DNA of 64,000 nucleotides from Candidatus Avichristensenella intestinipullorum (GTDB taxonomy: Bacteria; Bacillota; Clostridia; Christensenellales; Aristaeellaceae). The notes beneath the pieces were generated by a model. The model was given only the letters and a program-made list of their open reading frames with translations. It ran no database searches and had not been told where the DNA came from. Shown piece after piece: positions 1-64,000 of this stretch. The stretch lies in contig DVFI01000099.1 of the NCBI GenBank assembly GCA_018713305.1, forward strand, positions 1 through 64,000, in the 5' to 3' direction. Position 1 is the first letter of the stretch. The number at the start of each line of letters is the position of its first letter. Made by a program: the position numbers and the translations under genes.

Positions 1-33
1 CCGCCCCGTCCCGCCGCCCCAAGGCTGCGGGAC

Positions 34-73
34 AAAAAAAGGGCCGTTGAAAAACCTGCGTTTTTCAACGGCC
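34..73 (-). terminator. Rho-independent terminator
   Basis: A perfect 14-bp stem (GGCCGTTGAAAAAC and its complement) with a 4-base loop is followed on the minus strand by C and seven T. It is the last hairpin of the array and the likely end of the transcript that carries the peptidoglycan-binding gene. Confidence 0.8.
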
Positions 74-75
74 TC

Positions 76-146
76 GGACCGTCGAAGAACCCCTTTGGGA
101 GGTTTGGAGGGCCGAAGCCCTCCAACTGCCATCCGAACCCGGCGAC
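76..146 (-). repeat. Dispersed TTCG-hairpin 3'-end element, copy 1
   Basis: Read on the minus strand, this runs CCGGGTTCGG, a spacer, a 9-bp hairpin with TTCG loop (GGAGGGCTTCGGCCCTCC), about 20 bases, then TTCGACGGTC, followed by a terminator hairpin and CTTTTTTTGTC. The same order of parts occurs at 45235-45325 and, more diverged, at 29521-29601. Each copy lies just after a gene and in the same orientation as that gene. Confidence 0.6.
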
Positions 147-320
147 ATGCGCGGCGGGTTCGGAAGCCTTGCGCAGCAAGGTTTCCCTGCACGTTTCCCC
201 GGCCGCGCCCCCAGGCGCAGGGGAAACGTGTCCTGGCGAAAAAGGCCGGCTGCGCCGACCTTTTTCGACAAGCTGGGGCCGTTGAAAAACCTGCGTTTTT
301 CAACGGCCCTTCGCGCGGCC

Positions 321-1403
321 TCAGCCGTTGGGATGCTCGGCCTCCGGCTCCGCCGTCACTTCCGGTTCCGCTGTCGCTTCCGGCGCTGCCGTTGCCTCCG
401 GCTCGGCCTGGTCCGGCTCCACCTGGATATCCAGCCCTTCCATCAGCGCCCGGAGCGTCTCAGGGCCGGCCACGCCGTCGTCCCGCAGCCCGTTATCGCG
501 CTGGAACGCCCGCAGCGCCGCGCGGGTTTTATTGCCGAAAATATGGTCCGCGGTATCGTCCAGATACCCGCGCACAATCAGCGCTTCCTGCATGGCGCGC
601 ACGTCCATGCCCGCCATGCCCCGCTGCAGAATGCGTTCAAACCCTTCGGGCATGGTTGCGTCCGGAGCGACATACGCAGGAATGTCCACGCCCAGCGCAG
701 CCAGCGCCTGGCGCGTCTGCTCGCCGACCATCCCGTCGCGCGTCAGCGACTGTGCCCGCTGAAAGCGCATGACCGCCGCGCGCGTCCTGGGGCCGTAAAT
801 GCCGTCTTCGCGTCCGACGTTATAGCCCAGGCCGGCCAGCCCCTGCTGCAGCGCCAGGACATCGTCGCCGCGCGTCCACAGCTTGAGCGTGCGGTATTCC
901 CCCTGTGCCGGCGCGGGCGCCTCCGTCGGTTCGGCGGGGGCTTCTGTCGGCTCTGCGGGCGCTTCTGTCGGCTCTGCGGGCGCTTCCGTCGGCTCCGCAG
1001 GGGCTTCCGTCGGCTCCGCGGGGGCTTCCGTCGGCTCCACCGGCGTATAGACAATCTGGAAGGCGATGCCGCCCTCTTCCTGCGGAGACTGCGCCTGCGC
1101 GCCGGTGAGCACGAAATCGTTCACGCCGGGCACGCATTCCACCGTAAACGCGCCTTCCTCCTCGTCCAGCGCGAGCGTCACCGTCTGCGGCGTATCCTGC
1201 CAGGTCCCCTCAAATCCCTGCCAGAGCGCGTAGCTCTCGCCCGGCACGCCCCCAAAGCCCACGGCATTGGTGGCGCGGTCCGTGGTTTCCGGATACGCAA
1301 TCAGCGAGAATTCCCGTTCTTCTTGCGCCACCGCCAGCCCCGACAGCGTCAGGCACAGCGCCAGCAAGAGCGCCAGGCAGCCGTACAACCGATAGTGTTT
1401 CAT
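321..1403 (-). CDS. Secreted peptidoglycan-binding protein with Pro/Glu/Ala/Thr linker
   Basis: The 360-residue protein starts at ATG 1403 behind GGAGGAAACGGGA; the upstream ATG of the ORF track lies inside the preceding gene. Residues 1-27 are a signal peptide. About 80 residues of Ig-like sequence follow, then six PAEPTEA heptads. Two PG_binding_1 domains follow, one containing DGIYGPRTRAAVMRFQ and the other IFGNKTRAALRAFQ, and an acidic TAEPE-rich tail ends the protein. The domains should anchor it non-covalently to the cell wall outside the cell. No catalytic domain is visible, so its effect on the wall is unknown. It is the last gene after ftsZ and the MBL gene and probably shares their transcript. 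Confidence 0.8.
   Translation of the reverse strand: MKHYRLYGCLALLLALCLTLSGLAVAQEEREFSLIAYPETTDRATNAVGFGGVPGESYALWQGFEGTWQDTPQTVTLALDEEEGAFTVECVPGVNDFVLTGAQAQSPQEEGGIAFQIVYTPVEPTEAPAEPTEAPAEPTEAPAEPTEAPAEPTEAPAEPTEAPAPAQGEYRTLKLWTRGDDVLALQQGLAGLGYNVGREDGIYGPRTRAAVMRFQRAQSLTRDGMVGEQTRQALAALGVDIPAYVAPDATMPEGFERILQRGMAGMDVRAMQEALIVRGYLDDTADHIFGNKTRAALRAFQRDNGLRDDGVAGPETLRALMEGLDIQVEPDQAEPEATAAPEATAEPEVTAEPEAEHPNG
919..1044 (-). repeat. 21-bp tandem repeat, six copies
   Basis: Six head-to-tail 21-base units (type GCTTCCGTCGGCTCCGCAGGG on plus) encode the PAEPTEA heptads of the peptidoglycan-binding protein. The inner units are nearly identical and the outer ones diverge, as expected for slippage-driven length variation that stays in frame. 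Confidence 0.85.
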
Positions 1404-1434
1404 TCCCGTTTCCTCCGTCCTTTGCGTTCCTGCC

Positions 1435-2298
1435 TCAGGACTGACATATCCACCAGCTTGCGCCGTCGGTGGCCATATACACCGTTCCTTCGGCAGTGTA
1501 GTAATCGTCGATTGCGCGGTATTCCAACTGTCGGACCGTCTCGGCCACATAGTCGCGGCCATTTGTCACCACCGCGGCGAGCGGCCTGACCACATTTAGG
1601 AAATTGGGCACGCTGGGCGTGATGCCATGGTGGGCGACCTTGAAAACATCGGCACGCAGGTCCTCCGGCTCCAGCATTTCCAGCAGGCGGCGCTGCCCGA
1701 CCCCCGAAGCGTCCGCCATCAGCAGCAGCACGCGCTCCCCATACTTGACCTTGAGCACCAGCGAGCGCGCGTTGGCGCCATGGGTTTGGTCATCGTCCCG
1801 GTACACGAATACCCGCGCGTCGCCCAGCGCAAGGATATCGCCATGCCCCACGGTCACAAAGGCGGCGCCCGCTTCCTCCAGGAGCGGAAACAGCGGGTCA
1901 TAGGTGGACGGCGCGGCGTCGGGCCGATAGGGCGAAAGGAACACGGATACGCCATAGCCGTCGCGCAGCAGCCGGACTGCGCCGTCGATATGGTCCGCAT
2001 CGCCGTGGGTATTGAGCATCATATCCAGGCGCTCCAGCCCCTGCTCGGCCAGCAGCGCTTCCACGGCGCGCTCGCAGCCGGCTTCGCCCCCGTCTATGAG
2101 CAGCGTTTCCCCGCCGCACCGCAGCAGGAAGCCGTCGTTCCCCAGGCCCAGGTTGAGAAAGAACGCTTCAAACAGCGGCGTGCCCTCGTCAAAGGGACAC
2201 GCCGCGCTCGTATCAATCAGCGGTATTTCCGCGCGTGCGGCGCAGCCCGCCAGGCATATCCAGCATGCCAGCCACGCCAGCAGCAGCCCTCTGCGCAC
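1435..2298 (-). CDS. ComEC-type metallo-beta-lactamase-fold lipoprotein
   Basis: This is a 287-residue MBL-fold hydrolase. An N-terminal signal with lipobox LAGC (Cys19) predicts a lipid-anchored extracellular enzyme. The metal motif THGDADHID and a later AHHG resemble the soluble C-terminal domain of ComEC and related stand-alone hydrolases, whose substrates may be nucleic acid or phosphodiesters. The start is GTG, only two bases after the ftsZ stop, with no clear Shine-Dalgarno, so translation is probably coupled to ftsZ. There are no ComEC membrane helices. The substrate cannot be told from the sequence. Confidence 0.78.
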   Translation of the reverse strand: MRRGLLLAWLACWICLAGCAARAEIPLIDTSAACPFDEGTPLFEAFFLNLGLGNDGFLLRCGGETLLIDGGEAGCERAVEALLAEQGLERLDMMLNTHGDADHIDGAVRLLRDGYGVSVFLSPYRPDAAPSTYDPLFPLLEEAGAAFVTVGHGDILALGDARVFVYRDDDQTHGANARSLVLKVKYGERVLLLMADASGVGQRRLLEMLEPEDLRADVFKVAHHGITPSVPNFLNVVRPLAAVVTNGRDYVAETVRQLEYRAIDDYYTAEGTVYMATDGASWWICQS

Positions 2299-2300
2299 GA

Positions 2301-3581
2301 TTAACGCTTCGGCGGCCTGCGCAGATAGGCGGGCACGTCGCTGCCTGCGCCGCCGCGTTCCGGCATGGGTTCCGGCGCGGCCTGCGGCTCCAGATCGGGG
2401 CGCTGCGGCTGGGCGTATACGGGGCGTGCGGGCTGCACGGGCGGCTGCTGCCGGGTATTGACAAAGGCGGGGATTTCCGGCTCGTCCGGCCGGACGCGCG
2501 CGCTCTCCGTCTGGGCATGCCAGCCCGAAGAATAGCCGCCGTAGGAGGGCGTCCTGTCCGCCGTGGCGTACAGGCGTTCGCGCTCGCGCTCATAGGGCTT
2601 GCGCGGCGGCTCCTTGGGCGGGAAGGGGGTTTTCTCAAAGCCGGTGGCAATGACCGTAATGCGCACTTCGTCCTCGAGCGTCTCGTCGATGCCCGCGCCG
2701 AAGATGATGTTCGCTTCGTTGTCCGCGGCCTGGATAATCAGCTGCGCCGCCTCGTTGATGTCCACGATGGACATGTTCACGCCGCCCGTCACGTTCATCA
2801 GCACGGCGCGCGCGCCGTCGATGGAGGTTTCCAGCATGGGGCTGGAGATGGCGTTCTTGGCCGCCTCGACCATGCTGTTCTCGCCCTTGCCGACGCCGAT
2901 GCCCATATGGGCCATGCCGCCGGATTCCATGACGGTCTTTACGTCCGCAAAGTCCAGGTTGATAAGCGCCGGCACGGCAATCAGGTCGGAAATGCCCTGA
3001 ATGCCCTGTCGGAGCACGTCGTCGGCAATTTTGAAGGCTTCCATCATCGTGGTGCCCTTGGTCACCACCTGCAGCAGGCGGTCGTTGGGAATGACCACCA
3101 GGGTATCCACCCGCTGCATCAAATCCTGGATGCCGCCTTCGGCGTTTTTCATGCGCTGTTTGCCTTCAAAAAGGAAGGGCTTGGTGACGACGCCTATGGT
3201 CAGACATCCCAAATCGCGCGCCACTTCCGCCACGATGGGCGCGGCGCCCGTGCCCGTTCCGCCGCCCATGCCCGCCGTGACGAACACCAAATCCGCCCCT
3301 TTGAGCATCTGGGCAATTTCTTCGCGGCTTTCCTCGGCAGCCCGGCGGCCGATATCCGGGATTGCGCCGGCGCCCAGGCCCTTGGTCAGTTTATCGCCAA
3401 TCTGCAGGCGGTTGGGCGCGAGCGACATGGCCAGCGCCTGCTTGTCGGTGTTGACGGAAATAAATTCCACGCCGCGCAGGCCCTCTTCCACCATGCGGTT
3501 GACGGCGTTGCCGCCCGCGCCTCCACAGCCGACGACCTTAATGGAAGCGAAACTGTTCTGTTCAACCTCAAACTCCAGCAT
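2301..3581 (-). CDS. ftsZ: Cell division protein FtsZ
   Basis: FtsZ is the tubulin-like GTPase that polymerises into the cytokinetic ring. The 426-residue protein has the GTP-binding signature GGGTGTG at residues 106-112 after an N-terminal [14 protein letters not shown]. It also has the T7-loop region [11 protein letters not shown], a Pro/Arg/Gln-rich linker of about 90 residues, and a C-terminal peptide DVPAYLRR that should bind FtsA. Of two closely spaced ATGs the second (3581) lies seven bases after GAGGGG, so I start there. ftsA is 51 bp upstream. The tubulin-fold part is canonical. Confidence 0.98.
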
Positions 3582-3632
3582 TGTCATCCCCCTCAATTCC
3601 TGTATATCGGGCCTCCCGTTCGCCCGCGATGC

Positions 3633-4805
3633 TTATCGCTTAAACAGGCTCTTAAGCCTGTCGAAGACGCCGCCGTTTTCCACCTGCTGTTCAATGGTTT
3701 CAAAGACCAAATCGATTAAGCCCAGCGCGCTGGAATAGACGGGGCTGTTGAGCTTGGCCGCCTTGGGCGTGGGCGAGCGCACCGGCCGCTCCATCTGCGC
3801 CGAGAGGTACTCCCGGCCTCCCCGCATCATGGCGAGGCCGCCGCCGGTCAGGTAGACGTTGGACCAGCTGCCCAGGCGCACGCCGCTGTGGTTGAGCTCC
3901 TCGCGGATTTTCTCGGCGATTTCGTCCACGCGCGGCTCCAGCACGCGCGCCACATCGTCGCGCGTAAACGTCACGGGCCGTCCGCTCTCGTTGACCGCCT
4001 CTATATTGTCGCCCCCGGGCATCCCGAAAATGTAGCTGCGCTTGATTTGTTCTGCCATCGCCATGGTCACTTCCAGGCCGTACGTCAAATCCACCGTAAT
4101 ATGCGCGCCGCCCATGGGAATCACCTTATGAAAGACCAGCGCGTCGCCTTCCACCGCCATAATTTCCGTATTGAGGTAGCCGATATCGATGAGCACCGCC
4201 GTGCGGTCCCTGTCCTCCGGCGGCAAAAACAGCAGCGCCTCGCCCATCGGCGAGGAGAAAAAGCCCGCCACCTCGATGCCCAGCTTCTGCATCCGGCGAT
4301 TGATATCGTTCAGGAAGAATTCATCCGCCACAATAAAGGAAACGAACGTCTTGAGCGCCGAGCCCTTGATGCCCACCGGCTCCATCGTCTTTTTCCCGTC
4401 GTCCACCATGAACCAGGCCGGCGAACGATGGATAATCACGCCGCGCACCGGCTGAATCTCCTGGTCCGCCATGGCAAAGATGCGCTCCACGTCCGCGGGG
4501 GTGACATGCGGGTCCACACCCTGCAGCTGCAGCGTCGTCTCCGTGACATACACGCGGCAGAACTCGCCCGGAACCCCCACATGAATTTCCCGGATATGCC
4601 GGTGCGACTGCGCCTCCGCCTCCTGAATGGAATCGCGGATGGCGTCGTCGACCTTCTCCGGCGTATTCCAATAGCCGTCGATATAGCCGTCATAGGGTAC
4701 CTGACCGGCGCCAATGATATCGCAGCGATGATACCCGCCGCTTTCCGCCACCAGCGTGACGACTTTAGAGGTGCCAAAGTCGATGGCCGCCGCCATGTTT
4801 TTCAT
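3633..4805 (-). CDS. ftsA: Cell division protein FtsA
   Basis: FtsA is the actin-like ATPase that tethers FtsZ filaments to the membrane and recruits the divisome. The 390-residue protein has the N-terminal phosphate-1 motif AIDFGTSKV, a second nucleotide motif AVLIDIGYLNTE, an adenosine motif YLTGGGLAMM and a C-terminal amphipathic helix ending DRLKSLFKR that serves as membrane anchor. Start 4805 is chosen because AGGGGGTATCATC precedes it; the ORF track start is 17 codons further upstream. It forms a unit with ftsZ from a promoter just upstream. Confidence 0.96.
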   Translation of the reverse strand: MKNMAAAIDFGTSKVVTLVAESGGYHRCDIIGAGQVPYDGYIDGYWNTPEKVDDAIRDSIQEAEAQSHRHIREIHVGVPGEFCRVYVTETTLQLQGVDPHVTPADVERIFAMADQEIQPVRGVIIHRSPAWFMVDDGKKTMEPVGIKGSALKTFVSFIVADEFFLNDINRRMQKLGIEVAGFFSSPMGEALLFLPPEDRDRTAVLIDIGYLNTEIMAVEGDALVFHKVIPMGGAHITVDLTYGLEVTMAMAEQIKRSYIFGMPGGDNIEAVNESGRPVTFTRDDVARVLEPRVDEIAEKIREELNHSGVRLGSWSNVYLTGGGLAMMRGGREYLSAQMERPVRSPTPKAAKLNSPVYSSALGLIDLVFETIEQQVENGGVFDRLKSLFKR

Positions 4806-4894
4806 GATGATACCCCCTGTCCAATTGGGTAAGGCCAACACGCCCGTCTCGTCCAAAAGCGCGAGCGGGCATATGCGCCCATTGCATCATCGTT

Positions 4895-4923
4895 ATTGTA
4901 CCCTGTCTTGACGATGATTGCAA
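4895..4923 (-). promoter_or_regulatory. Sigma-A promoter for ftsA-ftsZ
   Basis: On the minus strand TTGCAA, 17 bases, TACAAT, ending about 90 bases before the ftsA start. The spacer is part of an imperfect 10-bp inverted repeat (4901-4930), which may also attenuate read-through from divIB. Confidence 0.75.
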
Positions 4924-5014
4924 GACAAGGTTTGCCGCTTTCGCGGCGAAAAAAGCAAAAAAGTGCATGGAAATTTCTTATTTTGCCGAAAATCAAACCG
5001 ACCGTCGGTTTGTT

Positions 5015-5779
5015 TTACGGAATCTCGAGCACCGGCGCTTTGAAATCCGCGGTCGTTCCCGTGGTAACGTCCAGTACGCCGCCGCGCACCGTATACCCGC
5101 TGCGCAGCTGCGGAAGCACCGCGTCCAGCGCGGCGATTTTCTTTTGCAGGTCCGTCTCACTGCCCAGCAGGACCTGCAGGCCGTCGTAGGTTACCAGGTA
5201 CAGGTTGTCCAGATCCGCCACGTTCAATTCCGCGATGTCCGAAAGGAGCCCCTGTTCCTCGGCATGAAACAGCAGCGCGCGCACGGCGTCCTCCTGGCCC
5301 GCCGTCGAGAAGGCGATGGGCTGGCCGACGCGGACGGAGGCCACCTGCGCGCCGGTAATGACGGGGACGTTGAGCGCGATATCAATGTCCACCATCTGCT
5401 CCAGTACGATGCCTTCCTTGTCCAGCATAATGAGCGTGCCCATCCACAGCATCGTCGCATAGGGCGTGTTTTCCTCTACGGTCAGGATAAGCCGGTCGGG
5501 AAAATCGCGCCAGAGGCTGACGAAATCCAGGTATCGATGCTCGTTTACGCGCTTTTCCACCTCCGACGCATCCACGGAAAACATGCTCTGCCCGTAGGAC
5601 AGCCCGGCGGCGGAGATGATTTCCTCGTCCGTCAACAGGCGCCTGCCTTCCACGGTGATGCGGTGCACCACGAACACCGTCCTGCTCAGCAGCAGCGCCG
5701 CGACGCACAAAAGCGCCAGCAGCGTCACGGTGGCAATGGCGCCGGGATGGGTGGTCTGTTTTTTCCGGGCGAGCTTCAT
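5015..5779 (-). CDS. divIB: Cell division protein DivIB/FtsQ
   Basis: This is a single-pass membrane protein of the divisome that partners FtsL and FtsB/DivIC. The 254-residue form has a short basic cytoplasmic tail, one transmembrane helix (about residues 14-36), a POTRA domain beginning VFVVHRITVEGRRLLTDEEI and a beta domain with VEENTPYATML. Start 5779 follows AAAGGAAACGCC; the longer ORF start would run into murA. It lies 158 bp after murA and about 200 bp before ftsA. It is short, with no long cytoplasmic extension of the Bacillus type. Confidence 0.9.
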   Translation of the reverse strand: MKLARKKQTTHPGAIATVTLLALLCVAALLLSRTVFVVHRITVEGRRLLTDEEIISAAGLSYGQSMFSVDASEVEKRVNEHRYLDFVSLWRDFPDRLILTVEENTPYATMLWMGTLIMLDKEGIVLEQMVDIDIALNVPVITGAQVASVRVGQPIAFSTAGQEDAVRALLFHAEEQGLLSDIAELNVADLDNLYLVTYDGLQVLLGSETDLQKKIAALDAVLPQLRSGYTVRGGVLDVTTGTTADFKAPVLEIP

Positions 5780-5937
5780 GGCGTTTCCTTTCCGGCACAG
5801 GCGCATGCGCATGGTACCGGGGGTAAATTCTCCGTTTTTTCTCCGTTTCCCTGCTTTTCCCCCGCAAACTCCGGAAGAAACCTCGGGGACAGGCCGGCGC
5901 GCGGGCCCGTCGCGGGGCAGACCCGCGTGCGCCGGAA

Positions 5938-7200
5938 TCAGCTTTCCACGTCCACACGCGCTATGGACGCGCCCAGCGCGGCCAGCTGCCCCTCCAGGCA
6001 CGCATAGCCCCGGTCAATCAGCGCCACGCCCTCCACCTCCGTCTCGCCCCGGGCGCACAGGCCCGCCAGCACCAGCGCCGCGCCGCCGCGCAGGTCATGC
6101 GCGGTCACGCGCGCCCCGTGGAGCGCCGGAACGCCGCGTACGACCGCCATGCGCCCGCTGACCAGGATATCCGCGCCCATGCGGCCAAATTCCGGGACGT
6201 GCGTAAAGCGGTTTTCAAACACGTTTTCCATGATGACCGAGCTGCCCTCTGCCACGGTGGCCAGCGCCATGGTCTGCGCCTGCATATCCGTGGGGAATCC
6301 CGGATGCGGGGATGTCTGCAAGTGCGCAAACGCCTTCAGACGGGACGGCGCGCACAGGTCAATGCGGTCCTGCGATTCCTGGATGCGGCAGCCCATTTCC
6401 CGCAGCTTGGCGATGACCGCGGTCAGGTCCTGGGCGTCCACGCCCAGCACCGCCCCTTCGCCGCCCGTAATGGCCAGCGCTTCCAGCAGCGTCCCGGCCA
6501 CGATGCGGTCGGGCATGGCGCGATACTGCACGCCCTGCAGCCGCCGCACGCCGTCTATGACGACGGTATGGGTGCCCGCGCCCTGCACGTTGCCGCCCAT
6601 GGCGTTGATAAAGCGCTGCAAATCCAGAATCTCCGGTTCCCGCGCCGCGTTGTGCACGACGGTTCTGCCCGGGGTCAGCACCGCGGCCATCATGACGTTT
6701 TCCGTCGCGCCCACGCTCGGATAATCAAAATGCACCGTGCCCCCGTGCATGGCCCTGCCGTCGCAGACAATCTGCCCGTTGCGCTCGTCAATCCGCACGC
6801 CCAGCGCGCGCAGGCCCTGCAGGTGCAGGTCGATGGGCCGCAGGCCGATGTCGCAGCCGCCGGGATATGTAACGACCGCGCGCCGCAAGCGGCCCAACAT
6901 GGGGCCCAGCAGAAAGATGGACGAGCGCAGCTTCTTGGCCAGGCGGTCCGGCAGCGCCTCTTCCTTCAGGCCCGACGGGTCAATGCGCAGTTCCCCTTCC
7001 TCGCGCGCGGCGCAGCATCCCAGCATGCGCAGGATTTCCAGCATATGCTCCACGTCGCTGATGTCCGGCGCGTCCGACAGCCGAACCGGTCCGCCGGCCA
7101 GCAACGACGCCGCCAGCATCGGCAACACCGCGTTTTTCGCGCAGCCTACCCGGATTTGCCCGCACAGACGCCTGCCGCCCTCGACACGGAGAATCCGCAT
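5938..7200 (-). CDS. murA: UDP-N-acetylglucosamine 1-carboxyvinyltransferase
   Basis: MurA transfers enolpyruvate from PEP to UDP-GlcNAc, the first committed step of peptidoglycan synthesis, in the cytosol. The 420-residue protein has the active-site loop PGGCDIGLRPIDLHL with the fosfomycin-target Cys116. It also has NAAREPEI, PHPGFPTDMQAQ and VFENRFTHVPE, all family hallmarks. ATG 7200 lies eight bases after GGGGAGG and is preferred to an in-frame GTG three codons earlier. One oddity is that the usual SGAKNA near the N terminus reads VGCAKNA here, keeping Lys22 and Asn23 but with Cys at the Gly position. Confidence 0.96.
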   Translation of the reverse strand: MRILRVEGGRRLCGQIRVGCAKNAVLPMLAASLLAGGPVRLSDAPDISDVEHMLEILRMLGCCAAREEGELRIDPSGLKEEALPDRLAKKLRSSIFLLGPMLGRLRRAVVTYPGGCDIGLRPIDLHLQGLRALGVRIDERNGQIVCDGRAMHGGTVHFDYPSVGATENVMMAAVLTPGRTVVHNAAREPEILDLQRFINAMGGNVQGAGTHTVVIDGVRRLQGVQYRAMPDRIVAGTLLEALAITGGEGAVLGVDAQDLTAVIAKLREMGCRIQESQDRIDLCAPSRLKAFAHLQTSPHPGFPTDMQAQTMALATVAEGSSVIMENVFENRFTHVPEFGRMGADILVSGRMAVVRGVPALHGARVTAHDLRGGAALVLAGLCARGETEVEGVALIDRGYACLEGQLAALGASIARVDVES

Positions 7201-7264
7201 GCGCGTCACCTCCCCTTCTCAGCCTATGCGGCGTGCGAAAAGAGGTGCGGCGCGGTCCCCGGCG

Positions 7265-7305
7265 AAAAAGACCGACCGTCTGAACGCGGGCGTTCAGGCG
7301 GCCGG
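7265..7305 (-). terminator. Rho-independent terminator
   Basis: A hairpin with a perfect 8-bp core (CTGAACGC and its complement) extends to about 16 positions with two mismatches, and is followed on the minus strand by TCTTTTTC. It ends the transcript of the 7346-7912 gene and separates it from murA. Confidence 0.65.
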
Positions 7306-7345
7306 CTTCAACGCGCTGCGTCGCGCAGCTTTGTCGCGGCGCCCC

Positions 7346-7912
7346 TCAGGGCGCCAGCAGGCTATGGTCGGAAATCAGCGCGCTGCGCACGCCGTAATCG
7401 GGCAGCTGGGTATAATCCTCCTGGGGCGGTACCTCCCGCTCGGACACCGTCTGCGCGTCCAACCGCCCCTGGGAAAGGGTCACATGCAGAATCGTCTCAA
7501 AGCCCATCTGTCCCCGCAGCAGATACATGCCGCCTTCCGGGCACGGATACAGCAGCGAGTGCGACGCGCTGACGCCGCCCAGGCACACGGGCGCGCCGCC
7601 CCAGAGCGTATACACGTTCCAGAGCATATCCGCCTCGCATGTGCCTTCCTGCACAATCAGTTCCTTGACGCCGTCGCCGTCCATGTCATACAGGTAATAG
7701 ACCAGATACGGGTCGTTCCATTTCTCGCTGCACGCGTCCAGCACGGACGCATAGGGCAGATAGTCCGTGCTGTCGACAGATTCGCCGGCGGAAAGAAGAC
7801 GAAACACCATCCTTTCTCCCTCCGCCGCCGTCTGACTCTCCTCTGCCTGCGCAGGCACGCCCGCACAGGCCAGCAAGGCGCACAGCAGGCATATACATCC
7901 CCGATACCGCAT
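7346..7912 (-). CDS. Small secreted protein with Asp-rich DxDGDG motif
   Basis: I do not recognise the family of this 188-residue protein. Residues 1-23 form a signal peptide ending PAQA. The mature part has YDMDGDGVKELIV around residue 75, the calcium-loop-like Asp pattern seen in FG-GAP/VCBS and dockerin-like repeats, here present once. The remainder is a mixed-charge domain of perhaps beta character. ATG 7912 follows GGAAGAATC. It is flanked by its own terminator and by the GntR gene upstream, with a 42-bp gap that could allow cotranscription. An extracellular role is inferred only from the signal. Confidence 0.7.
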   Translation of the reverse strand: MRYRGCICLLCALLACAGVPAQAEESQTAAEGERMVFRLLSAGESVDSTDYLPYASVLDACSEKWNDPYLVYYLYDMDGDGVKELIVQEGTCEADMLWNVYTLWGGAPVCLGGVSASHSLLYPCPEGGMYLLRGQMGFETILHVTLSQGRLDAQTVSEREVPPQEDYTQLPDYGVRSALISDHSLLAP

Positions 7913-7954
7913 GATTCTTCCTCCTTTTTACAAGTGTCGCCGGTGCGCATGGGC

Positions 7955-8680
7955 TCAGCGGCCGGAGACGGCGTCCGCATCCCCGGTCTCCCGCAGCGCG
8001 CGCCGGCTGTCGTTATACAGCAGATGGTAAAGCATGTCCTGCTGCGCGTCCGCCGCGCGGCGTTCCCGCACCGCGCGGAGAATCCGCCGATGCGTCAGCC
8101 GCGTCATCCGCGTCAGCGTCTCGGTGCGCTCATGCTCCAGCGAAAAGGCGACGACGCCCTGATGGATAATCGGAACGAGGCTGCCAACAACCTGATTGTG
8201 GCTGCAGCGCGCAAGCTGTTCGTGGAAGCGCTGGTCCTCGCGCGTGAAGTCCTCGCCCGCGTCCATGCGCGCCTCCACCGCCTCGCACCAGCCCTCCAGG
8301 GCGTCGATTTCCGCTCCGGTCGCGTTTTGCGCCGCCAACGCGGCGATGGGCGGCTCCACCATGATGCGCACCTGCATCAGGTCGCGCGCCAGGCGCATGC
8401 CATCCGACATGAACTGCAGCCCCAGCGGATCGTCCGCCACGCCCGGCCGTTCGGCCAGGAATGTGCCCGCGCCCTGGCGGATGTGCAGGATATTGCGCGA
8501 GGCCAGCGCCCGCTGCGCCTCGCGCAGGGTGTTGCGGCCCACGCCCAGCTGGCGCATCAAAGCGATTTCAGAGGGCAGCCGGTCGCCCGGCTGCAGCTTT
8601 TGCGCGCGGATATAGGCGATGATGCGCTGCGCGGTCTGCTCCGGCAGCGACCCAGCGCGCTTTTCTTCCTCCTGATGCAT
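7955..8680 (-). CDS. GntR-family (FadR-type) transcriptional regulator
   Basis: The 241-residue regulator has an N-terminal winged helix (QPGDRLPSEIALMRQLGVGR, residues about 34-53, and RQGAGTFL) and a C-terminal all-helical FCD domain with DQRFHEQLARCSHN and a later His (THRRILRA) that usually bind a metal and a carboxylate effector. FCD regulators typically control sugar-acid or fatty-acid catabolism, but no such gene is adjacent. The start is set at ATG 8680, seven bases after GGGAGG, rather than the upstream GTG. It lies 27 bp after the DUF2974 gene and may be cotranscribed with it. Confidence 0.9.
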   Translation of the reverse strand: MHQEEEKRAGSLPEQTAQRIIAYIRAQKLQPGDRLPSEIALMRQLGVGRNTLREAQRALASRNILHIRQGAGTFLAERPGVADDPLGLQFMSDGMRLARDLMQVRIMVEPPIAALAAQNATGAEIDALEGWCEAVEARMDAGEDFTREDQRFHEQLARCSHNQVVGSLVPIIHQGVVAFSLEHERTETLTRMTRLTHRRILRAVRERRAADAQQDMLYHLLYNDSRRALRETGDADAVSGR

Positions 8681-8707
8681 GGGCACGCCTCCCGTCCGTT
8701 TTCTTTT

Positions 8708-9829
8708 TTATTCCGATATCTCCTCATCCTTGCGCCAGGGCAGCCGAATGCTCCGCGCCACGACGGAAAACAGGCTCCCCAACGCACGTTCCAGCGCTTT
8801 TCTCTTGGTCGGTTCCAGCGCGCGCAGCGCGGAAAACCCCGCCAGCGCGCTGGCGGGCCAGTTGTCTTCCCAATCGGACAGCGTTCGCGCATGGGCGGCG
8901 GTGGCCATTTCGTACACGGCGTCGGCGAACAGGCGCTGCTCCTCGCGCGGCAGGCTGGCAATCCAGGCGCGCAGCACGCGGCTGGCGTCCAGGCTCGCCT
9001 CGCTCGGCTGTTCCGCCCGCAGCATGCGCGCGCCCATCATCTGCCAGGACAGCGCGTCGTGCTGCAATACCGATTTGTTCTCGCTCTGCACTACGGTATA
9101 GGTATCCTCATGCTCGAGCATCATGCCCACGATGGAGAAGCTGGGCAGATAGGTGCTCAGGCGCGGGCGGATGCGGGCGTAGCCCTCGGACGCCACGGTC
9201 TGCTCGTCCATGCCCGGGCCGTCATGGTTGATAATCTGGACGATGCGCGCCTGCACGCTCTGGGGGCAATGCGCCGCCGCATAGACCGCCAGGTTGCCGC
9301 CCTTGGAATGCCCGCAGACATACAGCGGGCCCGGCAGCGCCGCCGCGCCGCACAGATAGGACACCGCCTCGCGCTGGGCGGGCACCGGCGCGTCAAAGAC
9401 CATGTTCAGGTCTTCTTTCCAGCCCACGAGCGTATCGTCCGTACCGCGAAAGGCCACCTGCACGCTGCCGTCCCCGGGCTGTATGGTCAGGGCGGCGAAC
9501 TGCTTTTGATGTTCCTGCGAAATCTCGCTCACATACCCCGAAAGGCGCATCGGCGCAAACCGCGCGCTGACGGACAGCGCGGTCAGCAGGCGCTTGTTTC
9601 CCTCCCACAGATAGCTGGTCTGATGGATGGTTTCCGCTTCCGGATCCATCGCCAGCAGCCTGCTCGCCGCCTCGCCCAGCGCCACGCTGTCGCCATAGCC
9701 CGACGGCACCAGCCGGTCAAAGGCCACATAGGCCAGCTGGGAAAAAATCAGGCGGTCGTTTTCGTTGAGCGGGTCGCGGTCGACGGGCAAATCGCCCCGC
9801 CATGCCAGATAGTCCAGCATATTTGCCAT
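8708..9829 (-). CDS. DUF2974 (Mbeg1-like) alpha/beta-hydrolase
   Basis: The 373-residue cytosolic protein has the lipase-type nucleophile motif GHSKGGN (Ser175), preceded by VAFRGTDDTLVGWKED, the FRGTD strand-turn typical of lipase class 3 and DUF2974 proteins. The family includes Mbeg1-like putative lipases of Firmicutes; the substrate is unknown. The start is ATG 9829 behind GGAGGGAGAGCGC. It is divergent from nfo with 111 bp between, where the promoters of both genes must lie. The C terminus is Arg/Lys-rich and amphipathic, which could favour membrane contact. Confidence 0.85.
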   Translation of the reverse strand: MANMLDYLAWRGDLPVDRDPLNENDRLIFSQLAYVAFDRLVPSGYGDSVALGEAASRLLAMDPEAETIHQTSYLWEGNKRLLTALSVSARFAPMRLSGYVSEISQEHQKQFAALTIQPGDGSVQVAFRGTDDTLVGWKEDLNMVFDAPVPAQREAVSYLCGAAALPGPLYVCGHSKGGNLAVYAAAHCPQSVQARIVQIINHDGPGMDEQTVASEGYARIRPRLSTYLPSFSIVGMMLEHEDTYTVVQSENKSVLQHDALSWQMMGARMLRAEQPSEASLDASRVLRAWIASLPREEQRLFADAVYEMATAAHARTLSDWEDNWPASALAGFSALRALEPTKRKALERALGSLFSVVARSIRLPWRKDEEISE

Positions 9830-9888
9830 GCGCTCTCCCTCCGCTGCCGTGCCAGGTAATAGAAATATCGTAACATGCGCGGCGGCGC

Positions 9889-9917
9889 TTGTAAATCCCT
9901 GTTTGTTCCTGTACAAT
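9889..9917 (+). promoter_or_regulatory. Sigma-A promoter for nfo-ogt
   Basis: TTGTAA, 17 bases, TACAAT, with the -10 ending 23 bases before the nfo start and an AGAAGGAG ribosome site between. Confidence 0.8.
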
Positions 9918-9940
9918 GCAAATAGAAGGAGAAACGTGCC

Positions 9941-10774
9941 ATGTCATACCTGGGCAGCCATCTTTCCTCGGCCCGCGGCTATCTCGCCATGGGCCGCACC
10001 GCCCTTGCCATGGGCGCGGATACCTTTGCCTTTTTCCTGCGCAATCCGCGCGGCGGCGCAGCCAGGGCGGTCGCTCCCGAGGACATCCTCGCGCTGCGCG
10101 CCCTGCTGGAGGAGCACCGCTTCGGCCCGCTGGTCGCGCATGCGCCCTACACGCTCAACCCCTGCGGCAAGGACCCGCGCGTGCTGGCCTTTGCGCGCTC
10201 GGCGCTGGCGGAAGATTTGGCCCGGATGGAACTGATGCCCGGGCAGCTGTACAACCTGCATCCCGGCAGCCATGTGGGCCAGGGCCCGGACGCGGGCGTG
10301 CGTGGCGTTGCGGCCACGCTGGATGTGGTGCTCCACGAACCGATGCGCACGACCGTGCTGCTGGAAACCATGTCCGGCAAGGGCAGCGAGGTGGGCGGCA
10401 CGTTTGAAGAGCTGCGCGCCGTCATCGACCGCACGGCGCTGGGCGACCGGCTCGGCGTATGCCTGGACACCTGCCATGTCTGGGACGCGGGGTATGATAT
10501 TGCCGGCGACCTGGACGGCGTACTGGAAGCGTTTGACCGCGCGCTGGGCCTGTCCCGCCTGCGCGCCGTCCATCTCAACGACAGCCAGTACCCCCGGGGC
10601 AGCCATAAGGACCGCCATGCCCTGCTGGGCCGGGGCTGCATCGGGCCGGACGCGCTGCTGGCCGTGGCTTGCCATCCCCGGCTGCGCCATCTTCCCTTTA
10701 TCCTGGAAACCCCCACGGACGACGCCGGCCATGCGGCGGAAATTCAATGGTTGCGGGAGCGGATGCCGGTATGA
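9941..10774 (+). CDS. nfo: Deoxyribonuclease IV (endonuclease IV)
   Basis: This is an AP endonuclease of base-excision repair, cleaving 5' of abasic sites and removing 3' blocking groups with a trinuclear zinc centre. The 277-residue TIM-barrel protein shows the zinc ligands in order: NLHPGSH, LETMSGKG, CLDTCH, HLNDS, GSHKDRH and FILETP. Length and motif order are normal for the family. Its stop overlaps the ogt start (ATGA), giving a two-gene DNA-repair unit for abasic and alkylation damage. Confidence 0.95.
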   Translation: MSYLGSHLSSARGYLAMGRTALAMGADTFAFFLRNPRGGAARAVAPEDILALRALLEEHRFGPLVAHAPYTLNPCGKDPRVLAFARSALAEDLARMELMPGQLYNLHPGSHVGQGPDAGVRGVAATLDVVLHEPMRTTVLLETMSGKGSEVGGTFEELRAVIDRTALGDRLGVCLDTCHVWDAGYDIAGDLDGVLEAFDRALGLSRLRAVHLNDSQYPRGSHKDRHALLGRGCIGPDALLAVACHPRLRHLPFILETPTDDAGHAAEIQWLRERMPV

Positions 10775-11241
10775 AACAGGCAGTATGGGTGGATACGCCC
10801 CTGGGCCCGATGGGTCTGGCCGAGGAGGCGGGGAGCATGACCCACGTATTCTTTCGCGGCACAGCCGCTCCGGCCGCCTTCCGCGAGGGCTGGACTCCGC
10901 TGCTGCGCGAGGCGGCGCGCCAGCTGGACGAATACTTCGCCGGCGCGCGGCGGGCGTTTGCGCTTCCGCTGGCCCCGCAGGGCACGCCGTTTGAGCGCCA
11001 GGTCTGGGACGCGCTGCGCGCGATTCCCTATGGCCAGACGCTTTCCTACGGCGAGCTGGCCGCCCGTATCGGCAGGCCGGCCGCCGGCCGTGCCGTGGGC
11101 CGTGCCAACGGGCGCAATCCGCTTCCCATCCTGGTGCCCTGCCATCGGGTGATTGGCGCGGACGGCCGCCTGACCGGCTACGCGGGCGGCCTGGAGGCCA
11201 AGGCGTGGCTGTTGGCGCTGGAACGGCGGCACGGCGGCTGA
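10771..11241 (+). CDS. ogt: Methylated-DNA--protein-cysteine S-methyltransferase
   Basis: Ogt removes O6-alkyl groups from guanine by irreversible transfer to its own cysteine. The 156-residue protein has the acceptor motif PCHRVIG (Cys124), the helix-turn-helix with RAVGRANGRNPLPI, the Tyr region PYGQTLSYGELA, and a downstream GYAGGLEAK. The N-terminal domain is short, as in Ogt rather than Ada. The start ATG 10771 overlaps the nfo stop, so the two are translationally coupled. Confidence 0.95.
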   Translation: MKQAVWVDTPLGPMGLAEEAGSMTHVFFRGTAAPAAFREGWTPLLREAARQLDEYFAGARRAFALPLAPQGTPFERQVWDALRAIPYGQTLSYGELAARIGRPAAGRAVGRANGRNPLPILVPCHRVIGADGRLTGYAGGLEAKAWLLALERRHGG

Positions 11242-11350
11242 AACTGCGCCGCCGGGCTTGACGAACCCGGCGGAATATGGTTTACTTATTCTACCGCAAT
11301 TCCCTGCCGGCAAGGCAGCGAATGATTTCAAGCACGGAGATGCAGCATCT

Positions 11351-12040
11351 ATGACCATGACGTACACTGATATTCTGCTCCGGCTGTGCGTGGCCATCTG
11401 CGCAGGCGGCATCATCGGCTATGAGCGCGAGACGCGCCGCCATCCGGCCGGGCTGCGCACGCATATCCTGGTGTGCGTGGGCGCGGCCATCGTCGCCATT
11501 ATCGAGTCCAAGATTACCATGCAGGTCATGGAGCTCAACGCCGAGGGCGTCAATACCGTGACCGTCACGCTCGGCCGCATGAGCGCGCAGGTCGTCAGCG
11601 GCATCGGCTTTCTGGGCGCGGGCACCATCATTACCACCAAGCGCAACATCGCGGGCCTGACCACGGCGGCGTCGCTGTGGGCCGTCGCCTGCATCGGCAT
11701 CGCCGCGGGCATGGGCTATTACGGCATCTGCGCCCTGGGCGCCGGCTGCACGCTGGTGGTGCTCACCGTCATCAAGCGCATGGTCGTGGGCCATTTCTAC
11801 AAGATCGTCGAGGTCAGCTTCGTCCACCGCAAGGAGACGCTTGCTTTCCTGAACGACTACCTGTCCACCCGGCATATCCGCGTGCATAACGTGGACTTCC
11901 GCGTGGAGGAAGACGAGAACGGCAACATCTATACCAACGTCTATACCCTGGACATTCCCCGCAGAGTGGACAACGCGCAGGTCATCAACGATATTGCCGA
12001 ACATACCAACGTACGCAAGGTCAGGACGCGCGATCCATGA
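11351..12040 (+). CDS. MgtC/SapB-family membrane protein
   Basis: The 229-residue protein has about five transmembrane segments followed by a cytosolic ACT-like domain of about 80 residues. The MgtC signature is visible as GYERETRRHPAGLRTHILV, then SGIGFLGAGTII and GLTTAASLW. The family is linked to magnesium homeostasis and, in pathogens, to control of ATP synthase, but a transport activity is unproven. ATG 11351 is chosen with a weak GGAGATG upstream; ATG 11357 is possible. Its stop overlaps the ATG of the MATE gene. Confidence 0.9.
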   Translation: MTMTYTDILLRLCVAICAGGIIGYERETRRHPAGLRTHILVCVGAAIVAIIESKITMQVMELNAEGVNTVTVTLGRMSAQVVSGIGFLGAGTIITTKRNIAGLTTAASLWAVACIGIAAGMGYYGICALGAGCTLVVLTVIKRMVVGHFYKIVEVSFVHRKETLAFLNDYLSTRHIRVHNVDFRVEEDENGNIYTNVYTLDIPRRVDNAQVINDIAEHTNVRKVRTRDP

Positions 12041-13425
12041 TGCGCGTCCTTTCCCGGCTGCCGGACCGCCTGGGCGGAGCGGACTTCTGGAGGCCCGCCG
12101 TGCGCCTGGCCGTGCCGGTTGCGCTGCAAAATCTGCTGACCAGTTCGTTCGGCATGGTCGACACGCTCATGCTCGGCAAGCTCGGCGACGTGGCGGTCGC
12201 GTCGGTGGGCATGGCCGCACAGTGGGCGTGGCTTTTGCATATCTTTTTTTACGGCATGTCCTCCGGCGCGGCCGTCTTTCTGGCGCAGTACTGGGGCGCG
12301 CGGGACATGGACGGCATCCGGCGCAGCTACGGGGTTTTGTCGGTAGGATGCCTGAGCATTTCCGCGGTCATGTTCCTGCTGGCCTTTTTTGCGCCGGAGA
12401 CGGTCATCCGCCTGTATTCGACCGACCCGGTGGTGATAGAGGCGGGCGCGTCCTACCTGCGCATCGCCTGTTTCAGCTATGCCGCGCTGGCGCTGACGCA
12501 GATTTTCTGCACCGTGCTGCGCTCTACGGAAGTTGTCAACCTGCCCCTGTACGCCAGCATCTGCGGCGTTGCGCTCAACGCGGTGCTCAACTACGGCCTG
12601 ATTTTCGGCGCGTGGGGGCTGCCGGAGATGGGCGTGCGCGGCGCGGCGGTGGCGACGGTGGTTTCCTCGTGGAGCAGCCCGCTGGTCATCCTGGGCTTTT
12701 CCTGGTTCCGGCGCAACGTGCTCATCTGCCCGCTTCGCTCGCTCCTGCGCTTCAACGGCGCGTTCGTGCGCACGTTTATCCGCGTTTCCATCCCCGCGCT
12801 GCTGAACGAGGGACTTTGGGCGCTGGGCACGACGGGGTATAACATGGTCTTTGGCCGGATGGGCACCAGCCAATATGCCGCCCTGACCATTTTCCGCACC
12901 ATTGAGGGCATGTTCTTCGCCTTCTACGTCGGGATTTGCCATGCCTCGGGCGTGCTGGTGGGCAGGGAGCTGGGCGCGGGCCGAACGGACAGCAGCATCC
13001 TCTATGCCAAGCGCTTTACGGCGGTCATGCCCATCGTTTCCGTTCTCGTCGGCGTCATCATGATACTCACGCGCGGCGCGTTTCTGGGGCTGTTCGACGT
13101 GTCGCAGGAGGTATCGGAGTACGCCAAGGCCATCATGCTCATCTACGCATGCGAGGTCCCCATCCGCAACATCTCCTACATCACCGTCTGCGGCGTGTTC
13201 CGCCCGGGCGGGGATACGCGCGTGGGCGTGTTGTACGACATCATCAGCGTATGGTGCATCGCCCTGCCGGTCACGGCCCTTTGCGGGCTGGTGCTGCGCT
13301 GGGACTTCCTGGTGGTCTATCTGCTGATGCTGGTATGCGAGGACTGGGTGAAGGCCGTGCTGTGCCTGCGAAGGCTGCTGAGCCTGAAATGGATAAAGCC
13401 CGTGGTGGACGGCCCCAAGGTGTAG
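12037..13425 (+). CDS. MATE-family efflux transporter 1
   Basis: The 462-residue, 12-helix exporter of the MatE fold uses an Na+ or H+ gradient to expel organic cations or toxins. Family features are VALQNLLTSSFGMVDTLMLG in helix 1, AQYWGARD in the loop after helix 2, and the pseudo-symmetric second half beginning SIPALLNEGLWALG. It is translationally coupled to mgtC (ATGATG overlap). This is one of three MATE genes in the window. The substrate cannot be inferred. Confidence 0.92.
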   Translation: MMRVLSRLPDRLGGADFWRPAVRLAVPVALQNLLTSSFGMVDTLMLGKLGDVAVASVGMAAQWAWLLHIFFYGMSSGAAVFLAQYWGARDMDGIRRSYGVLSVGCLSISAVMFLLAFFAPETVIRLYSTDPVVIEAGASYLRIACFSYAALALTQIFCTVLRSTEVVNLPLYASICGVALNAVLNYGLIFGAWGLPEMGVRGAAVATVVSSWSSPLVILGFSWFRRNVLICPLRSLLRFNGAFVRTFIRVSIPALLNEGLWALGTTGYNMVFGRMGTSQYAALTIFRTIEGMFFAFYVGICHASGVLVGRELGAGRTDSSILYAKRFTAVMPIVSVLVGVIMILTRGAFLGLFDVSQEVSEYAKAIMLIYACEVPIRNISYITVCGVFRPGGDTRVGVLYDIISVWCIALPVTALCGLVLRWDFLVVYLLMLVCEDWVKAVLCLRRLLSLKWIKPVVDGPKV

Positions 13426-13491
13426 CGCCGCGCTGCGGCCTGCGTTTGCCCCTCTTTTTCTGCCGGCATTCCCGCACAAGCGCATACAAAA

Positions 13492-13530
13492 GCCGCCGCC
13501 GGGGCGTTCCCCTGTGCGGCGGCATTCTTT
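13492..13530. terminator. Bidirectional terminator between convergent genes
   Basis: An outer 8-bp stem GCCGCCGC/GCGGCGGC and an inner GGGG/CCCC stem with CGTT loop are flanked by ATTCTTTT on plus and TTTT on minus. It serves the MATE gene on plus and probably the acyltransferase operon on minus. Confidence 0.75.
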
Positions 13531-13564
13531 TGTGCTGCAGACCCGTCACCCCGTCATGGCGTCC

Positions 13565-13591
13565 GCCCGGCCGCCGGTCGGACGGCCGGGC
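13565..13591 (-). terminator. GC-rich hairpin after the DUF4358 gene
   Basis: A perfect 9-bp stem (GCCCGGCCG and its complement) with a 9-base loop sits 24 bases after the DUF4358 stop on the minus strand. It lacks a T-run, so it may protect the 3' end or assist the terminator at 13492. Confidence 0.4.
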
Positions 13592-13615
13592 GTTTGCGCG
13601 CGGGAGGTGTCCCGG

Positions 13616-14092
13616 TTATTTCCAGGCCTCGTCCAGCGCGGCGGCGGCCGCCTCGGCGTCGGGGGCAATGACGAGCACCGCCTGCAGGCCGCGGGTCCGG
13701 AGCAGCGCGTTTTCCACCTTGGGCAGCTCGTCCGGCCGGTAGTCGCGGTATTCCTCCTCCAGGGCCGCGCGGTAGGCTTCCAGCGCCTCGCGGAGCGTTT
13801 CCAGGGCGTCCTCGTCCACGGCGGTCAACACCACAATGGCTTCCGGCGTCGCGCGCGATGCGTCCAGGGACATGGCGGCGTCCGCCAGCAGCGCCTCGTC
13901 AATGTCCAGCTGCACCGCGGCCCGCGCCTGCGGGATGGCCGTCAGCTCGGCAAACGTCTGGGAAGCGGCCAATGTCTCCGCCAGCCCGGCGCAGTCGGGC
14001 GCGGTCTCTGCCTGGGGCGAGCAGGCGCACAGGGCCAGGCACAGCGCGCAGAGCAGCGGCAGCAGCGCCGCGTATCGGATGGCACATTTCAT
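13616..14092 (-). CDS. DUF4358 lipoprotein
   Basis: The 158-residue protein has a lipoprotein signal (ALCAC, Cys24) followed by a single Ala/Leu/Glu-rich domain that matches my memory of DUF4358, a Clostridial family found beside DHHW and MBOAT genes. It is the last gene of the MBOAT-DHHW-SGNH-DUF4358 operon; its ATG overlaps the SGNH stop (ATGA) with AGGAGG seven bases upstream. The role is unknown; an accessory lipoprotein of surface polymer acylation is the contextual guess. Confidence 0.75.
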   Translation of the reverse strand: MKCAIRYAALLPLLCALCLALCACSPQAETAPDCAGLAETLAASQTFAELTAIPQARAAVQLDIDEALLADAAMSLDASRATPEAIVVLTAVDEDALETLREALEAYRAALEEEYRDYRPDELPKVENALLRTRGLQAVLVIAPDAEAAAAALDEAWK

Positions 14093-14889
14093 GGATATTC
14101 CTCCTGTCCGTCCGGAATGGCGTGGGTATACAGGTATGCCGACAGCAGGTCATAGGCGGACGCGCGCAGATGAATGCCGTCCCCCGCGCCGTACTCACCG
14201 TCCAGCAGGCCCTTTTCGTTGCGCAGCAGGTGGTTGACGTGCAGGTAATAGACGTTATGCGCAGCCGCCAGCGCCCGGAGCCCTTCGTTGAATTCGTCCA
14301 CGCGCTCGTTGGTATAGTTGGCGTACTGTTCCTGCGCGACCAGCTTGACCGGCGTCAGGGAAACCAGGTAAATCAGCGTATGCGGCAGGCGCGGAATCAG
14401 CGCGTTGAGCAGCCGGTCATAGTCCTCCAGCACCAGCTTGGCGGCTTTGGTGTCCACGCCGTTGCTCCCCAGCCACAGATACACCTTCGTCGGCTGCATG
14501 CTCTCCAGCTTCTCCGACAGCGTCACATACCGGTTGTCCACCTCAAAAATATGGTCGCTTTCCGCCGTGCGCGGGGAAAGCCCGGTCTCCCATATCGTCG
14601 TCAGCTCCGGCACGACCCCCAGCAGCTCAAACGACGCCGCCGTGGAATCGCCCACCAGCACCGCGCCGGCAAAATAGCCGTCGTCCACCCGATCGCATTC
14701 GGGCACGTCCGGGACGGGATAGCCTTCGGCCACAAAGCCGGACAGCGCATGCGGCGCGGGCGTCTCCTCGGCCAGGGCCGGTGCGCACAGCGCCAGGCAC
14801 AGCAGCGCGCAGAGCGCTATGCGCCCCAATCCAGGCCGTGTACCGCCAGGTTTCGATCCTCGGCAAAGCCGGACAGTCCATACAGGCAT
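14089..14889 (-). CDS. Secreted SGNH/GDSL hydrolase of an acyltransferase operon
   Basis: The 266-residue protein has an N-terminal signal (hydrophobic core ALCALLCLALCAPALA) and an SGNH fold: block I VGDSTAASFEL (Ser82), block III WLGSNGVD and block V DGIHLR. SGNH proteins beside MBOAT proteins move or remove acetyl groups on extracellular glycans. The start ATG 14889 is supported by GGAGGAAATCGT but lies 73 bp inside the DHHW gene, an unusually long overlap. A shorter start at TTG (about 14827) would also give a signal peptide but has a poor ribosome site. Confidence 0.82.
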   Translation of the reverse strand: MPVWTVRLCRGSKPGGTRPGLGRIALCALLCLALCAPALAEETPAPHALSGFVAEGYPVPDVPECDRVDDGYFAGAVLVGDSTAASFELLGVVPELTTIWETGLSPRTAESDHIFEVDNRYVTLSEKLESMQPTKVYLWLGSNGVDTKAAKLVLEDYDRLLNALIPRLPHTLIYLVSLTPVKLVAQEQYANYTNERVDEFNEGLRALAAAHNVYYLHVNHLLRNEKGLLDGEYGAGDGIHLRASAYDLLSAYLYTHAIPDGQEEYP

Positions 14890-15935
14890 ACGATTTCCTC
14901 CGCTTCCATGGTTTCCGTTTCTTCCAGCACGTCGCCCGCGTAATACCGCAAATCCAGCGCCACGACGCGCGAAAAATGCTGGGCCAGCGCCGGCAGCAGC
15001 GCGTTGGCATACGAATCCTTGAGCACCAGCAGCGTGCCCCGCGGCGCGTCCGGGTTTTCCAGCGTGATGCGGCCGTAGTTGCCCCACAGAAGCGCCGCAT
15101 ACTTGTCGCGCCCCGCCATCGCGTCCGGATTGAACAGCAGGTCCTTTTCCTCCGTTTCCACGCGCAGCGTCACGCCGTCGTACAGGTCGAAGGTAAGCGT
15201 GTCCGGCGCGCACAGCGGCGAAGGCGCCTGGGCAAAATAAGCGCCGTAGAACCCGTCCTCCGCCAGCGTCTGCGCGGGCTGCGCCGGCTGCTGTTCCCAC
15301 TGCGCCGCCAACGCCTCGTACGCCACGCGCGCGCCGGCGGCCGTCCAGTGATGGTCCAGACGATAGTACAGCATCTCCTCCGCCCGCTCGCGCATGGACG
15401 GGAGCACGTCCACCACGTTGACCCGAACCGCCTTGTCATCCAGCGCCCGAAGCAGCGCTCCCTGGTCGGCCGCCGGGTACTGCCACGGCAGCTCCGCGCC
15501 GTACACGGCGCTGGACAGGGGCGCCAGCAGCAGGCGGACCGTCCTGCCCGTTCGCGCGGCCAGCGCCTCCAGCGCCTCCAGGTTCGCCTCGGCCGTGCGC
15601 ATATCAAAGTCCGCCGCCGTGCATGCCTCGAACCGGCGCCCTCCGCTGCCCAGGAGCACGCCGTTGCGCTCCGTCCGCAGCAGCAGCGTCTCCCACAGCG
15701 CATTGAGCTGCATCCAGCCCTGCCGCCCGGGCAGCTGATCGGCCGCGACATCCTCCATGGCCTGCATCCATCGCCCGCTGACGACCGAAGCCCAGGTCGG
15801 CGCGCTCCCCGTGGCCAGGGGCCGGTTTTCCCAGTCCGAGCGCGCTTTCTCCGGCAGCACAAGCTGCAGGGCCGCCAGCGACAGCAGCAGCGCCATGGCC
15901 AGGACAAACAGCGGGCATTGCATTCGCCTGCGCAT
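14817..15935 (-). CDS. DHHW-family (AlgJ/AlgX-like) protein
   Basis: The 372-residue membrane-anchored protein has one N-terminal transmembrane helix and carries the family name motif DHHWT at residues 194-198. Further on, LKDSYANALLP is the AlgX/AlgJ-like Ser block. Such proteins are the extracytoplasmic SGNH-like partners of AlgI-type MBOAT acyltransferases and catalyse or assist O-acetylation of exopolysaccharide or wall polymers. It follows the MBOAT gene by 19 bp and overlaps the next SGNH gene. Both acyl-handling partners are therefore present in one operon. Confidence 0.88.
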   Translation of the reverse strand: MRRRMQCPLFVLAMALLLSLAALQLVLPEKARSDWENRPLATGSAPTWASVVSGRWMQAMEDVAADQLPGRQGWMQLNALWETLLLRTERNGVLLGSGGRRFEACTAADFDMRTAEANLEALEALAARTGRTVRLLLAPLSSAVYGAELPWQYPAADQGALLRALDDKAVRVNVVDVLPSMRERAEEMLYYRLDHHWTAAGARVAYEALAAQWEQQPAQPAQTLAEDGFYGAYFAQAPSPLCAPDTLTFDLYDGVTLRVETEEKDLLFNPDAMAGRDKYAALLWGNYGRITLENPDAPRGTLLVLKDSYANALLPALAQHFSRVVALDLRYYAGDVLEETETMEAEEIVCLYGLSGFAEDRNLAVHGLDWGA

Positions 15936-15954
15936 GCCGTGCCTCCTTTCGGTG

Positions 15955-17310
15955 TCAGAATCGGAAGTAAAGGAACGGGTTGTACTCCGCGTTGACCAGC
16001 GCCGCCACGCACAACGCCAGCACCAGCGCCAGCACGGCGGCGCGCAGGACGGCGTGCGCTTCCAGCAGGGCCCAGGCGCGCTTTGCGACCGGCGGCATGC
16101 ACGCCAGCACCGCCATCAGCAGCAGCACCGCGCTGTCACGCAGCGGATAGCGCCAGTCCGTCCCGCCGGCAAAGCAGAACAGGCGCGCGCCATAGGCCGC
16201 GGCGTCCGCCACGCTTTCAAAGGCAAAGAGCACCCAGCCCAGAAAGACGACAACCAGCGTATACGCCAGCCCCACCGCGCGATGGCGCGCCAGCCATCCG
16301 CCCAGCGCAAAGCGCTCCAAGACCAGAAACACGAAAAACCAAAGCCCCCACAGCACGAAATTCCAGCTCGCGCCGTGCCACAGGCCGGTCAGCGTCCAGA
16401 CCAGCAGCAGGTTCCATACCGTGCGCGCCGTGCCCCGCCGGCTTCCGCCCAGCGGAATATAGACATAATCGCGGAACCAGCCGCTGAGCGTCATGTGCCA
16501 TCGCCGCCAGAATTCCCGCACCGAGCGCGCCGCGTAGGGATGGTCAAAATTCTGCGGGAAGCGGAAGCCCAGCATGCGCCCCATGCCGATGGCCATGAGC
16601 GAATAGCCCGCGAAGTCAAAATATATCTGCAATCCAAACCCCGCCACCCCCAGCCATGCCCCGGGCATGGACAGCGCCTCCAGCGCGCGCATGCGCTCCC
16701 ACAGCGCGCCCAGCGGGTTGGCCAGCAGCACCTTGGCGGCAAGCCCCGCGATGAAAAGCGCCATGCCCGTCTCCAGCGCCCGGGCGTCGAGCGAGCGCGC
16801 CTTCAGTTCCCTGCGCACGTCGGTGTACAGCACGATGGGCCCTGCAATCAGCTGGGGGAAGAGCAGAATAAACGCCCCATAGTCCACCGGGTTTTTTTCG
16901 GCCGGCACCTTTTTGCGCCAGACGTCCACCACGTATGCCTGGGTCTGGAACGTATAAAAGCTGATGCCCAGCGGCAGCGACACCTCCGGCGCCCAGGCGC
17001 CCAGGCCGACCGTTTCCAGAAAAAACGCCGCGTATTTGAAATACGCCAGCGCACCGAAGTTGACCAGAAGCGACAGCGCCAGCGACGCATGGCGCAGCCA
17101 GGCGCGGGAGGCCGAGCAGCCCAGGCCCAGGGCATAGTTGATGGCCATGGACGCCAGCACCAGCGGCACATAGGCCATTTCACCCCAGGCGTAAAAAAAC
17201 ACGCTGGCCGCAAGCAGCATGGCGTTGCGGGCGCGGGCCGGCAAAACCAGGTGCACAAGAACGACCGCGGGCAGAAACCAGACGAGAAAGCTCAGGCTGG
17301 AAAAAAGCAT
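15955..17310 (-). CDS. MBOAT-family O-acyltransferase (AlgI-like)
   Basis: The 451-residue polytopic membrane enzyme is the acyl-channelling component for O-acetylation of extracellular polysaccharide. Visible hallmarks are PLGISFYTFQTQAYVVDV, FDFAGYSLMAIGMGRMLGF, the EFWRRWHMTLSGWFRDYVYI block with PLGGSRRG, and the catalytic His in LTGLWHGASWNFVLWG. It is first in a four-gene minus-strand operon with its own promoter (17348-17376). Start ATG 17310 follows AAAGGACGCGCC. The polymer being modified is not encoded nearby. Confidence 0.94.
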   Translation of the reverse strand: MLFSSLSFLVWFLPAVVLVHLVLPARARNAMLLAASVFFYAWGEMAYVPLVLASMAINYALGLGCSASRAWLRHASLALSLLVNFGALAYFKYAAFFLETVGLGAWAPEVSLPLGISFYTFQTQAYVVDVWRKKVPAEKNPVDYGAFILLFPQLIAGPIVLYTDVRRELKARSLDARALETGMALFIAGLAAKVLLANPLGALWERMRALEALSMPGAWLGVAGFGLQIYFDFAGYSLMAIGMGRMLGFRFPQNFDHPYAARSVREFWRRWHMTLSGWFRDYVYIPLGGSRRGTARTVWNLLLVWTLTGLWHGASWNFVLWGLWFFVFLVLERFALGGWLARHRAVGLAYTLVVVFLGWVLFAFESVADAAAYGARLFCFAGGTDWRYPLRDSAVLLLMAVLACMPPVAKRAWALLEAHAVLRAAVLALVLALCVAALVNAEYNPFLYFRF

Positions 17311-17347
17311 GGCGCGTCCTTTGTCAAGTCATTTCTTCATGGGATAT

Positions 17348-17376
17348 AGCATAGCATCGCGCGCGCTGTTTGTCAA
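17348..17376 (-). promoter_or_regulatory. Sigma-A promoter for the acyltransferase operon
   Basis: On the minus strand TTGACA, 17 bases, TATGCT, about 38 bases before the MBOAT start. It is divergent from the promoter of the plus-strand MATE gene. Confidence 0.8.
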
Positions 17377-17393
17377 ATTCTCCGTTTCGGGGC

Positions 17394-17422
17394 TTTACAA
17401 TCCAAGGCGCTTCGCATAATAT
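17394..17422 (+). promoter_or_regulatory. Promoter for MATE transporter 2
   Basis: TTTACA, 17 bases, TAATAT; an overlapping TATAAT at 17420 would need a 20-base spacer. It lies about 34 bases before the TTG start. Confidence 0.6.
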
Positions 17423-17455
17423 AATGGGCGAACGCAACAAAAGGGAGGGGTCTTT

Positions 17456-18862
17456 TTGCACCACCATCATCGCTCGCTGCGCCGTCCCCTGCGCACTGGG
17501 CTATGGCTGGAACGGCATCTGACCACGCAGCAGTTCACCTTTGCACAGCTTTGGCGGATGTTTGTTCCGCTCGTATTTGACCAGCTGTTCATTTACCTTA
17601 TCAACATCCTCTCGGTATCGATGGTATCCTCCTCGGGCGAGGCCGCGGTCGCGGCGGTGTCCATGGTCGGCTCGCTGGGGATGATTATCTCGGCCGTGTT
17701 TGCGGGCCTTTCCACGGGCGGTTCCATCCTGGTCGCGCAGGCGCGCGGCGCCCAGGACGACGAGCGCGTGCGCCAGTGCATCGGGCAGACCATTCTGCTG
17801 GCCGGCGCGGCGGCGGTGGCAGCCACGGCCGCCTTCGCAGGCTTTGCCGGCCCGATGGTGCGCGCGCTTTACCCCATGGCGGAGCCCCTTCTGATCGAAT
17901 ACGCCTCGCAATACCTGTTTTTGATAAGCCTTTCCTATATTCCCTATGCGCTCTACAACGCCATTTTCAGCATCTACCGGGGATTGGGCGACTCCAAGTC
18001 CAGCCTCGCGCTGACCATCGTGATTAACAGCACGCATCTGGTCTGCTCGTTCGTGTGCATCAACGGCTTGCAGCTGGGCGTGACAGGCTCCGGGCTTTCG
18101 TACATCATAGCGCGCGTGGTGGGCGCGGGAATGGCTGTTTTGTGGCTGTTCCACATGCGCAATCCCGTGGGCATGCGCTTTGGCTATCTCCTGCGCGTCT
18201 CGCACGCGATTCAGCGCGGCATTTTCCGCGTGGGCCTGCCCATGTCGCTGGAACAGATTCTCTTCCAGGCTGGCGCGGTGGTCGCGCAGCTGTACATTGC
18301 CACGTTGTCCACCGCCACCATCGCCGCCAACGGCATTGCCGCCTCTGCCTATAACCTCTATTACGCGACGGCCTTTGCGCTGACCACGCTGACCACCACG
18401 GTCTGCGGCCAGTGCTTCGGCGCGCATCTGCCCGACCTTGCGCAGCAGTATTGCGCGTCCTTTACCAAAATGGGCAGGGTGCTGATTCTGGGCACGGTGC
18501 TGGTGGTATCCCCCTTCATGCCGCTGGTGCTCCGGCTCTACTCCCCCTCGGCGGAGGCCCTGCCGCAGATTTATCTGGCCCTTGGCATCGGGGCCGTGCT
18601 GATGCCCATGGTCTGGAGCGACGCGTATGTGCCGCCTTCGGCAATGCGCGCGGCCGGGGATTCCCTGGCGGTGACCATCATTTCGCTGATGGCCATGTGG
18701 ATAGGCCGGGTGCTGGTCGGCTGGGTACTGACCATTCCGTGCGGGCTGGGCATTGCGGGCGTATGGCTGAGCTATGGGGCGGAATGGCTGCTGCGCCTGA
18801 TTCTGTTCCGCGCGCGGCTGCGGAGCGGCCGGTGGATGCGCGGGACAGCGGCGCAGGCATAG
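17456..18862 (+). CDS. MATE-family efflux transporter 2
   Basis: The 468-residue, 12-helix exporter has LTTQQFTFAQLWRMFVPLVF before helix 1, AQARGAQDD after helix 2 and a second half beginning FRVGLPMSLEQILFQAG. The start is TTG 17456, five bases after GGGAGGGG; no ATG or GTG is near. The encoded N terminus is Met followed by four His, a natural histidine cluster. It is divergent from the acyltransferase operon. Similarity to the first MATE protein is only family-level, so it is not a recent duplicate. The substrate is unknown. Confidence 0.9.
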   Translation: MHHHHRSLRRPLRTGLWLERHLTTQQFTFAQLWRMFVPLVFDQLFIYLINILSVSMVSSSGEAAVAAVSMVGSLGMIISAVFAGLSTGGSILVAQARGAQDDERVRQCIGQTILLAGAAAVAATAAFAGFAGPMVRALYPMAEPLLIEYASQYLFLISLSYIPYALYNAIFSIYRGLGDSKSSLALTIVINSTHLVCSFVCINGLQLGVTGSGLSYIIARVVGAGMAVLWLFHMRNPVGMRFGYLLRVSHAIQRGIFRVGLPMSLEQILFQAGAVVAQLYIATLSTATIAANGIAASAYNLYYATAFALTTLTTTVCGQCFGAHLPDLAQQYCASFTKMGRVLILGTVLVVSPFMPLVLRLYSPSAEALPQIYLALGIGAVLMPMVWSDAYVPPSAMRAAGDSLAVTIISLMAMWIGRVLVGWVLTIPCGLGIAGVWLSYGAEWLLRLILFRARLRSGRWMRGTAAQA

Positions 18863-18870
18863 GGCAGCGC

Positions 18871-18899
18871 TTGCCTTCCCGGCCGGCATCTCCTATAAT
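18871..18899 (+). promoter_or_regulatory. Promoter for the Cys-rich secreted protein
   Basis: TTGCCT, 17 bases, TATAAT, about 47 bases before the GTG start and right after the preceding MATE gene. Confidence 0.7.
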
Positions 18900-18946
18900 A
18901 GGGAATATCCACATCATATCCTGTCTGCAGGAAGGGGGAATTGCCC

Positions 18947-19888
18947 GTGAAATCCGCATGGCTGCCGCTGCTGGTCTGCCTGCTTCTCCTGACATGTCCG
19001 GCCGCGCTGGCCGACGCCGTCTGTACGTCCTGCGGCCAGCCCATCGCCGCGCCGTCCGAAGTCACGGCGGAGTATTGCGTGTGGACCTGCGCAAACCCCG
19101 ACTGCCCGATGGACGGCAGGGCGGAAATCCGATACATGCACACCCCCCAGGCGCAAGCCGTTCCCTGTGACGAGACCGTGCCGTGCGCGTACGGCTGCGG
19201 CACGCAAATTGCCGGCCAGGCGCACAGCTTCCAGACCCATGTTTCCAACGGCGATGGCACGCACCGCCTCCAGTGCGACAATCCGGACTGTGACCAAGTA
19301 TTGGTGGAACAAACGCCTTGCAGCGGCGGCACGGCCACCTGTTCCAGCCCGGCCGTCTGCGTAATCTGCGGCGGTCCCTACGGAGAGAAGGATTTGAGCA
19401 CCCACATCTGGGGCGACTGGGTGGTCGACGGCGACGGCATGCACCGTTCCGGCTGTCTGCGCATGGGCTGCTGGGAAAACAGGCGGGATGTCTGCACGCG
19501 CTGGACGGTTGCGGCCGCGGACGGGCAGAGCGTCCAGGTCTGCCCCGTATGCGGGGGCATAGACGGCGAGCCCGCGCTGGTTCGGGTCGAAGGCGCGGAA
19601 TATACCATGGTGGACGGCGTGCTCCCGGACGGGGCATTGTGCGTGCGCGAGGGTACTCTGGCCGATGGGACGCGCGCGATGACCGTCGCCTTTGTTTCGG
19701 AAAGCGGCTTCGTCTCGACGGACAGCGCCTTTCGCGTGACCGTCCCGCTGGTTTCCGAACAGGATTTTTGCCTGCTGCGCGTCGGCCCGGGCAGCGTGCC
19801 GACCGAAATCCGGCACACGTTTTCCAGCGGCCTGCTGACGTTCCAGGCGCAGGGCCCCGGCGTATACCTGCTGCTGCCCGAAGCCTGA
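18947..19888 (+). CDS. Cys-rich secreted protein with CxxC pairs
   Basis: The 313-residue protein is predicted to be exported (signal about 1-22, ending LADA). Its N-terminal two thirds hold many CxxC and CxxxxxC pairs (CTSCGQ, CANPDC, CVICGG, CPVCGG) and two His/Trp/Asp segments of the type HIWGDWVVDGDGMHRSGC that resemble short repeats of Clostridial surface proteins. The last 110 residues are a Cys-poor beta domain with one Cys. Start GTG 18947 is eight bases from GGGGG; the TTG two codons earlier is too close. The Cys pairs could bind zinc or form disulfides. Function unknown. Confidence 0.75.
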   Translation: MKSAWLPLLVCLLLLTCPAALADAVCTSCGQPIAAPSEVTAEYCVWTCANPDCPMDGRAEIRYMHTPQAQAVPCDETVPCAYGCGTQIAGQAHSFQTHVSNGDGTHRLQCDNPDCDQVLVEQTPCSGGTATCSSPAVCVICGGPYGEKDLSTHIWGDWVVDGDGMHRSGCLRMGCWENRRDVCTRWTVAAADGQSVQVCPVCGGIDGEPALVRVEGAEYTMVDGVLPDGALCVREGTLADGTRAMTVAFVSESGFVSTDSAFRVTVPLVSEQDFCLLRVGPGSVPTEIRHTFSSGLLTFQAQGPGVYLLLPEA

Positions 19889-19963
19889 ATCCATACGGCA
19901 CGACTCACCCGCCCCTTCCTGCATCCCCGCGGATGTGTGCTCCATTTGTCGATACGCGATATG

Positions 19964-19991
19964 CCCGCCCCCTGCGGCGGGCGTGTTTTTG
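19964..19991 (+). terminator. Rho-independent terminator
   Basis: A 7-bp stem GCCCGCC/GGCGGGC with a 6-base loop is followed by GTGTTTTTG. It ends the Cys-rich protein transcript before the convergent pcp gene. Confidence 0.75.
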
Positions 19992-20008
19992 TCCTGCCCG
20001 CGCCGGCG

Positions 20009-20629
20009 TTACATGCCGCCGTCCGCCAGCGTCCGCGCCACGATTTCCAGCGCGCGCACCATGGTTTCCAGCGGCAGGGCGGGCGCCGACGGCTTGTCCC
20101 CGCACTGTTCCGGCAGATACGGCACATGAAGAAACCCGGCGCGCACGTCCGGACGGCGCGCATACAGCCAGTCCAGCACCGAATACAGCACATGATTGCA
20201 GACATATGTTCCCGCCGAGTTCGAGATATGTGCGGGAATGTCCGCCTGTGTCAGCGCGCTCACCAGTCTTTTGACGGGCAAAGTCGCCAGGTACGCGCAG
20301 GGACCGTCCGGCCGGATGGGCGCGTCCACGGGCCGGCAGCCCTCGTTGTCGGGCGCGGAGGCATCGTCCAGGTTCAGCGCCACGCGCTCCACGCTGATGC
20401 CCGTGCGCCCGCCCGCCTGCCCGACGCAGACGACCGCGTCCGGAGAGAGCGCCTCTATGGCCTCTATGGCCAGCGCGCCCGCCCGTTCAAACGCCACGGG
20501 CAGCCGCCGCGTGCGGATGGATGCGCCGCCGATGCGCTCCGGCAGCCGCTCCACGGCTGCCCAGGACGGATTGACCGCCTCTCCCCCGAAGGGTTCAAAG
20601 CCGGTAAACAGCAAAGAAACAGGACGCAT
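20009..20629 (-). CDS. pcp: Pyroglutamyl-peptidase I
   Basis: This cytosolic cysteine peptidase removes N-terminal pyroglutamate from peptides. The 206-residue protein has the catalytic triad at the canonical positions: Glu81 in GISVERVALN, Cys144 in SNSAGTYVCNH and His168 in GFLHVPYLPEQ. The N terminus LLFTGFEPFGGEAVNPSW is a family hallmark. Start ATG 20629 follows GGAGGGAAAGCG. It is monocistronic by position, convergent with the Cys-rich gene. Confidence 0.95.
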   Translation of the reverse strand: MRPVSLLFTGFEPFGGEAVNPSWAAVERLPERIGGASIRTRRLPVAFERAGALAIEAIEALSPDAVVCVGQAGGRTGISVERVALNLDDASAPDNEGCRPVDAPIRPDGPCAYLATLPVKRLVSALTQADIPAHISNSAGTYVCNHVLYSVLDWLYARRPDVRAGFLHVPYLPEQCGDKPSAPALPLETMVRALEIVARTLADGGM

Positions 20630-20799
20630 CGCTTTCCCTCCTGTTGTACAGCGGGCGGAGCGGAGCGTCTTTCCTTTCCGGCCCTGCTCCACGCTTTCCC
20701 GTCCGCCGCGGCGTATCGCGGGATTTCCCCGACGCCTCCATTATGCGAAAGCGCATGCGCCCTGTCAAGCCCGGCGCCAAACGGCTGCCGCGGGCGCGG

Positions 20800-21222
20800 C
20801 TATGCCAGCGCCGCGCCCAGCGCGCTGCATGCGTCCAGCGCTTCGTCGTCCGGCGCTTCGTTGCAGATGACGCTGTCGCAGACAAGCAGCGCGCCGTCGT
20901 CCGCACACCGGGTCTCCCAGCTGCGCATCCATTCCCCGTCTCCCCAGCCGTATGAGCCGAACAGGGCGATCCGCCTGCCCTGCAGCCCGCTTGCGCAGGC
21001 CGTGAACATGGGTTCGAATTCGCTTTCTTCCAGCTGCTCCACGCCCATCGAGGGGCAGCCAAAGGCGATGGCGTCAAATTCGTCCATCTGCCCCGCGTCA
21101 AAGGAAGCGGCAGGAATCAAGACAGCCTCCGCCCCTTTGCCTCTGGCGCCTTCCGCCACGGCTTCCGCCATCGCTTCCGTGTTGCCCGTGCCGCTCCAGT
21201 AGACAACTGCGATTTTGCTCAT
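20800..21222 (-). CDS. Flavodoxin
   Basis: This is a short-chain flavodoxin of 140 residues, an FMN electron carrier that replaces ferredoxin when iron is scarce. The phosphate-binding loop is WSGTGNTEAM; the FMN-flanking loops are FGCPSMGVEQLEE and GSYGWGDGEWMRSWETR. Start ATG 21222 has AAAGG ten bases upstream. It lies 38 bp after the DUF3793 gene, likely in the same transcript, below the GTTAG-type operators. The pairing suggests an iron-linked regulon, which is inference. Confidence 0.93.
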   Translation of the reverse strand: MSKIAVVYWSGTGNTEAMAEAVAEGARGKGAEAVLIPAASFDAGQMDEFDAIAFGCPSMGVEQLEESEFEPMFTACASGLQGRRIALFGSYGWGDGEWMRSWETRCADDGALLVCDSVICNEAPDDEALDACSALGAALA

Positions 21223-21260
21223 AACATACCAACCTTTCTTTGTATATCCTATTAGAAACA

Positions 21261-21812
21261 TCAACCGGCCACGGTAAGCCGCTCGATGGATTTCCCCTGC
21301 CGCCACTGCCGGCAATATATCCTGGTGCACTCCCTGTATTTTCGAAAGACGGCGCGCGCCGTCGCTTCGTCTCCGTACACCTTCCAGCATCCGATGCATT
21401 TATGGTTGCGCCCCTTGTTGTGAATAAAACCCAGCACGTCCTCCGGAGGATATCCCAGGAACAGGCCGATTTCATGGGGAAACGTGCCTTCCGATTTCAA
21501 CCTCTGGATGAGCCGAATCACGCATTGATTGACCCGCTCCGGCAGATAATCGTTTTCCTCCAGCAGCCTGCGCGCCTGCAAATCGGCAAAGTCACGCCGC
21601 AGCGCATTGGGACGGTAGAGATAAATCAACGCCCGTCCGCCGCCTGTGCGCAGAGGCAGCATGCGAACGCCCTTCGGCGCCAGCATCCGATTGAATCTGC
21701 AAAGCTCTTGCGTCAACTGCTTCCCGTCCCCATAGGAACAGGAAAACAAACTGCCCGTTTTCATTCCCGCCAGGGTGGGGGAACAATGGCGTATGACCAT
21801 TTCCTCAGACAT
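21261..21812 (-). CDS. DUF3793 family protein
   Basis: The 183-residue protein matches DUF3793 as I know it: SLFSCSY near the N terminus, ALIYLYRP, then the signature FPHEIGLFLGYPPEDVLGF, a G-x-WKVYGD segment and several Cys (KCIGCWKVYG, ECTRIYCRQW). The family is confined to Clostridia-type bacteria and often stands next to flavodoxin or iron-transport genes; its biochemical role is unknown. ATG 21812 follows GGGAGACGCT. It is the first gene of a unit with flavodoxin. The promoter region holds two copies of the GTTAG-N6-CTAAC motif. Confidence 0.88.
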   Translation of the reverse strand: MSEEMVIRHCSPTLAGMKTGSLFSCSYGDGKQLTQELCRFNRMLAPKGVRMLPLRTGGGRALIYLYRPNALRRDFADLQARRLLEENDYLPERVNQCVIRLIQRLKSEGTFPHEIGLFLGYPPEDVLGFIHNKGRNHKCIGCWKVYGDEATARAVFRKYRECTRIYCRQWRQGKSIERLTVAG

Positions 21813-21845
21813 AGCGTCTCCCGTACTTCGAATCCTTTGTCATAA

Positions 21846-21861
21846 GTTAGTTATTTCTAAC
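21846..21861 (-). promoter_or_regulatory. Putative operator site 1 (GTTAG-N6-CTAAC)
   Basis: GTTAG TTATTT CTAAC lies 34-49 bases upstream of the DUF3793 start and overlaps the likely promoter (TAACTTATGAC follows on the minus strand). It is the same dyad as sites at 21945 and 24096. Confidence 0.6.
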
Positions 21862-21944
21862 CAATGTGCAAAGCCGCGCGCCCCTCCATCGGTTCCGCCG
21901 ATATCGGCGGACTTGCACGACCCGCTTATGCGCCGAATTCCTTG

Positions 21945-21960
21945 GTTAGTAATTTCTAAC
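21945..21960. promoter_or_regulatory. Putative operator site 2 (GTTAG-N6-CTAAC)
   Basis: GTTAG TAATTT CTAAC lies 99 bases upstream of site 1 with no promoter of its own that I can see, so it could be an auxiliary site for looping or cooperative binding. Confidence 0.5.
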
Positions 21961-22356
21961 TACGGATGGCATTATACGACGCTTCCCTGCAAAAGTCAAT
22001 AGCAAACTGCGACGCTGCGCATTCCGCCCCATATCGCATGCCGCGCATCGGGCCCCGCTTTTCCATGCTGAATACCGCCGTCCAGGCAGCCGGGCCGGCG
22101 CTGCCAGGGCCGGGCCGGACAGACGGCCGCCAGCGCCCGTCCTCCTCTTCGGCGAGGCGGCCGCCCACGTGAACCCGGAAAGCGAGGAAGCGCCGGCGGC
22201 CCATGGAGACGTGATGCGGGACAGGACATCCTCAGATTGCCCGCCAGTGCAGAGCGTGCGGATGCCGGCGGCAAAAGCGGGAGACGCCCGGCTCCCGCCT
22301 TCTCTGCCCGCTCCCCGCATGGCTTCGCACCATGCCGCAAATCCGTGCATGGAGGG
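21961..22356. other. Non-coding gap between the frameshifted MATE gene and the DUF3793 unit
   Basis: About 400 bases lie between the stop of the MATE gene (22357) and operator site 2. ORFs here are short, Pro/Arg/Ala-rich and lack ribosome sites. I see several GC-rich short palindromes but no T-run terminator, RNA gene or repeat that I can name. Confidence 0.5.
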
Positions 22357-23719
22357 CTAGCGCCCGAGGCTTCCGGTCGCCCGCTTCCAGGCATACAATC
22401 CCACAAACACCAGCGAGGTCACCGCCCAGGACACGGGATAGCATGTCAGGGTAAAAAACAGGCTGGGAGCCGTCGGCGCCACGAAAAGCACCCAAATGAC
22501 CCGCACGCCGCAGGAAGCCATTAACGCCGCCATCATGGGGCGCAAGGTATCCCCCGCGCCGCGAATGGCGCCCGGCAGCACGCCTCCGGGCACATAGAGC
22601 ACATACAACGGAGCCAGCCAGGCCATGATTTGCCCCACGAGCGAGAGGACGCCTTCATCATCGACAAAGCAGCTGCCCAGCGGGACGGACCCGACGGTCA
22701 GCACGCCCCCTATCCCCGCTACGCACAACAGCGCCGATAGCGTGCCTATGCGAACGCCTTGCCTGGCACGGGCGGCTTGTCCGGCGCCGATATTCTGCGC
22801 TACCAACGTGGCGTTCGTAGCGCTCATGGCATCGCAAATCAGCCAGATGAGGAAATCCAGCTTGCCGCATACCGCCCAGGCCGCAATGCTTTCCGTACCA
22901 AACTGGTTGATGCTGGACTGCACCAGGATATTGGCTATCGGGTACAGCGCCGACTGTATCCCGGCCGGCAGCCCCAGCTTCAAAAACGCCCCGGTTTCCT
23001 GCCGGCAGGGCGGATGCCATTTCAAAGCCAGCCGGCAGGGCAGGCGTGTTCTGGACAAGGCCATGAGCATCAAAACGGCGCTGAGGCATTGCGCCAGCAA
23101 CGTCGTCACCGCCGTTCCCGTCACGCCCCAGCGAAGCACGCCCACGAAGACCACATCCAACAGGATATTGGCCAGTTTGACGGCAAGCAAAATGTAAAAA
23201 AGGCGTTCGCGAATCCCCCGCCGCACGAAAAATCCCCGCGCCCATGTTGTAGAGCATGGCGAACGCCAGGCCGGCGAAATAGAGCCGTACATATATCAGG
23301 GACTGCCGGTAGATATCGTCCGGCACCCGAATCATCCGGACGCACCAGGGCGCCAGCCCAACCCCCAGGATGGCCAAAAGGCTCCCGCCTATCAAAGCCA
23401 GCCCAAATGCGGCATGCGCTCCTTGCCGTATCTTTTCTGTTTCCCTGGCGCCAAAGTACTGCGCCAGGAGGACCGTGGCCCCCGAGGAAAGGCCCGTAAG
23501 GAAATTTACGGGCAGCTTCGTCAGGCTGTATACGCCGTCAATGGCGGCCAAAGCGCTGGCGCCGGCGAACCGCCCGATGATGATGCCGTCGGCCGTGGTG
23601 TAGAGCTGTTGAAACAGGCTCCCCGCCAGAAGAGGCAGGGCAAATTTCAGAATTCCCTTCCATACGGAACCGTCCGTTAAATCGGAGCGCTCAGAAGGAC
23701 TTTTTTGATATGACGCCAT
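22357..23719 (-). pseudogene. MATE-family transporter 3, frameshifted
   Basis: The N-terminal half (MASYQKS... to FRAAGDSRTPF) reads in one frame and the C-terminal half (YILLAVKLANILLDVVFVG... to the stop) in another. Both are clear MATE sequence and join exactly at a run of six T (CCTTTTTTAC on minus, about 23196-23201). Removing one T would restore a continuous 453-residue protein of normal family length. Start ATG 23719 follows AAAGGAGCC. It could be a real pseudogene, a phase-variable or slippage-rescued gene, or a homopolymer sequencing error. Its promoter carries the operator shared with the DUF3793 unit. Confidence 0.85.
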
Positions 23720-24089
23720 CTTTTGCCGGCTCCTTTCCCCGCTGTCCCGGCGGCACGCAGACAGGCCCTGTCCTGTTCGGAGAATGCCTCTGCGGCCGCA
23801 CCGCACGGCGGCGCAGGTCTGCCGCTCCGCCCCACGGCTTCCTCTGCCGCAAAGCCATAAGAGTCCACGATACAGGCCCGAACGCCGGACGCCCCCTGGG
23901 CCATGGGCCGGAAAGCCGCCCCATCGGCCGAAGGCATGGCCGGACGGCGAAACTCCTTTCCGAAAGCGAAGGGAGCCAAAGCCGTCTGTCCGCCCAGAGC
24001 GCCCGCCTGCCCCCGGCCTATGCGCTTTGTCTGTTGCTCCCGGCGGCCCGGAGAAAGCGGCGGCCTGAAGCCGGCGGTCCCTTGTCCAT
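23720..24089 (-). other. Long 5' leader of the third MATE gene
   Basis: The promoter at 24090-24118 implies a transcript start near 24083 and thus a leader of about 360 bases before ATG 23719. The stretch is GC-rich and has no ORF with a convincing ribosome site. I recognise no riboswitch consensus in it. Confidence 0.45.
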
Positions 24090-24118
24090 ATTATAATTAG
24101 TTATTTCTAACTAGTCAA
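24090..24118 (-). promoter_or_regulatory. Promoter with embedded operator site 3
   Basis: On the minus strand TTGACT, 17 bases, TATAAT. The 17-base spacer is almost wholly the dyad AGTTAGAAATAACTAAT, so a bound repressor would sit between the -35 and -10. This is the best of the three operator sites and reads toward the third MATE gene. Confidence 0.75.
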
Positions 24119-24161
24119 TAGCCATTTCCCCGTACAGCACCCGAAATACAGCATCCGAAAG

Positions 24162-24199
24162 AAAAAACGCACCCCCGGAACGCCAGATTTCCGGGGGTG
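24162..24199 (-). terminator. Rho-independent terminator of rplM-rpsI
   Basis: A perfect 11-bp stem CACCCCCGGAA/TTCCGGGGGTG with an 8-base loop is followed on the minus strand by GCG and six T, 30 bases after the rpsI stop. Confidence 0.92.
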
Positions 24200-24229
24200 T
24201 AAAGCCTGTTTTTCGGATAGGTCGGTCCC

Positions 24230-24622
24230 TTAGCGCTTGGAGAACTGCGGCGCGCGACGGGCGGCCTTGAGGCCGTACTTCTTGCGCTCCTTCATGCGCG
24301 GATCGCGCGTGAGGAAGCCTTCCTTCTTCAGCTGGGCGCGAAGGTCGGAATCCGCCTTGCACAGCGAGCGGGATACCGCGTGGCGAATGGCGCCCGCCTG
24401 TCCGGACAGGCCGCCGCCGCGGACGTTCACCAGGATGTCAAAGCGAGAGAGCGTCTCCGTCAGCACCAGCGGCTGCCGAACGGTCATTTTGAGCGTCTCC
24501 AAGCCAAAGTAATCATCGATATCGCGTTTATTGATAATGATTTTGCCGTCGCCGGGCACAAGGCGAACACGGGCGACAGCCTTCTTGCGGCGTCCAACGG
24601 CCTGATACGAAACCTGAGCCAT
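24230..24622 (-). CDS. rpsI: 30S ribosomal protein S9
   Basis: The 130-residue S9 protein has the family start [16 protein letters not shown], the central [17 protein letters not shown] and the invariant basic C-terminal tail ending QFSKR that reaches the P-site tRNA. Start ATG 24622 follows AAGGAGGATCATC. It is 19 bp after rplM in the universal rplM-rpsI operon and is closed by a strong terminator. Confidence 0.98.
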
Positions 24623-24641
24623 GATGATCCTCCTTACCGCG

Positions 24642-25073
24642 TCACGAAAGTTTGAGCACTTCCGGCTGCTGCGCCGCATGCTCATGCTCCGGGCCGGCAT
24701 AGACCCGCAGCTTGGTGGCCATCTTGCGCCCGAGCGGGCCCTTGGGCAGCATGCCCACGATGGCGTGCTTGACGGCAAACTCCGGCTTGTCCTGCATCAG
24801 CTTGCGATAGGGGGTCTTTTTCAGGCCGCCCGGATAGCCGGTATGATGGTAATAGATCTTCTGGTCCAGTTTCCTGCCGGTGAGCACGACTTTATCGGCG
24901 TTGATGATGATGACATGATCGCCGGTGTCGGTATGCGGAGTATAGGTGGGCTTATGCTTGCCGCGCAGGATGTGCGCGACCTGGCTGGCCAGACGTCCGA
25001 GCACCATGCCCTCGGCATCGACAAGATACCATTTGCGCTCGACGGTAGCGGCCTTGGCCATAAACGTTGTCAC
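24642..25073 (-). CDS. rplM: 50S ribosomal protein L13
   Basis: The 143-residue L13 protein binds 23S rRNA early in 50S assembly. Family motifs are [12 protein letters not shown] near the start, [26 protein letters not shown] and [11 protein letters not shown] start at GTG 25073 (Val-Thr-Thr-Phe-Met-Ala-Lys), eight bases after GGGAGG, because L13 proteins normally begin four or five residues before this Met-Ala-Lys. It is first in the rplM-rpsI operon. Confidence 0.97.
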
Positions 25074-25172
25074 GTGCGATTCCTCCCATTTGGTCTTCGG
25101 GGACAAGGCCGCGGTGGTCAGTCGCCGCCTTCTGTTTCAATGGACCCGGGGCTAGCGGAGTCTATTGACGCA
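25074..25172 (-). ncRNA. Candidate rplM leader (L13 autoregulatory type)
   Basis: A leader of about 100 bases separates the promoter from the rplM GTG. It can fold with GGTC/GACC and CCGCGG-centred stems and ends CCCCGAAGACCAAATGGGAGG, placing the ribosome site next to structure. Ribosomal-protein leaders of this kind occur before rplM in Firmicutes. I cannot confirm a match to the known L13 leader model by eye. Confidence 0.35.
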
Positions 25173-25178
25173 AGTGCT

Positions 25179-25208
25179 ATTGTACCAAAGGAATCGCTGC
25201 CCTGTCAA
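25179..25208 (-). promoter_or_regulatory. Sigma-A promoter for rplM-rpsI
   Basis: On the minus strand TTGACA, 18 bases, TACAAT, followed about 100 bases later by the rplM start. Confidence 0.85.
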
Positions 25209-25558
25209 GGCAAAATTCACCCGATTTCTGCGTTTTTGCGCATTTTGGCAGCCCCGGCCCGCTTCCGTGCCCGGCGGGCCCTGCGCGCCGGCCCTTTCCC
25301 CTCTCCGCCCAACCGTTCGCGCGAATGCGCCCGCTTCCCCGCCCGTCCGCGCCCGCCTGCGCGCGCTGCCGCCGCCGTACCGGAACACATCCCGAAACTA
25401 TCCTCTATACAGCGCCGAATGCTCCCCGGCACAGGGCCGTTTCCCGTCGAACGATTCCCCGCCGCGCGCGGCAGGAATCCGGGCCGGTCCGCCGAACACA
25501 GCACCCACGCGCGCCGGGCCGCCGCAGCCGGCGCCAGTTTCCGTGCAGGAGGACCATC
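25209..25558. other. Intergenic region upstream of the ParB-like gene
   Basis: These 350 bases between the divergent rplM promoter and the ParB-like gene contain a GGCCCGC/GCGGGCC stem near 25257-25281 and otherwise nothing I can assign. No clear -35/-10 pair for the ParB-like gene is visible. Confidence 0.4.
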
Positions 25559-26416
25559 ATGACGCCCGCAGCCCGCCACGCACCGCAGAACGCCCGAAGC
25601 GTATGGAGCATTCCCCTGCAGTCTATCCTGCCAAACCCCCGCCAGCCGCGCCGCACCTTTGACGAGGCGGCGCTGGGCGCGTTGGCCGCCTCCATCCGCC
25701 AGCTGGGGCTGCTGCAGCCCGTTGCCGTCCGCGCGGTGGACGCTTCGCGCTACGAGCTGATTGCCGGCGAGCGGCGGCTTCGCGCCTGCGCGCTGCTGGG
25801 CATGACGCACATTGACGCGCTGGTGCTCCCGGCCACCGCGCTCGGCAGCGCGCTGCTGGCGCTGGTGGAAAACCTGCAGCGCGAGGATTTGCATTATTTG
25901 GAAGAGGCGCAAGGGTATGCCGACGTGCTGCGCGAGGAGGGCATGACGCAGGAGCGCCTCGCCCGGCAAATCGGCAAAAGCCAGAGCGCCGTCGCCAACA
26001 AGCTCCGCCTTCTGCGCCTGGAAGCGCCCGTGTGCCAGGCGCTTCGCGCCTATGACCTGGGCGAGCGCCACGCCCGCGCCCTCCTCCGCCTGCCGCTGGC
26101 GTCTTTGCGCCTGGAAGCCGTGCAGCGCATGGGCGAGCAGCGCCTGACGGCGCGCCAGGCCGAAGCGCTGGCCCTCAGCCTGCTGTCCGCCCTGCAGCAA
26201 GACGGGCGTCCGGCGCGCCGGGTACTGCCGCTCATGCGCGACCACCGCCTCTACCTCAACGCCATTCGCGACGTGGTGCGCCAGATGCGCAAAGCGGGGC
26301 TCGACGCCGAGGAAACCGTCCGCGAGCAGCCCGACTGTGTGGAAATCATCGTGCGCATGCCCCGCTTTTCGCAAAAAACGCCCCCTGCGCAGGAGGCGAA
26401 GGCTGCGCGTCCCTGA
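25559..26416 (+). CDS. ParB/Noc-family nucleoid protein
   Basis: The 285-residue protein has a ParB N-terminal CTPase domain (NPRQPRRTFDEAALGALAASI, GLLQPVAVRA, box GERRLRAC), ENLQREDLHYLEEAQGY, then a helix-turn-helix LARQIGKSQSAVANKLRLLRL. This order fits Noc (nucleoid occlusion) and Spo0J/ParB alike. No parA/soj lies beside it, so a Noc-like or orphan ParB role is more likely than a partition pair. ATG 25559 follows AGGAGGACCATC. Spo0J-type parS or Noc sites were not found in the window by eye. Confidence 0.88.
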   Translation: MTPAARHAPQNARSVWSIPLQSILPNPRQPRRTFDEAALGALAASIRQLGLLQPVAVRAVDASRYELIAGERRLRACALLGMTHIDALVLPATALGSALLALVENLQREDLHYLEEAQGYADVLREEGMTQERLARQIGKSQSAVANKLRLLRLEAPVCQALRAYDLGERHARALLRLPLASLRLEAVQRMGEQRLTARQAEALALSLLSALQQDGRPARRVLPLMRDHRLYLNAIRDVVRQMRKAGLDAEETVREQPDCVEIIVRMPRFSQKTPPAQEAKAARP

Positions 26417-26476
26417 AGGACCGCGCCTGTCCGCCCGTGCGCAGGGGCGCGCCGTCCTCCCCGTGGCGCACACCGG

Positions 26477-26635
26477 CTATAGGTCGTCCGCATCCTGCAC
26501 CGGCTTGCCTCCGTCCCGGGGCGTGCCGGTGTAGCTGCCGTCCACATCGCTCTTGTGGCGCCGGGAGAGCCTCGCCAACACCGCCAGCTTCCTCCGCAGC
26601 CGTTCCAGCCGCGCGTTTTGTTTGATTTCCTTCAT
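26477..26635 (-). CDS. Small conserved-looking protein ending PVQDADDL (52 aa)
   Basis: This ORF is too short for the ORF track. ATG 26635 is preceded by GGAGGAGACAAA on the minus strand and reads 52 residues to TAG. The first half is a basic helix ([26 protein letters not shown]) and the second half is [14 protein letters not shown] followed by KPVQDADDL at the C terminus. I remember similar small Clostridial proteins with a GSYTG...P...PVQDADDL end and no assigned function. It is convergent with the ParB-like gene and divergent from fhs. The good ribosome site makes it a real gene in my view. Confidence 0.75.
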
Positions 26636-26673
26636 TTTGTCTCCTCCTTTGCAAGCATTATCCCAAATATTCC

Positions 26674-26702
26674 TTGCGATTATCCGCCCGCCTTGCTATA
26701 CT
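26674..26702 (+). promoter_or_regulatory. Sigma-A promoter for fhs
   Basis: TTGCGA, 17 bases, TATACT, 33 bases before the fhs ATG, with GGAGGAGG between. Confidence 0.8.
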
Positions 26703-26735
26703 GGAGTCAGCAAACAGCGGAGGAGGAACGTTTCT

Positions 26736-28400
26736 ATGGCATCGGATCTGGACATTGCCCGTAACGCGAAACCGCTGCCCATTGAACAGATTGCGGCGCG
26801 CGCAGGCCTGCGCGAAGGGACCTGGGCGCCATATGGCCGTGCCAAGGCCAAGGTGGATGCCGCCGCGTACGCGGACCTTGCGCCGCGCGCGAAGCTGGTT
26901 CTGGTTTCCGCCATTACGCCGACCCCGGCCGGCGAGGGCAAGACCACCGTAAGCATCGGCCTGGCGGACGCGCTCAACCGGCTGGGCAAAAAGGCCATGC
27001 TGGCGCTGCGGGAGCCGTCTCTGGGGCCGGTGTTCGGCGTCAAGGGCGGCGCGGCCGGAGGCGGCTATGCGCAGGTCATCCCCATGGAAGACATCAACCT
27101 GCATTTCACCGGCGACCTGCATGCCGTCACCGCGGCCAACAACCTGCTGGCCGCCATGGTGGACAACCATATCATGCAGGGGAACGCGCTGGGCATCGAC
27201 CCGCGCCAGGTGCTCTGGCGGCGGTGCATGGACATGAACGACCGGCAGCTGCGCGCCATTGTTTCGGGCCTGGGCGGCAAGGCCAACGGCATGCCGCGTG
27301 AAGACGGCTTTGACATTACGGCGGCCAGCGAAGTGATGGCGGTATTCTGCCTGGCGCGGGACATCCGGGATTTGCAGGAGCGCCTGGGCCGCATGCTGGT
27401 GGCGCGCACCTATGACGGCCGCCCTGTCTATGCCGCCGACGTGCGCGCGCAGGGCGCCATGACCGCGCTGCTGCGCGACGCGATGCAGCCCAACCTGGTT
27501 CAGACGCTGGAGCACACGCCCGCGCTGGTGCACGGCGGGCCGTTCGCCAACATCGCGCACGGCTGCAACACGGTCAGCGCAACGCGGCTGGCGATGAAGC
27601 TGGCGGACGTGGTGGTGACGGAAGCGGGCTTCGGCGCGGACCTGGGGGCGGAAAAATTCATCGATATCAAATGCAGGGCCTCCGGCCTGCGTCCGGACGC
27701 GATGGTCTTGGTCGCCACGGTGCGCGCGCTGAAGATGCACGGCGGCGTGCCCAAGGCGGAGCTGGGGGCGGAAAATCTGGACGCGCTGCGCAAAGGCCTT
27801 GCCAACCTGCTTCGCCATCTGCGCAACGTGCGCGAGGTATGGGGCTTGCCCGTCACCGTGGCGGTCAACCGCTTCAGCGCGGACACGCAGGCGGAAATCG
27901 ACCTGGTCATGGACGCCGTGCGGGCGCAAGGCGCGCGCATCGCGTTTTGCGACGTATGGGCGCGCGGCGGCGAGGGCGGCGAAGCGCTGGGCCGCATGGT
28001 GCTGGAATCCCTGGAAACGCCGGGCGATTTCCGCTTCACCTATGAGGACGCGCTGCCGCTCAAGGACAAAATTGCGGCGGTGTGTCAACGCGTCTACGGA
28101 GCCCGAAGCGTCGTCTGGGGCCGCGGGGTGCTGACGCAGCTGAAAAAGCTGGAAAGCGAAGGGTGCGCGCAGATGCCCGTGTGCATTGCCAAGACACAGT
28201 ATTCCTTCAGCGACAACCCCAAGCTGCTGGGCGCTCCGGAGGGCTTTGAAGTCACCATCCGCAGCGTGCGCCTCTCGCGCGGCGCAGGGTTTGTGGTCGC
28301 CTTTGCCGGCGACATCATCGCCATGCCGGGCCTGCCGCCGCAGCCCGCGGCCGACGGTATCGGCGTGGATGAAAACGGCGAGATATTCGGTCTGTTCTAG
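26736..28400 (+). CDS. fhs: Formate--tetrahydrofolate ligase
   Basis: Fhs makes 10-formyl-THF from formate, THF and ATP, feeding purine synthesis and, in acetogens, the methyl branch of the Wood-Ljungdahl pathway. The 554-residue protein has the P-loop TPAGEGKTT at 63-71, [29 protein letters not shown] and [15 protein letters not shown]. Length is normal. ATG 26736 follows GGAGGAGGAACG. It has its own promoter and a terminator, so it is probably monocistronic. Nothing else of one-carbon metabolism lies in the window. Confidence 0.98.
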
Positions 28401-28478
28401 GAAATACAGGGACCGGGCCGGAACCGCGCGCCCCGGTGCGCCGGAGGCGCGAATCCCGCCCCTTTTTCAAGCCTGTTT

Positions 28479-28516
28479 CCCCCGCGCCGGGCCGTGCGGC
28501 AGGCCGGGGGTTTTTT
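28479..28516 (+). terminator. Terminator after fhs
   Basis: A GC-rich hairpin (CCCCCG... to ...CGGGGG with internal GGCC/GGCC pairing) is followed by TTTTTTC, 78 bases after the fhs stop. Confidence 0.65.
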
Positions 28517-28568
28517 CGGGGGCGCTGGCGAGGAAACCAAAGAGAACGGAACAGGGAGGACTGCGGGC

Positions 28569-29468
28569 ATGCGTGCGACTTCCGCTTCCCGGCGTATGCT
28601 GTATGGGGGGCTCATCCTGCTGGAGTGCCTGCTCTGGGGGTTGGGAAATCCGCTGATTAAAATCGGCGGCCAGGGCATCGCGCCCTTTTCGTCCATTGCG
28701 CTGCGCTTTTCGCTGGCTTTTCTGGCGTTTGTTCTGGTGTTTGGCCGGCGCGTATGGAGGGGACTGCGCGGCGTGCGCCCCGGGCCGTGCCTGGCGGTCT
28801 GCGTGTTCACCGCGCTGTCCTTCACGCTCAGCAGCCTGGCGCTGATGTACACGCAGGCCAATATCGCGGGCTTTCTGATGGGGGTTGCCGTGCTCTTTTC
28901 TCCCTTCCTGGACCCCATCATTCTGCGCACGCGCTTTCAGTGGAGGATTCTTCCGGTCATCGCCGTCGTCTGCGTGGGGATGTATCTGCTGTGCGGAGGC
29001 TCCGACGGGTTTGTCTTTGGGCTGGGAGAAATCCTGGCGCTCCTGTGCTCCCTGTGCTTTGCCATCATGCTGGCGCTGAGCGAAAAATACGTTTCGCAGG
29101 TAGACCCCATCGCGCTGTCCACGATTCAGTGCGGCGCGGCGGCCATCCTGTGCATCGCGTGCATGTTTCTCTTTGAAGGCGGCTTGGACCTGCAGGCGCT
29201 GTCGAACCGCAAAGCGCTGGGCGCGGTAGTCTATGTGGCGCTGGGCGGCACATGCGCGGCCTATGTGCTGCAAAACGTCGCCATGCACCACATATCGGCC
29301 ACGTTCGCCGCGCTGGCCTTTTGTACGGAGCCCGTGTTTACGGCGCTGTTCGCCTATCTGCTGCTCGGGGAAACGCTCAGCGCGCAGGGGTTCGTGGGCG
29401 CCGGCATTGTGCTGGCCGGCGTCATGGCGGCGTCGGTATGGCCGGCGGAGCGCAGCCGAAAGGCGTAA
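28569..29468 (+). CDS. EamA-family (DMT) transporter 1
   Basis: The 299-residue protein has ten predicted transmembrane segments in two EamA halves, each starting with a helix of the LLWGLGNPLIKIG type, and the second half ending in FCTEPVFTALFAYLLLGETLS, the EamA consensus for metabolite exporters. The start ATG 28569 follows GGGAGG. Members move amino acids, sugars or nucleosides; the substrate here is open. A copy of the composite 3'-end element follows the stop. Confidence 0.88.
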   Translation: MRATSASRRMLYGGLILLECLLWGLGNPLIKIGGQGIAPFSSIALRFSLAFLAFVLVFGRRVWRGLRGVRPGPCLAVCVFTALSFTLSSLALMYTQANIAGFLMGVAVLFSPFLDPIILRTRFQWRILPVIAVVCVGMYLLCGGSDGFVFGLGEILALLCSLCFAIMLALSEKYVSQVDPIALSTIQCGAAAILCIACMFLFEGGLDLQALSNRKALGAVVYVALGGTCAAYVLQNVAMHHISATFAALAFCTEPVFTALFAYLLLGETLSAQGFVGAGIVLAGVMAASVWPAERSRKA

Positions 29469-29520
29469 CCGCGCCCCCTTTTTTGAACGCCGCGCCCGAA
29501 AAAGCGGTCCGGGACGATGA

Positions 29521-29601
29521 AAGCGCGGAAGGGCTTTGGCCCTCTCGCGCTCTCCTATGGGTTTTTTGACAGCGTAAGAGCGCGGTGGGCAGACCGCGCT
29601 C
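29521..29601 (+). repeat. Dispersed 3'-end element, copy 3, with terminator-like hairpin
   Basis: This diverged copy has a 12-position stem GCGCGGAAGGGC with TTTG loop, then CTCCTATGGGTTTTTTGACAG, then a second 9-bp hairpin GAGCGCGGT/ACCGCGCTC and a weak T tract (TCATCTATTTT). The order and the GGGTTTTTTGAC box mirror copies 1 and 2. It follows the EamA gene by 52 bases in sense orientation. Confidence 0.5.
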
Positions 29602-30055
29602 TCATCTATTTTCACACACTTTTGTGTTCAGGGAATGAAGATGGCAGGTGTTCTGCTTTGCGGTGGGCAAAGCATTGCTTCTATATAAACGAAGGGGGTG
29701 TGTTACCAGTGCGCTATGGCCCGCGCCGGGCGTTGTACTTGCATTGTACATCCCTCCTTTCGCTTCAGAACTGCAAAGCGGCTACTGCAAATGTTCCTCC
29801 CTCCTTTCCGTTGTGAAATCCGTGCTGCCAATCCGTTTTGCTTTCCCCTTCGGACAGCTTGAGTATACTGCGGCGCTGTGAAATCCGGGTGGCCAATTCT
29901 GTAACAATCTGTAAACAAGCCCGATGCATGGTTGCCGTTCGGCGGCGCGACGCCCGGGGAAGCGCGCATGCGCTCCGGCCGCTCCCCGCCCGTTCCCGCC
30001 AGGCGCCGCTCCCCCTTCGCCCGCGGCGGCGTTTTCCGGCCGCAGCCTTTTTCAT
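29602..30055. other. Non-coding region with a 21-bp imperfect direct repeat
   Basis: No credible gene is visible in about 450 bases. Two copies of TGTGAAATCCG..(7)..CCAAT at 29812-29832 and 29877-29897 match at 18 of 21 positions, 65 bases apart. Between them on the minus strand is a TATACT, and below them a strong GAAAGGAGG followed by a 13-codon ORF (29703-29744). This looks like a small transcript or an element remnant, but I cannot name it. Confidence 0.4.
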
Positions 30056-30088
30056 AAAAAAACAAAGCCCCGACCTTCCGTCGAGACT
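30056..30088 (-). terminator. Rho-independent terminator
   Basis: A 9-bp stem (two G-U pairs) AGTCTCGAC/GTCGGGGCT with a 5-base loop is followed on the minus strand by TTGTTTTTTTA, just after the YhcN-like gene. Confidence 0.8.
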
Positions 30089-30104
30089 CTGTCCTTGGTC
30101 TGCG

Positions 30105-30632
30105 TTACTGGATGCTGTTCAGCACGCCGTCAAATTCCTCCGTCAACGGCGCGAGAGCGTCCGCGCCGCTGATTTTCTCCGCCATCTGGTTGATTTGCGC
30201 GGCTATCGCGGGGTCTGCGGTCACGGCGACGCGCTCCACGACGGGCACGGCGGACTGGATGCATGACGCCACCATATCGCGGATGCGGTCGGTGAGCGCG
30301 CCCTGGTACTGCGCGTCAAAGGTAACGCCCGCCACGCAGGTGTCGCCCAGAATCGCCGTCACGCAGGAATCAATCTCGCTGATTTTCGCGGCAGCCTCAT
30401 TGGCCTTGCGGGAAAGCTCGGCGCTCTGCGGGCCGGTCATTGTGGCGGTCATCGCGGCATCGTCCGTGGGCGCCGCGCCAATCTCATCCAGTGCCTGCGA
30501 AGCGGGCGTCTGCGTGGGCGACATGTACGCGGACGGGGACTCGGACGGAGCGACGGAGCCGGGGTTGGCGGAGCACGCGGTCATTGCGGCCGCCATCACC
30601 AGGCATACGAGCAACATGGACATCTTTTTCAT
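30105..30632 (-). CDS. YhcN/YlaJ-type sporulation lipoprotein
   Basis: The 175-residue lipoprotein has a lipobox ending TAC (Cys20) and a Ser/Pro/Thr linker. Its domain has the YhcN/YlaJ layout: a helix, SEIDSCVTAILGDTCVAGVTF, TDRIRDMVASCIQ and VERVAVTADPAIAAQI. In spore formers these proteins sit in the spore membrane or cortex region and affect germination. ATG 30632 follows AAGGAGGCG. A possible promoter TTGATA-N18-CACAAT lies upstream on the minus strand, which is weak for sigma-A, so a sporulation sigma factor is possible. Good evidence that the host lineage can sporulate. Confidence 0.78.
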   Translation of the reverse strand: MKKMSMLLVCLVMAAAMTACSANPGSVAPSESPSAYMSPTQTPASQALDEIGAAPTDDAAMTATMTGPQSAELSRKANEAAAKISEIDSCVTAILGDTCVAGVTFDAQYQGALTDRIRDMVASCIQSAVPVVERVAVTADPAIAAQINQMAEKISGADALAPLTEEFDGVLNSIQ

Positions 30633-30718
30633 GGTCTTTTCGCCTCCTTGCGCGGCTATTGTGCGCAGTCGGGCGAAAAAATATCAATGCGCGAACGACG
30701 GCTTCGCAGCGCCGCGCG

Positions 30719-32368
30719 TCACTGGGGTTTTAAATAGAAGGAACATCCGCCGATAAACTCGCGCAGGATGGCCGTCGGCGCCAATTCACCCTCCACGTCG
30801 GCCGCCTGGAAATAATTCAAAAACTTGACCAGACGCCGCGCGGCGGTAAAATGCGGGCTTCTTTCGTCGATAGCGGTCAAAAACGGATACGCATATTTTT
30901 TCAGCACCGACAACTCATAGGCCAGCGCTGAGTTGAACATCGTGTCCGCCTCTTCCTGGTAGGGGAAAATATACTTTTCCTCGCCCCGCCGCACGGACGG
31001 CCACATGCCCAGCGTCTCCTCAAACGGCGCGTGGCGGAACTGATAGTCGCGCACCAGACGGCGCAGCAGGCGCACGTCCGTCGTGCGAATGCGGTTGTGA
31101 TCGTCCAGGTTCAGGGTGGTCAGCGCGCTGACATAGATGCGGTAGGTATATTCGCGCGGAATGGCCTCGGTCATCTTGGGGTTCAGGCCGTGAATGCCCT
31201 CAATGAGCACCGGCTGATCCTTCTCCAGGTGCAGCGGCACCCCCTGCGGCCTGCGCGTGTTGGTCTCAAAGCTGAAGCGCGGAATTTCCACCGTCTCCCC
31301 GCGCAGCAGCGCCGTCAGCTGCGCGGAAAACAGCGGGACGTCCAGCGACTCCAGACATTCCAAATCCGGCGCGCCGTCCTCGTCCACGGGCACCTCGTCC
31401 AGGTTCTTATAGTAGTTGTCCAAAGAGAGCATCACGGGGCGCAGCCCGTTGACGCGCAACTGCACGGCCAGCCGGTTGGTGAACGTCGTCTTCCCCGAGG
31501 AGGAAGGCCCGGCGATAAACACAGCCCGCGCGCCGCGCCGGACGATGGCGTCGGCAATGGCGGCAATGGATTTTTCCTGCAATGCGTCGTTGACGCGCAC
31601 AAATTCGCGCAGCCTGCCCTCGCGAATCATGTCGTTCAGGTCGGCGGCGTTCTGGCAGCCGAGGATGTCGTACCATTGCGCGGTCTGGGCGAAAGCCTGC
31701 ATCATCTTCGGCCTTTCCACCAACGGCGCGACCCGGTCCGGCGCGCCGGGCGAAGGCATCTGGAGCACCATGCCCGGCGCGTGCGAAAGCAGCGCGAACG
31801 TGCGGACATGGCCCGTGGAGGGCAGCATATCGCCATAGAAGTACTCATACATGCCGTCGCAGGCGTACAAATCAAAAAAGGCGTAGGGCCGGTAGGACAG
31901 CAGGCGCACCTTGTCATCCTGTCCCTCCCGGCGGAAATGCTCGATGGCCCTCTGCCGGGTCCAGCGCTCGCGGACAAAGGGCAGGTCGCGCGCGCACAAT
32001 GCCCGCATGCGCGCCTCAATGGCCGCCACGGTCTGTTCGGTCAGCTCGGTGTCCATGCGGATATACAGCCCATACCCCACGCTGTGCTCAATGCGTACCC
32101 GCACGCCGGGCAGCACATCCCGGCAGGCCAGCAGGAACACAAATCGCAGCGAGCGCTCGTATACGCGCCGCCCCTCTTCGTGGGTATAATCAATCAGCGT
32201 CAGCGTGCAATCTTCCTCGGGCGCCCAGTTCAGCGGGCGGATGCGCCCATGAACGCTGGCGGCTACGGGCCGCGGCGTGCGTCCCGGATACGCGGCGTCG
32301 AACATTTCGCCCGCCTGCGTTCCTTCGGGAAACGCGCGGGACACGCCGTCTATGGTAATACGCGGCAT
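30719..32368 (-). CDS. Uridine kinase-like nucleoside kinase with ThrRS-type N-terminal domains
   Basis: The 549-residue protein fuses an N-terminal TGS-like domain (1-60) and a ThrRS/AlaRS second-additional-domain-like region (65-200, RRVYERSLRFVFLLACRDV) to a P-loop kinase of the phosphoribulokinase/uridine kinase fold with GPSSSGKTT at 287-295 and LSLDNYYKNLDEVP. The start ATG 32368 is seven bases after GGAGG; the ATG two codons earlier abuts the ribosome site. This fusion is common in Clostridia and phosphorylates a nucleoside, probably uridine or cytidine, but activity is inferred. A GC-rich stem and T6 (about 30660-30705) may terminate it. Confidence 0.85.
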   Translation of the reverse strand: MPRITIDGVSRAFPEGTQAGEMFDAAYPGRTPRPVAASVHGRIRPLNWAPEEDCTLTLIDYTHEEGRRVYERSLRFVFLLACRDVLPGVRVRIEHSVGYGLYIRMDTELTEQTVAAIEARMRALCARDLPFVRERWTRQRAIEHFRREGQDDKVRLLSYRPYAFFDLYACDGMYEYFYGDMLPSTGHVRTFALLSHAPGMVLQMPSPGAPDRVAPLVERPKMMQAFAQTAQWYDILGCQNAADLNDMIREGRLREFVRVNDALQEKSIAAIADAIVRRGARAVFIAGPSSSGKTTFTNRLAVQLRVNGLRPVMLSLDNYYKNLDEVPVDEDGAPDLECLESLDVPLFSAQLTALLRGETVEIPRFSFETNTRRPQGVPLHLEKDQPVLIEGIHGLNPKMTEAIPREYTYRIYVSALTTLNLDDHNRIRTTDVRLLRRLVRDYQFRHAPFEETLGMWPSVRRGEEKYIFPYQEEADTMFNSALAYELSVLKKYAYPFLTAIDERSPHFTAARRLVKFLNYFQAADVEGELAPTAILREFIGGCSFYLKPQ

Positions 32369-32480
32369 ACACATTCCTCCCTCAAAACGGCTGAACGTAA
32401 TCTATTCGCGAAAAGGGAAGAAAATCCTTCCGCAGCCCGAAACCTCTGCGGCGCAAAACAAGGCGGCCGCCGCGACGCGC

Positions 32481-33389
32481 CTATCGCCGCTTCCGGGCGA
32501 GCTTTCCCCAGAGCGCCTCCAGCCACTGCGCCGGAAGCTGCGCCAGCAGAATCGCCGCAAACATCAGCACCACGCCGGCAAACTCCCTTCCGCTGAAGGA
32601 TTCGCCCAGCAGCAGCCAGCCGCACAGGGCCCCAAACACGGATTCCAGGCTCAAAATCAACGAAGCCACGGCCGGGTCCGTGTTTTTCTGCCCCAGAATC
32701 TGCAGGGTATAGGCCACGCCGCAGGACATGGCGCCCGCGTACAGCAGCGGCTGCCAGCAATTCAGGATATCCTGCCACTGCGGGCTTTCAAACAGCAGCG
32801 CGCACAGAACGCCCAGAACGCCCGCCACAAAAAACTGAATGCAGGACATCATCACGCCGTCCGCACGGGGGGAAAAATAATCTATCACCAGGATATGCGC
32901 GGCGAACAGGAACGAGCAGACCATCACCAGCGCATCGCCCGCCGAAATGCTCAGCGCCTCGGTGATGCACAGCAGGTACAGGCCCAGCGCGCCCAGCGCG
33001 ACGGCCACCCATATCTGCGGCGCAGGCCGCTTGCGAAACAAAAGCCCCGCCAACGGCACCAGGACAATATACAGCGCCGTGATAAAGCTCGCCTTTCCCA
33101 CGGTAGTCTGTGCAATGCCGAACTGCTGGAAAGAGCTGGCGGCAAAAAGGATAACGCCGCAGCACAATCCGCCCCGCCACGTCTGCCGCAGCACCTGCGG
33201 CGAACGGCCGCCGGACGGCCGCCAGAGAAGCAGCACGGGCAAAAGCACCACGCCGCCAATCAGGCTTCGCACGCCGTTGAAGGTAAAGGGGCGGAGGTAG
33301 TCCATCCCGGTGCTTTGCGCGACAAACGCAGAACCCCAGATGAACGCGGTCAACAGCAGCATCAAGTTGCCAACCCATTTTCTGTTCAT
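32481..33389 (-). CDS. EamA-family (DMT) transporter 2
   Basis: The 302-residue protein has ten transmembrane segments in two EamA halves: LLLTAFIWGSAFVAQSTGM at the start and SLILSLESVFGALCGWLLLGE in the second half, the classic consensus. ATG 33389 has only a weak GGTGAT upstream. It may be cotranscribed with the uridine kinase gene 112 bp downstream. It is not a close copy of the first EamA protein. The substrate is unknown. Confidence 0.88.
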   Translation of the reverse strand: MNRKWVGNLMLLLTAFIWGSAFVAQSTGMDYLRPFTFNGVRSLIGGVVLLPVLLLWRPSGGRSPQVLRQTWRGGLCCGVILFAASSFQQFGIAQTTVGKASFITALYIVLVPLAGLLFRKRPAPQIWVAVALGALGLYLLCITEALSISAGDALVMVCSFLFAAHILVIDYFSPRADGVMMSCIQFFVAGVLGVLCALLFESPQWQDILNCWQPLLYAGAMSCGVAYTLQILGQKNTDPAVASLILSLESVFGALCGWLLLGESFSGREFAGVVLMFAAILLAQLPAQWLEALWGKLARKRR

Positions 33390-33466
33390 ACTCTATCACC
33401 AGGAACATTCAACCATGGCGCGGCATGGCTTGTCAAGCCAATCCGGCAAAAACCGCCCCCGGGCGC

Positions 33467-33504
33467 AAAACGCCCGCCCGGAGACCGTTCGCTCCGGAGC
33501 GGGC
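33467..33504 (-). terminator. Terminator after the SH3-like paralogue pair
   Basis: A 12-bp stem (one bulged base) built on GCCCGC-CCGGAG, with an 8-base loop, is followed on the minus strand by GTTTTG, 28 bases beyond the gene stop. Confidence 0.6.
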
Positions 33505-33531
33505 TTGCCCGGGGGAGACAGGCCGCAGGGT

Positions 33532-34818
33532 TCAGCCGTTGCCCCAGACGGCCGAAAGGGTGCAGTTGTACAGCTCGATAAATTCTCCGCCCGACAGGTC
33601 CACCAGAACCGGATCATCCCAGACGTACAGGGGGGTGGCCGTGTCCTCCCAGGCGGTTTCTCCGGCATATCCGGCGTCTTCCAGGAAGCTGGTAATGCGG
33701 TAATACCCCTCCTCTGCGTCCGGGGCCAGGGTAATGGTATAGTAGCACTCGTCGTTGTCCACAATCTGCACGCCATACAGCAGCCGCCGCACGCCGCTCA
33801 GCGTCCACTGCGACTCGCCCTCCGGCGTCACAGGCTCTGCCTGCAGGGGGGCCATTTGGCCGCCGCTGAGCGTGACGTGGGCGTGTTCCGGCAGATACAC
33901 GGCATAGTCCGCGCCCGCAGGCAGCGCGAACGTGCGCTCGAACGTCTCCGCCCGGATGTCCAGCGTCGCCTCCGCATCGCCGGACGCGACGGTATACAGG
34001 CCCGCCGCGAGCGTCTCGCCCACGACATAGGCGCCCGCGCCCACAGGCTGCGCTTCCGGCAGGAGCATGTCCCGCAGCAGGAACGTCGCCTCAATCGTCT
34101 CTTCCGGCACAAAGCCGCTGTACACCTCCAGGTGAATGGGCCGCACCTGCCGCCATGCGCCCTCGTCGGACAGCAGTTCCACCTGCCGGCCGCCCTCGTA
34201 GACGACCTGCGCGCCGGGCGCGGGCTGGTCGTACACCGCCTCTTCGCCCTCCTTCAGGGCGGCATAGCCCAGCGCGGGCAGGCCCATCAGCGCGTTTTGC
34301 AGGATGTCTCCGGTCTCCTCCGCCGCGTCGGCCCGTACATACCCGAACATGTCATGCGCCAGGCGCACATGCAGCCAGCCGTCCGGCGTCTCGCCCATCA
34401 CGCCCACCCGCATCCCGGCCAGGCAGTCCTGCAGAGGCGCTCCGTCCGGCCTATCGTAAAGCTTCGTATCTTCCAACAAGCGCGCGACGGGCATTTCCGA
34501 GCGGATATAGGCCACCGTCGCGGAATTGTTCGTCATATCCATCTGCGAAATCAGCATATACCCTTCGCGGTTGTCGGTTTGCCAGCCGCCGATGGACACG
34601 TTGGCCCAGTCCCCCGCGGTGCCCAGGATGTCCAGCGACGTGCCGGTATAGTATTCGCCCAGGATGTCCGCCTGGCTGTGCGGCTCGGCGTACAGCGCCG
34701 CGCGCTCGCCCTCCGGAACGGAGACGACCGGTACTTCCAGCACGGCGAAAGCCGGCACTGCATACAGCGTCAGCGCCAGCGCGAGCGCCAGAGCCCCCAG
34801 TTTCGTTTTGTTTCGCAT
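33532..34818 (-). CDS. Secreted SH3-like repeat protein (paralogue B)
   Basis: The 428-residue protein has a signal peptide (about 1-25, ending AFA). Three SH3-like bacterial segments follow, each with the pattern AxLYxxPxSxxxxLG or similar (ERAALYAEPHSQADILGEYY, WANVSIGGWQTDNREGYML, GWLHVRLAHDMFGYV). The second half carries a GxYVVGETLAAGLYTV domain, a beta-rich region, and the end SAVWGNG. The same architecture and the same 428-residue length occur in the upstream paralogue. SH3-like domains usually bind cell-wall peptides; no enzyme domain is present. ATG 34818 follows AAAAGGAGGCAGGAAACG. Confidence 0.78.
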   Translation of the reverse strand: MRNKTKLGALALALALTLYAVPAFAVLEVPVVSVPEGERAALYAEPHSQADILGEYYTGTSLDILGTAGDWANVSIGGWQTDNREGYMLISQMDMTNNSATVAYIRSEMPVARLLEDTKLYDRPDGAPLQDCLAGMRVGVMGETPDGWLHVRLAHDMFGYVRADAAEETGDILQNALMGLPALGYAALKEGEEAVYDQPAPGAQVVYEGGRQVELLSDEGAWRQVRPIHLEVYSGFVPEETIEATFLLRDMLLPEAQPVGAGAYVVGETLAAGLYTVASGDAEATLDIRAETFERTFALPAGADYAVYLPEHAHVTLSGGQMAPLQAEPVTPEGESQWTLSGVRRLLYGVQIVDNDECYYTITLAPDAEEGYYRITSFLEDAGYAGETAWEDTATPLYVWDDPVLVDLSGGEFIELYNCTLSAVWGNG

Positions 34819-34874
34819 CGTTTCCTGCCTCCTTTTCTTTTTTGTTCCGATTACGCTTTCCCGTCTCTTTCCGG

Positions 34875-36161
34875 TCAGCCGTTTCCCAGCACCGCCTCTA
34901 TCCGCAGGTTCTGAAACTCCAGCAGATAGCCCGGCAGCAGGTTGGACAGCGTATGCGTCTGGCCCGGCTGCAGGTACACCGCCTCCGGCTCCTGCGCCAC
35001 GCCCGCGTCCGCGTCCAGGGTGGTCAGGCGATAGTATCCTCCCTGCGCGCCTTCCCGCAGCGTCAGGTTCAGCGTCCGGGTCTGTTCGCCCTGCGTCTGC
35101 CAGCCGCACAGGAACCGACCGCTGCCTTCATACGCCCACCCGCTCTCTTGGCTAATCATGCTTTGGGCCGTCAGCGGCGCCAGCACGCCCGCCCCTTCGA
35201 CGCGCACGCTCGCCCCTTCCGGCAGGTACAGCGCCAGCAGCGCCTCGCCCTGCGCTGCGTAAGCGCGCGAAAACGCGCCCTCCGCGCCTTCCACGCGGAT
35301 TCCCCCCTGCTCGCCCGCGGGCACCGTCAACCCGTACAGGCCCGGAGGCAGCGCGTCGCCCGCCGTATACGTCCCCTCGCCCAGGCTTACCGCATCCGTG
35401 ACGGTCATCTCTTCCAGCCAGTATATCCGCGCTCCCTGGGCGGGGATAAAGCCCTGGCATGCGCCGCTGTACACGCGCGCCTGCAGCCAGCCGTCGGCCA
35501 GCGCCAGCACTTCCACGGGCACGCCCGCATCAATGGGCCTCACCTGCTCGGCGTCCGTGCGCGGCGCGGCGTACAGCGCGGCGCTTTCCCCTTCTGCCAG
35601 CGCCAGCGTCGCGTACCCCTGCTCGGGAATGCCTTCCTCCTTCTTGTGCCAGAGCGAACTGAAAATCCCCGTTTTCTCCAGGCAGTCGTCCGCCATCAGT
35701 CCCGACTGCCCGGCGACGGTCACATGCACATACCCGTTTTCCAGCACGCCCATCGCCTCGGCCAGCGTGCCGGCCGGATAGGTTTCCACCGGCTGCCCGC
35801 CGGGGCCGTCCAGCAGCTCCGCCGCCTCCGTCAGGCGCAGCACCGGCACGTTGGGCACGCCGTCAAAGCTGTTATCGGCCATGTCCAGCGTCCTTGTCGG
35901 CATCCATCCGCACATTCCCTCGCCCAGGTCCACCTGCGCCCAATCGCCCTGCAAATCCTCTATCGTCACTTCCACGGCGCTGAAATAGACGCCCAGGACG
36001 TCTCCGTCCTCCGACGGCGCGGCGTACAGCGTCACCTGTCCCCCGTCCTGCGAACTGGTAAAGGCCAGCATGGGCAGACCGAAGGCCATCGCGGCGCCCG
36101 GCATCCATGCCGCCAGGACCAATGCCGCCAGCAGAACAGCGCCCGCTCGTGTATGTTTCAT
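34875..36161 (-). CDS. Secreted SH3-like repeat protein (paralogue A)
   Basis: The 428-residue protein begins with a signal peptide ending AMA. SH3-like segments (VTLYAAPSEDGDVLGVYF, DWAQVDLGEGMCGWMP, SAALYAAPRTDAEQV) precede a GxYTAGDALPPGLYGLTV domain and the terminal EAVLGNG, as in paralogue B. The two genes are 56 bp apart in one direction, a clear tandem duplication that has diverged well. The ATG at 36161 is preferred to 36182 because GAGGAG lies nine bases before it. An extracellular wall-associated role is inferred. Confidence 0.78.
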   Translation of the reverse strand: MKHTRAGAVLLAALVLAAWMPGAAMAFGLPMLAFTSSQDGGQVTLYAAPSEDGDVLGVYFSAVEVTIEDLQGDWAQVDLGEGMCGWMPTRTLDMADNSFDGVPNVPVLRLTEAAELLDGPGGQPVETYPAGTLAEAMGVLENGYVHVTVAGQSGLMADDCLEKTGIFSSLWHKKEEGIPEQGYATLALAEGESAALYAAPRTDAEQVRPIDAGVPVEVLALADGWLQARVYSGACQGFIPAQGARIYWLEEMTVTDAVSLGEGTYTAGDALPPGLYGLTVPAGEQGGIRVEGAEGAFSRAYAAQGEALLALYLPEGASVRVEGAGVLAPLTAQSMISQESGWAYEGSGRFLCGWQTQGEQTRTLNLTLREGAQGGYYRLTTLDADAGVAQEPEAVYLQPGQTHTLSNLLPGYLLEFQNLRIEAVLGNG

Positions 36162-36360
36162 CCTATCCATCTCCTCAACCATGTATGCTATATTCCTAAA
36201 GACGGAAAACCCTGGAGATTAGTTCCATCTCCCCTCCAACATCCGGCTTTTTATCCGACGGCCCGCGTTCGGCTTCCGTGCGCGCGGCACGCTCCCGCAT
36301 CGCGGAAAACGCACGGCAAGATGAACAAAAAAGGAAAAAATTAAAATATTTCAAAATATA

Positions 36361-36389
36361 TTGACAAAAAATGAAACGCGCCCTATACT
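36361..36389 (+). promoter_or_regulatory. Sigma-A promoter for the carbohydrate operon
   Basis: TTGACA, 17 bases, TATACT, with an AT-rich run of about 30 bases directly upstream (an UP-like element) and AAAGGAG before the first ATG. This is the best-looking promoter of the second half of the window. Confidence 0.85.
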
Positions 36390-36410
36390 GTCAGCAAAGG
36401 AGATGAAGAA

Positions 36411-37355
36411 ATGCATTATGCTGCCCGGTTGAACAGCTTTATATCCCCCGCCTCGCACGGCGTGCTGGAGGCCCTCGCGCGCATCGGCGCGATCGAAGGG
36501 GTCACGCACGTGGATTTGAACTATCCGGAACACTTTGAAACGGTGAGCGTGCCACAGATGCGGAAAGCGCTGGAGAAACACGGGCTGAAAATGAATGCGT
36601 TGAACATGCGGTTTAAGCGCCCGTTTTTGCGCGGCGCGTACGCCAATCCCTCGGCCGAAATCCGCCGGGAGGCGGAGGCGCTGACGGAAAAAGCCGCGCA
36701 GGTCTGCAGGGACATGGGCGGGGATTTGATTATCATATGGCTTGCCTATGACGGATACGATTACGCCATGCAAATGGATTATCCGCAAGCCTGGAATCAG
36801 CTCGTGCAGACGCTCTGCACCCTCTGCCGGGACCGCCGGCTGCGGTTTGCCATTGAATACAAGCCCTATGAAGAGCGGGGCTTTTCCCTGCTGGACAGCT
36901 ACGGCACCACCTCCTGCCTCATCCGGGAAACCGGCGCGCAGAACCTGGGGATGGTGCTGGATTTCTGCCACATGCTGATGAAAAAGGAAAACCCGGCCTT
37001 TGCCGCGTCGCTGCTATTGTCGCAGGGCAAGCTGTACGGCGTGCATCTCAACGACGGCGAAGGCCACTGCGACAACGGCTTTATGGTGGGCATGTGCCAC
37101 CCCTGGAAGACGCTGGAGCTGCTGTACTATCTGAAAAAGCACGCATATGAGGGCGTGGTATATTTCGATACTTTTCCCGTGCGGGAGAGCGCCGAGGACG
37201 AACTGGCGGCGAATATCGCGATGTTTGAACAGCTCTGGGCGCTGTTGGACGCCTCCGCCATGCAGGCCATTGCGCAGGCGTCGGCCAACCAGGACGGCAT
37301 GGCCGTACAGCGGATTTTCAGAGACTTCCTGGCCAACGGAGCGTGGCGAAGATGA
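36411..37355 (+). CDS. Sugar isomerase/epimerase-like TIM-barrel protein
   Basis: The 314-residue protein has the xylose isomerase-like TIM barrel fold. Metal-site strands are visible as FAIEYKPYEERG (Glu), MVLDFCHMLMKKENP (Asp and His), VHLNDGEGHCDNGFMVG (His, Asn, Asp) and VYFDTFP. The motifs recall bacterial L-rhamnose-type isomerases more than classical xylose isomerase. It is first in an operon with ribokinase, DeoR, ABC transporter and nucleoside-hydrolase genes, so it may isomerise the imported sugar. Its stop overlaps the kinase start. Confidence 0.78.
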   Translation: MHYAARLNSFISPASHGVLEALARIGAIEGVTHVDLNYPEHFETVSVPQMRKALEKHGLKMNALNMRFKRPFLRGAYANPSAEIRREAEALTEKAAQVCRDMGGDLIIIWLAYDGYDYAMQMDYPQAWNQLVQTLCTLCRDRRLRFAIEYKPYEERGFSLLDSYGTTSCLIRETGAQNLGMVLDFCHMLMKKENPAFAASLLLSQGKLYGVHLNDGEGHCDNGFMVGMCHPWKTLELLYYLKKHAYEGVVYFDTFPVRESAEDELAANIAMFEQLWALLDASAMQAIAQASANQDGMAVQRIFRDFLANGAWRR

Positions 37356-38266
37356 CAGAGGCGAAGCGGGTGGTCGTGGTAGGCAGCCTGAACTATGACA
37401 TTCTCCTGGGCCAGACGCGCCTGCCTTCGCGCGGCGAAACGCTGCACTGCCGGCAGGCGGCGACCGCGAGCGGCGGCAAGGGCGCCAACCAGGCCGTGCA
37501 GGCCGCCAAGCTCGGCGCCACCGTCTACCTGGTCGGCGCGGTAGGGCAGGACGCCCTGGGCGACGCGCTTCTGGCCTCCTGCCGGAGCTACGGCGTGCAT
37601 ACGGACTTTGTCCGGCGTTCCGAAGGCGCAAGCGGTCTGGGCGTCGTTCAATGCCTGCCCGACGGCTCCGTCTACGCGACCGTTGCCGAAGGGGCCAACG
37701 GGTCCGTCACGCCGGACCGGGTGCGGGAAGCGGAAACGTGCCTCGCGCAGGCCGACGCCATCCTCCTGCAATTTGAAATTCCCATGGAGACCAACGCCTT
37801 TGTCATGGCGTACGCCCGGCAAAAGGGGATTCCGGTGCTGCTGAATCCCTCGCCGGCCAAGGCGGAAGGACGCCCGCTGCTGGCCGCGGCCTCCTGCCTG
37901 ATTCTCAACGAACAGGAGGCCTCGTTCTTCTGCGGAGAGGCCCTCTGCGACGCGGCCTCCGTGGCAAAACACCGCCGGGCATTGCAGGCGCTCAACGCAA
38001 GGCGTATGATTGTAACGCTGGGAGCGCAGGGAAGCGTGCTGGTCGAGCCCGACGGAGTATGCCATATCCGGCCGACCGGTCTTGCCCGCGTGGTGGAAAC
38101 CACGGGCGCCGGCGACAGCTACGCGGGCGCTTACGCGGTTCGGCGGTTGATGGGAGACGAGCCGGCGGCGGCCTGCCGGTACGCCTGCCGCGCGGCGGAG
38201 TACACCATAGGACAAGCGGGCGCGCAGAACGCCATGCCAACCCGGCAAAACATGGAAGGGGCGTAA
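37352..38266 (+). CDS. Ribokinase-like PfkB-family sugar kinase
   Basis: The 304-residue PfkB-fold kinase starts VVVVGSLNYDILLG and has the substrate motif ASGGKGANQAVQAAKLG typical of ribokinase, and the signature VVETTGAGDSYAGAYA with catalytic Asp. It most likely phosphorylates ribose or a related pentose with ATP. ATG 37352 overlaps the previous stop. With nucleoside hydrolases downstream, ribose from ribosides would become ribose 5-phosphate. Specificity is not proven by sequence alone. Confidence 0.88.
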   Translation: MTEAKRVVVVGSLNYDILLGQTRLPSRGETLHCRQAATASGGKGANQAVQAAKLGATVYLVGAVGQDALGDALLASCRSYGVHTDFVRRSEGASGLGVVQCLPDGSVYATVAEGANGSVTPDRVREAETCLAQADAILLQFEIPMETNAFVMAYARQKGIPVLLNPSPAKAEGRPLLAAASCLILNEQEASFFCGEALCDAASVAKHRRALQALNARRMIVTLGAQGSVLVEPDGVCHIRPTGLARVVETTGAGDSYAGAYAVRRLMGDEPAAACRYACRAAEYTIGQAGAQNAMPTRQNMEGA

Positions 38267-38269
38267 AGC

Positions 38270-38998
38270 ATGATACCGTACATCAGAAGGCAAAAGATTC
38301 TGGACTACATGGACGGCAAGGACGTGGTCTATCTCAAGGACATCGCGGCGTTTCTTTCCCGCTCCGTCTCCACCGTCCGGCGCGATTTGGTCGGCCTGGA
38401 AAAGGAGGGCCTGGTCAAGCTGCTCAACGGAGGAGCCGCCACGCTGCAAAGCCGCAGCTACGACCTGCCCGTGGAAAAAAAGCGGCAGACCAACATCGAG
38501 GCCAAGGAAATCATCGCCCGCAAGGCGGCGGAGCTGGTGGAAAACGGGGACGTGATTTATATCGACTCCGGAACGACCACGGTGATGATGATGAAATACC
38601 TCAAGAACAAGAAGCTGACCATCGTCACCTCCAGCCTCACGTTCCCGCGCGAGCATCTGACGCCGGATATCAAGCTGATTTATCTGGGCGGCGAGCTGCT
38701 GGCCGACCTGGAATCCCTGGTCGGTTCCATTACAGAAAAGCAGCTGCTGTCCATGTACTTTGACAAGGCGTTTGTCGGCGCAAACGGCTACGGCGAGCAG
38801 GGCGTGTTCACCTATGACCTGCGCGAGGCGCGCAAAAAGGAAATCGTCAAGGAACAGTCGCGCATCGTATACCTGCTGGCCGATACCTCCAAGGAAAACA
38901 AACGAAGCTTCGCAAGGGCCTTCGGGCTGGATGCGTGCGTCCTCATCACGGAAAAGGACGCCGGTCAGGAAGCGGAATCTGATACGCCCCAAGGATGA
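38270..38998 (+). CDS. DeoR-family transcriptional regulator
   Basis: The 242-residue regulator has an N-terminal winged HTH (RRQKILDYMDGKDVVYLKDIA, SRSVSTVRRDLVGLEKEGLV) and a DeoR C-terminal sensor with GDVIYIDSGTTTVMMMKYL, which binds a sugar phosphate. It lies inside the operon three bases after the kinase stop and is likely its local repressor, derepressed by a phosphorylated sugar such as ribose or deoxyribose 5-phosphate. I did not find a repeated operator near the promoter by eye. Confidence 0.93.
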   Translation: MIPYIRRQKILDYMDGKDVVYLKDIAAFLSRSVSTVRRDLVGLEKEGLVKLLNGGAATLQSRSYDLPVEKKRQTNIEAKEIIARKAAELVENGDVIYIDSGTTTVMMMKYLKNKKLTIVTSSLTFPREHLTPDIKLIYLGGELLADLESLVGSITEKQLLSMYFDKAFVGANGYGEQGVFTYDLREARKKEIVKEQSRIVYLLADTSKENKRSFARAFGLDACVLITEKDAGQEAESDTPQG

Positions 38999-39108
38999 GC
39001 GCTCCCTGGGGGCTATGAGATTCACGATAGACGCCATGCAAGGAGGAGGGATCAAAAACACCCGTCTGACGACGTTACGCCCCGAGTAGTGTATAAGGAG
39101 GTTTTGGA

Positions 39109-40413
39109 ATGAAACGGAGAATCCTCGCGTTTGCCGTGATGGCGGTTATGCTGTGCTGCGGCAGCGTCTTTGCCGTGGCGGAAGAATCCGTCCAATCGCG
39201 CACGATTACCCTGCTGACCCATGCTTCTCTGGATACGCCCAGCGAGCTTTCCGGCGTCATCGGCGGCCTTGCCGAAGAATACAAGGCGCTCCATCCGGAG
39301 TTTAACCTGGAGTATGAAATCGTACCGCTGACCAACCTGGTCGGCAAGGTAAAAACGCTGGTCGCGACGGAGAGCCTGCCGGATATCATACTCTATGAGC
39401 CGGGCATCCCGCTGGTCGAGCTGGTGGAAACGGGCAAGCTGGTCAACCTGGAAGAAGAGCTGGTGAAGATGGGCGTTTGGGACTATGTGGACCCGCAGGT
39501 TGCCGACCTGCTCAAGTCCATGTCCGTCGGCCTCGACGAGCCGCTGTACGGCCTGCCGGGCGGCCAGCACATCGAAGGCATTTTCTATAACAAGCAAATC
39601 TTTGAAGCGCACCAGCTGGAAGTCCCCAAGACGCTGGACGAGCTGCTGGCCGTATGTGAAACGCTCCGCGCCGCCAACATCGATCCCTTCCTGTTCGGCG
39701 GCAAGGACAAATGGCACAGCACGCGCCTGATTTCCAACCTGGCCAACCGCATCATGGGCTACACCGCCACCGCGGACGCCAGCGACGGCAAGCGTTCCTT
39801 CCTGGACGAGGGCTTTGTGCAGGCCTGCACCATTGCGCAGGAAATGGGCGTGAACGGCTATATGGGCATCGGGTTCAATTCGGTCGAGTTCAACACGGCC
39901 GTGGAAACGTTCCTCAACGGCGGCTGCGCCATGCTGTATACCGGCACCTTCTCCGTGGGCAACATGAACGATCCGGAGCTGTGCGCCATCGGCGCCGAGA
40001 ACATCGGCTTCTTCAGCTTCCCGACGGTCGAGGGCGGCCTGGGCAGCGACAAGGACTATGTCGCCCATGCCGGCCAGGTGCTCGTGGCCTCCAAGGCCAC
40101 CTATGACGAAGCCGTAGCCGACTTCATCAAGTACATCGTGACCCATGCCGGCAATTACTCCATGGAGAACTATCAGTGGCTGATGGGCTATGCCTATGAC
40201 CCGGTGGAGGATTTGCCCCCGGTGACCCAGCTCGTGCTGGAAGCCAAGGACGGAGCGGAAAACCTGATGCTGTGGTGGGAAACGCGCATGGATTCCAAGA
40301 CCACGGATGTGGCCAAGGACAACGCGCAGCTGATGCTGGCCGGCGAAATGGACCCGGTGACGTACCTGCAGATGATTCAGGATTCCACCGACGAATACCT
40401 CGGCGGCAAATAG
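39109..40413 (+). CDS. ABC sugar-type extracellular binding protein
   Basis: The 434-residue family 1 (CUT1-type) solute-binding protein has a signal region MKRRILAFAVMAVMLCCGS and a cluster FAVAEES, a possible signal peptidase I site; the Cys pair lacks a typical lipobox, unusual for a Gram-positive binding protein. The mature part has LYEPGIPLVELVETGKL and IEGIFYNKQIFEAHQLEVPKTLDELLAVCETL, the normal CUT1 fold. It carries the operon's substrate to the two permeases downstream. GGAGG lies seven bases before ATG. A strong hairpin follows. Confidence 0.92.
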   Translation: MKRRILAFAVMAVMLCCGSVFAVAEESVQSRTITLLTHASLDTPSELSGVIGGLAEEYKALHPEFNLEYEIVPLTNLVGKVKTLVATESLPDIILYEPGIPLVELVETGKLVNLEEELVKMGVWDYVDPQVADLLKSMSVGLDEPLYGLPGGQHIEGIFYNKQIFEAHQLEVPKTLDELLAVCETLRAANIDPFLFGGKDKWHSTRLISNLANRIMGYTATADASDGKRSFLDEGFVQACTIAQEMGVNGYMGIGFNSVEFNTAVETFLNGGCAMLYTGTFSVGNMNDPELCAIGAENIGFFSFPTVEGGLGSDKDYVAHAGQVLVASKATYDEAVADFIKYIVTHAGNYSMENYQWLMGYAYDPVEDLPPVTQLVLEAKDGAENLMLWWETRMDSKTTDVAKDNAQLMLAGEMDPVTYLQMIQDSTDEYLGGK

Positions 40414-40424
40414 ACCGCCAATTT

Positions 40425-40448
40425 CCGGGAGGGCTGCCGCCCTCCCGG
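40425..40448 (+). promoter_or_regulatory. Intercistronic hairpin after the binding-protein gene
   Basis: A perfect 10-bp stem CCGGGAGGGC/GCCCTCCCGG with TGCC loop starts 12 bases after the stop and has no T-run. Such hairpins after binding-protein genes (as after malE) stabilise the upstream mRNA so the binding protein outnumbers the permeases. Confidence 0.65.
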
Positions 40449-40474
40449 GCCAAAGAGCAAAAGGGGGCTCCGCC

Positions 40475-41365
40475 ATGAATACCCTGCTGTCCGACAAAAA
40501 AGCCGTCTGGGTTTTTATGCTGCCGTCACTGCTTCTGGTGATTGGCATGATGTATATTCCGATTGGCTGGACATTGGGATACTCTCTGTTCGACGGGTTT
40601 CCGGGCTTTGGCTCAACCTTCGTGGGCTTTCGCAATTACCTGGACCTGTGGTCCGACGCCGTATTCCGTCAGAGCTTTGTGACCACGCTTGTGTACACGC
40701 TCGTTCAGGTCGTCGGACAGGTGGGGCTCGGCCTGTGCCTGGCGCTGCTGTTGAAGATGGGCGTAAAACGGCACAAGGACTTTATGAAAACCCTGATTTT
40801 CTTCCCCAGCGTCATTCCGGCCATTGCCGTCGCGCAGCTGTTTATCAAAGTCTACGAGGTGCGGCCGCAATACGGGCTGCTGAACAGCCTGCTGGCGCTT
40901 GTGGGCCGCTCCGACCTGATTCGGGGCTGGCTGGGTGAAACGTCCACGGCGCTATGGTGCCTGTGCGTGGCGGACATCTGGCGCTTTATGGGCTTTTATG
41001 CGGTGCTGTTCTACGCCGCGATGATAGAGATTCCCGAGGACATTGTGGAAGCCGCCAGGATAGACGGCGTAAATGCGCGCCAGATGATTCGGCATATTTT
41101 CCTGCCGCTGGTGTTCCCGGTCATCATTACCGCGACCTCCTACTGCTTTATCGGCACCATCAAGGTGTTCGAAATGCCCTATGTCATGACAAACGGCGGG
41201 CCTGGCTATGCAACGACGCTGATGAGCCTGTATATCTACAGCACCGCGTTTACCTACAGCCAGTACGGCTTTGGCAGCGCGATGGCGGTTGTGCTGCTGA
41301 TAGAAACCGTTCTCATCACCATGCTTATCCGTTCCGTCCCCAATCTTGCCAAACGCTGGCGCTGA
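40475..41365 (+). CDS. ABC transporter permease, MalF-type
   Basis: The 296-residue CUT1 permease has six transmembrane segments and the ATPase-contact EAA motif EAARIDGVNARQMIRHIFLP followed by the C-terminal helices. It begins LLSDKKAVWVFMLPSLLLV, typical of the MalF/UgpA partner. It pairs with the next permease. SD AGGGGG precedes the ATG. Confidence 0.93.
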   Translation: MNTLLSDKKAVWVFMLPSLLLVIGMMYIPIGWTLGYSLFDGFPGFGSTFVGFRNYLDLWSDAVFRQSFVTTLVYTLVQVVGQVGLGLCLALLLKMGVKRHKDFMKTLIFFPSVIPAIAVAQLFIKVYEVRPQYGLLNSLLALVGRSDLIRGWLGETSTALWCLCVADIWRFMGFYAVLFYAAMIEIPEDIVEAARIDGVNARQMIRHIFLPLVFPVIITATSYCFIGTIKVFEMPYVMTNGGPGYATTLMSLYIYSTAFTYSQYGFGSAMAVVLLIETVLITMLIRSVPNLAKRWR

Positions 41366-41439
41366 CATTCTGCCGACAGGCGCGAAAGGAGCAGAGGACG
41401 GCTGCCGGCCCCGGCAGGCCTTCCCGCAGGAGCAGTATC

Positions 41440-42279
41440 ATGAAATCACGCCGTATCCGCATCAGCAGCATCGTTCTGAAGGTTTTCCTTGCCGTGCTGA
41501 TTGTCGTGGAGATATATCCCATTTTCTGGATTCTTACCTCCTCCCTGAAAACCCAGTCCGAGTTTGTGACCCAGCCTTCCTATACGCTGCCGTCCTCCTT
41601 TCAGTACGAAAACTATGTGGACGCCTGGACCGCCGGCAAAATGGGCGTCTATTTCAAAAATACCATCATCACCACGGCGGGCGCGCTGCTGCTGACCATC
41701 GCCGTCGCGCTGCCTGCGGGATTCGCCATCACGTTCATGCGCTGGAAGCTGAAAAACGCGGCGCTGACCTTTATTATCACCGGCATGATGATCCCCGTGC
41801 AGGCCACGCTGATTCCCATTTTTCTGGTGTACAAGGAGCTGGGGCTCATCAATACGCTGACGGGGCTGACCCTGGTGTACGCGGCGACCAATGTCCCGCT
41901 GGCCGTCTTTCTCCTGTCTACTTATATGAAGCAGTTCCCCATGGAGCTGGTGGAGGCGGCCATCGTGGACGGGTGCGGCATTTATCAGACCTTCGCGCGC
42001 ATCATCGTCCCGGTTTCAACCAATCTCATTGTTGCCGTTTTGACGCTGGAATTTTTCTACAGCTGGAACGATTTGATGTTTTCCATGACGTTTAACAGCA
42101 AGGCGGACTTGAAAACCATTCAAACGGGCCTGCTGAGCTTTGTGGGGCAATACGGCCAGCGCCAGTGGGGACCCACGTTCGCCTCCATCGCCATCAGCGT
42201 CATCCCCACGGCCATTTTGTACATGATGCTGAGCAAAATGGTGATTACCGGCATGACCGCCGGCGCCATTAAGGGCTGA
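41440..42279 (+). CDS. ABC transporter permease, MalG-type
   Basis: The 279-residue CUT1 permease has the EAA motif EAAIVDGCGIYQTFARIIVP and a C terminus ending GMTAGAIKG, the usual MalG-type end. ATG 41440 follows CAGGAGCAGTATC; the ORF track extends far upstream through the first permease in another frame. A short CTGCCG/CGGCAG hairpin lies between the two permease genes. No ATP-binding protein is encoded in the operon, so a housekeeping ATPase of the MsmX type must energise the transporter. Confidence 0.92.
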   Translation: MKSRRIRISSIVLKVFLAVLIVVEIYPIFWILTSSLKTQSEFVTQPSYTLPSSFQYENYVDAWTAGKMGVYFKNTIITTAGALLLTIAVALPAGFAITFMRWKLKNAALTFIITGMMIPVQATLIPIFLVYKELGLINTLTGLTLVYAATNVPLAVFLLSTYMKQFPMELVEAAIVDGCGIYQTFARIIVPVSTNLIVAVLTLEFFYSWNDLMFSMTFNSKADLKTIQTGLLSFVGQYGQRQWGPTFASIAISVIPTAILYMMLSKMVITGMTAGAIKG

Positions 42280-42325
42280 ACAACCAAACCGGCGCACGCG
42301 CGCCGAGGCAGGAGGCACAAAGCGC

Positions 42326-43267
42326 ATGGAACCCATCAAAACCATCCTGGATACCGACATCGGCGGCGATGTGGACGACGCCGCCGCAGTCGCCATGATG
42401 AACGTCTGGGCGCAGGAAGGGCGCGTGGAGCCGCTGGCGATGATTGTCTGCATCTCCAGCCGCTGGAGCGCGGGCGCCGTGGACGCCATCAACCGCTATT
42501 TCGACCACCCCGATATCCCCGTGGGAACGAATCGCCGTTCCCGGGTGCTGGACCAGGAGCTGGCAAAAACGTATACCCGGTATCTCGCCGAACACTACGA
42601 GAACCGGTATCGGTCCGTCGATGCGGAGGACGCGGTCAGCGTTTACCGCCGCGTGCTGGCCGCCCAGCCGGACGGCAGCGTGCAGATTGTCAGCATCGGC
42701 ATGCTGAGCACCGTGGCGCAGCTGCTGCAATCCGGGCCGGACCTGTACTCCCCGCTGGAAGGCAGGGAACTGGTCAGGCAGAAGGTGTCCCGTCTGGTGT
42801 CCATGGCCGGCAACTTTATCCCCTATTACAGCCAGGCCGACTGGTATACCATCGACGTGGAATGGAACATCGACATGGACGTGCCTTCGGCGCAGTATGT
42901 TGCCAGGCACTGGCCGGTGGACATGATTTGGAGCGGCTTTGAAACCGGCGGGGGCGTCATGACGGGAAAACGGCTTATCGAAACCGCGCCGCCGGAGCAC
43001 CCCGTGCGGGAAGCCTACCGGCGCTTTACCAACGGCGTGGACCGCATCAGCTGCGATTTGGCCACGCTGCACTATGCGATTCTCGGCACGCCCGAATACT
43101 GGGCGCTCTCCGAGCGCGGCGCCGTCGTGCTCGACGCGCAGGGGCGCACGACGCTGGATACCCGGGCCCCCGCAAAAAACCACCGGTATCTTATCAAAAA
43201 AGTACCCGACCAGGTCATCAAGGAGGAAGTCGACACCATCATGAACGTGCTTCCTCTGCGCTATTGA
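42326..43267 (+). CDS. Nucleoside hydrolase 1
   Basis: The 313-residue protein is of the inosine-uridine nucleoside hydrolase fold, splitting N-glycosidic bonds of ribosides. The N-terminal metal motif is DTDIGGDVDDAAAV with all four acidic residues. It also has SIGMLSTVAQLLQS and KVSRLVSMAGNF, corresponding to the ligand-binding block, and a C-terminal YAILGTPEYW. It follows the permeases by 46 bp with AGGAGG. In this operon it most plausibly acts on the imported riboside in the cytosol, releasing base and ribose for the kinase. Confidence 0.85.
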   Translation: MEPIKTILDTDIGGDVDDAAAVAMMNVWAQEGRVEPLAMIVCISSRWSAGAVDAINRYFDHPDIPVGTNRRSRVLDQELAKTYTRYLAEHYENRYRSVDAEDAVSVYRRVLAAQPDGSVQIVSIGMLSTVAQLLQSGPDLYSPLEGRELVRQKVSRLVSMAGNFIPYYSQADWYTIDVEWNIDMDVPSAQYVARHWPVDMIWSGFETGGGVMTGKRLIETAPPEHPVREAYRRFTNGVDRISCDLATLHYAILGTPEYWALSERGAVVLDAQGRTTLDTRAPAKNHRYLIKKVPDQVIKEEVDTIMNVLPLRY

Positions 43268-43285
43268 GAAAAGAGGGATGCGCTG

Positions 43286-44227
43286 ATGGATACAAACCGC
43301 GTCATTCTGGACACCGATGTGGGGAGCGACGTAAGCGACCTGGCGGCAGTTTTTCTGTACTGGCAGTGCGCGAAAAAAGGATACCTGCATCCCCAGGGCG
43401 TGCTGATGAACACGGGAAACGAGCAGGGGCCCGCATGCCTGGCGCTGGCCGAGCAGTACGTCCGCGGGCAGCAGACGCCCATCGGCGCGCTGGGCACGTC
43501 GTTTCTTAACTATTCCATGCATTGGAAGTACACCCGCTACCTGCTGGAAGCGTTCCCCCTGCCCCAGCCGCCGCAGCTTCTGCCCTATGTGCCCTGCTTC
43601 CGCAAGGCGTTGGCCGACGCGCCGGACCAAAGCGTCACCATCGTCTGCAACGGGCCCCTGCGCGGCCTGGCGCAGCTCCTGCGCTCCGGCCCGGACGCCT
43701 ATGCGGACGTGGACGGCTGCCGGCTGGTCGCCCGGAAGGTCAGGCGGCTCATCCTGTCCAGCGGCCGCTTCCGGCTGGACCCCCAGCCCGTCTATCCGCG
43801 CCGCAGCGGGTGGGACGTATGGAGCTATACGGACACGTCCATGTACATCGACTGGGACGTCCCCTCGGCCCGCATCGTGGACGACGAATGGCCGACGCCC
43901 ATCGTCTGGGTCGGCTGCGAGGTTGGCTATCTGCATCTGTCGGGCCGGACCTTCTGCGAGCAGACCGCCGACGACCATCCGCTCCGCCTCGCATACCGCC
44001 ATTTCACCAAGGGCGGCGCGCACATTTCGGGTCCGCAGCTGGCCGTGCTGTGCGCCCTGCCCGCGTACAGCGCGCGCATCCTTCTCTCCCCGCCGGGACG
44101 CGTGCTGATGAACGACGAGGGCCTCACGGAGTTTTTCCCGTATGCCGGCGGACGCGACCGGCATGTATCGGCGCAAACGCCGGAGGCCGTCTTCCGGCAA
44201 ATCGACGACCTGCTCCTTGCGCGCTGA
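43286..44227 (+). CDS. Nucleoside hydrolase-like protein 2, altered metal motif
   Basis: The 313-residue protein has the same length and fold as its upstream neighbour, 18 bp away, but with low similarity. The metal motif reads DTDVGSDVSDLAAV: the first Asp of the usual DD pair is Ser. Conserved features kept include VCNGPLRGLAQLLRSGPDAYADV and WVGCEVGYLHLSG. The substitution could reduce or alter nucleoside hydrolysis, or the protein may handle another N-glycoside or serve as a partner subunit. It is the last gene of the operon, closed by a strong terminator. Confidence 0.75.
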   Translation: MDTNRVILDTDVGSDVSDLAAVFLYWQCAKKGYLHPQGVLMNTGNEQGPACLALAEQYVRGQQTPIGALGTSFLNYSMHWKYTRYLLEAFPLPQPPQLLPYVPCFRKALADAPDQSVTIVCNGPLRGLAQLLRSGPDAYADVDGCRLVARKVRRLILSSGRFRLDPQPVYPRRSGWDVWSYTDTSMYIDWDVPSARIVDDEWPTPIVWVGCEVGYLHLSGRTFCEQTADDHPLRLAYRHFTKGGAHISGPQLAVLCALPAYSARILLSPPGRVLMNDEGLTEFFPYAGGRDRHVSAQTPEAVFRQIDDLLLAR

Positions 44228-44267
44228 ACGCGGCCGCCGGGGGCAGACCGCCGAAACGCCCTTCCCC

Positions 44268-44300
44268 GCTTTCACGCCCGCCGGTGTGAAAGCTTTTTTT
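44268..44300 (+). terminator. Rho-independent terminator of the carbohydrate operon
   Basis: An 8-bp stem GCTTTCAC/GTGAAAGC with a 10-base loop is followed directly by seven T, 41 bases after the last stop. Confidence 0.9.
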
Positions 44301-44315
44301 GCGGCGTTTTCCCCC

Positions 44316-44342
44316 GCCGCCGCGGGCGGCAAATATTTTTTT
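44316..44342 (+). terminator. Second, backup terminator hairpin
   Basis: A GCCGCC/GGCGGC stem is followed five bases later by seven T. It sits directly behind the first terminator, so it insulates the next gene further. Confidence 0.55.
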
Positions 44343-44463
44343 GTTTCTGATAACGGAAAGGCTTCGAAAAGGGAACAAAAGCAGGGGTTTTTCGTTTATA
44401 TAGATATCGGAGCGCAATGTCCCGCGTTCCGGGCGCTTTGGATACGAAGGAGGAGGGGAAAAT

Positions 44464-45222
44464 ATGAAGCGTCTCTTCGTGGTGTTCCTTTTGCTTTGCC
44501 TGACGCTTACCACATCGGCCCTTGCCGCCGGCAGCTATGTCCCCGGCGATTTTCGGGGCGCGACCGACGCACAGATTGCCACGAACGTGGCGGTGGTGGT
44601 GACGCGCAACGTCACGCTGCGCAGTCTGGCGTCCTACGACGGCCAACGCCTTGCCAGCATCCCCGGCGAAACGGTATTGGAGGTGCTCTCCCAGTCCAGC
44701 GACGGCCGCTGGCTGCAGGTCGCCTATTACAAAGACGGCACGCGCCTGACCGGCTGGGTCCTGACCGAATACGTCGTGCAGAATCCCATGACGTTGATTC
44801 TGCGCGCCGACAACGTGCCGGCCTACGCGGCGCCCTCCAGCCAGGCCAAGAAGGTCGGCTCGCTCCCCGCCTATACGCGCCTGACCGTTATCGGCGAGTG
44901 GGACGATTACTATGTGGTCAGCCTGCGCAACGCCGCGGCCTGCATCCGCAAGGACGCGCGCTACTGGACGGACTGGGACTTGCTGCACTATGAGCAGAGC
45001 GGCCAGCGCCTGACGCTGTACACGCTGGGCAGCACCGTCCTGCGCACCGGTCCCGGCACGGACTGGGCCAGCGCGGAGCGCGTGACGGCGGGCACGACGC
45101 TGGAAGCCCTTTCGGCGTATCAGGAAAACGGTTGGTACGTCGTGCGCTTCGGGGACGGCGACCTCGCCTATGTCAACGCCTCGGACGTACAGGTTGTCGG
45201 CGGCGACGGCGCCGTGGGCTGA
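44464..45222 (+). CDS. Secreted triple SH3-like protein
   Basis: The 252-residue protein has a signal peptide ending ALAA. Three SH3-like segments follow: NVTLRSLASYDGQRLASIP with WVLTEYV, NVPAYAAPSSQAKKVGSLP, and STVLRTGPGTDWASAERV with YVNASDVQVV. It probably binds the wall or stays extracellular; no enzyme domain is present. ATG follows GGAGGAGGGGAAAAT. It is followed by the second copy of the composite 3'-end element, which acts as terminator. No convincing promoter was found between the tandem terminators and the start. Confidence 0.8.
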   Translation: MKRLFVVFLLLCLTLTTSALAAGSYVPGDFRGATDAQIATNVAVVVTRNVTLRSLASYDGQRLASIPGETVLEVLSQSSDGRWLQVAYYKDGTRLTGWVLTEYVVQNPMTLILRADNVPAYAAPSSQAKKVGSLPAYTRLTVIGEWDDYYVVSLRNAAACIRKDARYWTDWDLLHYEQSGQRLTLYTLGSTVLRTGPGTDWASAERVTAGTTLEALSAYQENGWYVVRFGDGDLAYVNASDVQVVGGDGAVG

Positions 45223-45234
45223 GCCGGCCTGCTG

Positions 45235-45325
45235 CCGGGTTCGGGTTGCATGTGGAGGGCTTCGGCCCTCCATGCTCCCCCATGAGTTTTTCGACGGTCT
45301 GGGCCCGCCATCGCGGGCTTTTTTT
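45235..45325 (+). repeat. Dispersed TTCG-hairpin 3'-end element, copy 2, with terminator
   Basis: CCGGGTTCGG, spacer, TGGAGGGC-TTCG-GCCCTCCA hairpin, CTCCCCCATGAGTTTTTCGACGG, then GCCCGC-CATC-GCGGGC hairpin with seven T and GTC. The order equals copy 1 and the first half is nearly the same sequence; the terminator stem itself differs. It follows the SH3-like gene in sense orientation and surely ends that transcript. Confidence 0.7.
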
Positions 45326-45336
45326 GTCGCCATAAA

Positions 45337-45365
45337 TTGCATAGGGCGCGCTTTTGTTGTATGCT
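45337..45365 (+). promoter_or_regulatory. Promoter for the methyltransferase gene
   Basis: TTGCAT, 17 bases, TATGCT, 18 bases before the ATG at 45384; the GAGGTG ribosome site follows. Confidence 0.7.
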
Positions 45366-45383
45366 CAGAGGCGAGGTGATTGG

Positions 45384-46391
45384 ATGGCAACGTATTGCCT
45401 TTTGCCCCATCCGGGCGTCAATGCGGTTTTTTTCGACGCCTCGGCGCGCCTGTCGCTGGCCGAGCTTTCGCTGTGCCTGCCGCGCCTGGACGTCCCCGGC
45501 GGGAACGCCCGGGAGGAAGAGGCGGCCGGCCTGCGCTGGTACTGCTTTGACGCGGAAGCCCCGCTGGGCGCGCGCGACGTGGCCCGCCTGGCGGCGCTGT
45601 CGAGCGCTTATGCGCTGTTTCTGCGCGAGGGGGAGTTGCTCCGCCCCGTGCCGCTCGTGTGGGAACGTCCCTTTGGGGACGATTTGAGCGCCATTTTGAA
45701 ATACACCGGCAAGACCAACGCGCTCTTCACGCGGCTTCTGCTGCACATTGCCGAGCTTTCCCTGCCCGACGCGCCGGCGGACCGTCCCCTTCGCCTGCTG
45801 GACCCGGTCGCGGGCAAGGGCACGACGCTGTTTGAAGCGCTGATGCGCGGCTGGGACGCCTGCGGCATCGAAATCGTGCAGAAGGCCGCGCACGAAGGGG
45901 CGGTATACTTTCAAAAATACCTGGAGACGGGCAGGTGGAAGCACACCCTGCAAAAGGAAAAGGCGCACGGCGCGCCAGCCTGGCGCTTTGCCTTTGCCCG
46001 CGATAAGGACGCGCTGCGGCGGCAGCCGGGCCGGTTGACCCTCATTGCGGGCGACGCCCGCCTGGCGGACAAATACTTCGGCAAGGGCTGCTTTGACGTG
46101 CTGGCCGGAGACCTGCCCTACGGCGTGGCGCACGGCACCCTCTCCGGCGGTTCGCTCACCCGCACGCCCGCGCCCCTGCTTTCCGGGGCGCTTCCCGCCT
46201 GGCACGCGGTGCTGCGCCCGGGCGGCGTGCTGGCGCTGAGCTGGAATACGCTGGTCTATCCCGTCGAGGCGATGCGGGCCATGCTGGCCGACCACGGCTT
46301 CTCGCCCTGCGCCGGCGCGCCCTACGACGCGCTGTCGCACCGCGTAGACGCGTCCATCCGCCGCGACATCGTCGTCGCGGTGCGCAATTGA
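45384..46391 (+). CDS. TRM11/RlmKL-type RNA methyltransferase-like protein
   Basis: The 335-residue SAM-dependent enzyme has the Rossmann motif I region LLDPVAGKGTTLFEALM and a motif IV-like GDLPYGVAHG, where DPPY is usual in N2-guanine methyltransferases of the TRM11/UPF0020 type. The N-terminal 110 residues carry no clear THUMP domain. The probable target is tRNA or rRNA guanine, but the Asp-Leu-Pro-Tyr variation leaves this open. ATG 45384 follows GAGGTGATTGG. It has its own promoter. Confidence 0.75.
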   Translation: MATYCLLPHPGVNAVFFDASARLSLAELSLCLPRLDVPGGNAREEEAAGLRWYCFDAEAPLGARDVARLAALSSAYALFLREGELLRPVPLVWERPFGDDLSAILKYTGKTNALFTRLLLHIAELSLPDAPADRPLRLLDPVAGKGTTLFEALMRGWDACGIEIVQKAAHEGAVYFQKYLETGRWKHTLQKEKAHGAPAWRFAFARDKDALRRQPGRLTLIAGDARLADKYFGKGCFDVLAGDLPYGVAHGTLSGGSLTRTPAPLLSGALPAWHAVLRPGGVLALSWNTLVYPVEAMRAMLADHGFSPCAGAPYDALSHRVDASIRRDIVVAVRN

Positions 46392-46416
46392 CGCGCGCCC
46401 GGCCGAATGCTATACT
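46388..46416 (+). promoter_or_regulatory. Promoter for the M20 dipeptidase gene
   Basis: TTGACG, 17 bases, TATACT. The -35 overlaps the stop codon of the methyltransferase gene; the ATG of the peptidase follows 30 bases after the -10. Confidence 0.75.
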
Positions 46417-46446
46417 GAAAAGAAAACATGCGTGGAGGCGTAAGCA

Positions 46447-47835
46447 ATGAACGAAAGGTTGGACGCGGCGGTCGCCGCGCTGCACGCGCAGGCCGTCGAT
46501 ACCCTGCGCCGCTGGATTCGCGTGCCCAGCGAAAAAATGCCGGCCGAAGCGGGCGCTCCCTTTGGCAGGCCGCTGCGGGACATGCTGACCCTGGCGCTGG
46601 AGGATGCAAAAAATCTGGGCATGCAGACCCGCGATTTTGACGGATACATCGGCGAGGCGGAAATCGGCGAGGGCGAAGAAACCATGGGCATTCTGGCGCA
46701 CCTGGACGTCGTGCCGGCCGGGGACGGCTGGCAGGTCGATCCCTACGGCGCGGTCGTCGAGGACGGCAAGATGTACGGCCGCGGCACGTCCGACGACAAG
46801 GGGCCGGCTGTGGCGGCCCTGTTCGCGATGAAAGCCGTGCTGGACGCGGGCATCCCGCTGAAAAGGAAGGTGCGCCTGATTCTCGGCTGCGACGAGGAAA
46901 GCGGCTGGGAAGACATCCGGCATTACCAGCAGGCGCGCAAGATGCCCGACTTTGGCTTCTCACCCGACGCCTCCTATCCGGTCATCAACACGGAAAAAGG
47001 CATCGAGCAGCTGCGGCTGTACGCGGCGCTGCCCGGGGATGAAAGCGGCGCTTCGTATCCGGTGTACAGCGTGACGGCGGGCGAGCGCCCCAACGTCATC
47101 CCGGGCCTTGCCACGGCGGAAATCGGCTGCGCCGACCTGGACGCGCTTCGCCGGGCGCTGGAACAAACCGGCCTGGACGTCACGGCGGAGGCCGCCGGCC
47201 CGAACCGCGCCCGCATCGTGTCGCACGGGGTGACCGGGCATGCGTCCATGCCCGCCTTCGGGAAAAACGCGGCGGGCCAGCTCCTGCTGGCGCTCTCGGC
47301 CATCGGCGCGGGCGGCGGCGTGCAGCCCGTCATCCGGCGCCTGGCGGAAACCATCGGCATGGACTTTACGGGCAAAGGCCTGGGCATCGACGGGCAGGAC
47401 GCCATTTCGGGCGCGCTGACCCTGAACCTGGGCGTGCTGCGCATCACGCCCGATGGTCTGGAGGCCCTGCTGGATATCCGCCACCCGGTTTTGATGAACG
47501 GCGAGATGATTCGCCGCATCGTCGGCCTGCGCCTGGAAGACCTGGGAATCCGCGTGGAAACGGCGTCCTACAAGGCCCCGCTGCATGTGCCGGAACAGAG
47601 CCGCATCGTCTCTTCGCTCCTGAAGGTCTATTACGAAGTCACCGGGAACGAGCCCCGCGCCATCGCCATCGGGGGCGGAACCTATTCGCGCTCGATGGAC
47701 AACTGCGTGGCCTTCGGCTGCACGCTGCCGGGCCATCCGGACCTGGCGCACCAGGCGGGCGAGCATATGGCGCTGGACCATTTGCTGCTGCACATGCGCG
47801 TCTTTGCGCACGCCATTGCGGAGCTGGCGGGCTGA
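46447..47835 (+). CDS. M20-family dipeptidase (PepV/Sapep type)
   Basis: The 462-residue cytosolic zinc peptidase cleaves dipeptides during peptide use. Metal motifs are ILAHLDVVPAG (His85, Asp87), YGRGTSDDKGP (Asp), LGCDEESGWEDI (Glu pair) and GFSPDASYPV, with a lid domain in between and a final His in GHPDLAHQAGEHM. Length matches the PepV/Sapep family (about 470). ATG follows GGAGGCGTAAGC. It heads a run of close plus-strand genes. Confidence 0.92.
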   Translation: MNERLDAAVAALHAQAVDTLRRWIRVPSEKMPAEAGAPFGRPLRDMLTLALEDAKNLGMQTRDFDGYIGEAEIGEGEETMGILAHLDVVPAGDGWQVDPYGAVVEDGKMYGRGTSDDKGPAVAALFAMKAVLDAGIPLKRKVRLILGCDEESGWEDIRHYQQARKMPDFGFSPDASYPVINTEKGIEQLRLYAALPGDESGASYPVYSVTAGERPNVIPGLATAEIGCADLDALRRALEQTGLDVTAEAAGPNRARIVSHGVTGHASMPAFGKNAAGQLLLALSAIGAGGGVQPVIRRLAETIGMDFTGKGLGIDGQDAISGALTLNLGVLRITPDGLEALLDIRHPVLMNGEMIRRIVGLRLEDLGIRVETASYKAPLHVPEQSRIVSSLLKVYYEVTGNEPRAIAIGGGTYSRSMDNCVAFGCTLPGHPDLAHQAGEHMALDHLLLHMRVFAHAIAELAG

Positions 47836-47837
47836 CC

Positions 47838-48179
47838 ATGATTCAAATCTACCTGTATAAGCGCAGCTTTGATGTCCAGAAGGCCGAGCGCTGGTTTAAG
47901 GAGCGCCGGATTCCCACGCAGACGGTGGACCTTTCCCGCGCGCGGCTGGGGCGGCGGGAGCTGGAAGCCATGGAAAGGGCGCTGGGGCTGGATGCGCTGA
48001 TTGATAAGGAAAGCGCGGCCTGGAAGGAATGCCCCGCGCGCTTTTCCGCAGACCGGGAGGCAGTGCTGAGCGCGCTGCTGGACAATCCCCGCCGGCTGCG
48101 CCTGCCGCTGGTGCGCAACGGACAGCGCGTTACCGTGGGTTATTGCCCGCAGGACTGGGCGTCCTGGCAGGACGCATGA
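47838..48179 (+). CDS. ArsC/Spx-family protein without the active-site Cys
   Basis: The 113-residue protein has the ArsC-like thioredoxin fold. Where arsenate reductases and Spx have a Cys after the first strand (CxxC or a single Cys) the sequence reads YKRSFDVQKAERWFKER, so the catalytic Cys is absent. The later RLPLVRNGQRVTVGYCPQDW is the usual C-terminal strand-loop. Related Cys-less proteins are frequent in Clostridia and their role is unknown. It sits two bases after the dipeptidase gene and 10 bp before the TPR gene. Confidence 0.82.
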   Translation: MIQIYLYKRSFDVQKAERWFKERRIPTQTVDLSRARLGRRELEAMERALGLDALIDKESAAWKECPARFSADREAVLSALLDNPRRLRLPLVRNGQRVTVGYCPQDWASWQDA

Positions 48180-48189
48180 GGAAACGGCC

Positions 48190-50094
48190 ATGAAAACATT
48201 CTGTATCCTGGCGTTGGTGCTGGCGCTGCTATGCCCGCCGTTGGCGCAGGCGGAATCGCCGCACACAGACGAAGCCACCCAAGAGCTGGTCGCCAATCTG
48301 CTGGACCAGGCCATGCGCGTCGACTCCATGGAGCGGCGCGTGGAGCTGGTGTTGCAGGCCGCGCAGGAGGCGCAGGGAGATGCCGAGCTGCTGCTCCAGT
48401 GCGCCTATACCCTGATGGATATCGATACGAAGCTGGCATACGGGGAGGAGCTGCTGGCCATCCTGCAGGACGCCCTGGACAGCGCCGGGAACGATTTGCT
48501 CGTCTATCTGCTCGGCCTTGCCGGCGACTTGCTGTTCCGGCTGGACCGGGGCGATGAGGCGGTGGCCCTTGCGGAGCGGGCCGCCGAGGAGAACCCCGAC
48601 AACGCGGAGGTGATTTGCCTGCTGGCCACCGCGCTGCAGCAGGCCGGCCGGAGCGACGAAGCCCAGGCGGTTCTTTCGGAGTACACCCGGAACGTATCGG
48701 CCAATATGGAGGTCTTTCTGCTCAGCGCGCTGCTGTATCAGGAGGAGTGTCTCTGGCAGGAGGCGCTGGAGACGTACCGGCAAATCGAGGAGCAATGGCC
48801 CGAATACCTGACCGGCCTGTATGGCCAGTACGAGGTGTACAAGGCCATGGGCGACTTTACCCATGCCGTGCGCACGCTGAATACCCTGCTCAACTACGGC
48901 GCGGACGACAGCCTCTGGCTGACGCGCGCCCAGCTGCGCCTGTGGCAGATGCACGATCCCGAGCGCGCGCTTTCCGAGGCGGAGGCCATCCTGCGCGCCT
49001 CCCCGGACGACGCGGACGCCTCTTATCTGAAGGCGGCGGCCCTGTGGTCGCTGAACCGTCTGGAGGAAGCCTACGCGCTGGCGGAAACGAACGAGGTGTA
49101 CGGCCCGCTCCTGTCCATCGCGCTGCGGCTGGACAGCGGCGAATGGACCGAGGCCGAGGCGCTGTGCGACGCGCTGATAGAAAGCGGCGACGGCTGGGAG
49201 GGCTATGCCCTGCTGTATAAGGCGCTGGCGCGCATGAACGGCTTTGACGATTTGGCGGGCGCGGAGGCGGCATTTGCCGAAGCGTTCTCCCACGCGAACG
49301 TCGAAGCGCAGGGCTACCTGTACCTGGGCGAGCTGCGTCGGCTGCAGGGTAATTTGGAAGAGGCCGCGCGCGCCTTCGCCGAGGCGGACCTCTACGCGCT
49401 GGAAGACCCCGGTCCGCCCTACAGCCTGACCATGGTCTGCATGGAAGCGGGGCGGGAGCAGGATATGCTGGACGCGCTGTCCACCCTGCAGACGCGTTAC
49501 CCCGGATGGTACGAAACCATGCTGGCCACCGTGCTTGTCGAATCCGCCATGGGGAACGGCGAACAGGCCCTGGAGAGCTTTGCGGCGCTCAAGGAGAAAT
49601 TCCCGTTCCCGGCGCAAAAGATGACCCTGCTGGAATGCACGCTGATGGCGGAAGTGGACGAAACGGACGCAAGGGCCCAGGCGGAGCGCTGGATGGCGGA
49701 GCATGAGGCGGAGCTTACGGCCTCGGACTGGGATGCATACGCATACGTGCTGCTGTGCCGGGAAGAGTATGAGGACGCCGCCGAGGCGCTGGCGACGGGC
49801 GAAACGCTGCTGAGCGACGAGCCGGATCAGGCGGCGCGGGCGCGCATGGAACGCATCTCGCTGCTGACCACCCAGGCGCTGTTATGCCTGCGCCAGGACG
49901 ACATGGCCGGCTGCGCGGAAGCGCTGGAGGCGGCAAGGGAACTCGGTTTTTCCGTGTGGCAGCTGCAAATCGGAGACGATTTTACGGCGTTTCTGCAGAC
50001 GGACGCGGGCCAATCGCTGCTCGAACGCGCCGGGGAACCGGCGGAAGCCTGGGATTTGACCATCCCGCCCATCATTCCGGAGGTAGAGGCATGA
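48190..50094 (+). CDS. Secreted TPR-repeat protein
   Basis: The 634-residue protein has a signal peptide (about 1-22, ending AQAE) followed by about 14 degenerate tetratricopeptide-like helical pairs, for example DEAVALAERAAEENPDNAEV, QEALETYRQIEEQWPEYL and GNLEEAARAFAEADLYAL. It ends with a Pro-rich tail IPPIIPEVEA. TPR proteins are scaffolds; the partner is unknown, and its extracellular location is inferred. Its TGA overlaps the ATG of the flavin reductase gene. Confidence 0.8.
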   Translation: MKTFCILALVLALLCPPLAQAESPHTDEATQELVANLLDQAMRVDSMERRVELVLQAAQEAQGDAELLLQCAYTLMDIDTKLAYGEELLAILQDALDSAGNDLLVYLLGLAGDLLFRLDRGDEAVALAERAAEENPDNAEVICLLATALQQAGRSDEAQAVLSEYTRNVSANMEVFLLSALLYQEECLWQEALETYRQIEEQWPEYLTGLYGQYEVYKAMGDFTHAVRTLNTLLNYGADDSLWLTRAQLRLWQMHDPERALSEAEAILRASPDDADASYLKAAALWSLNRLEEAYALAETNEVYGPLLSIALRLDSGEWTEAEALCDALIESGDGWEGYALLYKALARMNGFDDLAGAEAAFAEAFSHANVEAQGYLYLGELRRLQGNLEEAARAFAEADLYALEDPGPPYSLTMVCMEAGREQDMLDALSTLQTRYPGWYETMLATVLVESAMGNGEQALESFAALKEKFPFPAQKMTLLECTLMAEVDETDARAQAERWMAEHEAELTASDWDAYAYVLLCREEYEDAAEALATGETLLSDEPDQAARARMERISLLTTQALLCLRQDDMAGCAEALEAARELGFSVWQLQIGDDFTAFLQTDAGQSLLERAGEPAEAWDLTIPPIIPEVEA

Positions 50095-50600
50095 AACAGA
50101 TATCCATCGAACAGGCCGCCATGCGCATCGCGCAGGCGTTGCCGGGAGACGGCGCATTCCTGTGCGTGGGCGGCAAGCGCCCCAATACGATGACCATCGG
50201 CTGGGGCGGACTGACCTATTTCTGGGGGAAGCATGTCTTTCTGGCGCCCGTGCGGCCGCAGCGCTTCACGCATCCGCTGCTGGAGCAGGAGGGCGAATTC
50301 ACCGTCTGCGTCCCGGCGCCCGGCGAGATGCGCAAGGCGCTTGCGCAGGCCGGGACGCTGTCGGGCCGGGACGGCGACAAATTTGCCGCCATTGGCCTGG
50401 AAACCCTGCCGGGCCGCGCCGTCAACGCGCCGGTCATCCGCGGCTGCGCGCTGTATCTGGAATGCCGCGTGCTGGCCCGCACCGCCTTTACCGGGGAAGG
50501 CACGGACGATGAAGTCGCGGCGCGCGCGTATCCCCAGGGCGATTTCCATACGCTGTTTTTCGGAGAAGTCATAGCATGTTACGCGGGAGAGAACGTATGA
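50091..50600 (+). CDS. Flavin reductase-like (FMN-binding split-barrel) protein
   Basis: The 169-residue protein has the flavin reductase/HpaC-like split barrel fold: NTMTIGWGGLTYFWGKHVFLAPVRPQRFTHPLLEQEGEFTV is the usual FMN-contact stretch seen in the Clostridial subgroup (only parts are diagnostic: TIGWG and VRPQRFTHPLL). It probably carries FMN and reduces a flavin or small quinone-like acceptor in the cytosol. Translation is coupled on both sides by ATGA overlaps. Confidence 0.8.
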   Translation: MKQISIEQAAMRIAQALPGDGAFLCVGGKRPNTMTIGWGGLTYFWGKHVFLAPVRPQRFTHPLLEQEGEFTVCVPAPGEMRKALAQAGTLSGRDGDKFAAIGLETLPGRAVNAPVIRGCALYLECRVLARTAFTGEGTDDEVAARAYPQGDFHTLFFGEVIACYAGENV

Positions 50601-51847
50601 AGCTGAAAACTTTGGCGCTGGCCGTGCTGCTGCTGGCTCTGCCCGCGCAGGCCCTGGCGCAGGCGTACAGCTTTCCCTATGCGGGCGTCAGCCTGCAAAC
50701 GGAGGAGGACTGGACGCTGCTGACGCCGGATACGCTGGACGAGCGGGCGGAGTGGCTGCAAAGCCTGGGCGCCAGCGTGGAAACCGTGCGCGCGGACTAC
50801 GCCGCCGCCGGCACCGTCTGGGAAGTGTATCTGCCCGACGGCGCGCAGGTTTCCCTGTCGGTCGCGCAGACCGAACAGACCGAGGCCTGGGATTCCATGG
50901 CGTTTATGACGGAGTCGGAAAAGGAGGACTTTTTCCTCCAGTATCGTCATGCGCCCTATGAGAACCTCACATGGCCCGAGGCGCTGCCCGGCTACCTGCG
51001 CTGCGATTGGACGCTGCAAAGCGGCGATACCGCCGTTTCCTTCGCCCGGCTGATGACCATCCGCCAGGGCGCGCTCTATGCGCTGACGGCCACGGGCGTG
51101 GGCCTGCCCCTTGAGGCGCTGCACGCGGCGTGCCAGACCGTGCTGGAGGCCATGGAATATCTGGGCGCGCGGGCGGGCCAGCGCATCGCGGAGGATGTCG
51201 CCACGCCCGAGCCCATCGCGGACGACGGCGTGGTCACGCCCGTTGCGCTGGTCGACTTTGTCGGCATCACGGAAAGCGACAGCACGGAAATTGTCATCCA
51301 GACGCTGCCGGGCACGGAGCTGACGCTTCTGACCGCCTCGGATTCCCTGCGCGGCACGGCGGACGAGACGGGCCTGCACAGCTACACGGTCAGCACCCGC
51401 CGCGAATCCGTGTACCGGTATACCCTGGTCGCCCGCGCGCCGGAGCGCGAGGAAAGCCGGCTGGAAATTGCCGTCGAACGCCGCCTGACCGGGGACGCCC
51501 TGCGGGAGGCGTACCAGAGCAGCGCGCGCGCCGTCTCCTTCTATGGGTACGACAGCCTGACCGCCAACGCGCAGGGCTATGCCGGCGAGCCGGTCACCTT
51601 CCGCGGGCGCGTCGCCGCCTTTTCGCAGACCGGCGGGTTCCCCTGCGCCCTGGTCTACACGGCCAACCCGGGCACCGGCGTATGGCGCGAACCGGTCTGG
51701 GTGGTGCTGACGGAGGCCGTCCTGCTGGAGGAGGACGCGATTTTGACCTTTTACGGCGACGTGCGCGGCGACACGCTGCCCTACCAGTCCGAGGAGGGAG
51801 AGACGGAACAGGCGCCGGCCGTTGTCTGCCGCTACGTGGAGCCCTGA
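50597..51847 (+). CDS. Secreted protein of tandem pair, member 1
   Basis: The 416-residue protein has a signal peptide (1-23, ending ALA) and no family I can name. Three parts are visible: an N-terminal domain with FPYAGVSLQTEEDWTLLTP and an acidic ladder, a middle Ig-like beta segment (LPGTELTLLTASDSL), and a C-terminal OB-like domain with GEPVTFRGRVAAFSQ and ILTFYGDVRG. The same order recurs in the next gene, so the two are diverged paralogues. Its ATG overlaps the previous stop. Confidence 0.7.
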   Translation: MKLKTLALAVLLLALPAQALAQAYSFPYAGVSLQTEEDWTLLTPDTLDERAEWLQSLGASVETVRADYAAAGTVWEVYLPDGAQVSLSVAQTEQTEAWDSMAFMTESEKEDFFLQYRHAPYENLTWPEALPGYLRCDWTLQSGDTAVSFARLMTIRQGALYALTATGVGLPLEALHAACQTVLEAMEYLGARAGQRIAEDVATPEPIADDGVVTPVALVDFVGITESDSTEIVIQTLPGTELTLLTASDSLRGTADETGLHSYTVSTRRESVYRYTLVARAPEREESRLEIAVERRLTGDALREAYQSSARAVSFYGYDSLTANAQGYAGEPVTFRGRVAAFSQTGGFPCALVYTANPGTGVWREPVWVVLTEAVLLEEDAILTFYGDVRGDTLPYQSEEGETEQAPAVVCRYVEP

Positions 51848-51891
51848 AGCATTTTGCCGGCAAGGCCGTTTGGGACGCGGGGAGGTTTGCG

Positions 51892-53445
51892 ATGAAAAAA
51901 GTGGTCCTGGTTCTATGGATGCTCTGCCTGCTTTGTCCGCTTTGCGCTGGCGCGCAGGACGAAGAAGAAACCGTCCGGCGCGTGCCGCTTCCCCAAATCG
52001 GCGCGGTGGCTGTCGTGCCGGCCGGATGGACGGTTTCCACCCCGGACACCAGCGCGGAATACATGGCGCTTTACGGCGACAGCGATCCGGATATCCTTCG
52101 GGAACGGCTGCTGGCCGAGGGAGAATACCTGACGGTTTTTTCCCCTGAAGGCGACGTGCGGCTGCGCCTGACGGCAGAGTCGGGGGACGAAACCGCCTCG
52201 CTTTACTGGGATATCGAGCGCTATACCTCCGCGATGCGCACGGCCATCAAGGAGGACTTTCTCGACCGGGAGGCCTGGTCCCTGACCGGTTACCGCTTTA
52301 CCGAAGCCAACTGGACCAACCGCGACGGACAGGGGCGGATGCTGTGGCTCGTATACAACGTGCGCCGGGGCGACGAAATTGTCGCGCGCGGCCGCAGGGC
52401 GTACACCGTGCGCAACGGGCTCATTCTGTCTTTGGACATACAGGTGCAGGGACGAAGGCTGACCGGCGAGGAAAACGACATCTTTGAAACCTTTGTGGCC
52501 GATACCGTATTGCCCGTTTCCGAAAACATGCCGCTGCTGCCGGTCGGGCTGACGGTGGATGCCGACACGCCGGAGGAGACGCACGAAGCGGAGGTGACCG
52601 TGCGCGGCGATACGTCCGCCGGCGCGCTGGTTTCGGCGCTGCTGCTTTCCTCCGATGGGGACATGCTGGAGGCGGGCGAAACCACCGCTTCCTCGAGCGG
52701 CTCGTTCCGGCTGGACATTTCCCTGCCCGCCGAGGACGAATGGCAGCTGTTCCTGACCGCCTCACTCGAGGGGTATGCCGACAGCGAACTGGCGCGCTGG
52801 CTGATGTACGACAGCGACCGCATCCCCGTCACCTTCACGTCGTACCCCGTGGGCGAGGTATACGACAAGCAGCCCCTGCTTGCGGGCGTCACGCTCCCCG
52901 GCGTGAGCATCCAGTGCATGGAAGGGGAGGACAACAAGCAGGTGCGGACCGGTTCGGACGGCTCCTTTTCCTTTAAGCTGGACAAGGCCGCCACCGGCGA
53001 GCGCACGGTAACCCTGGCCCTGTCCAAGGACGGCTTTGCCGACCGGCGCTTCAACATCACTTTCACCCGCCTGTGGAAAATGGAGGACTATGCCGACTAC
53101 CTGGACGACCAGGTGCGCGCCCTGTCCTACGAGAACCTGTCCACGCAGCCGGAAAAATTCACGGACCGCATCGTGCGCTACGAAGGCCATGTGCTGGACG
53201 TCTCCGGCACGGACCTTCGCACCTATGTGCATGTCGCCACCCGACAGACGAAGGACGGCGGCTGGACCGACGCGCTGATTGCCGTGGCGGAGGACGAAAC
53301 GGTTCTCCTCGACGCCGGCGACAGCATCGTCCTCTACGGCCGCGTCACGGGCGGAACCTACCAGCTCCAGTCCCCCGACGCGGAAGACGACCATTCGCTG
53401 CAATCTCTGCCGGAGCTGGAGCTTCTGGCATACCTGGACCTGTAA
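51892..53445 (+). CDS. Secreted protein of tandem pair, member 2
   Basis: The 517-residue protein has a signal peptide ending CAGA. It has the same plan as its upstream neighbour with two Ig-like segments: an N-terminal domain (VAVVPAGWTVSTPDTSAEYM), a middle part with VTVRGDTSAGALVSALLLSSDGDM and GVTLPGVSIQCMEG of carboxypeptidase-regulatory-like beta type, and a C-terminal OB-like domain (IVRYEGHVLDVSG, SIVLYGRVTGG). No enzyme motif. ATG follows GGGGAGGTTTGCG. Its location outside the membrane is inferred from the signal. Confidence 0.72.
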   Translation: MKKVVLVLWMLCLLCPLCAGAQDEEETVRRVPLPQIGAVAVVPAGWTVSTPDTSAEYMALYGDSDPDILRERLLAEGEYLTVFSPEGDVRLRLTAESGDETASLYWDIERYTSAMRTAIKEDFLDREAWSLTGYRFTEANWTNRDGQGRMLWLVYNVRRGDEIVARGRRAYTVRNGLILSLDIQVQGRRLTGEENDIFETFVADTVLPVSENMPLLPVGLTVDADTPEETHEAEVTVRGDTSAGALVSALLLSSDGDMLEAGETTASSSGSFRLDISLPAEDEWQLFLTASLEGYADSELARWLMYDSDRIPVTFTSYPVGEVYDKQPLLAGVTLPGVSIQCMEGEDNKQVRTGSDGSFSFKLDKAATGERTVTLALSKDGFADRRFNITFTRLWKMEDYADYLDDQVRALSYENLSTQPEKFTDRIVRYEGHVLDVSGTDLRTYVHVATRQTKDGGWTDALIAVAEDETVLLDAGDSIVLYGRVTGGTYQLQSPDAEDDHSLQSLPELELLAYLDL

Positions 53446-53487
53446 AATCCCCGCCCTTATCCGACACACAAAAGGAGTGAAACGGCC

Positions 53488-54240
53488 TTGGCGCTTTTGC
53501 ATGTGAACTTCTATTCCGACCTGCTGGAACTGGCCTGTTCCATGGATGTCATCCTGCCCGAAACCGTCTCTCCCCGCCCGGACGGGAAATGGCCCGCGCT
53601 CTACCTGCTGCACGGTCTTTCGGATGACCACACCATCTGGCAGCGCCGCACCTCCATAGAGCGCCATGTGGCCGGCCGCAATCTGGCCGTCGTCATGCCC
53701 ACGGTCCAACGGGGCTTTTACACCGACATGCGCCACGGCGCGCCGTACTGGACGTTTATCAGCGAGGAGCTCCCTGCGCTGTGCGAACGCCTGTTTCCCA
53801 TCGCCCCGGAGCGTGGCGCGCGTTTTGCCGCCGGGCTTTCCATGGGCGGCTACGGGGCGTTCAAGCTCGGCCTGCGCCGGCCCGACCGGTATGCCGCGGT
53901 CGCCAGCCTGTCCGGCGTGGTGGACGTCGTGCAGTCGATTGAAACGCTGCACCGGCACAGCGACGCCTTTTACGCCGACATCTTCGGCCCCCTGGAAACG
54001 CTGCGCGGAAGCGACGACGATTTGTGCGCCGTCGCAAGCCGTCTGATTGCCTCGGGCGCGCCCCGGCCGCGCTTTTATCAAGCCTGCGGCACCGAAGACT
54101 TCCTCTACCCTATCAATGTGGACTTTTACCGCAGATTCGGGCGCGCGCTCGACATCACCTGGGAGGACGGCCCGGGCACGCATTCCTGGGCGCTGTGGGA
54201 CGCGTATATCCAGCGCGTGCTGGACTGGATGGGCTTTTAG
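53488..54240 (+). CDS. Alpha/beta-hydrolase esterase (EstA/FrmB type)
   Basis: The 250-residue cytosolic esterase has the nucleophile elbow GLSMGGYGA (Ser118), an N-terminal oxyanion-hole strand LYLLHGLSDDHTIWQRRT, and catalytic His in GTHSWALWD. The start is TTG 53488, ten bases after AAGGAG; the following VNFYSDLLELACSMDVILP matches the normal N terminus of tributyrin-type esterases, which supports it. It acts on short acyl esters or S-formyl thioesters. Confidence 0.85.
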   Translation: MALLHVNFYSDLLELACSMDVILPETVSPRPDGKWPALYLLHGLSDDHTIWQRRTSIERHVAGRNLAVVMPTVQRGFYTDMRHGAPYWTFISEELPALCERLFPIAPERGARFAAGLSMGGYGAFKLGLRRPDRYAAVASLSGVVDVVQSIETLHRHSDAFYADIFGPLETLRGSDDDLCAVASRLIASGAPRPRFYQACGTEDFLYPINVDFYRRFGRALDITWEDGPGTHSWALWDAYIQRVLDWMGF

Positions 54241-54257
54241 AAACGGAGGGAAAGGTC

Positions 54258-54989
54258 ATGCGCAAATATGCGCAAGAGCTGGAAAGCCGGGTGGCGTTTC
54301 TTCGTCAGGCGCTCGCCGACAGCGGCGCGTCGGGATTTGTCTTTAACAACAGCGGCGGCAAGGACTGCGCGCTGACGGGCATCCTGTGCAAAAAAGCGTG
54401 CGGCAACACGGTCGGGCTCTGTCTGCCCTGCCATGCCCGCCGCAACTTTGGCGAGGATTTGCAGGACGCGCTGGCCCTGTCCGAGCGGTTCGGCATCGAA
54501 GCGCGCCAGGTGGACCTGACGCAGGCGCGCGCCGCGCTGGTAGAGGCGCTGGACGGCGCGACGGCGCTGAACGACATGGCGCTGACCAACCTTGCGCCGC
54601 GGCTGCGCATGATGGCGGCATACGCCGTCGCCGCGTCGGAAAACCGCCTGGTGGCCGGCACGGGCAACCGGAGCGAGGCGTACATGGGCTATTTCACCAA
54701 ATGGGGCGATGGCGCCTACGACGTCAACCCCATCGCGGATTTGACGGTGACGGAGGTGTACGAATTCCTGCGCTTTCTGGACGCGCCGCAGCATATTCTG
54801 GAAAAGGCGCCTTCCGCAGGGCTGTTCGAAGGGCAGACGGACGAGCAGGAAATGGGCGTCACCTACGCGGCCATCGACCGCTATCTCTTCACGGGCGAGG
54901 CCGAGCCGCACGACCGGGAAATCATCGAGCGCTATCACGCGCGCAGCGCCCACAAACGGCGCATGCCGCTGACATATCCGGGGCGCTGA
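54258..54989 (+). CDS. nadE: NAD synthetase, ammonia-type
   Basis: The 243-residue N-type ATP pyrophosphatase amidates deamido-NAD using ATP and ammonia. The P-loop is SGGKDC at residues 32-37; the last residue is Ser in most members (SGGxDS) but Cys here. Other hallmarks are GTGNRSEAYMGYFTKWGDG and NPIADLTVTEVYEFLRFL. ATG 54258 follows GGAGGGAAAGGTC. It is the last gene of a close plus-strand run and is followed by a hairpin without T-run. Confidence 0.93.
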   Translation: MRKYAQELESRVAFLRQALADSGASGFVFNNSGGKDCALTGILCKKACGNTVGLCLPCHARRNFGEDLQDALALSERFGIEARQVDLTQARAALVEALDGATALNDMALTNLAPRLRMMAAYAVAASENRLVAGTGNRSEAYMGYFTKWGDGAYDVNPIADLTVTEVYEFLRFLDAPQHILEKAPSAGLFEGQTDEQEMGVTYAAIDRYLFTGEAEPHDREIIERYHARSAHKRRMPLTYPGR

Positions 54990-55008
54990 AGCACGTCGAT
55001 TCAGCGCC
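54982..55008 (+). terminator. Hairpin at the nadE stop
   Basis: A perfect 9-bp stem GGCGCTGAA/TTCAGCGCC includes the stop codon and a 9-base loop. There is no T-run, so it may be a weak terminator or an mRNA stabiliser between nadE and the next operon. Confidence 0.4.
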
Positions 55009-55105
55009 GCAGGGCGTATGCCAGTATCCTAAATTTCTCCATGCATGAACAAAATCGCCCTCCTGTTCGTCTAAATCTCTGGAAATGCGAAAGGAGGGTA
55101 TTTGT

Positions 55106-57790
55106 GTGCGCAAATGGGTTCTGGGATGGGTAGTGGCGCTGGTTTGTGTGTTCTGCGCGGCGGGCATGCCGGCGCAGGCGGTGCAGCCGGCGGTTTCGGT
55201 CAACGTTCCCGCTTCGACGGTGCTCGGCGGCGCCGACGGCCCCACGGCCGTATTTGTCAGCGAGAGCTCGCCCGACGACGACGCTACGCCCACCCCCGCG
55301 CCGACCGCGGCCCCTGTCCACAACCCTGACATATCCCTGGAAGTGACGCTGGGCTACGACGGCCTGCTTGTTTTTTCGCGCTGGATGCCCAGCGTTGCCA
55401 CCGTGACCAATCACGGCCCGGACTTTGAAGGCATGCTGGGTGTCAACGTGTTTGTTTCACAGGAGGAATACGATCGCTATGAAATCCCGCTTACGCTGGC
55501 TTCCGGCGCCACCAAGCAGGTGTCCCTGCCGATTCGGCCCATGATCAACCAGGACATGTACGCCTTTGAGCTGGTGGACGGCGAAGGGCTCGTCGTGGCG
55601 GAAACCCGCGTTTCCCCCGCGCATGTGGCGACCCCGAGCTCCGTTTACGTCGGTCTCCTGTCCGACACGCCCGCCGCGCTGGGCTATTTCACGCAGCGGG
55701 CCAGCAGCACGGATACGCTGCGCGGCGAGACGTGGACCACGGTGGCGCTCGACGCCGAAACGTTCCCCGACAGCGACAGCCTCCTGAGCACGTTTCAGGT
55801 CCTCGTCGTGGACGGCGTGGACGTGCGCACGCTGCGCGACGAGCAGCAGGAGGCGCTGCGCGCCTGGCTGCTCGAGGGCGGAATCGTCATTGTGTCCGGC
55901 GGCGCCAAGGCGGCGGCCGGCTGGCCCTTCTTTTCGCAGTGGACGGGCCTGGAGGCCGGCGTTCCGACCGAGCAGCCCGATATTACCCCGGCGCTTCTGG
56001 CCTATGCGGGCCTGCGCGAGGATAGCGCGGATTCCGACATCTGGCTGAGCAGTCTGCCCGCGCAAAGCGCGTTGATTGCCTCCGGCACGCAGGGCATCCT
56101 GCGGCTGGACAGCGCGGGCAACGGGCTTATCTTCACCGCGGCCTTTGACTTGAGCGGAAAACCCATCACCGCCTGGCGGCCCGTCGCCTCGCTCTGGCCG
56201 CACATTTTCCGGCAGAGCATCCCGGACGTCTATGCGCAGCTGGCGGACAAGGCCAGCGGCAACTATTACGACAACACCTACTACCAGGCTGATTCGCTGA
56301 TGTACGGTATGGCGGTGGAGCAGACCCCGCGCGGGCTTGTGGTGCTGGGCGTGCTGTGCGCGTTTCTCCTGCTGGCGGGCTTTGGGGCGTACCTGGTGCT
56401 GCGGCGGTTTGACCGGCGCGAATGGATGTGGGTGGCCGTGCCGGTGCTGGCGATGGTATTTGTGGGGGTGCTGATGCTCCTGGGCGACCGCATCGGCATG
56501 TCCACGCCCATCGCGCTGACGACCACGCGCGTCACGCTGGACGACACCGGCACACAGACGCAGACCTTTCTGGGCGTCGCCAGCGGCGAACAGGACGCGC
56601 TGACCGTCAGCACCGGGCAGGACGACGGTTCCCTGCAGTGGCTGTCCCAGGACTACTACTACGACGACGGCAGCCTTGCGGATTCGCTCTTTCGTCCGCT
56701 CTCCCGGCGCGTGTGCTACCGGTTTGGCGAAACCCCCGACGTGACGCTTTCCCGGAACGAGCCGTGGCAGGCGCAGTACTTCACGCTGACGAACGCCACG
56801 CCGTTTGAGGGCGACCTGGAGGTGCGGCTGTGGATGGAGGCGGACGGCATGCACGGCGAGGCCGTCAACAACACGCCGTACCTGCTGGAGGACTGCGTGC
56901 TGGTGACCGGCTTTGGCTACTGCGCGGCGGGCGATTTGCTGCCCGGCCAGCGCGCGGAGCTTGCACTGCTGGACACGGGCGAGTCCTTCGATTACAGCAG
57001 CGAGGATTTCTCCTTCACGTCCGGCCTGCTGTACTCTCCCGCGTCCTTTTCCGCCGGCAGTTCGTCCTATAACCCCATGGTCTTCGGGTATGGCGAAAGC
57101 CTCTCCTCGTTCCTCCACGCCGCCTTCCAGCAAAGCTCGGACGACAGCGCGCGCTGGCAGCAAAGCCTTCAGCAGGCCCTGGCGCTGCAGTACAACGACA
57201 GTCAGACATGGGATTTCTACAACAGTCGCGCGCTGTACCTGTTCTTTGCCTTCAGCGACCAGTTCGGCCGGTTTGACGTCAGCATCAACGGCGAGCCCGC
57301 CGAACGCACGGCGCACTATGCGGTTCTCGGCACACAGGCAACCTTTGAACCCATCGGCCCCGAGGGGGATGTGTTCTTCCCCCAGCAGGTCATCCCCTGC
57401 GAGGTGGTCGAGTACCTGGGGCCGGATGAAAAGCCCCGCCCCGCCGAGGACGAAGAGGCGACCTTCGAGAGCCGCTACATCAGCCTGCAGGAGACCATGG
57501 CAGTGCGGTTTGTGCTGCCGGAATACGGGCGCTACGATATTTCCATCATGTCGCTGAGCGCCTATACCTATGACAGCATGCCCACGCTCAGCCTGTATAA
57601 CAACGACACCCAGGCCTGGGACGAACAGCCCCTCCTGAATATCGCCTGGGAAGGCAGCGACTGGGCTCCCTACATCGACGCCGAAGGCGCCATATACCTT
57701 CGTCTGGAGCCGTCCGAAGGCGCCAGCCAATACGACGGGATGTATGTGCCCGTCATCTCGCTGAAAGGCCAGGTAAAAGACGATGCTTAA
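55106..57790 (+). CDS. Large membrane-anchored extracellular protein of the MoxR/ABC operon
   Basis: The 894-residue protein has a signal (residues 1-24) followed directly by a short VLGGADGPTAVFV motif and a Thr/Pro/Ala linker. A domain of about 300 residues follows with a Rossmann/GATase-like block (VYVGLLSDTPAAL, VLVVDGVDVRTLRDEQQEALRAWLLEGGIVIVSGG). Two transmembrane helices (VVLGVLCAFLLLAGFGAYLVL and MWVAVPVLAMVFVGVLMLLG, quoted in part) come next, and then a long beta-rich C-terminal region. GTG 55106 is chosen because GGAGG lies eight bases upstream; the ORF track start is at the ribosome site. It is the first gene of the terminal operon. No known name. Confidence 0.75.
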   Translation: MRKWVLGWVVALVCVFCAAGMPAQAVQPAVSVNVPASTVLGGADGPTAVFVSESSPDDDATPTPAPTAAPVHNPDISLEVTLGYDGLLVFSRWMPSVATVTNHGPDFEGMLGVNVFVSQEEYDRYEIPLTLASGATKQVSLPIRPMINQDMYAFELVDGEGLVVAETRVSPAHVATPSSVYVGLLSDTPAALGYFTQRASSTDTLRGETWTTVALDAETFPDSDSLLSTFQVLVVDGVDVRTLRDEQQEALRAWLLEGGIVIVSGGAKAAAGWPFFSQWTGLEAGVPTEQPDITPALLAYAGLREDSADSDIWLSSLPAQSALIASGTQGILRLDSAGNGLIFTAAFDLSGKPITAWRPVASLWPHIFRQSIPDVYAQLADKASGNYYDNTYYQADSLMYGMAVEQTPRGLVVLGVLCAFLLLAGFGAYLVLRRFDRREWMWVAVPVLAMVFVGVLMLLGDRIGMSTPIALTTTRVTLDDTGTQTQTFLGVASGEQDALTVSTGQDDGSLQWLSQDYYYDDGSLADSLFRPLSRRVCYRFGETPDVTLSRNEPWQAQYFTLTNATPFEGDLEVRLWMEADGMHGEAVNNTPYLLEDCVLVTGFGYCAAGDLLPGQRAELALLDTGESFDYSSEDFSFTSGLLYSPASFSAGSSSYNPMVFGYGESLSSFLHAAFQQSSDDSARWQQSLQQALALQYNDSQTWDFYNSRALYLFFAFSDQFGRFDVSINGEPAERTAHYAVLGTQATFEPIGPEGDVFFPQQVIPCEVVEYLGPDEKPRPAEDEEATFESRYISLQETMAVRFVLPEYGRYDISIMSLSAYTYDSMPTLSLYNNDTQAWDEQPLLNIAWEGSDWAPYIDAEGAIYLRLEPSEGASQYDGMYVPVISLKGQVKDDA

Positions 57791-58712
57791 GACCGTAAAC
57801 CTCACCAAGCGCTACGGCGCGTTTACCGCGCTGGACGGGCTGAACCTGGAAATCCCGACCGGCGTGCTGCATGGCTTCGTGGGCCCCAACGGCGCGGGCA
57901 AGACCACGACCATGCGCATCCTCGCCACGCTTCTGCCCGCGACCGCCGGCACGGCGTATATCGACGATGTCGATATTGCCCTGAATCCGCGCCAGGTCCG
58001 GCGTATCGTCGGGTACATGCCGGACTTCTTCGGCGTGTACGACGGGCTGAAGGTCGTTGAATACCTGGACTTTTACGGAAGCTGCTACGGGCTTGGGTAT
58101 GCGGAGCGGCAGCGCATGGCGGAGCAGCTCCTGGAGCTGGTCATGCTGTCCGACAAGCGCAACGCCTACGTCGATACGCTCTCGCGCGGCATGAAACAGC
58201 GCCTGTGCCTGGCGCGCAGCCTCATCCACGACCCGTCGCTCATCATCCTGGACGAACCGGCGTCGGGCATGGACCCCCGCGCGCGCGCGGAAATGAAGGG
58301 CATCCTGCGCACGCTCAAGAGCCTGGACAAGACCGTGCTCATTTCCTCGCATATCCTGCCCGAGCTTTCGGAGCTGTGCGACTCGCTGAGCATTATCGAC
58401 CGGGGCAGGCTCATCTTCTCCGGCAACATGGACGAACTGGGCCGGCACATGCGCGGCGATACGCCGCTGGTCGTCTGCGTGGACGGCGACACGGACGAGG
58501 CGGTGCGGCTTTTGAAGGAGACGCAGGGCGTAACCGGTCTGGAACTGGACGAGAGCGGCGCGCTGCGGGTCGCCTTTGAGGGAGACGAGGTGGCGCTGCT
58601 GCGGCGGCTGGTCAACGGGAATGTGCGCGTGCGGGACTTTCATCGCACGCCGGTGAACCTGGAGGCCGTCTTTATGGAAGTAACAAACCATGATGGGGGT
58701 GACGAAGGATGA
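57783..58712 (+). CDS. ABC transporter ATP-binding protein
   Basis: The 309-residue ATPase has Walker A GPNGAGKTT (34-42), signature LSRGMKQRL, Walker B LIILDEPASGMDP, and an additional C-terminal region of about 90 residues. Class: ABC-2 type exporters. It overlaps the previous stop by 8 bp and the permease start by 4 bp, so the first three genes of the operon are translationally coupled. Confidence 0.93.
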   Translation: MLKTVNLTKRYGAFTALDGLNLEIPTGVLHGFVGPNGAGKTTTMRILATLLPATAGTAYIDDVDIALNPRQVRRIVGYMPDFFGVYDGLKVVEYLDFYGSCYGLGYAERQRMAEQLLELVMLSDKRNAYVDTLSRGMKQRLCLARSLIHDPSLIILDEPASGMDPRARAEMKGILRTLKSLDKTVLISSHILPELSELCDSLSIIDRGRLIFSGNMDELGRHMRGDTPLVVCVDGDTDEAVRLLKETQGVTGLELDESGALRVAFEGDEVALLRRLVNGNVRVRDFHRTPVNLEAVFMEVTNHDGGDEG

Positions 58713-59644
58713 TGCGCAACCCGGTCTTTGAATCGTCCATGAAGCGGCGCATGCGCTCCTGGCGCGCTCCGCTGCTGATTACGCTCTACGGGCTGTTTCT
58801 GCTGCTGGTCTGCGCCGACGCGCTGAGCGTCATGCAGCGTACCGCCATTAAACTGGCCGGCCAGCGCGTGGGGCTGGAAACCTATATCTATCTTTCGGTG
58901 ATGCAGTTTGCGCTGATTGTGCTGGTCGCGCCGGCCCTGACCAGCGGCGCCATCTCCGGCGAGCGCGAACGGCAGACGCTGGATTTGCTGCTGTGCACGC
59001 GCACCGGCGCGCTGCGCATCGTCGCGGGCAAGCTGTTTTCTTCGGTGTGCTTTCTGGCGCTGATGCTGGTTTCCTCCCTGCCGATGATGGCGCTGGTACT
59101 TGTGTTTGGCGGCGTATCGCTGGGGGACGTGCTGACCATGTTCCTGTTTCTGCTCGTCACCGCCTTTGCCTGCGGCGCCATCGGCATTTTCTGTTCGGCG
59201 CTGTTCAAGCGCACGGTCACGGCCACGGTGGTCGCGTACCTGATTCTCTTTGCCGTGGGCGTGGGCACGCTGCTGGCGGTTTTCCTGCTCAGCCAAATCG
59301 ACGCCCCGTCCTACTATTCCATTTCTTCCTACTATTCCTCCTCCCTTGGCGTTATCCCCGCCGCGGACGCTGCGGAATCCCTTCCGGCGTTTCCGCTCAG
59401 CGCTTATTGTCTGCTGTTCAACCCCGTGTTTGGCCTGTTTTCGCTGCTGATTCAGCACACGGGCCTTCTGGAGCGGACGGTGGGCAGCTATGGCTTCTCC
59501 GTTCTGTATCAGTTTCTGGCCTACATGGAAAAGCTGGCCTGGGTGTCCATGGGGGTGCTGACCGCCTGCGGGATACTCCTGATGCTGCTGTCGGCGCTGT
59601 TTGTCAAGCCCGTAAGCAGTCGTCTGCAGAGGAAACGGAAATGA
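58709..59644 (+). CDS. ABC-2 type transporter permease
   Basis: The 311-residue permease has six transmembrane segments, with an N-terminal cytosolic stretch RRMRSWRAPLLITLYG and the conserved ISGERERQTLDLLL motif of ABC-2 permeases (NatB-like) that contacts the ATPase. With the preceding ATPase it forms a two-component exporter. Its ATGATG overlaps the ATPase stop; its own stop overlaps the next ATG. Confidence 0.9.
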   Translation: MMRNPVFESSMKRRMRSWRAPLLITLYGLFLLLVCADALSVMQRTAIKLAGQRVGLETYIYLSVMQFALIVLVAPALTSGAISGERERQTLDLLLCTRTGALRIVAGKLFSSVCFLALMLVSSLPMMALVLVFGGVSLGDVLTMFLFLLVTAFACGAIGIFCSALFKRTVTATVVAYLILFAVGVGTLLAVFLLSQIDAPSYYSISSYYSSSLGVIPAADAAESLPAFPLSAYCLLFNPVFGLFSLLIQHTGLLERTVGSYGFSVLYQFLAYMEKLAWVSMGVLTACGILLMLLSALFVKPVSSRLQRKRK

Positions 59645-61119
59645 TGCGCCGGGCGTTGGCGGCCGTGCGCCGCAGAATCCGCCTGCTCAGGGCGGTGCAG
59701 GGGCTGCTGTGGGGGCTGCTGGCGGGCGCCGCACTGTGCGCGGCGCTGTGCGTGGCTTCGTTCCTGACCCCCATAGAGGCCATATGGAAACTCCTTCTCC
59801 CCGCGCTGTGCGCCTGTGCCGTGCTGGGCGCGGCAGGCGCAGCGCTGTGGCCCGTTCCGCTGCGCCGGGCGGCGTTGCGGGCGGACGCCTGCGGCCTGAA
59901 GGAACGCGCCCGCACGGCGCTGGAGCTGACGGGACGCGAAGACGCCATGGCGCGCCTGCAGCGGGAGGACGCGCTGGCCGCCCTGGCCGCCCTGCCGCTG
60001 CGACAGGCCATGCCGCTTCGCGCGGACCGGCGCGCCTGGCTGCCGGCGCTGGGCCTGTGCGCGCTGTGCACGGTGCTGCTGCTCCTTCCCAATCCGCAGG
60101 ACGCCGTTTTGCGCGAGCGGGCGCAGGTACGGCGCGATTTGCAGGCGCAGGCCGACACCGTCGAGCGCGCGGCGCAGGCGCTGATGGAGCAGGACCTGAC
60201 GGAAGAAGAGGCGCGCGAGCTGCGCCGCCTGACCGGAGAGCTCTCCCGCGCGCTGCGCGAAGCGGACGATAAGCGCGAAGCGCTGGAGCGCGTGGACGAC
60301 GCGCAGAAGGGCCTGGAGCGGCTGGAGCAGACGCGCCGGGAACGCCTGTCCAGCCAGGCGCAGAGCGCGCTGTCCTCGCAGAGCGCCCTTTCGGGCCTTG
60401 CCTCCGCCATGCAAGGCGGCGACGAGGCCATGCAGGAGGCGCTGGACGCCTTTGCCGACGCGCTGGCGGACGCGCAGCAGGCGCAATCCCTCGCCGATGC
60501 GCTGGCGCAGGCCGCCGCCTTGCTGCCCGACGGCTCCGTGGCGCAGTCGCTGTCCGCCTGCGCCAACGCGGCGCAGAGCGGAGATGCCGCCGCTGCGCTG
60601 CAGGCGCTGCAAAGCGCCATGCAGGGAACGGACGCGCAGTCCGATTTTTCCGCGCTGGCCACGCTGGCGCGCAGCGGCGCGGCGGCCGCCGGCCAGGGAC
60701 AGGGGCAGGGACAGGGACAGGGCCAAGGCCAGGGCCAGGGCCAAGGCGCGGGCCAGGGCGCGGGCCAGGGCACCACCCAGAAGGACGAGGGCGTGGGCGC
60801 GTCCGGCGCGCAGAGCAGCGGCACGGACAGCAGCCCGCAGGGCAGCCTCGTCAATCGTGTGGGCGCGTATGAGCGCATCTACGATCCTACGCGTCTTGGC
60901 GGCGAAGGCGAGATTTCGCAGGTCGCCGGCCAGCGGCAGGAAGGCGAGAGCCAGCAGGCGCAGATAGGGCCGGGGCAGGGGGATTTGGCCGGATCGGTGC
61001 CCTATGATCAGGTAATCGGAGAATACAGCCAGGCCGCCGCGCAGGCCGTGCGCCGCGAGGCGCTGCCGGCGGCGCTGCAGGACTGGGTAACGCGCTATTT
61101 TGATGCGCTGCTTGATTGA
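59641..61119 (+). CDS. Gln-Gly-repeat membrane protein, DUF4175-like
   Basis: The 492-residue protein has two N-terminal membrane segments (about residues 18-70), a further helix near residue 140, a long charged coiled-coil-like region rich in Ala/Gln/Glu/Arg, then a low-complexity run of Gly-Gln pairs (about 353-378). A C-terminal segment ending QDWVTRYFDAL follows. Such genes occur before moxR in operons with DUF58 and VWA proteins. It may be the DUF4175-like scaffold of that system; this is inference. Confidence 0.7.
   Translation: MMRRALAAVRRRIRLLRAVQGLLWGLLAGAALCAALCVASFLTPIEAIWKLLLPALCACAVLGAAGAALWPVPLRRAALRADACGLKERARTALELTGREDAMARLQREDALAALAALPLRQAMPLRADRRAWLPALGLCALCTVLLLLPNPQDAVLRERAQVRRDLQAQADTVERAAQALMEQDLTEEEARELRRLTGELSRALREADDKREALERVDDAQKGLERLEQTRRERLSSQAQSALSSQSALSGLASAMQGGDEAMQEALDAFADALADAQQAQSLADALAQAAALLPDGSVAQSLSACANAAQSGDAAAALQALQSAMQGTDAQSDFSALATLARSGAAAAGQGQGQGQGQGQGQGQGQGAGQGAGQGTTQKDEGVGASGAQSSGTDSSPQGSLVNRVGAYERIYDPTRLGGEGEISQVAGQRQEGESQQAQIGPGQGDLAGSVPYDQVIGEYSQAAAQAVRREALPAALQDWVTRYFDALLD
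60691..60770 (+). repeat. Gly-Gln-coding hexamer repeat
   Basis: About thirteen hexamers of GGCCAG or GGACAG type encode an alternating Gly-Gln/Gly-Ala run within the DUF4175-like protein. It is imperfect and remains in frame. Confidence 0.85.
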
Positions 61120-61140
61120 ATACCGCAGGGGGATACAAAC

Positions 61141-62124
61141 ATGGAACACGACGAAAAAAAGATTCTCGGCTTTGCAGACCAGATGCAGAATATCAAAGCG
61201 CAGATTTCGCGGGAAATCATCGGGCAGGAGGACATCATCTCGCAGCTGCTCATGGCGATGGTGGCCGGCGGGAATGTGCTGCTGGAAGGCGTGCCGGGGC
61301 TGGGCAAGACGCGCCTGGTACGCACGATGAGCCATGTGCTCCGCCTTCCGTTCTCCCGCATCCAGTTTACGCCGGACCTCATGCCCGCGGACGTAACGGG
61401 CACCAACATCATCGTCCAGCAGGACGGCAGCAACGCTTTTTCCTTTCAGCCGGGCCCGGTGTTCGCCTCCATCGTGCTGGCGGACGAAATCAACCGCGCC
61501 ACGCCCAAGACGCAGTCCGCCCTGCTGGAGGCGATGCAGGAGCATACCGTCACCGTGGGCGGCGTCACGCGCCCGCTGCCCGAACCCTACTTCGTGCTTG
61601 CCACGCAGAATCCCCTGGAGCAGGAGGGTACCTATCCCCTGCCCGAGGCGCAGCTGGACCGTTTTCTCCTCAAGCTCCTGGTGCCGTTCCCGACGCTTTC
61701 GGAGCTGCACGGCATCGTGGATATCACCGTCTCCGGCAACGGCACGCAGGCCGAGCCCGTCGCCGACGGCGAGGACATTCTTGCCATGCGCGCGATGGCC
61801 TGCGAGGTGCCCGTAGCCCGCGCGGTGCAGGATTACGCCCTGCGCCTGGTGCTGGCGACGCATCCGGAGCTGCCCGACGCGCCGGAATCCACCCGGAGCT
61901 GCGCGCGCTTTGGCGCAAGTCCCCGCGCGGCCCAAGCCCTGATTTCCGTCTCGCGCGTGCGCGCGCTGATGGAGGGCCGCTTCAACGTCGCCTTTGACGA
62001 TATCCGCGCGGTAGCGCCCGCCGTGCTGCGCCATCGCGTGGCGATGAGCTTTGAAGGGCTGGCCGCCGGCATGACGCCGGACCGGCTCATTCAGACGCTT
62101 TTGTCCGAGCTGAAGGCAGGATGA
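61141..62124 (+). CDS. MoxR-family AAA+ ATPase
   Basis: The 327-residue AAA+ chaperone-like ATPase has Walker A GVPGLGKT (50-57), Walker B VLADEINRATPKTQSALLEAMQ, sensor ATQNPLEQEGTYPLPEAQLDRF and a C-terminal lid domain. MoxR proteins work with VWA and DUF58 partners in assembling or activating metal cofactors or envelope proteins. It follows the DUF4175-like gene with 21 bp between. The VWA protein two genes later is its expected substrate partner. Confidence 0.93.
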   Translation: MEHDEKKILGFADQMQNIKAQISREIIGQEDIISQLLMAMVAGGNVLLEGVPGLGKTRLVRTMSHVLRLPFSRIQFTPDLMPADVTGTNIIVQQDGSNAFSFQPGPVFASIVLADEINRATPKTQSALLEAMQEHTVTVGGVTRPLPEPYFVLATQNPLEQEGTYPLPEAQLDRFLLKLLVPFPTLSELHGIVDITVSGNGTQAEPVADGEDILAMRAMACEVPVARAVQDYALRLVLATHPELPDAPESTRSCARFGASPRAAQALISVSRVRALMEGRFNVAFDDIRAVAPAVLRHRVAMSFEGLAAGMTPDRLIQTLLSELKAG

Positions 62125-62136
62125 AGGGAGGTAAGC

Positions 62137-62502
62137 ATGAAAAGCATCAAACCGGGCCGCGGCCCCTCGATGATGGGCGGGATAGGCTCTTTGTTCGCCG
62201 CGATATTCGGCCTTCTCTGGACGATAAGCGCCCTGTCGATGGACGCGCCCCCGGTGTTCGCCGTGTTCGGCGTAGCGTTCATCCTCATGGCGCTCGTCTC
62301 CGGCGCCTACCATCTCCACAACGCCACCGGCAAAAACCGCTTTTCCGAGCTGGACATCACGGAGGAAGGCGAAGAGCCCGACCCGCTCTCGCAGCAGGAG
62401 CACCACCGCTTCTGTCCCGGCTGCGGACAGCCCTTGCAGGCGGACTATGACTTTTGCCCGTCCTGCGGGCGAAAGACGAAGCAGGAAGAGGAGGAAGCAT
62501 GA
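62137..62502 (+). CDS. Small membrane protein with C-terminal zinc ribbon
   Basis: The 121-residue protein has two N-terminal transmembrane helices (SLFAAIFGLLWTISAL and VFAVFGVAFILMALVSG) and a C-terminal zinc ribbon CPGCGQPLQADYDFCPSCG. The ribbon probably faces the cytosol. Not assigned to a family. It lies between moxR and the DUF58 gene, 12 bp after the former. Confidence 0.82.
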   Translation: MKSIKPGRGPSMMGGIGSLFAAIFGLLWTISALSMDAPPVFAVFGVAFILMALVSGAYHLHNATGKNRFSELDITEEGEEPDPLSQQEHHRFCPGCGQPLQADYDFCPSCGRKTKQEEEEA

Positions 62503-62789
62503 AGCGCGAAAACCGTTGGCACGAGCCCTCCTGGCCGCTGGCAGCCGTCTATGCATGCGGCACGTTGCTGTTGGCGCTGGCGCTGGCCCTGCTTCGCTCC
62601 TGGGAGGCCGTGTCCTCCTCCCTGCGCGCGATGGTGAGCGCGGCGCTGGGCCTGGTGCTGATTTTCTGCGCGCTCAAGGCAGTGCGCAACGGGACGGGCG
62701 CGCACGAAATCCGGCATGGAAAACGGCGCGCGCCGGAAGAGGCGGCGGAAACAACAACGGAAATGGAGCAAAACGATGCGCATCCTTGA
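62499..62789 (+). CDS. Small two-helix membrane protein
   Basis: The 96-residue protein has two transmembrane segments (AAVYACGTLLLALALALL and AMVSAALGLVLIFCALKAV) and a charged C-terminal tail. I know no family. Its ATG overlaps the previous stop and its own last bases overlap the DUF58 start, so it is coupled to both. Confidence 0.75.
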   Translation: MKRENRWHEPSWPLAAVYACGTLLLALALALLRSWEAVSSSLRAMVSAALGLVLIFCALKAVRNGTGAHEIRHGKRRAPEEAAETTTEMEQNDAHP

Positions 62790-63651
62790 AGAGGAATTTC
62801 TCAAGAAGCTGGACGCTTTCTCGCTGGCCATGCGCGCCTATGCGCGCGGCGGCGCAGGCGGTCTGCGGCGCTCGCGCGCGCTGGGCAGTTCCGTGGAATT
62901 TTCGGATTACCGCACCTATGCCCCGGGCGACGATCCCCGGCGGGTGGACTGGAATGCCTATGCGCGCTTTGACCGGCTGTTTTTGAAGCTGTTCCTGGAA
63001 GAACAGGAAACCACGCTGCGCATTCTGCTGGACGCCAGCGGTTCCATGGGCTTTGGCGGGGACAAATGGCGTCTCGCGCTGCGGACGGCGGCGGCGCTTG
63101 CCTATCTTGCGCTGACCCGATATGACCGCGTGGCCGTCGTCGCGCTGTCCGAGGGGCAGGCGCTGCACGGCCCGACCTTTACCGGCCGCGCCGCGTTTCC
63201 CGCCGTGGAACAGCACCTGCTCTCCCTCCGCCCGTCCGGACAGGCAAAGCTGGAGCATGCGCTGCTGCGCGTGCCGCTGAGCGCGGGCAGGGGCGTGTGC
63301 GCGCTGCTTTCCGACCTGCTGGACGATACGGACTGGTCGCGCGGCGCGGATTCCCTGCTCTATCGCCGCCAGGAGCTGTCGGTGCTGCACATTCTCTCGC
63401 CCGAAGAGCTTTCGCCCGGGCTTTCCGGCGCGGTGCGGCTGCTGGACACGGAGGGCGGCCCTTCCTGCGACGTGCAGTCCACGTCCGAAGTGCTGCGCCG
63501 CTACGAGGAGACGCTCTCGTCGTTTTTGCGGGAGCAGCAGTCTTTCTGTCACCGCCGCGCGCTGCCCTATCTGCTCTTGCGCGCGGACATGGATTTTGAA
63601 CGGGACGCGCTCTCCGCCCTGGCACAGGGCGGCGTAATCGCCTCCCGATAG
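62776..63651 (+). CDS. DUF58 domain protein
   Basis: The 291-residue protein has the DUF58 signature FSDYRTYAPGDDPRRVDWNAYAR near residue 40 and a VWA-like fold with LLDASGSMGFGG. It is shortened at the N terminus relative to DUF58 proteins with membrane helices, and the start ATG 62776 is overlapped by the previous gene. DUF58 proteins accompany MoxR in envelope-linked operons; no catalytic activity is known. TAG is followed directly by the next gene's ribosome site. Confidence 0.9.
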   Translation: MRILEEEFLKKLDAFSLAMRAYARGGAGGLRRSRALGSSVEFSDYRTYAPGDDPRRVDWNAYARFDRLFLKLFLEEQETTLRILLDASGSMGFGGDKWRLALRTAAALAYLALTRYDRVAVVALSEGQALHGPTFTGRAAFPAVEQHLLSLRPSGQAKLEHALLRVPLSAGRGVCALLSDLLDDTDWSRGADSLLYRRQELSVLHILSPEELSPGLSGAVRLLDTEGGPSCDVQSTSEVLRRYEETLSSFLREQQSFCHRRALPYLLLRADMDFERDALSALAQGGVIASR

Positions 63652-63661
63652 GAGCGTTTGC

Positions 63662-64000
63662 ATGCAATGGATGAACCCGGCGGGGGCCTGGGCCCTGGCG
63701 GCGCTGGCCGCCATCCTGCTGCTGTATATCCTCAAAGAGCGTCTGGAGCCTACGGAAGTCTCCAGCACCTATCTATGGCGTCGCGCCATGATTGCCGCGC
63801 AGGCGGAACGCCCGTTTCAGAAGCTGCGCAGAAATCTGCTGATGCTCTTGCAGCTGCTCACGGCGCTCGCGCTGGCGCTTGCGCTGATGCGCCCGATGAC
63901 GCTGGGCGGACAGGCGAGCGAGGTAGTCTTTGTCTTTGACCTGTCTGCCAGCATGCAGGCGGTCGAGGACGGCGTGTCCCGGCTGGACGTCGCCCGGGAG
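63662..64000 (+). CDS. BatA/VWA-type protein, cut by the window end
   Basis: The first 113 codons are visible and no stop is reached. Two transmembrane helices are at about 5-24 and 60-80; the BatA N-terminal pattern (ALAAILLLYILKERLEPTEVSS, FQKLRRNLLMLLQLLTA) is followed by the VWA domain start VVFVFDLSASMQ with the MIDAS residues DxSxS. ATG 63662 follows AGGAG by seven bases. The natural partner of MoxR in this operon. Confidence 0.88.
   Translation, partial: MQWMNPAGAWALAALAAILLLYILKERLEPTEVSSTYLWRRAMIAAQAERPFQKLRRNLLMLLQLLTALALALALMRPMTLGGQASEVVFVFDLSASMQAVEDGVSRLDVARE

Follow-up and report, generated by a model that had tools for sequence, protein, structure and literature searches.

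An operon of Candidatus Avichristensenella intestinipullorum combining an ATPase-less CUT1 importer with a ribokinase-like kinase and two IUNH-fold proteins, one intact and one degenerate

Gene content and boundaries of the operon

The window analyzed here (the whole stretch of 64,000 nucleotides of contig DVFI01000099.1) contains eight open reading frames between positions 36361 and 44300 that all lie close together and co-directionally on the + strand. Open reading frames and Pfam matches agree on the order of isomerase, kinase, DeoR regulator, CUT1 binding protein, two permeases, and two IUNH-fold proteins, which is the order and place given by an earlier sequence-only reading of this DNA. 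Its proposal that a strong promoter and a strong terminator bracket these genes is likewise borne out, so that the locus comprises the following features:

36361..36389, + strand: promoter TTGACA-17-TATACT, 11 of 12 consensus positions, first start codon about 20 nt downstream
36411..37355, + strand: xylose-isomerase-like TIM-barrel isomerase, 314 aa; PF01261 (AP_endonuc_2), 78.9 bits
37352..38266, + strand: PfkB ribokinase-like kinase; PfkB Pfam family and TIGR02152 (ribokinase), 250.6 bits
38270..38998, + strand: DeoR-family regulator, 242 aa; PF00455 (DeoRC) and PF08220 (HTH_DeoR)
39109..40413, + strand: CUT1 solute-binding protein, 434 aa, with a signal peptide as read from the sequence; PF01547 (SBP_bac_1), 81.5 bits
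40475..41365, + strand: CUT1 permease 1, UgpA/GlcT-like; PF00528 (BPD_transp_1)
41440..42279, + strand: CUT1 permease 2, UgpE/GlcU-like; PF00528 (BPD_transp_1)
42326..43267, + strand: NH1, IUNH-fold hydrolase with intact active-site set; PF01156 (IU_nuc_hydro), 53.5 bits (gathering cut-off 34.2)
43286..44227, + strand: NH2, degenerate IUNH-fold protein and probable paralog of NH1; PF01156, 19.8 bits, below the gathering cut-off of 34.2
44268..44300, + strand: intrinsic terminator, stem of 11 pairs at 44268-44293 followed by seven T

The sites at 36361-36389 and 44268-44293 are the strongest promoter-type and terminator-type sites of the region, and we give weight to these two only, because weak sites of either kind are about as frequent in shuffled sequence. 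All eight genes show the codon-position GC typical of coding genes, and most are preceded by a ribosome-binding-like sequence. The isomerase stop and the kinase start overlap as ATGA (37352-37355), with ATG at 37352 as the probable kinase start and GTG at 37343 as another possible one. Neither Pfam nor reading of the open frames revealed an ATPase gene among the eight, and Pfam found no glycoside hydrolase among them; searches of the window yielded no Rfam family, tRNA, or cre-like site, and no convincing candidate for a DeoR operator. On both sides, the operon is flanked by secreted SH3-like repeat proteins that resemble each other (33532-36182 and 44464-45222) and that, judged by sequence, appear unrelated to it.

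The isomerase has 3ktc as its nearest solved chain (E 6e-42) and mostly retains the metal-site positions of xylose isomerases. We rejected it as a xylose isomerase proper, given a score of only 59.6 bits against the XylA equivalog cut-off of 447 bits. The nearest solved chains of the kinase are ribokinases, and it retains the aligned ribokinase motifs NxD, GGKGANQ, QxE, and AGD while scoring below the cut-off of the ribokinase equivalog TIGR02152 (250.6 versus 299.65 bits).

The CUT1 importer and its candidate ATPase

The closest PDB relatives of the binding protein are oligosaccharide-binding proteins, with 4g68 as the nearest chain (E 5e-31). The nearest relatives of the transporter in other genomes (33-38% for the binding protein and 42-48% for the permeases) have MGH1-like glycoside hydrolases, glycerol-1-phosphate-dehydrogenase-like and glycerol-kinase-like proteins, or a GH127-like protein as neighbors. 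The transporter thus fits small glycosides in general rather than ribosides specifically, and the binding protein alone is no pointer to ribosides. Two of the loci with transporter orthologs (L192 and L193 in genomes G638 and G649) carry genes for an MGH1-like hydrolase and for the glycerol-1-phosphate-dehydrogenase-like and glycerol-kinase-like proteins and are likely glycosyl-glycerol catabolic operons. In another genome of the family (G014, contig 40; L194:683-1606), a different IUNH protein with 71.3 bits, above the Pfam cut-off, is encoded near a transporter ortholog and adjoins genes resembling a rhamnose-type pathway.

As expected for importers that depend on MsmX, the operon encodes a binding protein and two permeases with the cognate ATPase gene absent. 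The genome holds three MalK-type ATPases with an OB_MalK domain (C56, C69, and C150). C69 and C150 each lie beside their own CUT1 permeases, and C56 (G000 contig 56) is an orphan among unrelated genes. C56 scores 494.8 bits with the NCBIfam UgpC model, above its cut-off of 432, and aligns with MsmX of Bacillus subtilis (6yir) at E 6e-143. It has all four of the residues D77, R104, E110, and K154, which are reported to be conserved in multitask ATPases and have been probed by mutation in MsmX (PMC7658222), whereas C69 has N, K, E, and Q at these positions (1 of 4 kept) and C150 has G, D, A, and R (none kept). Since the full multitask signature is found in C56 and is mostly missing from C69 and C150, the earlier suggestion that an MsmX-type ATPase encoded elsewhere serves this CUT1 system is well supported by sequence, with C56 as the predicted energizing subunit. 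This assignment is a direct and testable prediction.

The two IUNH-fold proteins

NH1 has the complete IUNH motif set of Asp cluster, E-x-N, and C-terminal Asp, retaining D11, D15, D17, D18, E179, N181, and D244. The E-x-N motif aligns with EFN of E. coli RihA, and the Asp equivalence to the Crithidia enzyme is drawn from the motif at a place where two residues are inserted in the NH1 clade. At the active-site positions examined in comparison with 19 relatives, NH1 keeps every invariant residue except for a Trp replaced by Cys. Its AlphaFold2 model (pLDDT 92.7) adopts the IUNH fold, and the PDB matches listed for it are IUNH-family proteins. NH1 lacks a signal peptide, and we read it as a putative calcium-dependent, IUNH-type riboside hydrolase. 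Some relatives in its clade are encoded near CUT1 permease genes, with a GH43-like protein in two loci, so activity in this clade may extend beyond nucleosides.

The second protein, NH2, has Ser17 in place of Asp, Tyr187 in place of Asn, and Gly249-Pro250 in place of Trp-Asp, and the Glu of the E-x-N motif is absent (alignments place either Asp or Ser there). All 19 relatives share the same residue at each altered position, so that four to five invariant residues are gone, and catalytic as well as ribose-contact residues are affected (Ser17, Tyr187, Pro250, and the lost Glu); D11, D15, and D18 are retained. The claim of one intact and one altered hydrolase therefore stands. The NH2 gene remains open over its full length, begins with a start codon preceded by a ribosome-binding-like site, and has a GC3 of 0.86, typical of coding sequence. 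The AlphaFold2 model of NH2 (pLDDT 88.6) has the IUNH fold; the PDB matches listed for it are IUNH-family proteins, with a probability of 1.00 and a TM of about 0.7, and the rebuilt substrate loop around residues 161-190 is the part modeled with the lowest confidence.

A maximum-likelihood tree groups NH1 and NH2 with a support of 90/90 and gives NH2 the longest end branch (1.98, compared to 0.76 for NH1), a length at which the tree program warns that placement is unsure. This grouping and the loss of invariant residues suggest that NH2 is probably a tandem duplicate and sister paralog of NH1 that has lost catalysis; the duplication itself is well supported by the sequences, and NH2 is probably non-catalytic. 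Searches of 200 family genomes and of one congener turned up no close NH2 ortholog, and the gene may be decaying. In phmmer searches of the PDB neither NH1 nor NH2 found a match (the family profile did), and scans of genome contigs found no relatives of either protein, nor any of NH2 in viral contigs.

Gene context, proposed function, and known systems

The closest relatives of the isomerase (36-40% identity) are found in four genomes of the same family. In the complete locus of G014 (L101), the isomerase is encoded with a CUT2 ribose-type binding protein, ATPase, and permease, a ribokinase, and a DeoR regulator, and there is no hydrolase; the locus of G058 (L100) has the isomerase, CUT2 genes, and a ribokinase, with the contig ending inside the kinase. 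G104 combines the isomerase with a ribokinase, an unrelated CUT1 system, and a DeoR regulator before its contig ends. In G049 (contig 126; L103:6279-14163), the isomerase is joined by a CUT1 system, a DeoR regulator, an ADP-ribosylglycohydrolase (PF03747), a different PfkB kinase, and a 180-aa protein that matches no Pfam family. The ADP-ribosylglycohydrolase family likewise cuts N-ribosyl bonds, and two of the five core operons carry a hydrolase of an N-ribosyl-cleaving family, the folds of the two being unrelated. Recurrence in other genera indicates that isomerase, kinase, and DeoR regulator form a module in which transporter and hydrolase are exchangeable. Isomerase relatives scoring below about 220 bits belong to other isomerase subfamilies with different neighbors and were set aside.

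Relatives of NH1 occur in similar company. A different genus of the family (G039, contig 163; L045:8014-16773) encodes CUT1 permeases, a divergent IUNH-like protein that lacks the C-terminal Asp motif, a ribokinase-like kinase, a URO-D-like protein, and a nucleoside hydrolase sharing 39% identity with NH1; none of these genes encodes an ATPase. The nucleoside hydrolase gene of G039 is flanked by two further proteins, one of them URO-D-like, and this operon may possibly serve a methylated or otherwise unusual riboside. On the Parabacteroides distasonis plasmid NZ_OY725755.1 (L196:5338-9867), genes for a ribokinase, an ADP-ribosylglycohydrolase, a nucleoside hydrolase with 36.5% identity to NH1, and a GRP sugar transporter lie in a row. 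These contexts, which join an NH1 relative or the isomerase to ribokinases and N-ribosyl hydrolases, support the sequence-only reading where it held that the enzymes suit ribosides. In the comparison of gene neighborhoods, the contexts in G049, G039, and Parabacteroides speak for ribosides, but the transporter relatives lie beside ordinary glycoside hydrolases.

With a ribosidase-type hydrolase, a ribokinase-type kinase, a transporter, and a regulator, the operon contains the genes typical of riboside or ribose scavenging. We therefore favor, from genomic context, a riboside as the substrate and propose that the operon, under DeoR control, scavenges a small riboside-like compound. This compound would be taken up by the CUT1 importer with energy from C56 as a shared MsmX-like ATPase. 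Inside the cell, NH1 would use calcium to cleave the glycosidic bond and release a pentose, most likely D-ribose, which the ribokinase-like kinase would phosphorylate for entry into the pentose phosphate pathway. The isomerase might act on the aldose/ketose form or on a second pentose from the same compounds, and NH2 could be a catalytically dead duplicate kept as a partner subunit of NH1 that alters assembly or specificity. We infer the substrate, the sugar, the order of steps, the use of calcium, and the partnership of NH2, and we hold this model as a whole tentatively, at somewhat less than an even chance. More specifically, it seems doubtful, though worth considering, that NH1 and NH2 form an active/inactive heteromer in which a pseudo-hydrolase that arose by tandem duplication turns its active twin toward a new riboside, brought in through CUT1 with the shared ATPase.

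The weak point of reading the sugar as D-ribose is the isomerase, which it leaves unexplained because D-ribose needs no isomerization before ribokinase, and this is the best reason to take a non-ribose pentoside as the main rival. From such a pentoside, probably an O- or N-furanoside, NH1 would free a pentose that the isomerase converts into a ketose for phosphorylation by the kinase. The constant presence of the isomerase in the core across genera would fit well, as would its company with the kinase in CUT2 versions where only free sugar would enter. It also speaks against the riboside model that the complete CUT2 version in G014 has no hydrolase, so that the core there works on a free sugar and may have nothing to do with ribosides. 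The pairing of transporter relatives with O-glycosidases and the CUT1 permeases and GH43-like proteins near NH relatives point the same way, but the kinase has kept its ribokinase motifs for ribose, and the contexts with ADP-ribosylglycohydrolase or with nucleoside hydrolase and ribokinase indicate ribose, so that we consider this rival rather unlikely. Even less probable is an ordinary oligosaccharide operon that imports a short glycan through CUT1 and has the IUNH-fold proteins as ancillary members. It would agree with the PDB relatives of the binding protein and with the MGH1-like and GH127-like hydrolases beside transporter orthologs; however, the operon has no glycoside hydrolase, and CUT1-type importers also carry small amino-sugar compounds, as FrlONM does (PMC12632257).

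For NH2, there is a real if minority chance that it is a functionless, decaying duplicate and that NH1 works alone, which would be compatible with any substrate. Its lost invariant residues, long branch, and lack of close orthologs in the 200 family genomes and the congener would be expected from decay, but the full-length frame with ribosome-binding-like site and coding-type GC3, the intact predicted fold, and the similar pairing of a nucleoside hydrolase with a divergent IUNH-like protein in the CUT1/ribokinase operon of G039, a separate genus, argue against it. Very unlikely, in our view, is a changed catalytic chemistry of NH2 on a related substrate that does without the calcium site. Retention of D11, D15, and D18 and the rebuilt substrate-loop region (with its low model confidence) could hint at it, yet the equivalents of IUNH calcium-ligand and ribose-contact residues were lost together, and no relative with the same residue set was found in the same genomes.

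Compared to known systems, our preferred model of riboside scavenging resembles the B. subtilis frl system (FrlONM/FrlP/MsmX), in which a small glycated amino compound enters through a type I (CUT1-like) importer that works with a shared ATPase; FrlONM imports fructosevaline and can use MsmX (PMC12632257). Unlike frl, the operon described here has a hydrolase of IUNH fold, no ATPase gene at all, and no FrlB-type deglycase gene, and its identity as a fructosamine operon was rejected on the last of these points. The kinase of the frl operon is a PfkB family member like the one found here.

Among the Bacteroidetes, the rus locus of B. thetaiotaomicron (around BT2804) serves the scavenging of ribose and nucleosides. 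It is similar to our operon, as is the Parabacteroides cassette, in combining an NH1-related nucleoside hydrolase with a ribokinase and a sugar transporter; the cassette adds the ADP-ribosylglycohydrolase and resembles Bacteroidetes ribose scavenging. In contrast to these loci, the present operon has a CUT1 ABC importer instead of TonB/SusD or GRP transporters, a DeoR regulator, a xylose-isomerase-like isomerase, an NH1 that lacks a signal peptide, and a second hydrolase that is degenerate. The rihC-rbsK ribonucleoside regulons of Bifidobacterium (RbsR2/RbsR3) similarly unite hydrolase, ribokinase, and transporter under one sugar regulator, but this regulator is of the LacI family and the transporters are others, and the parts of the source available to us mention neither an isomerase nor a second degenerate hydrolase (PMC4746261). 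Our observations would widen the range of ribose or riboside scavenging, in this bacterial family, to CUT1 importers that lack an ATPase of their own. The isomerase, kinase, and DeoR genes make up a modular core that is combined with different transporters and hydrolases.

Open-licence papers yielded none on a nucleoside hydrolase together with CUT1, a pseudoenzyme, or polysaccharide utilization with ribokinase, and no description of the exact gene set, in particular of an active/degenerate IUNH pair beside an ATPase-less CUT1 system. The earlier impression of an undescribed combination is thus upheld for the exact set but must be qualified, as scavenging loci with nucleoside hydrolase and ribokinase are known and another CUT1 operon containing a ribokinase and two IUNH proteins exists in the same family, in G039. 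A precedent for the pair comes from Arabidopsis, where the IUNH paralogs URH1 and URH2 have been proposed to form a heteromer with altered specificity (PMC3147060). That system differs in being from a plant and, in the portion of the source available, in showing no active-site loss in URH2, and the partnership of NH1 and NH2 is predicted from genes; should NH2 prove to be a pseudoenzyme partner, the pair would provide a tractable bacterial parallel to the nucleosidase heteromers proposed in plants. While each part of the operon belongs to a known family and sets of hydrolase, ribokinase, and transporter are already known (PMC4746261; rus), the pair of active and degenerate hydrolases is its unusual and most interesting feature.
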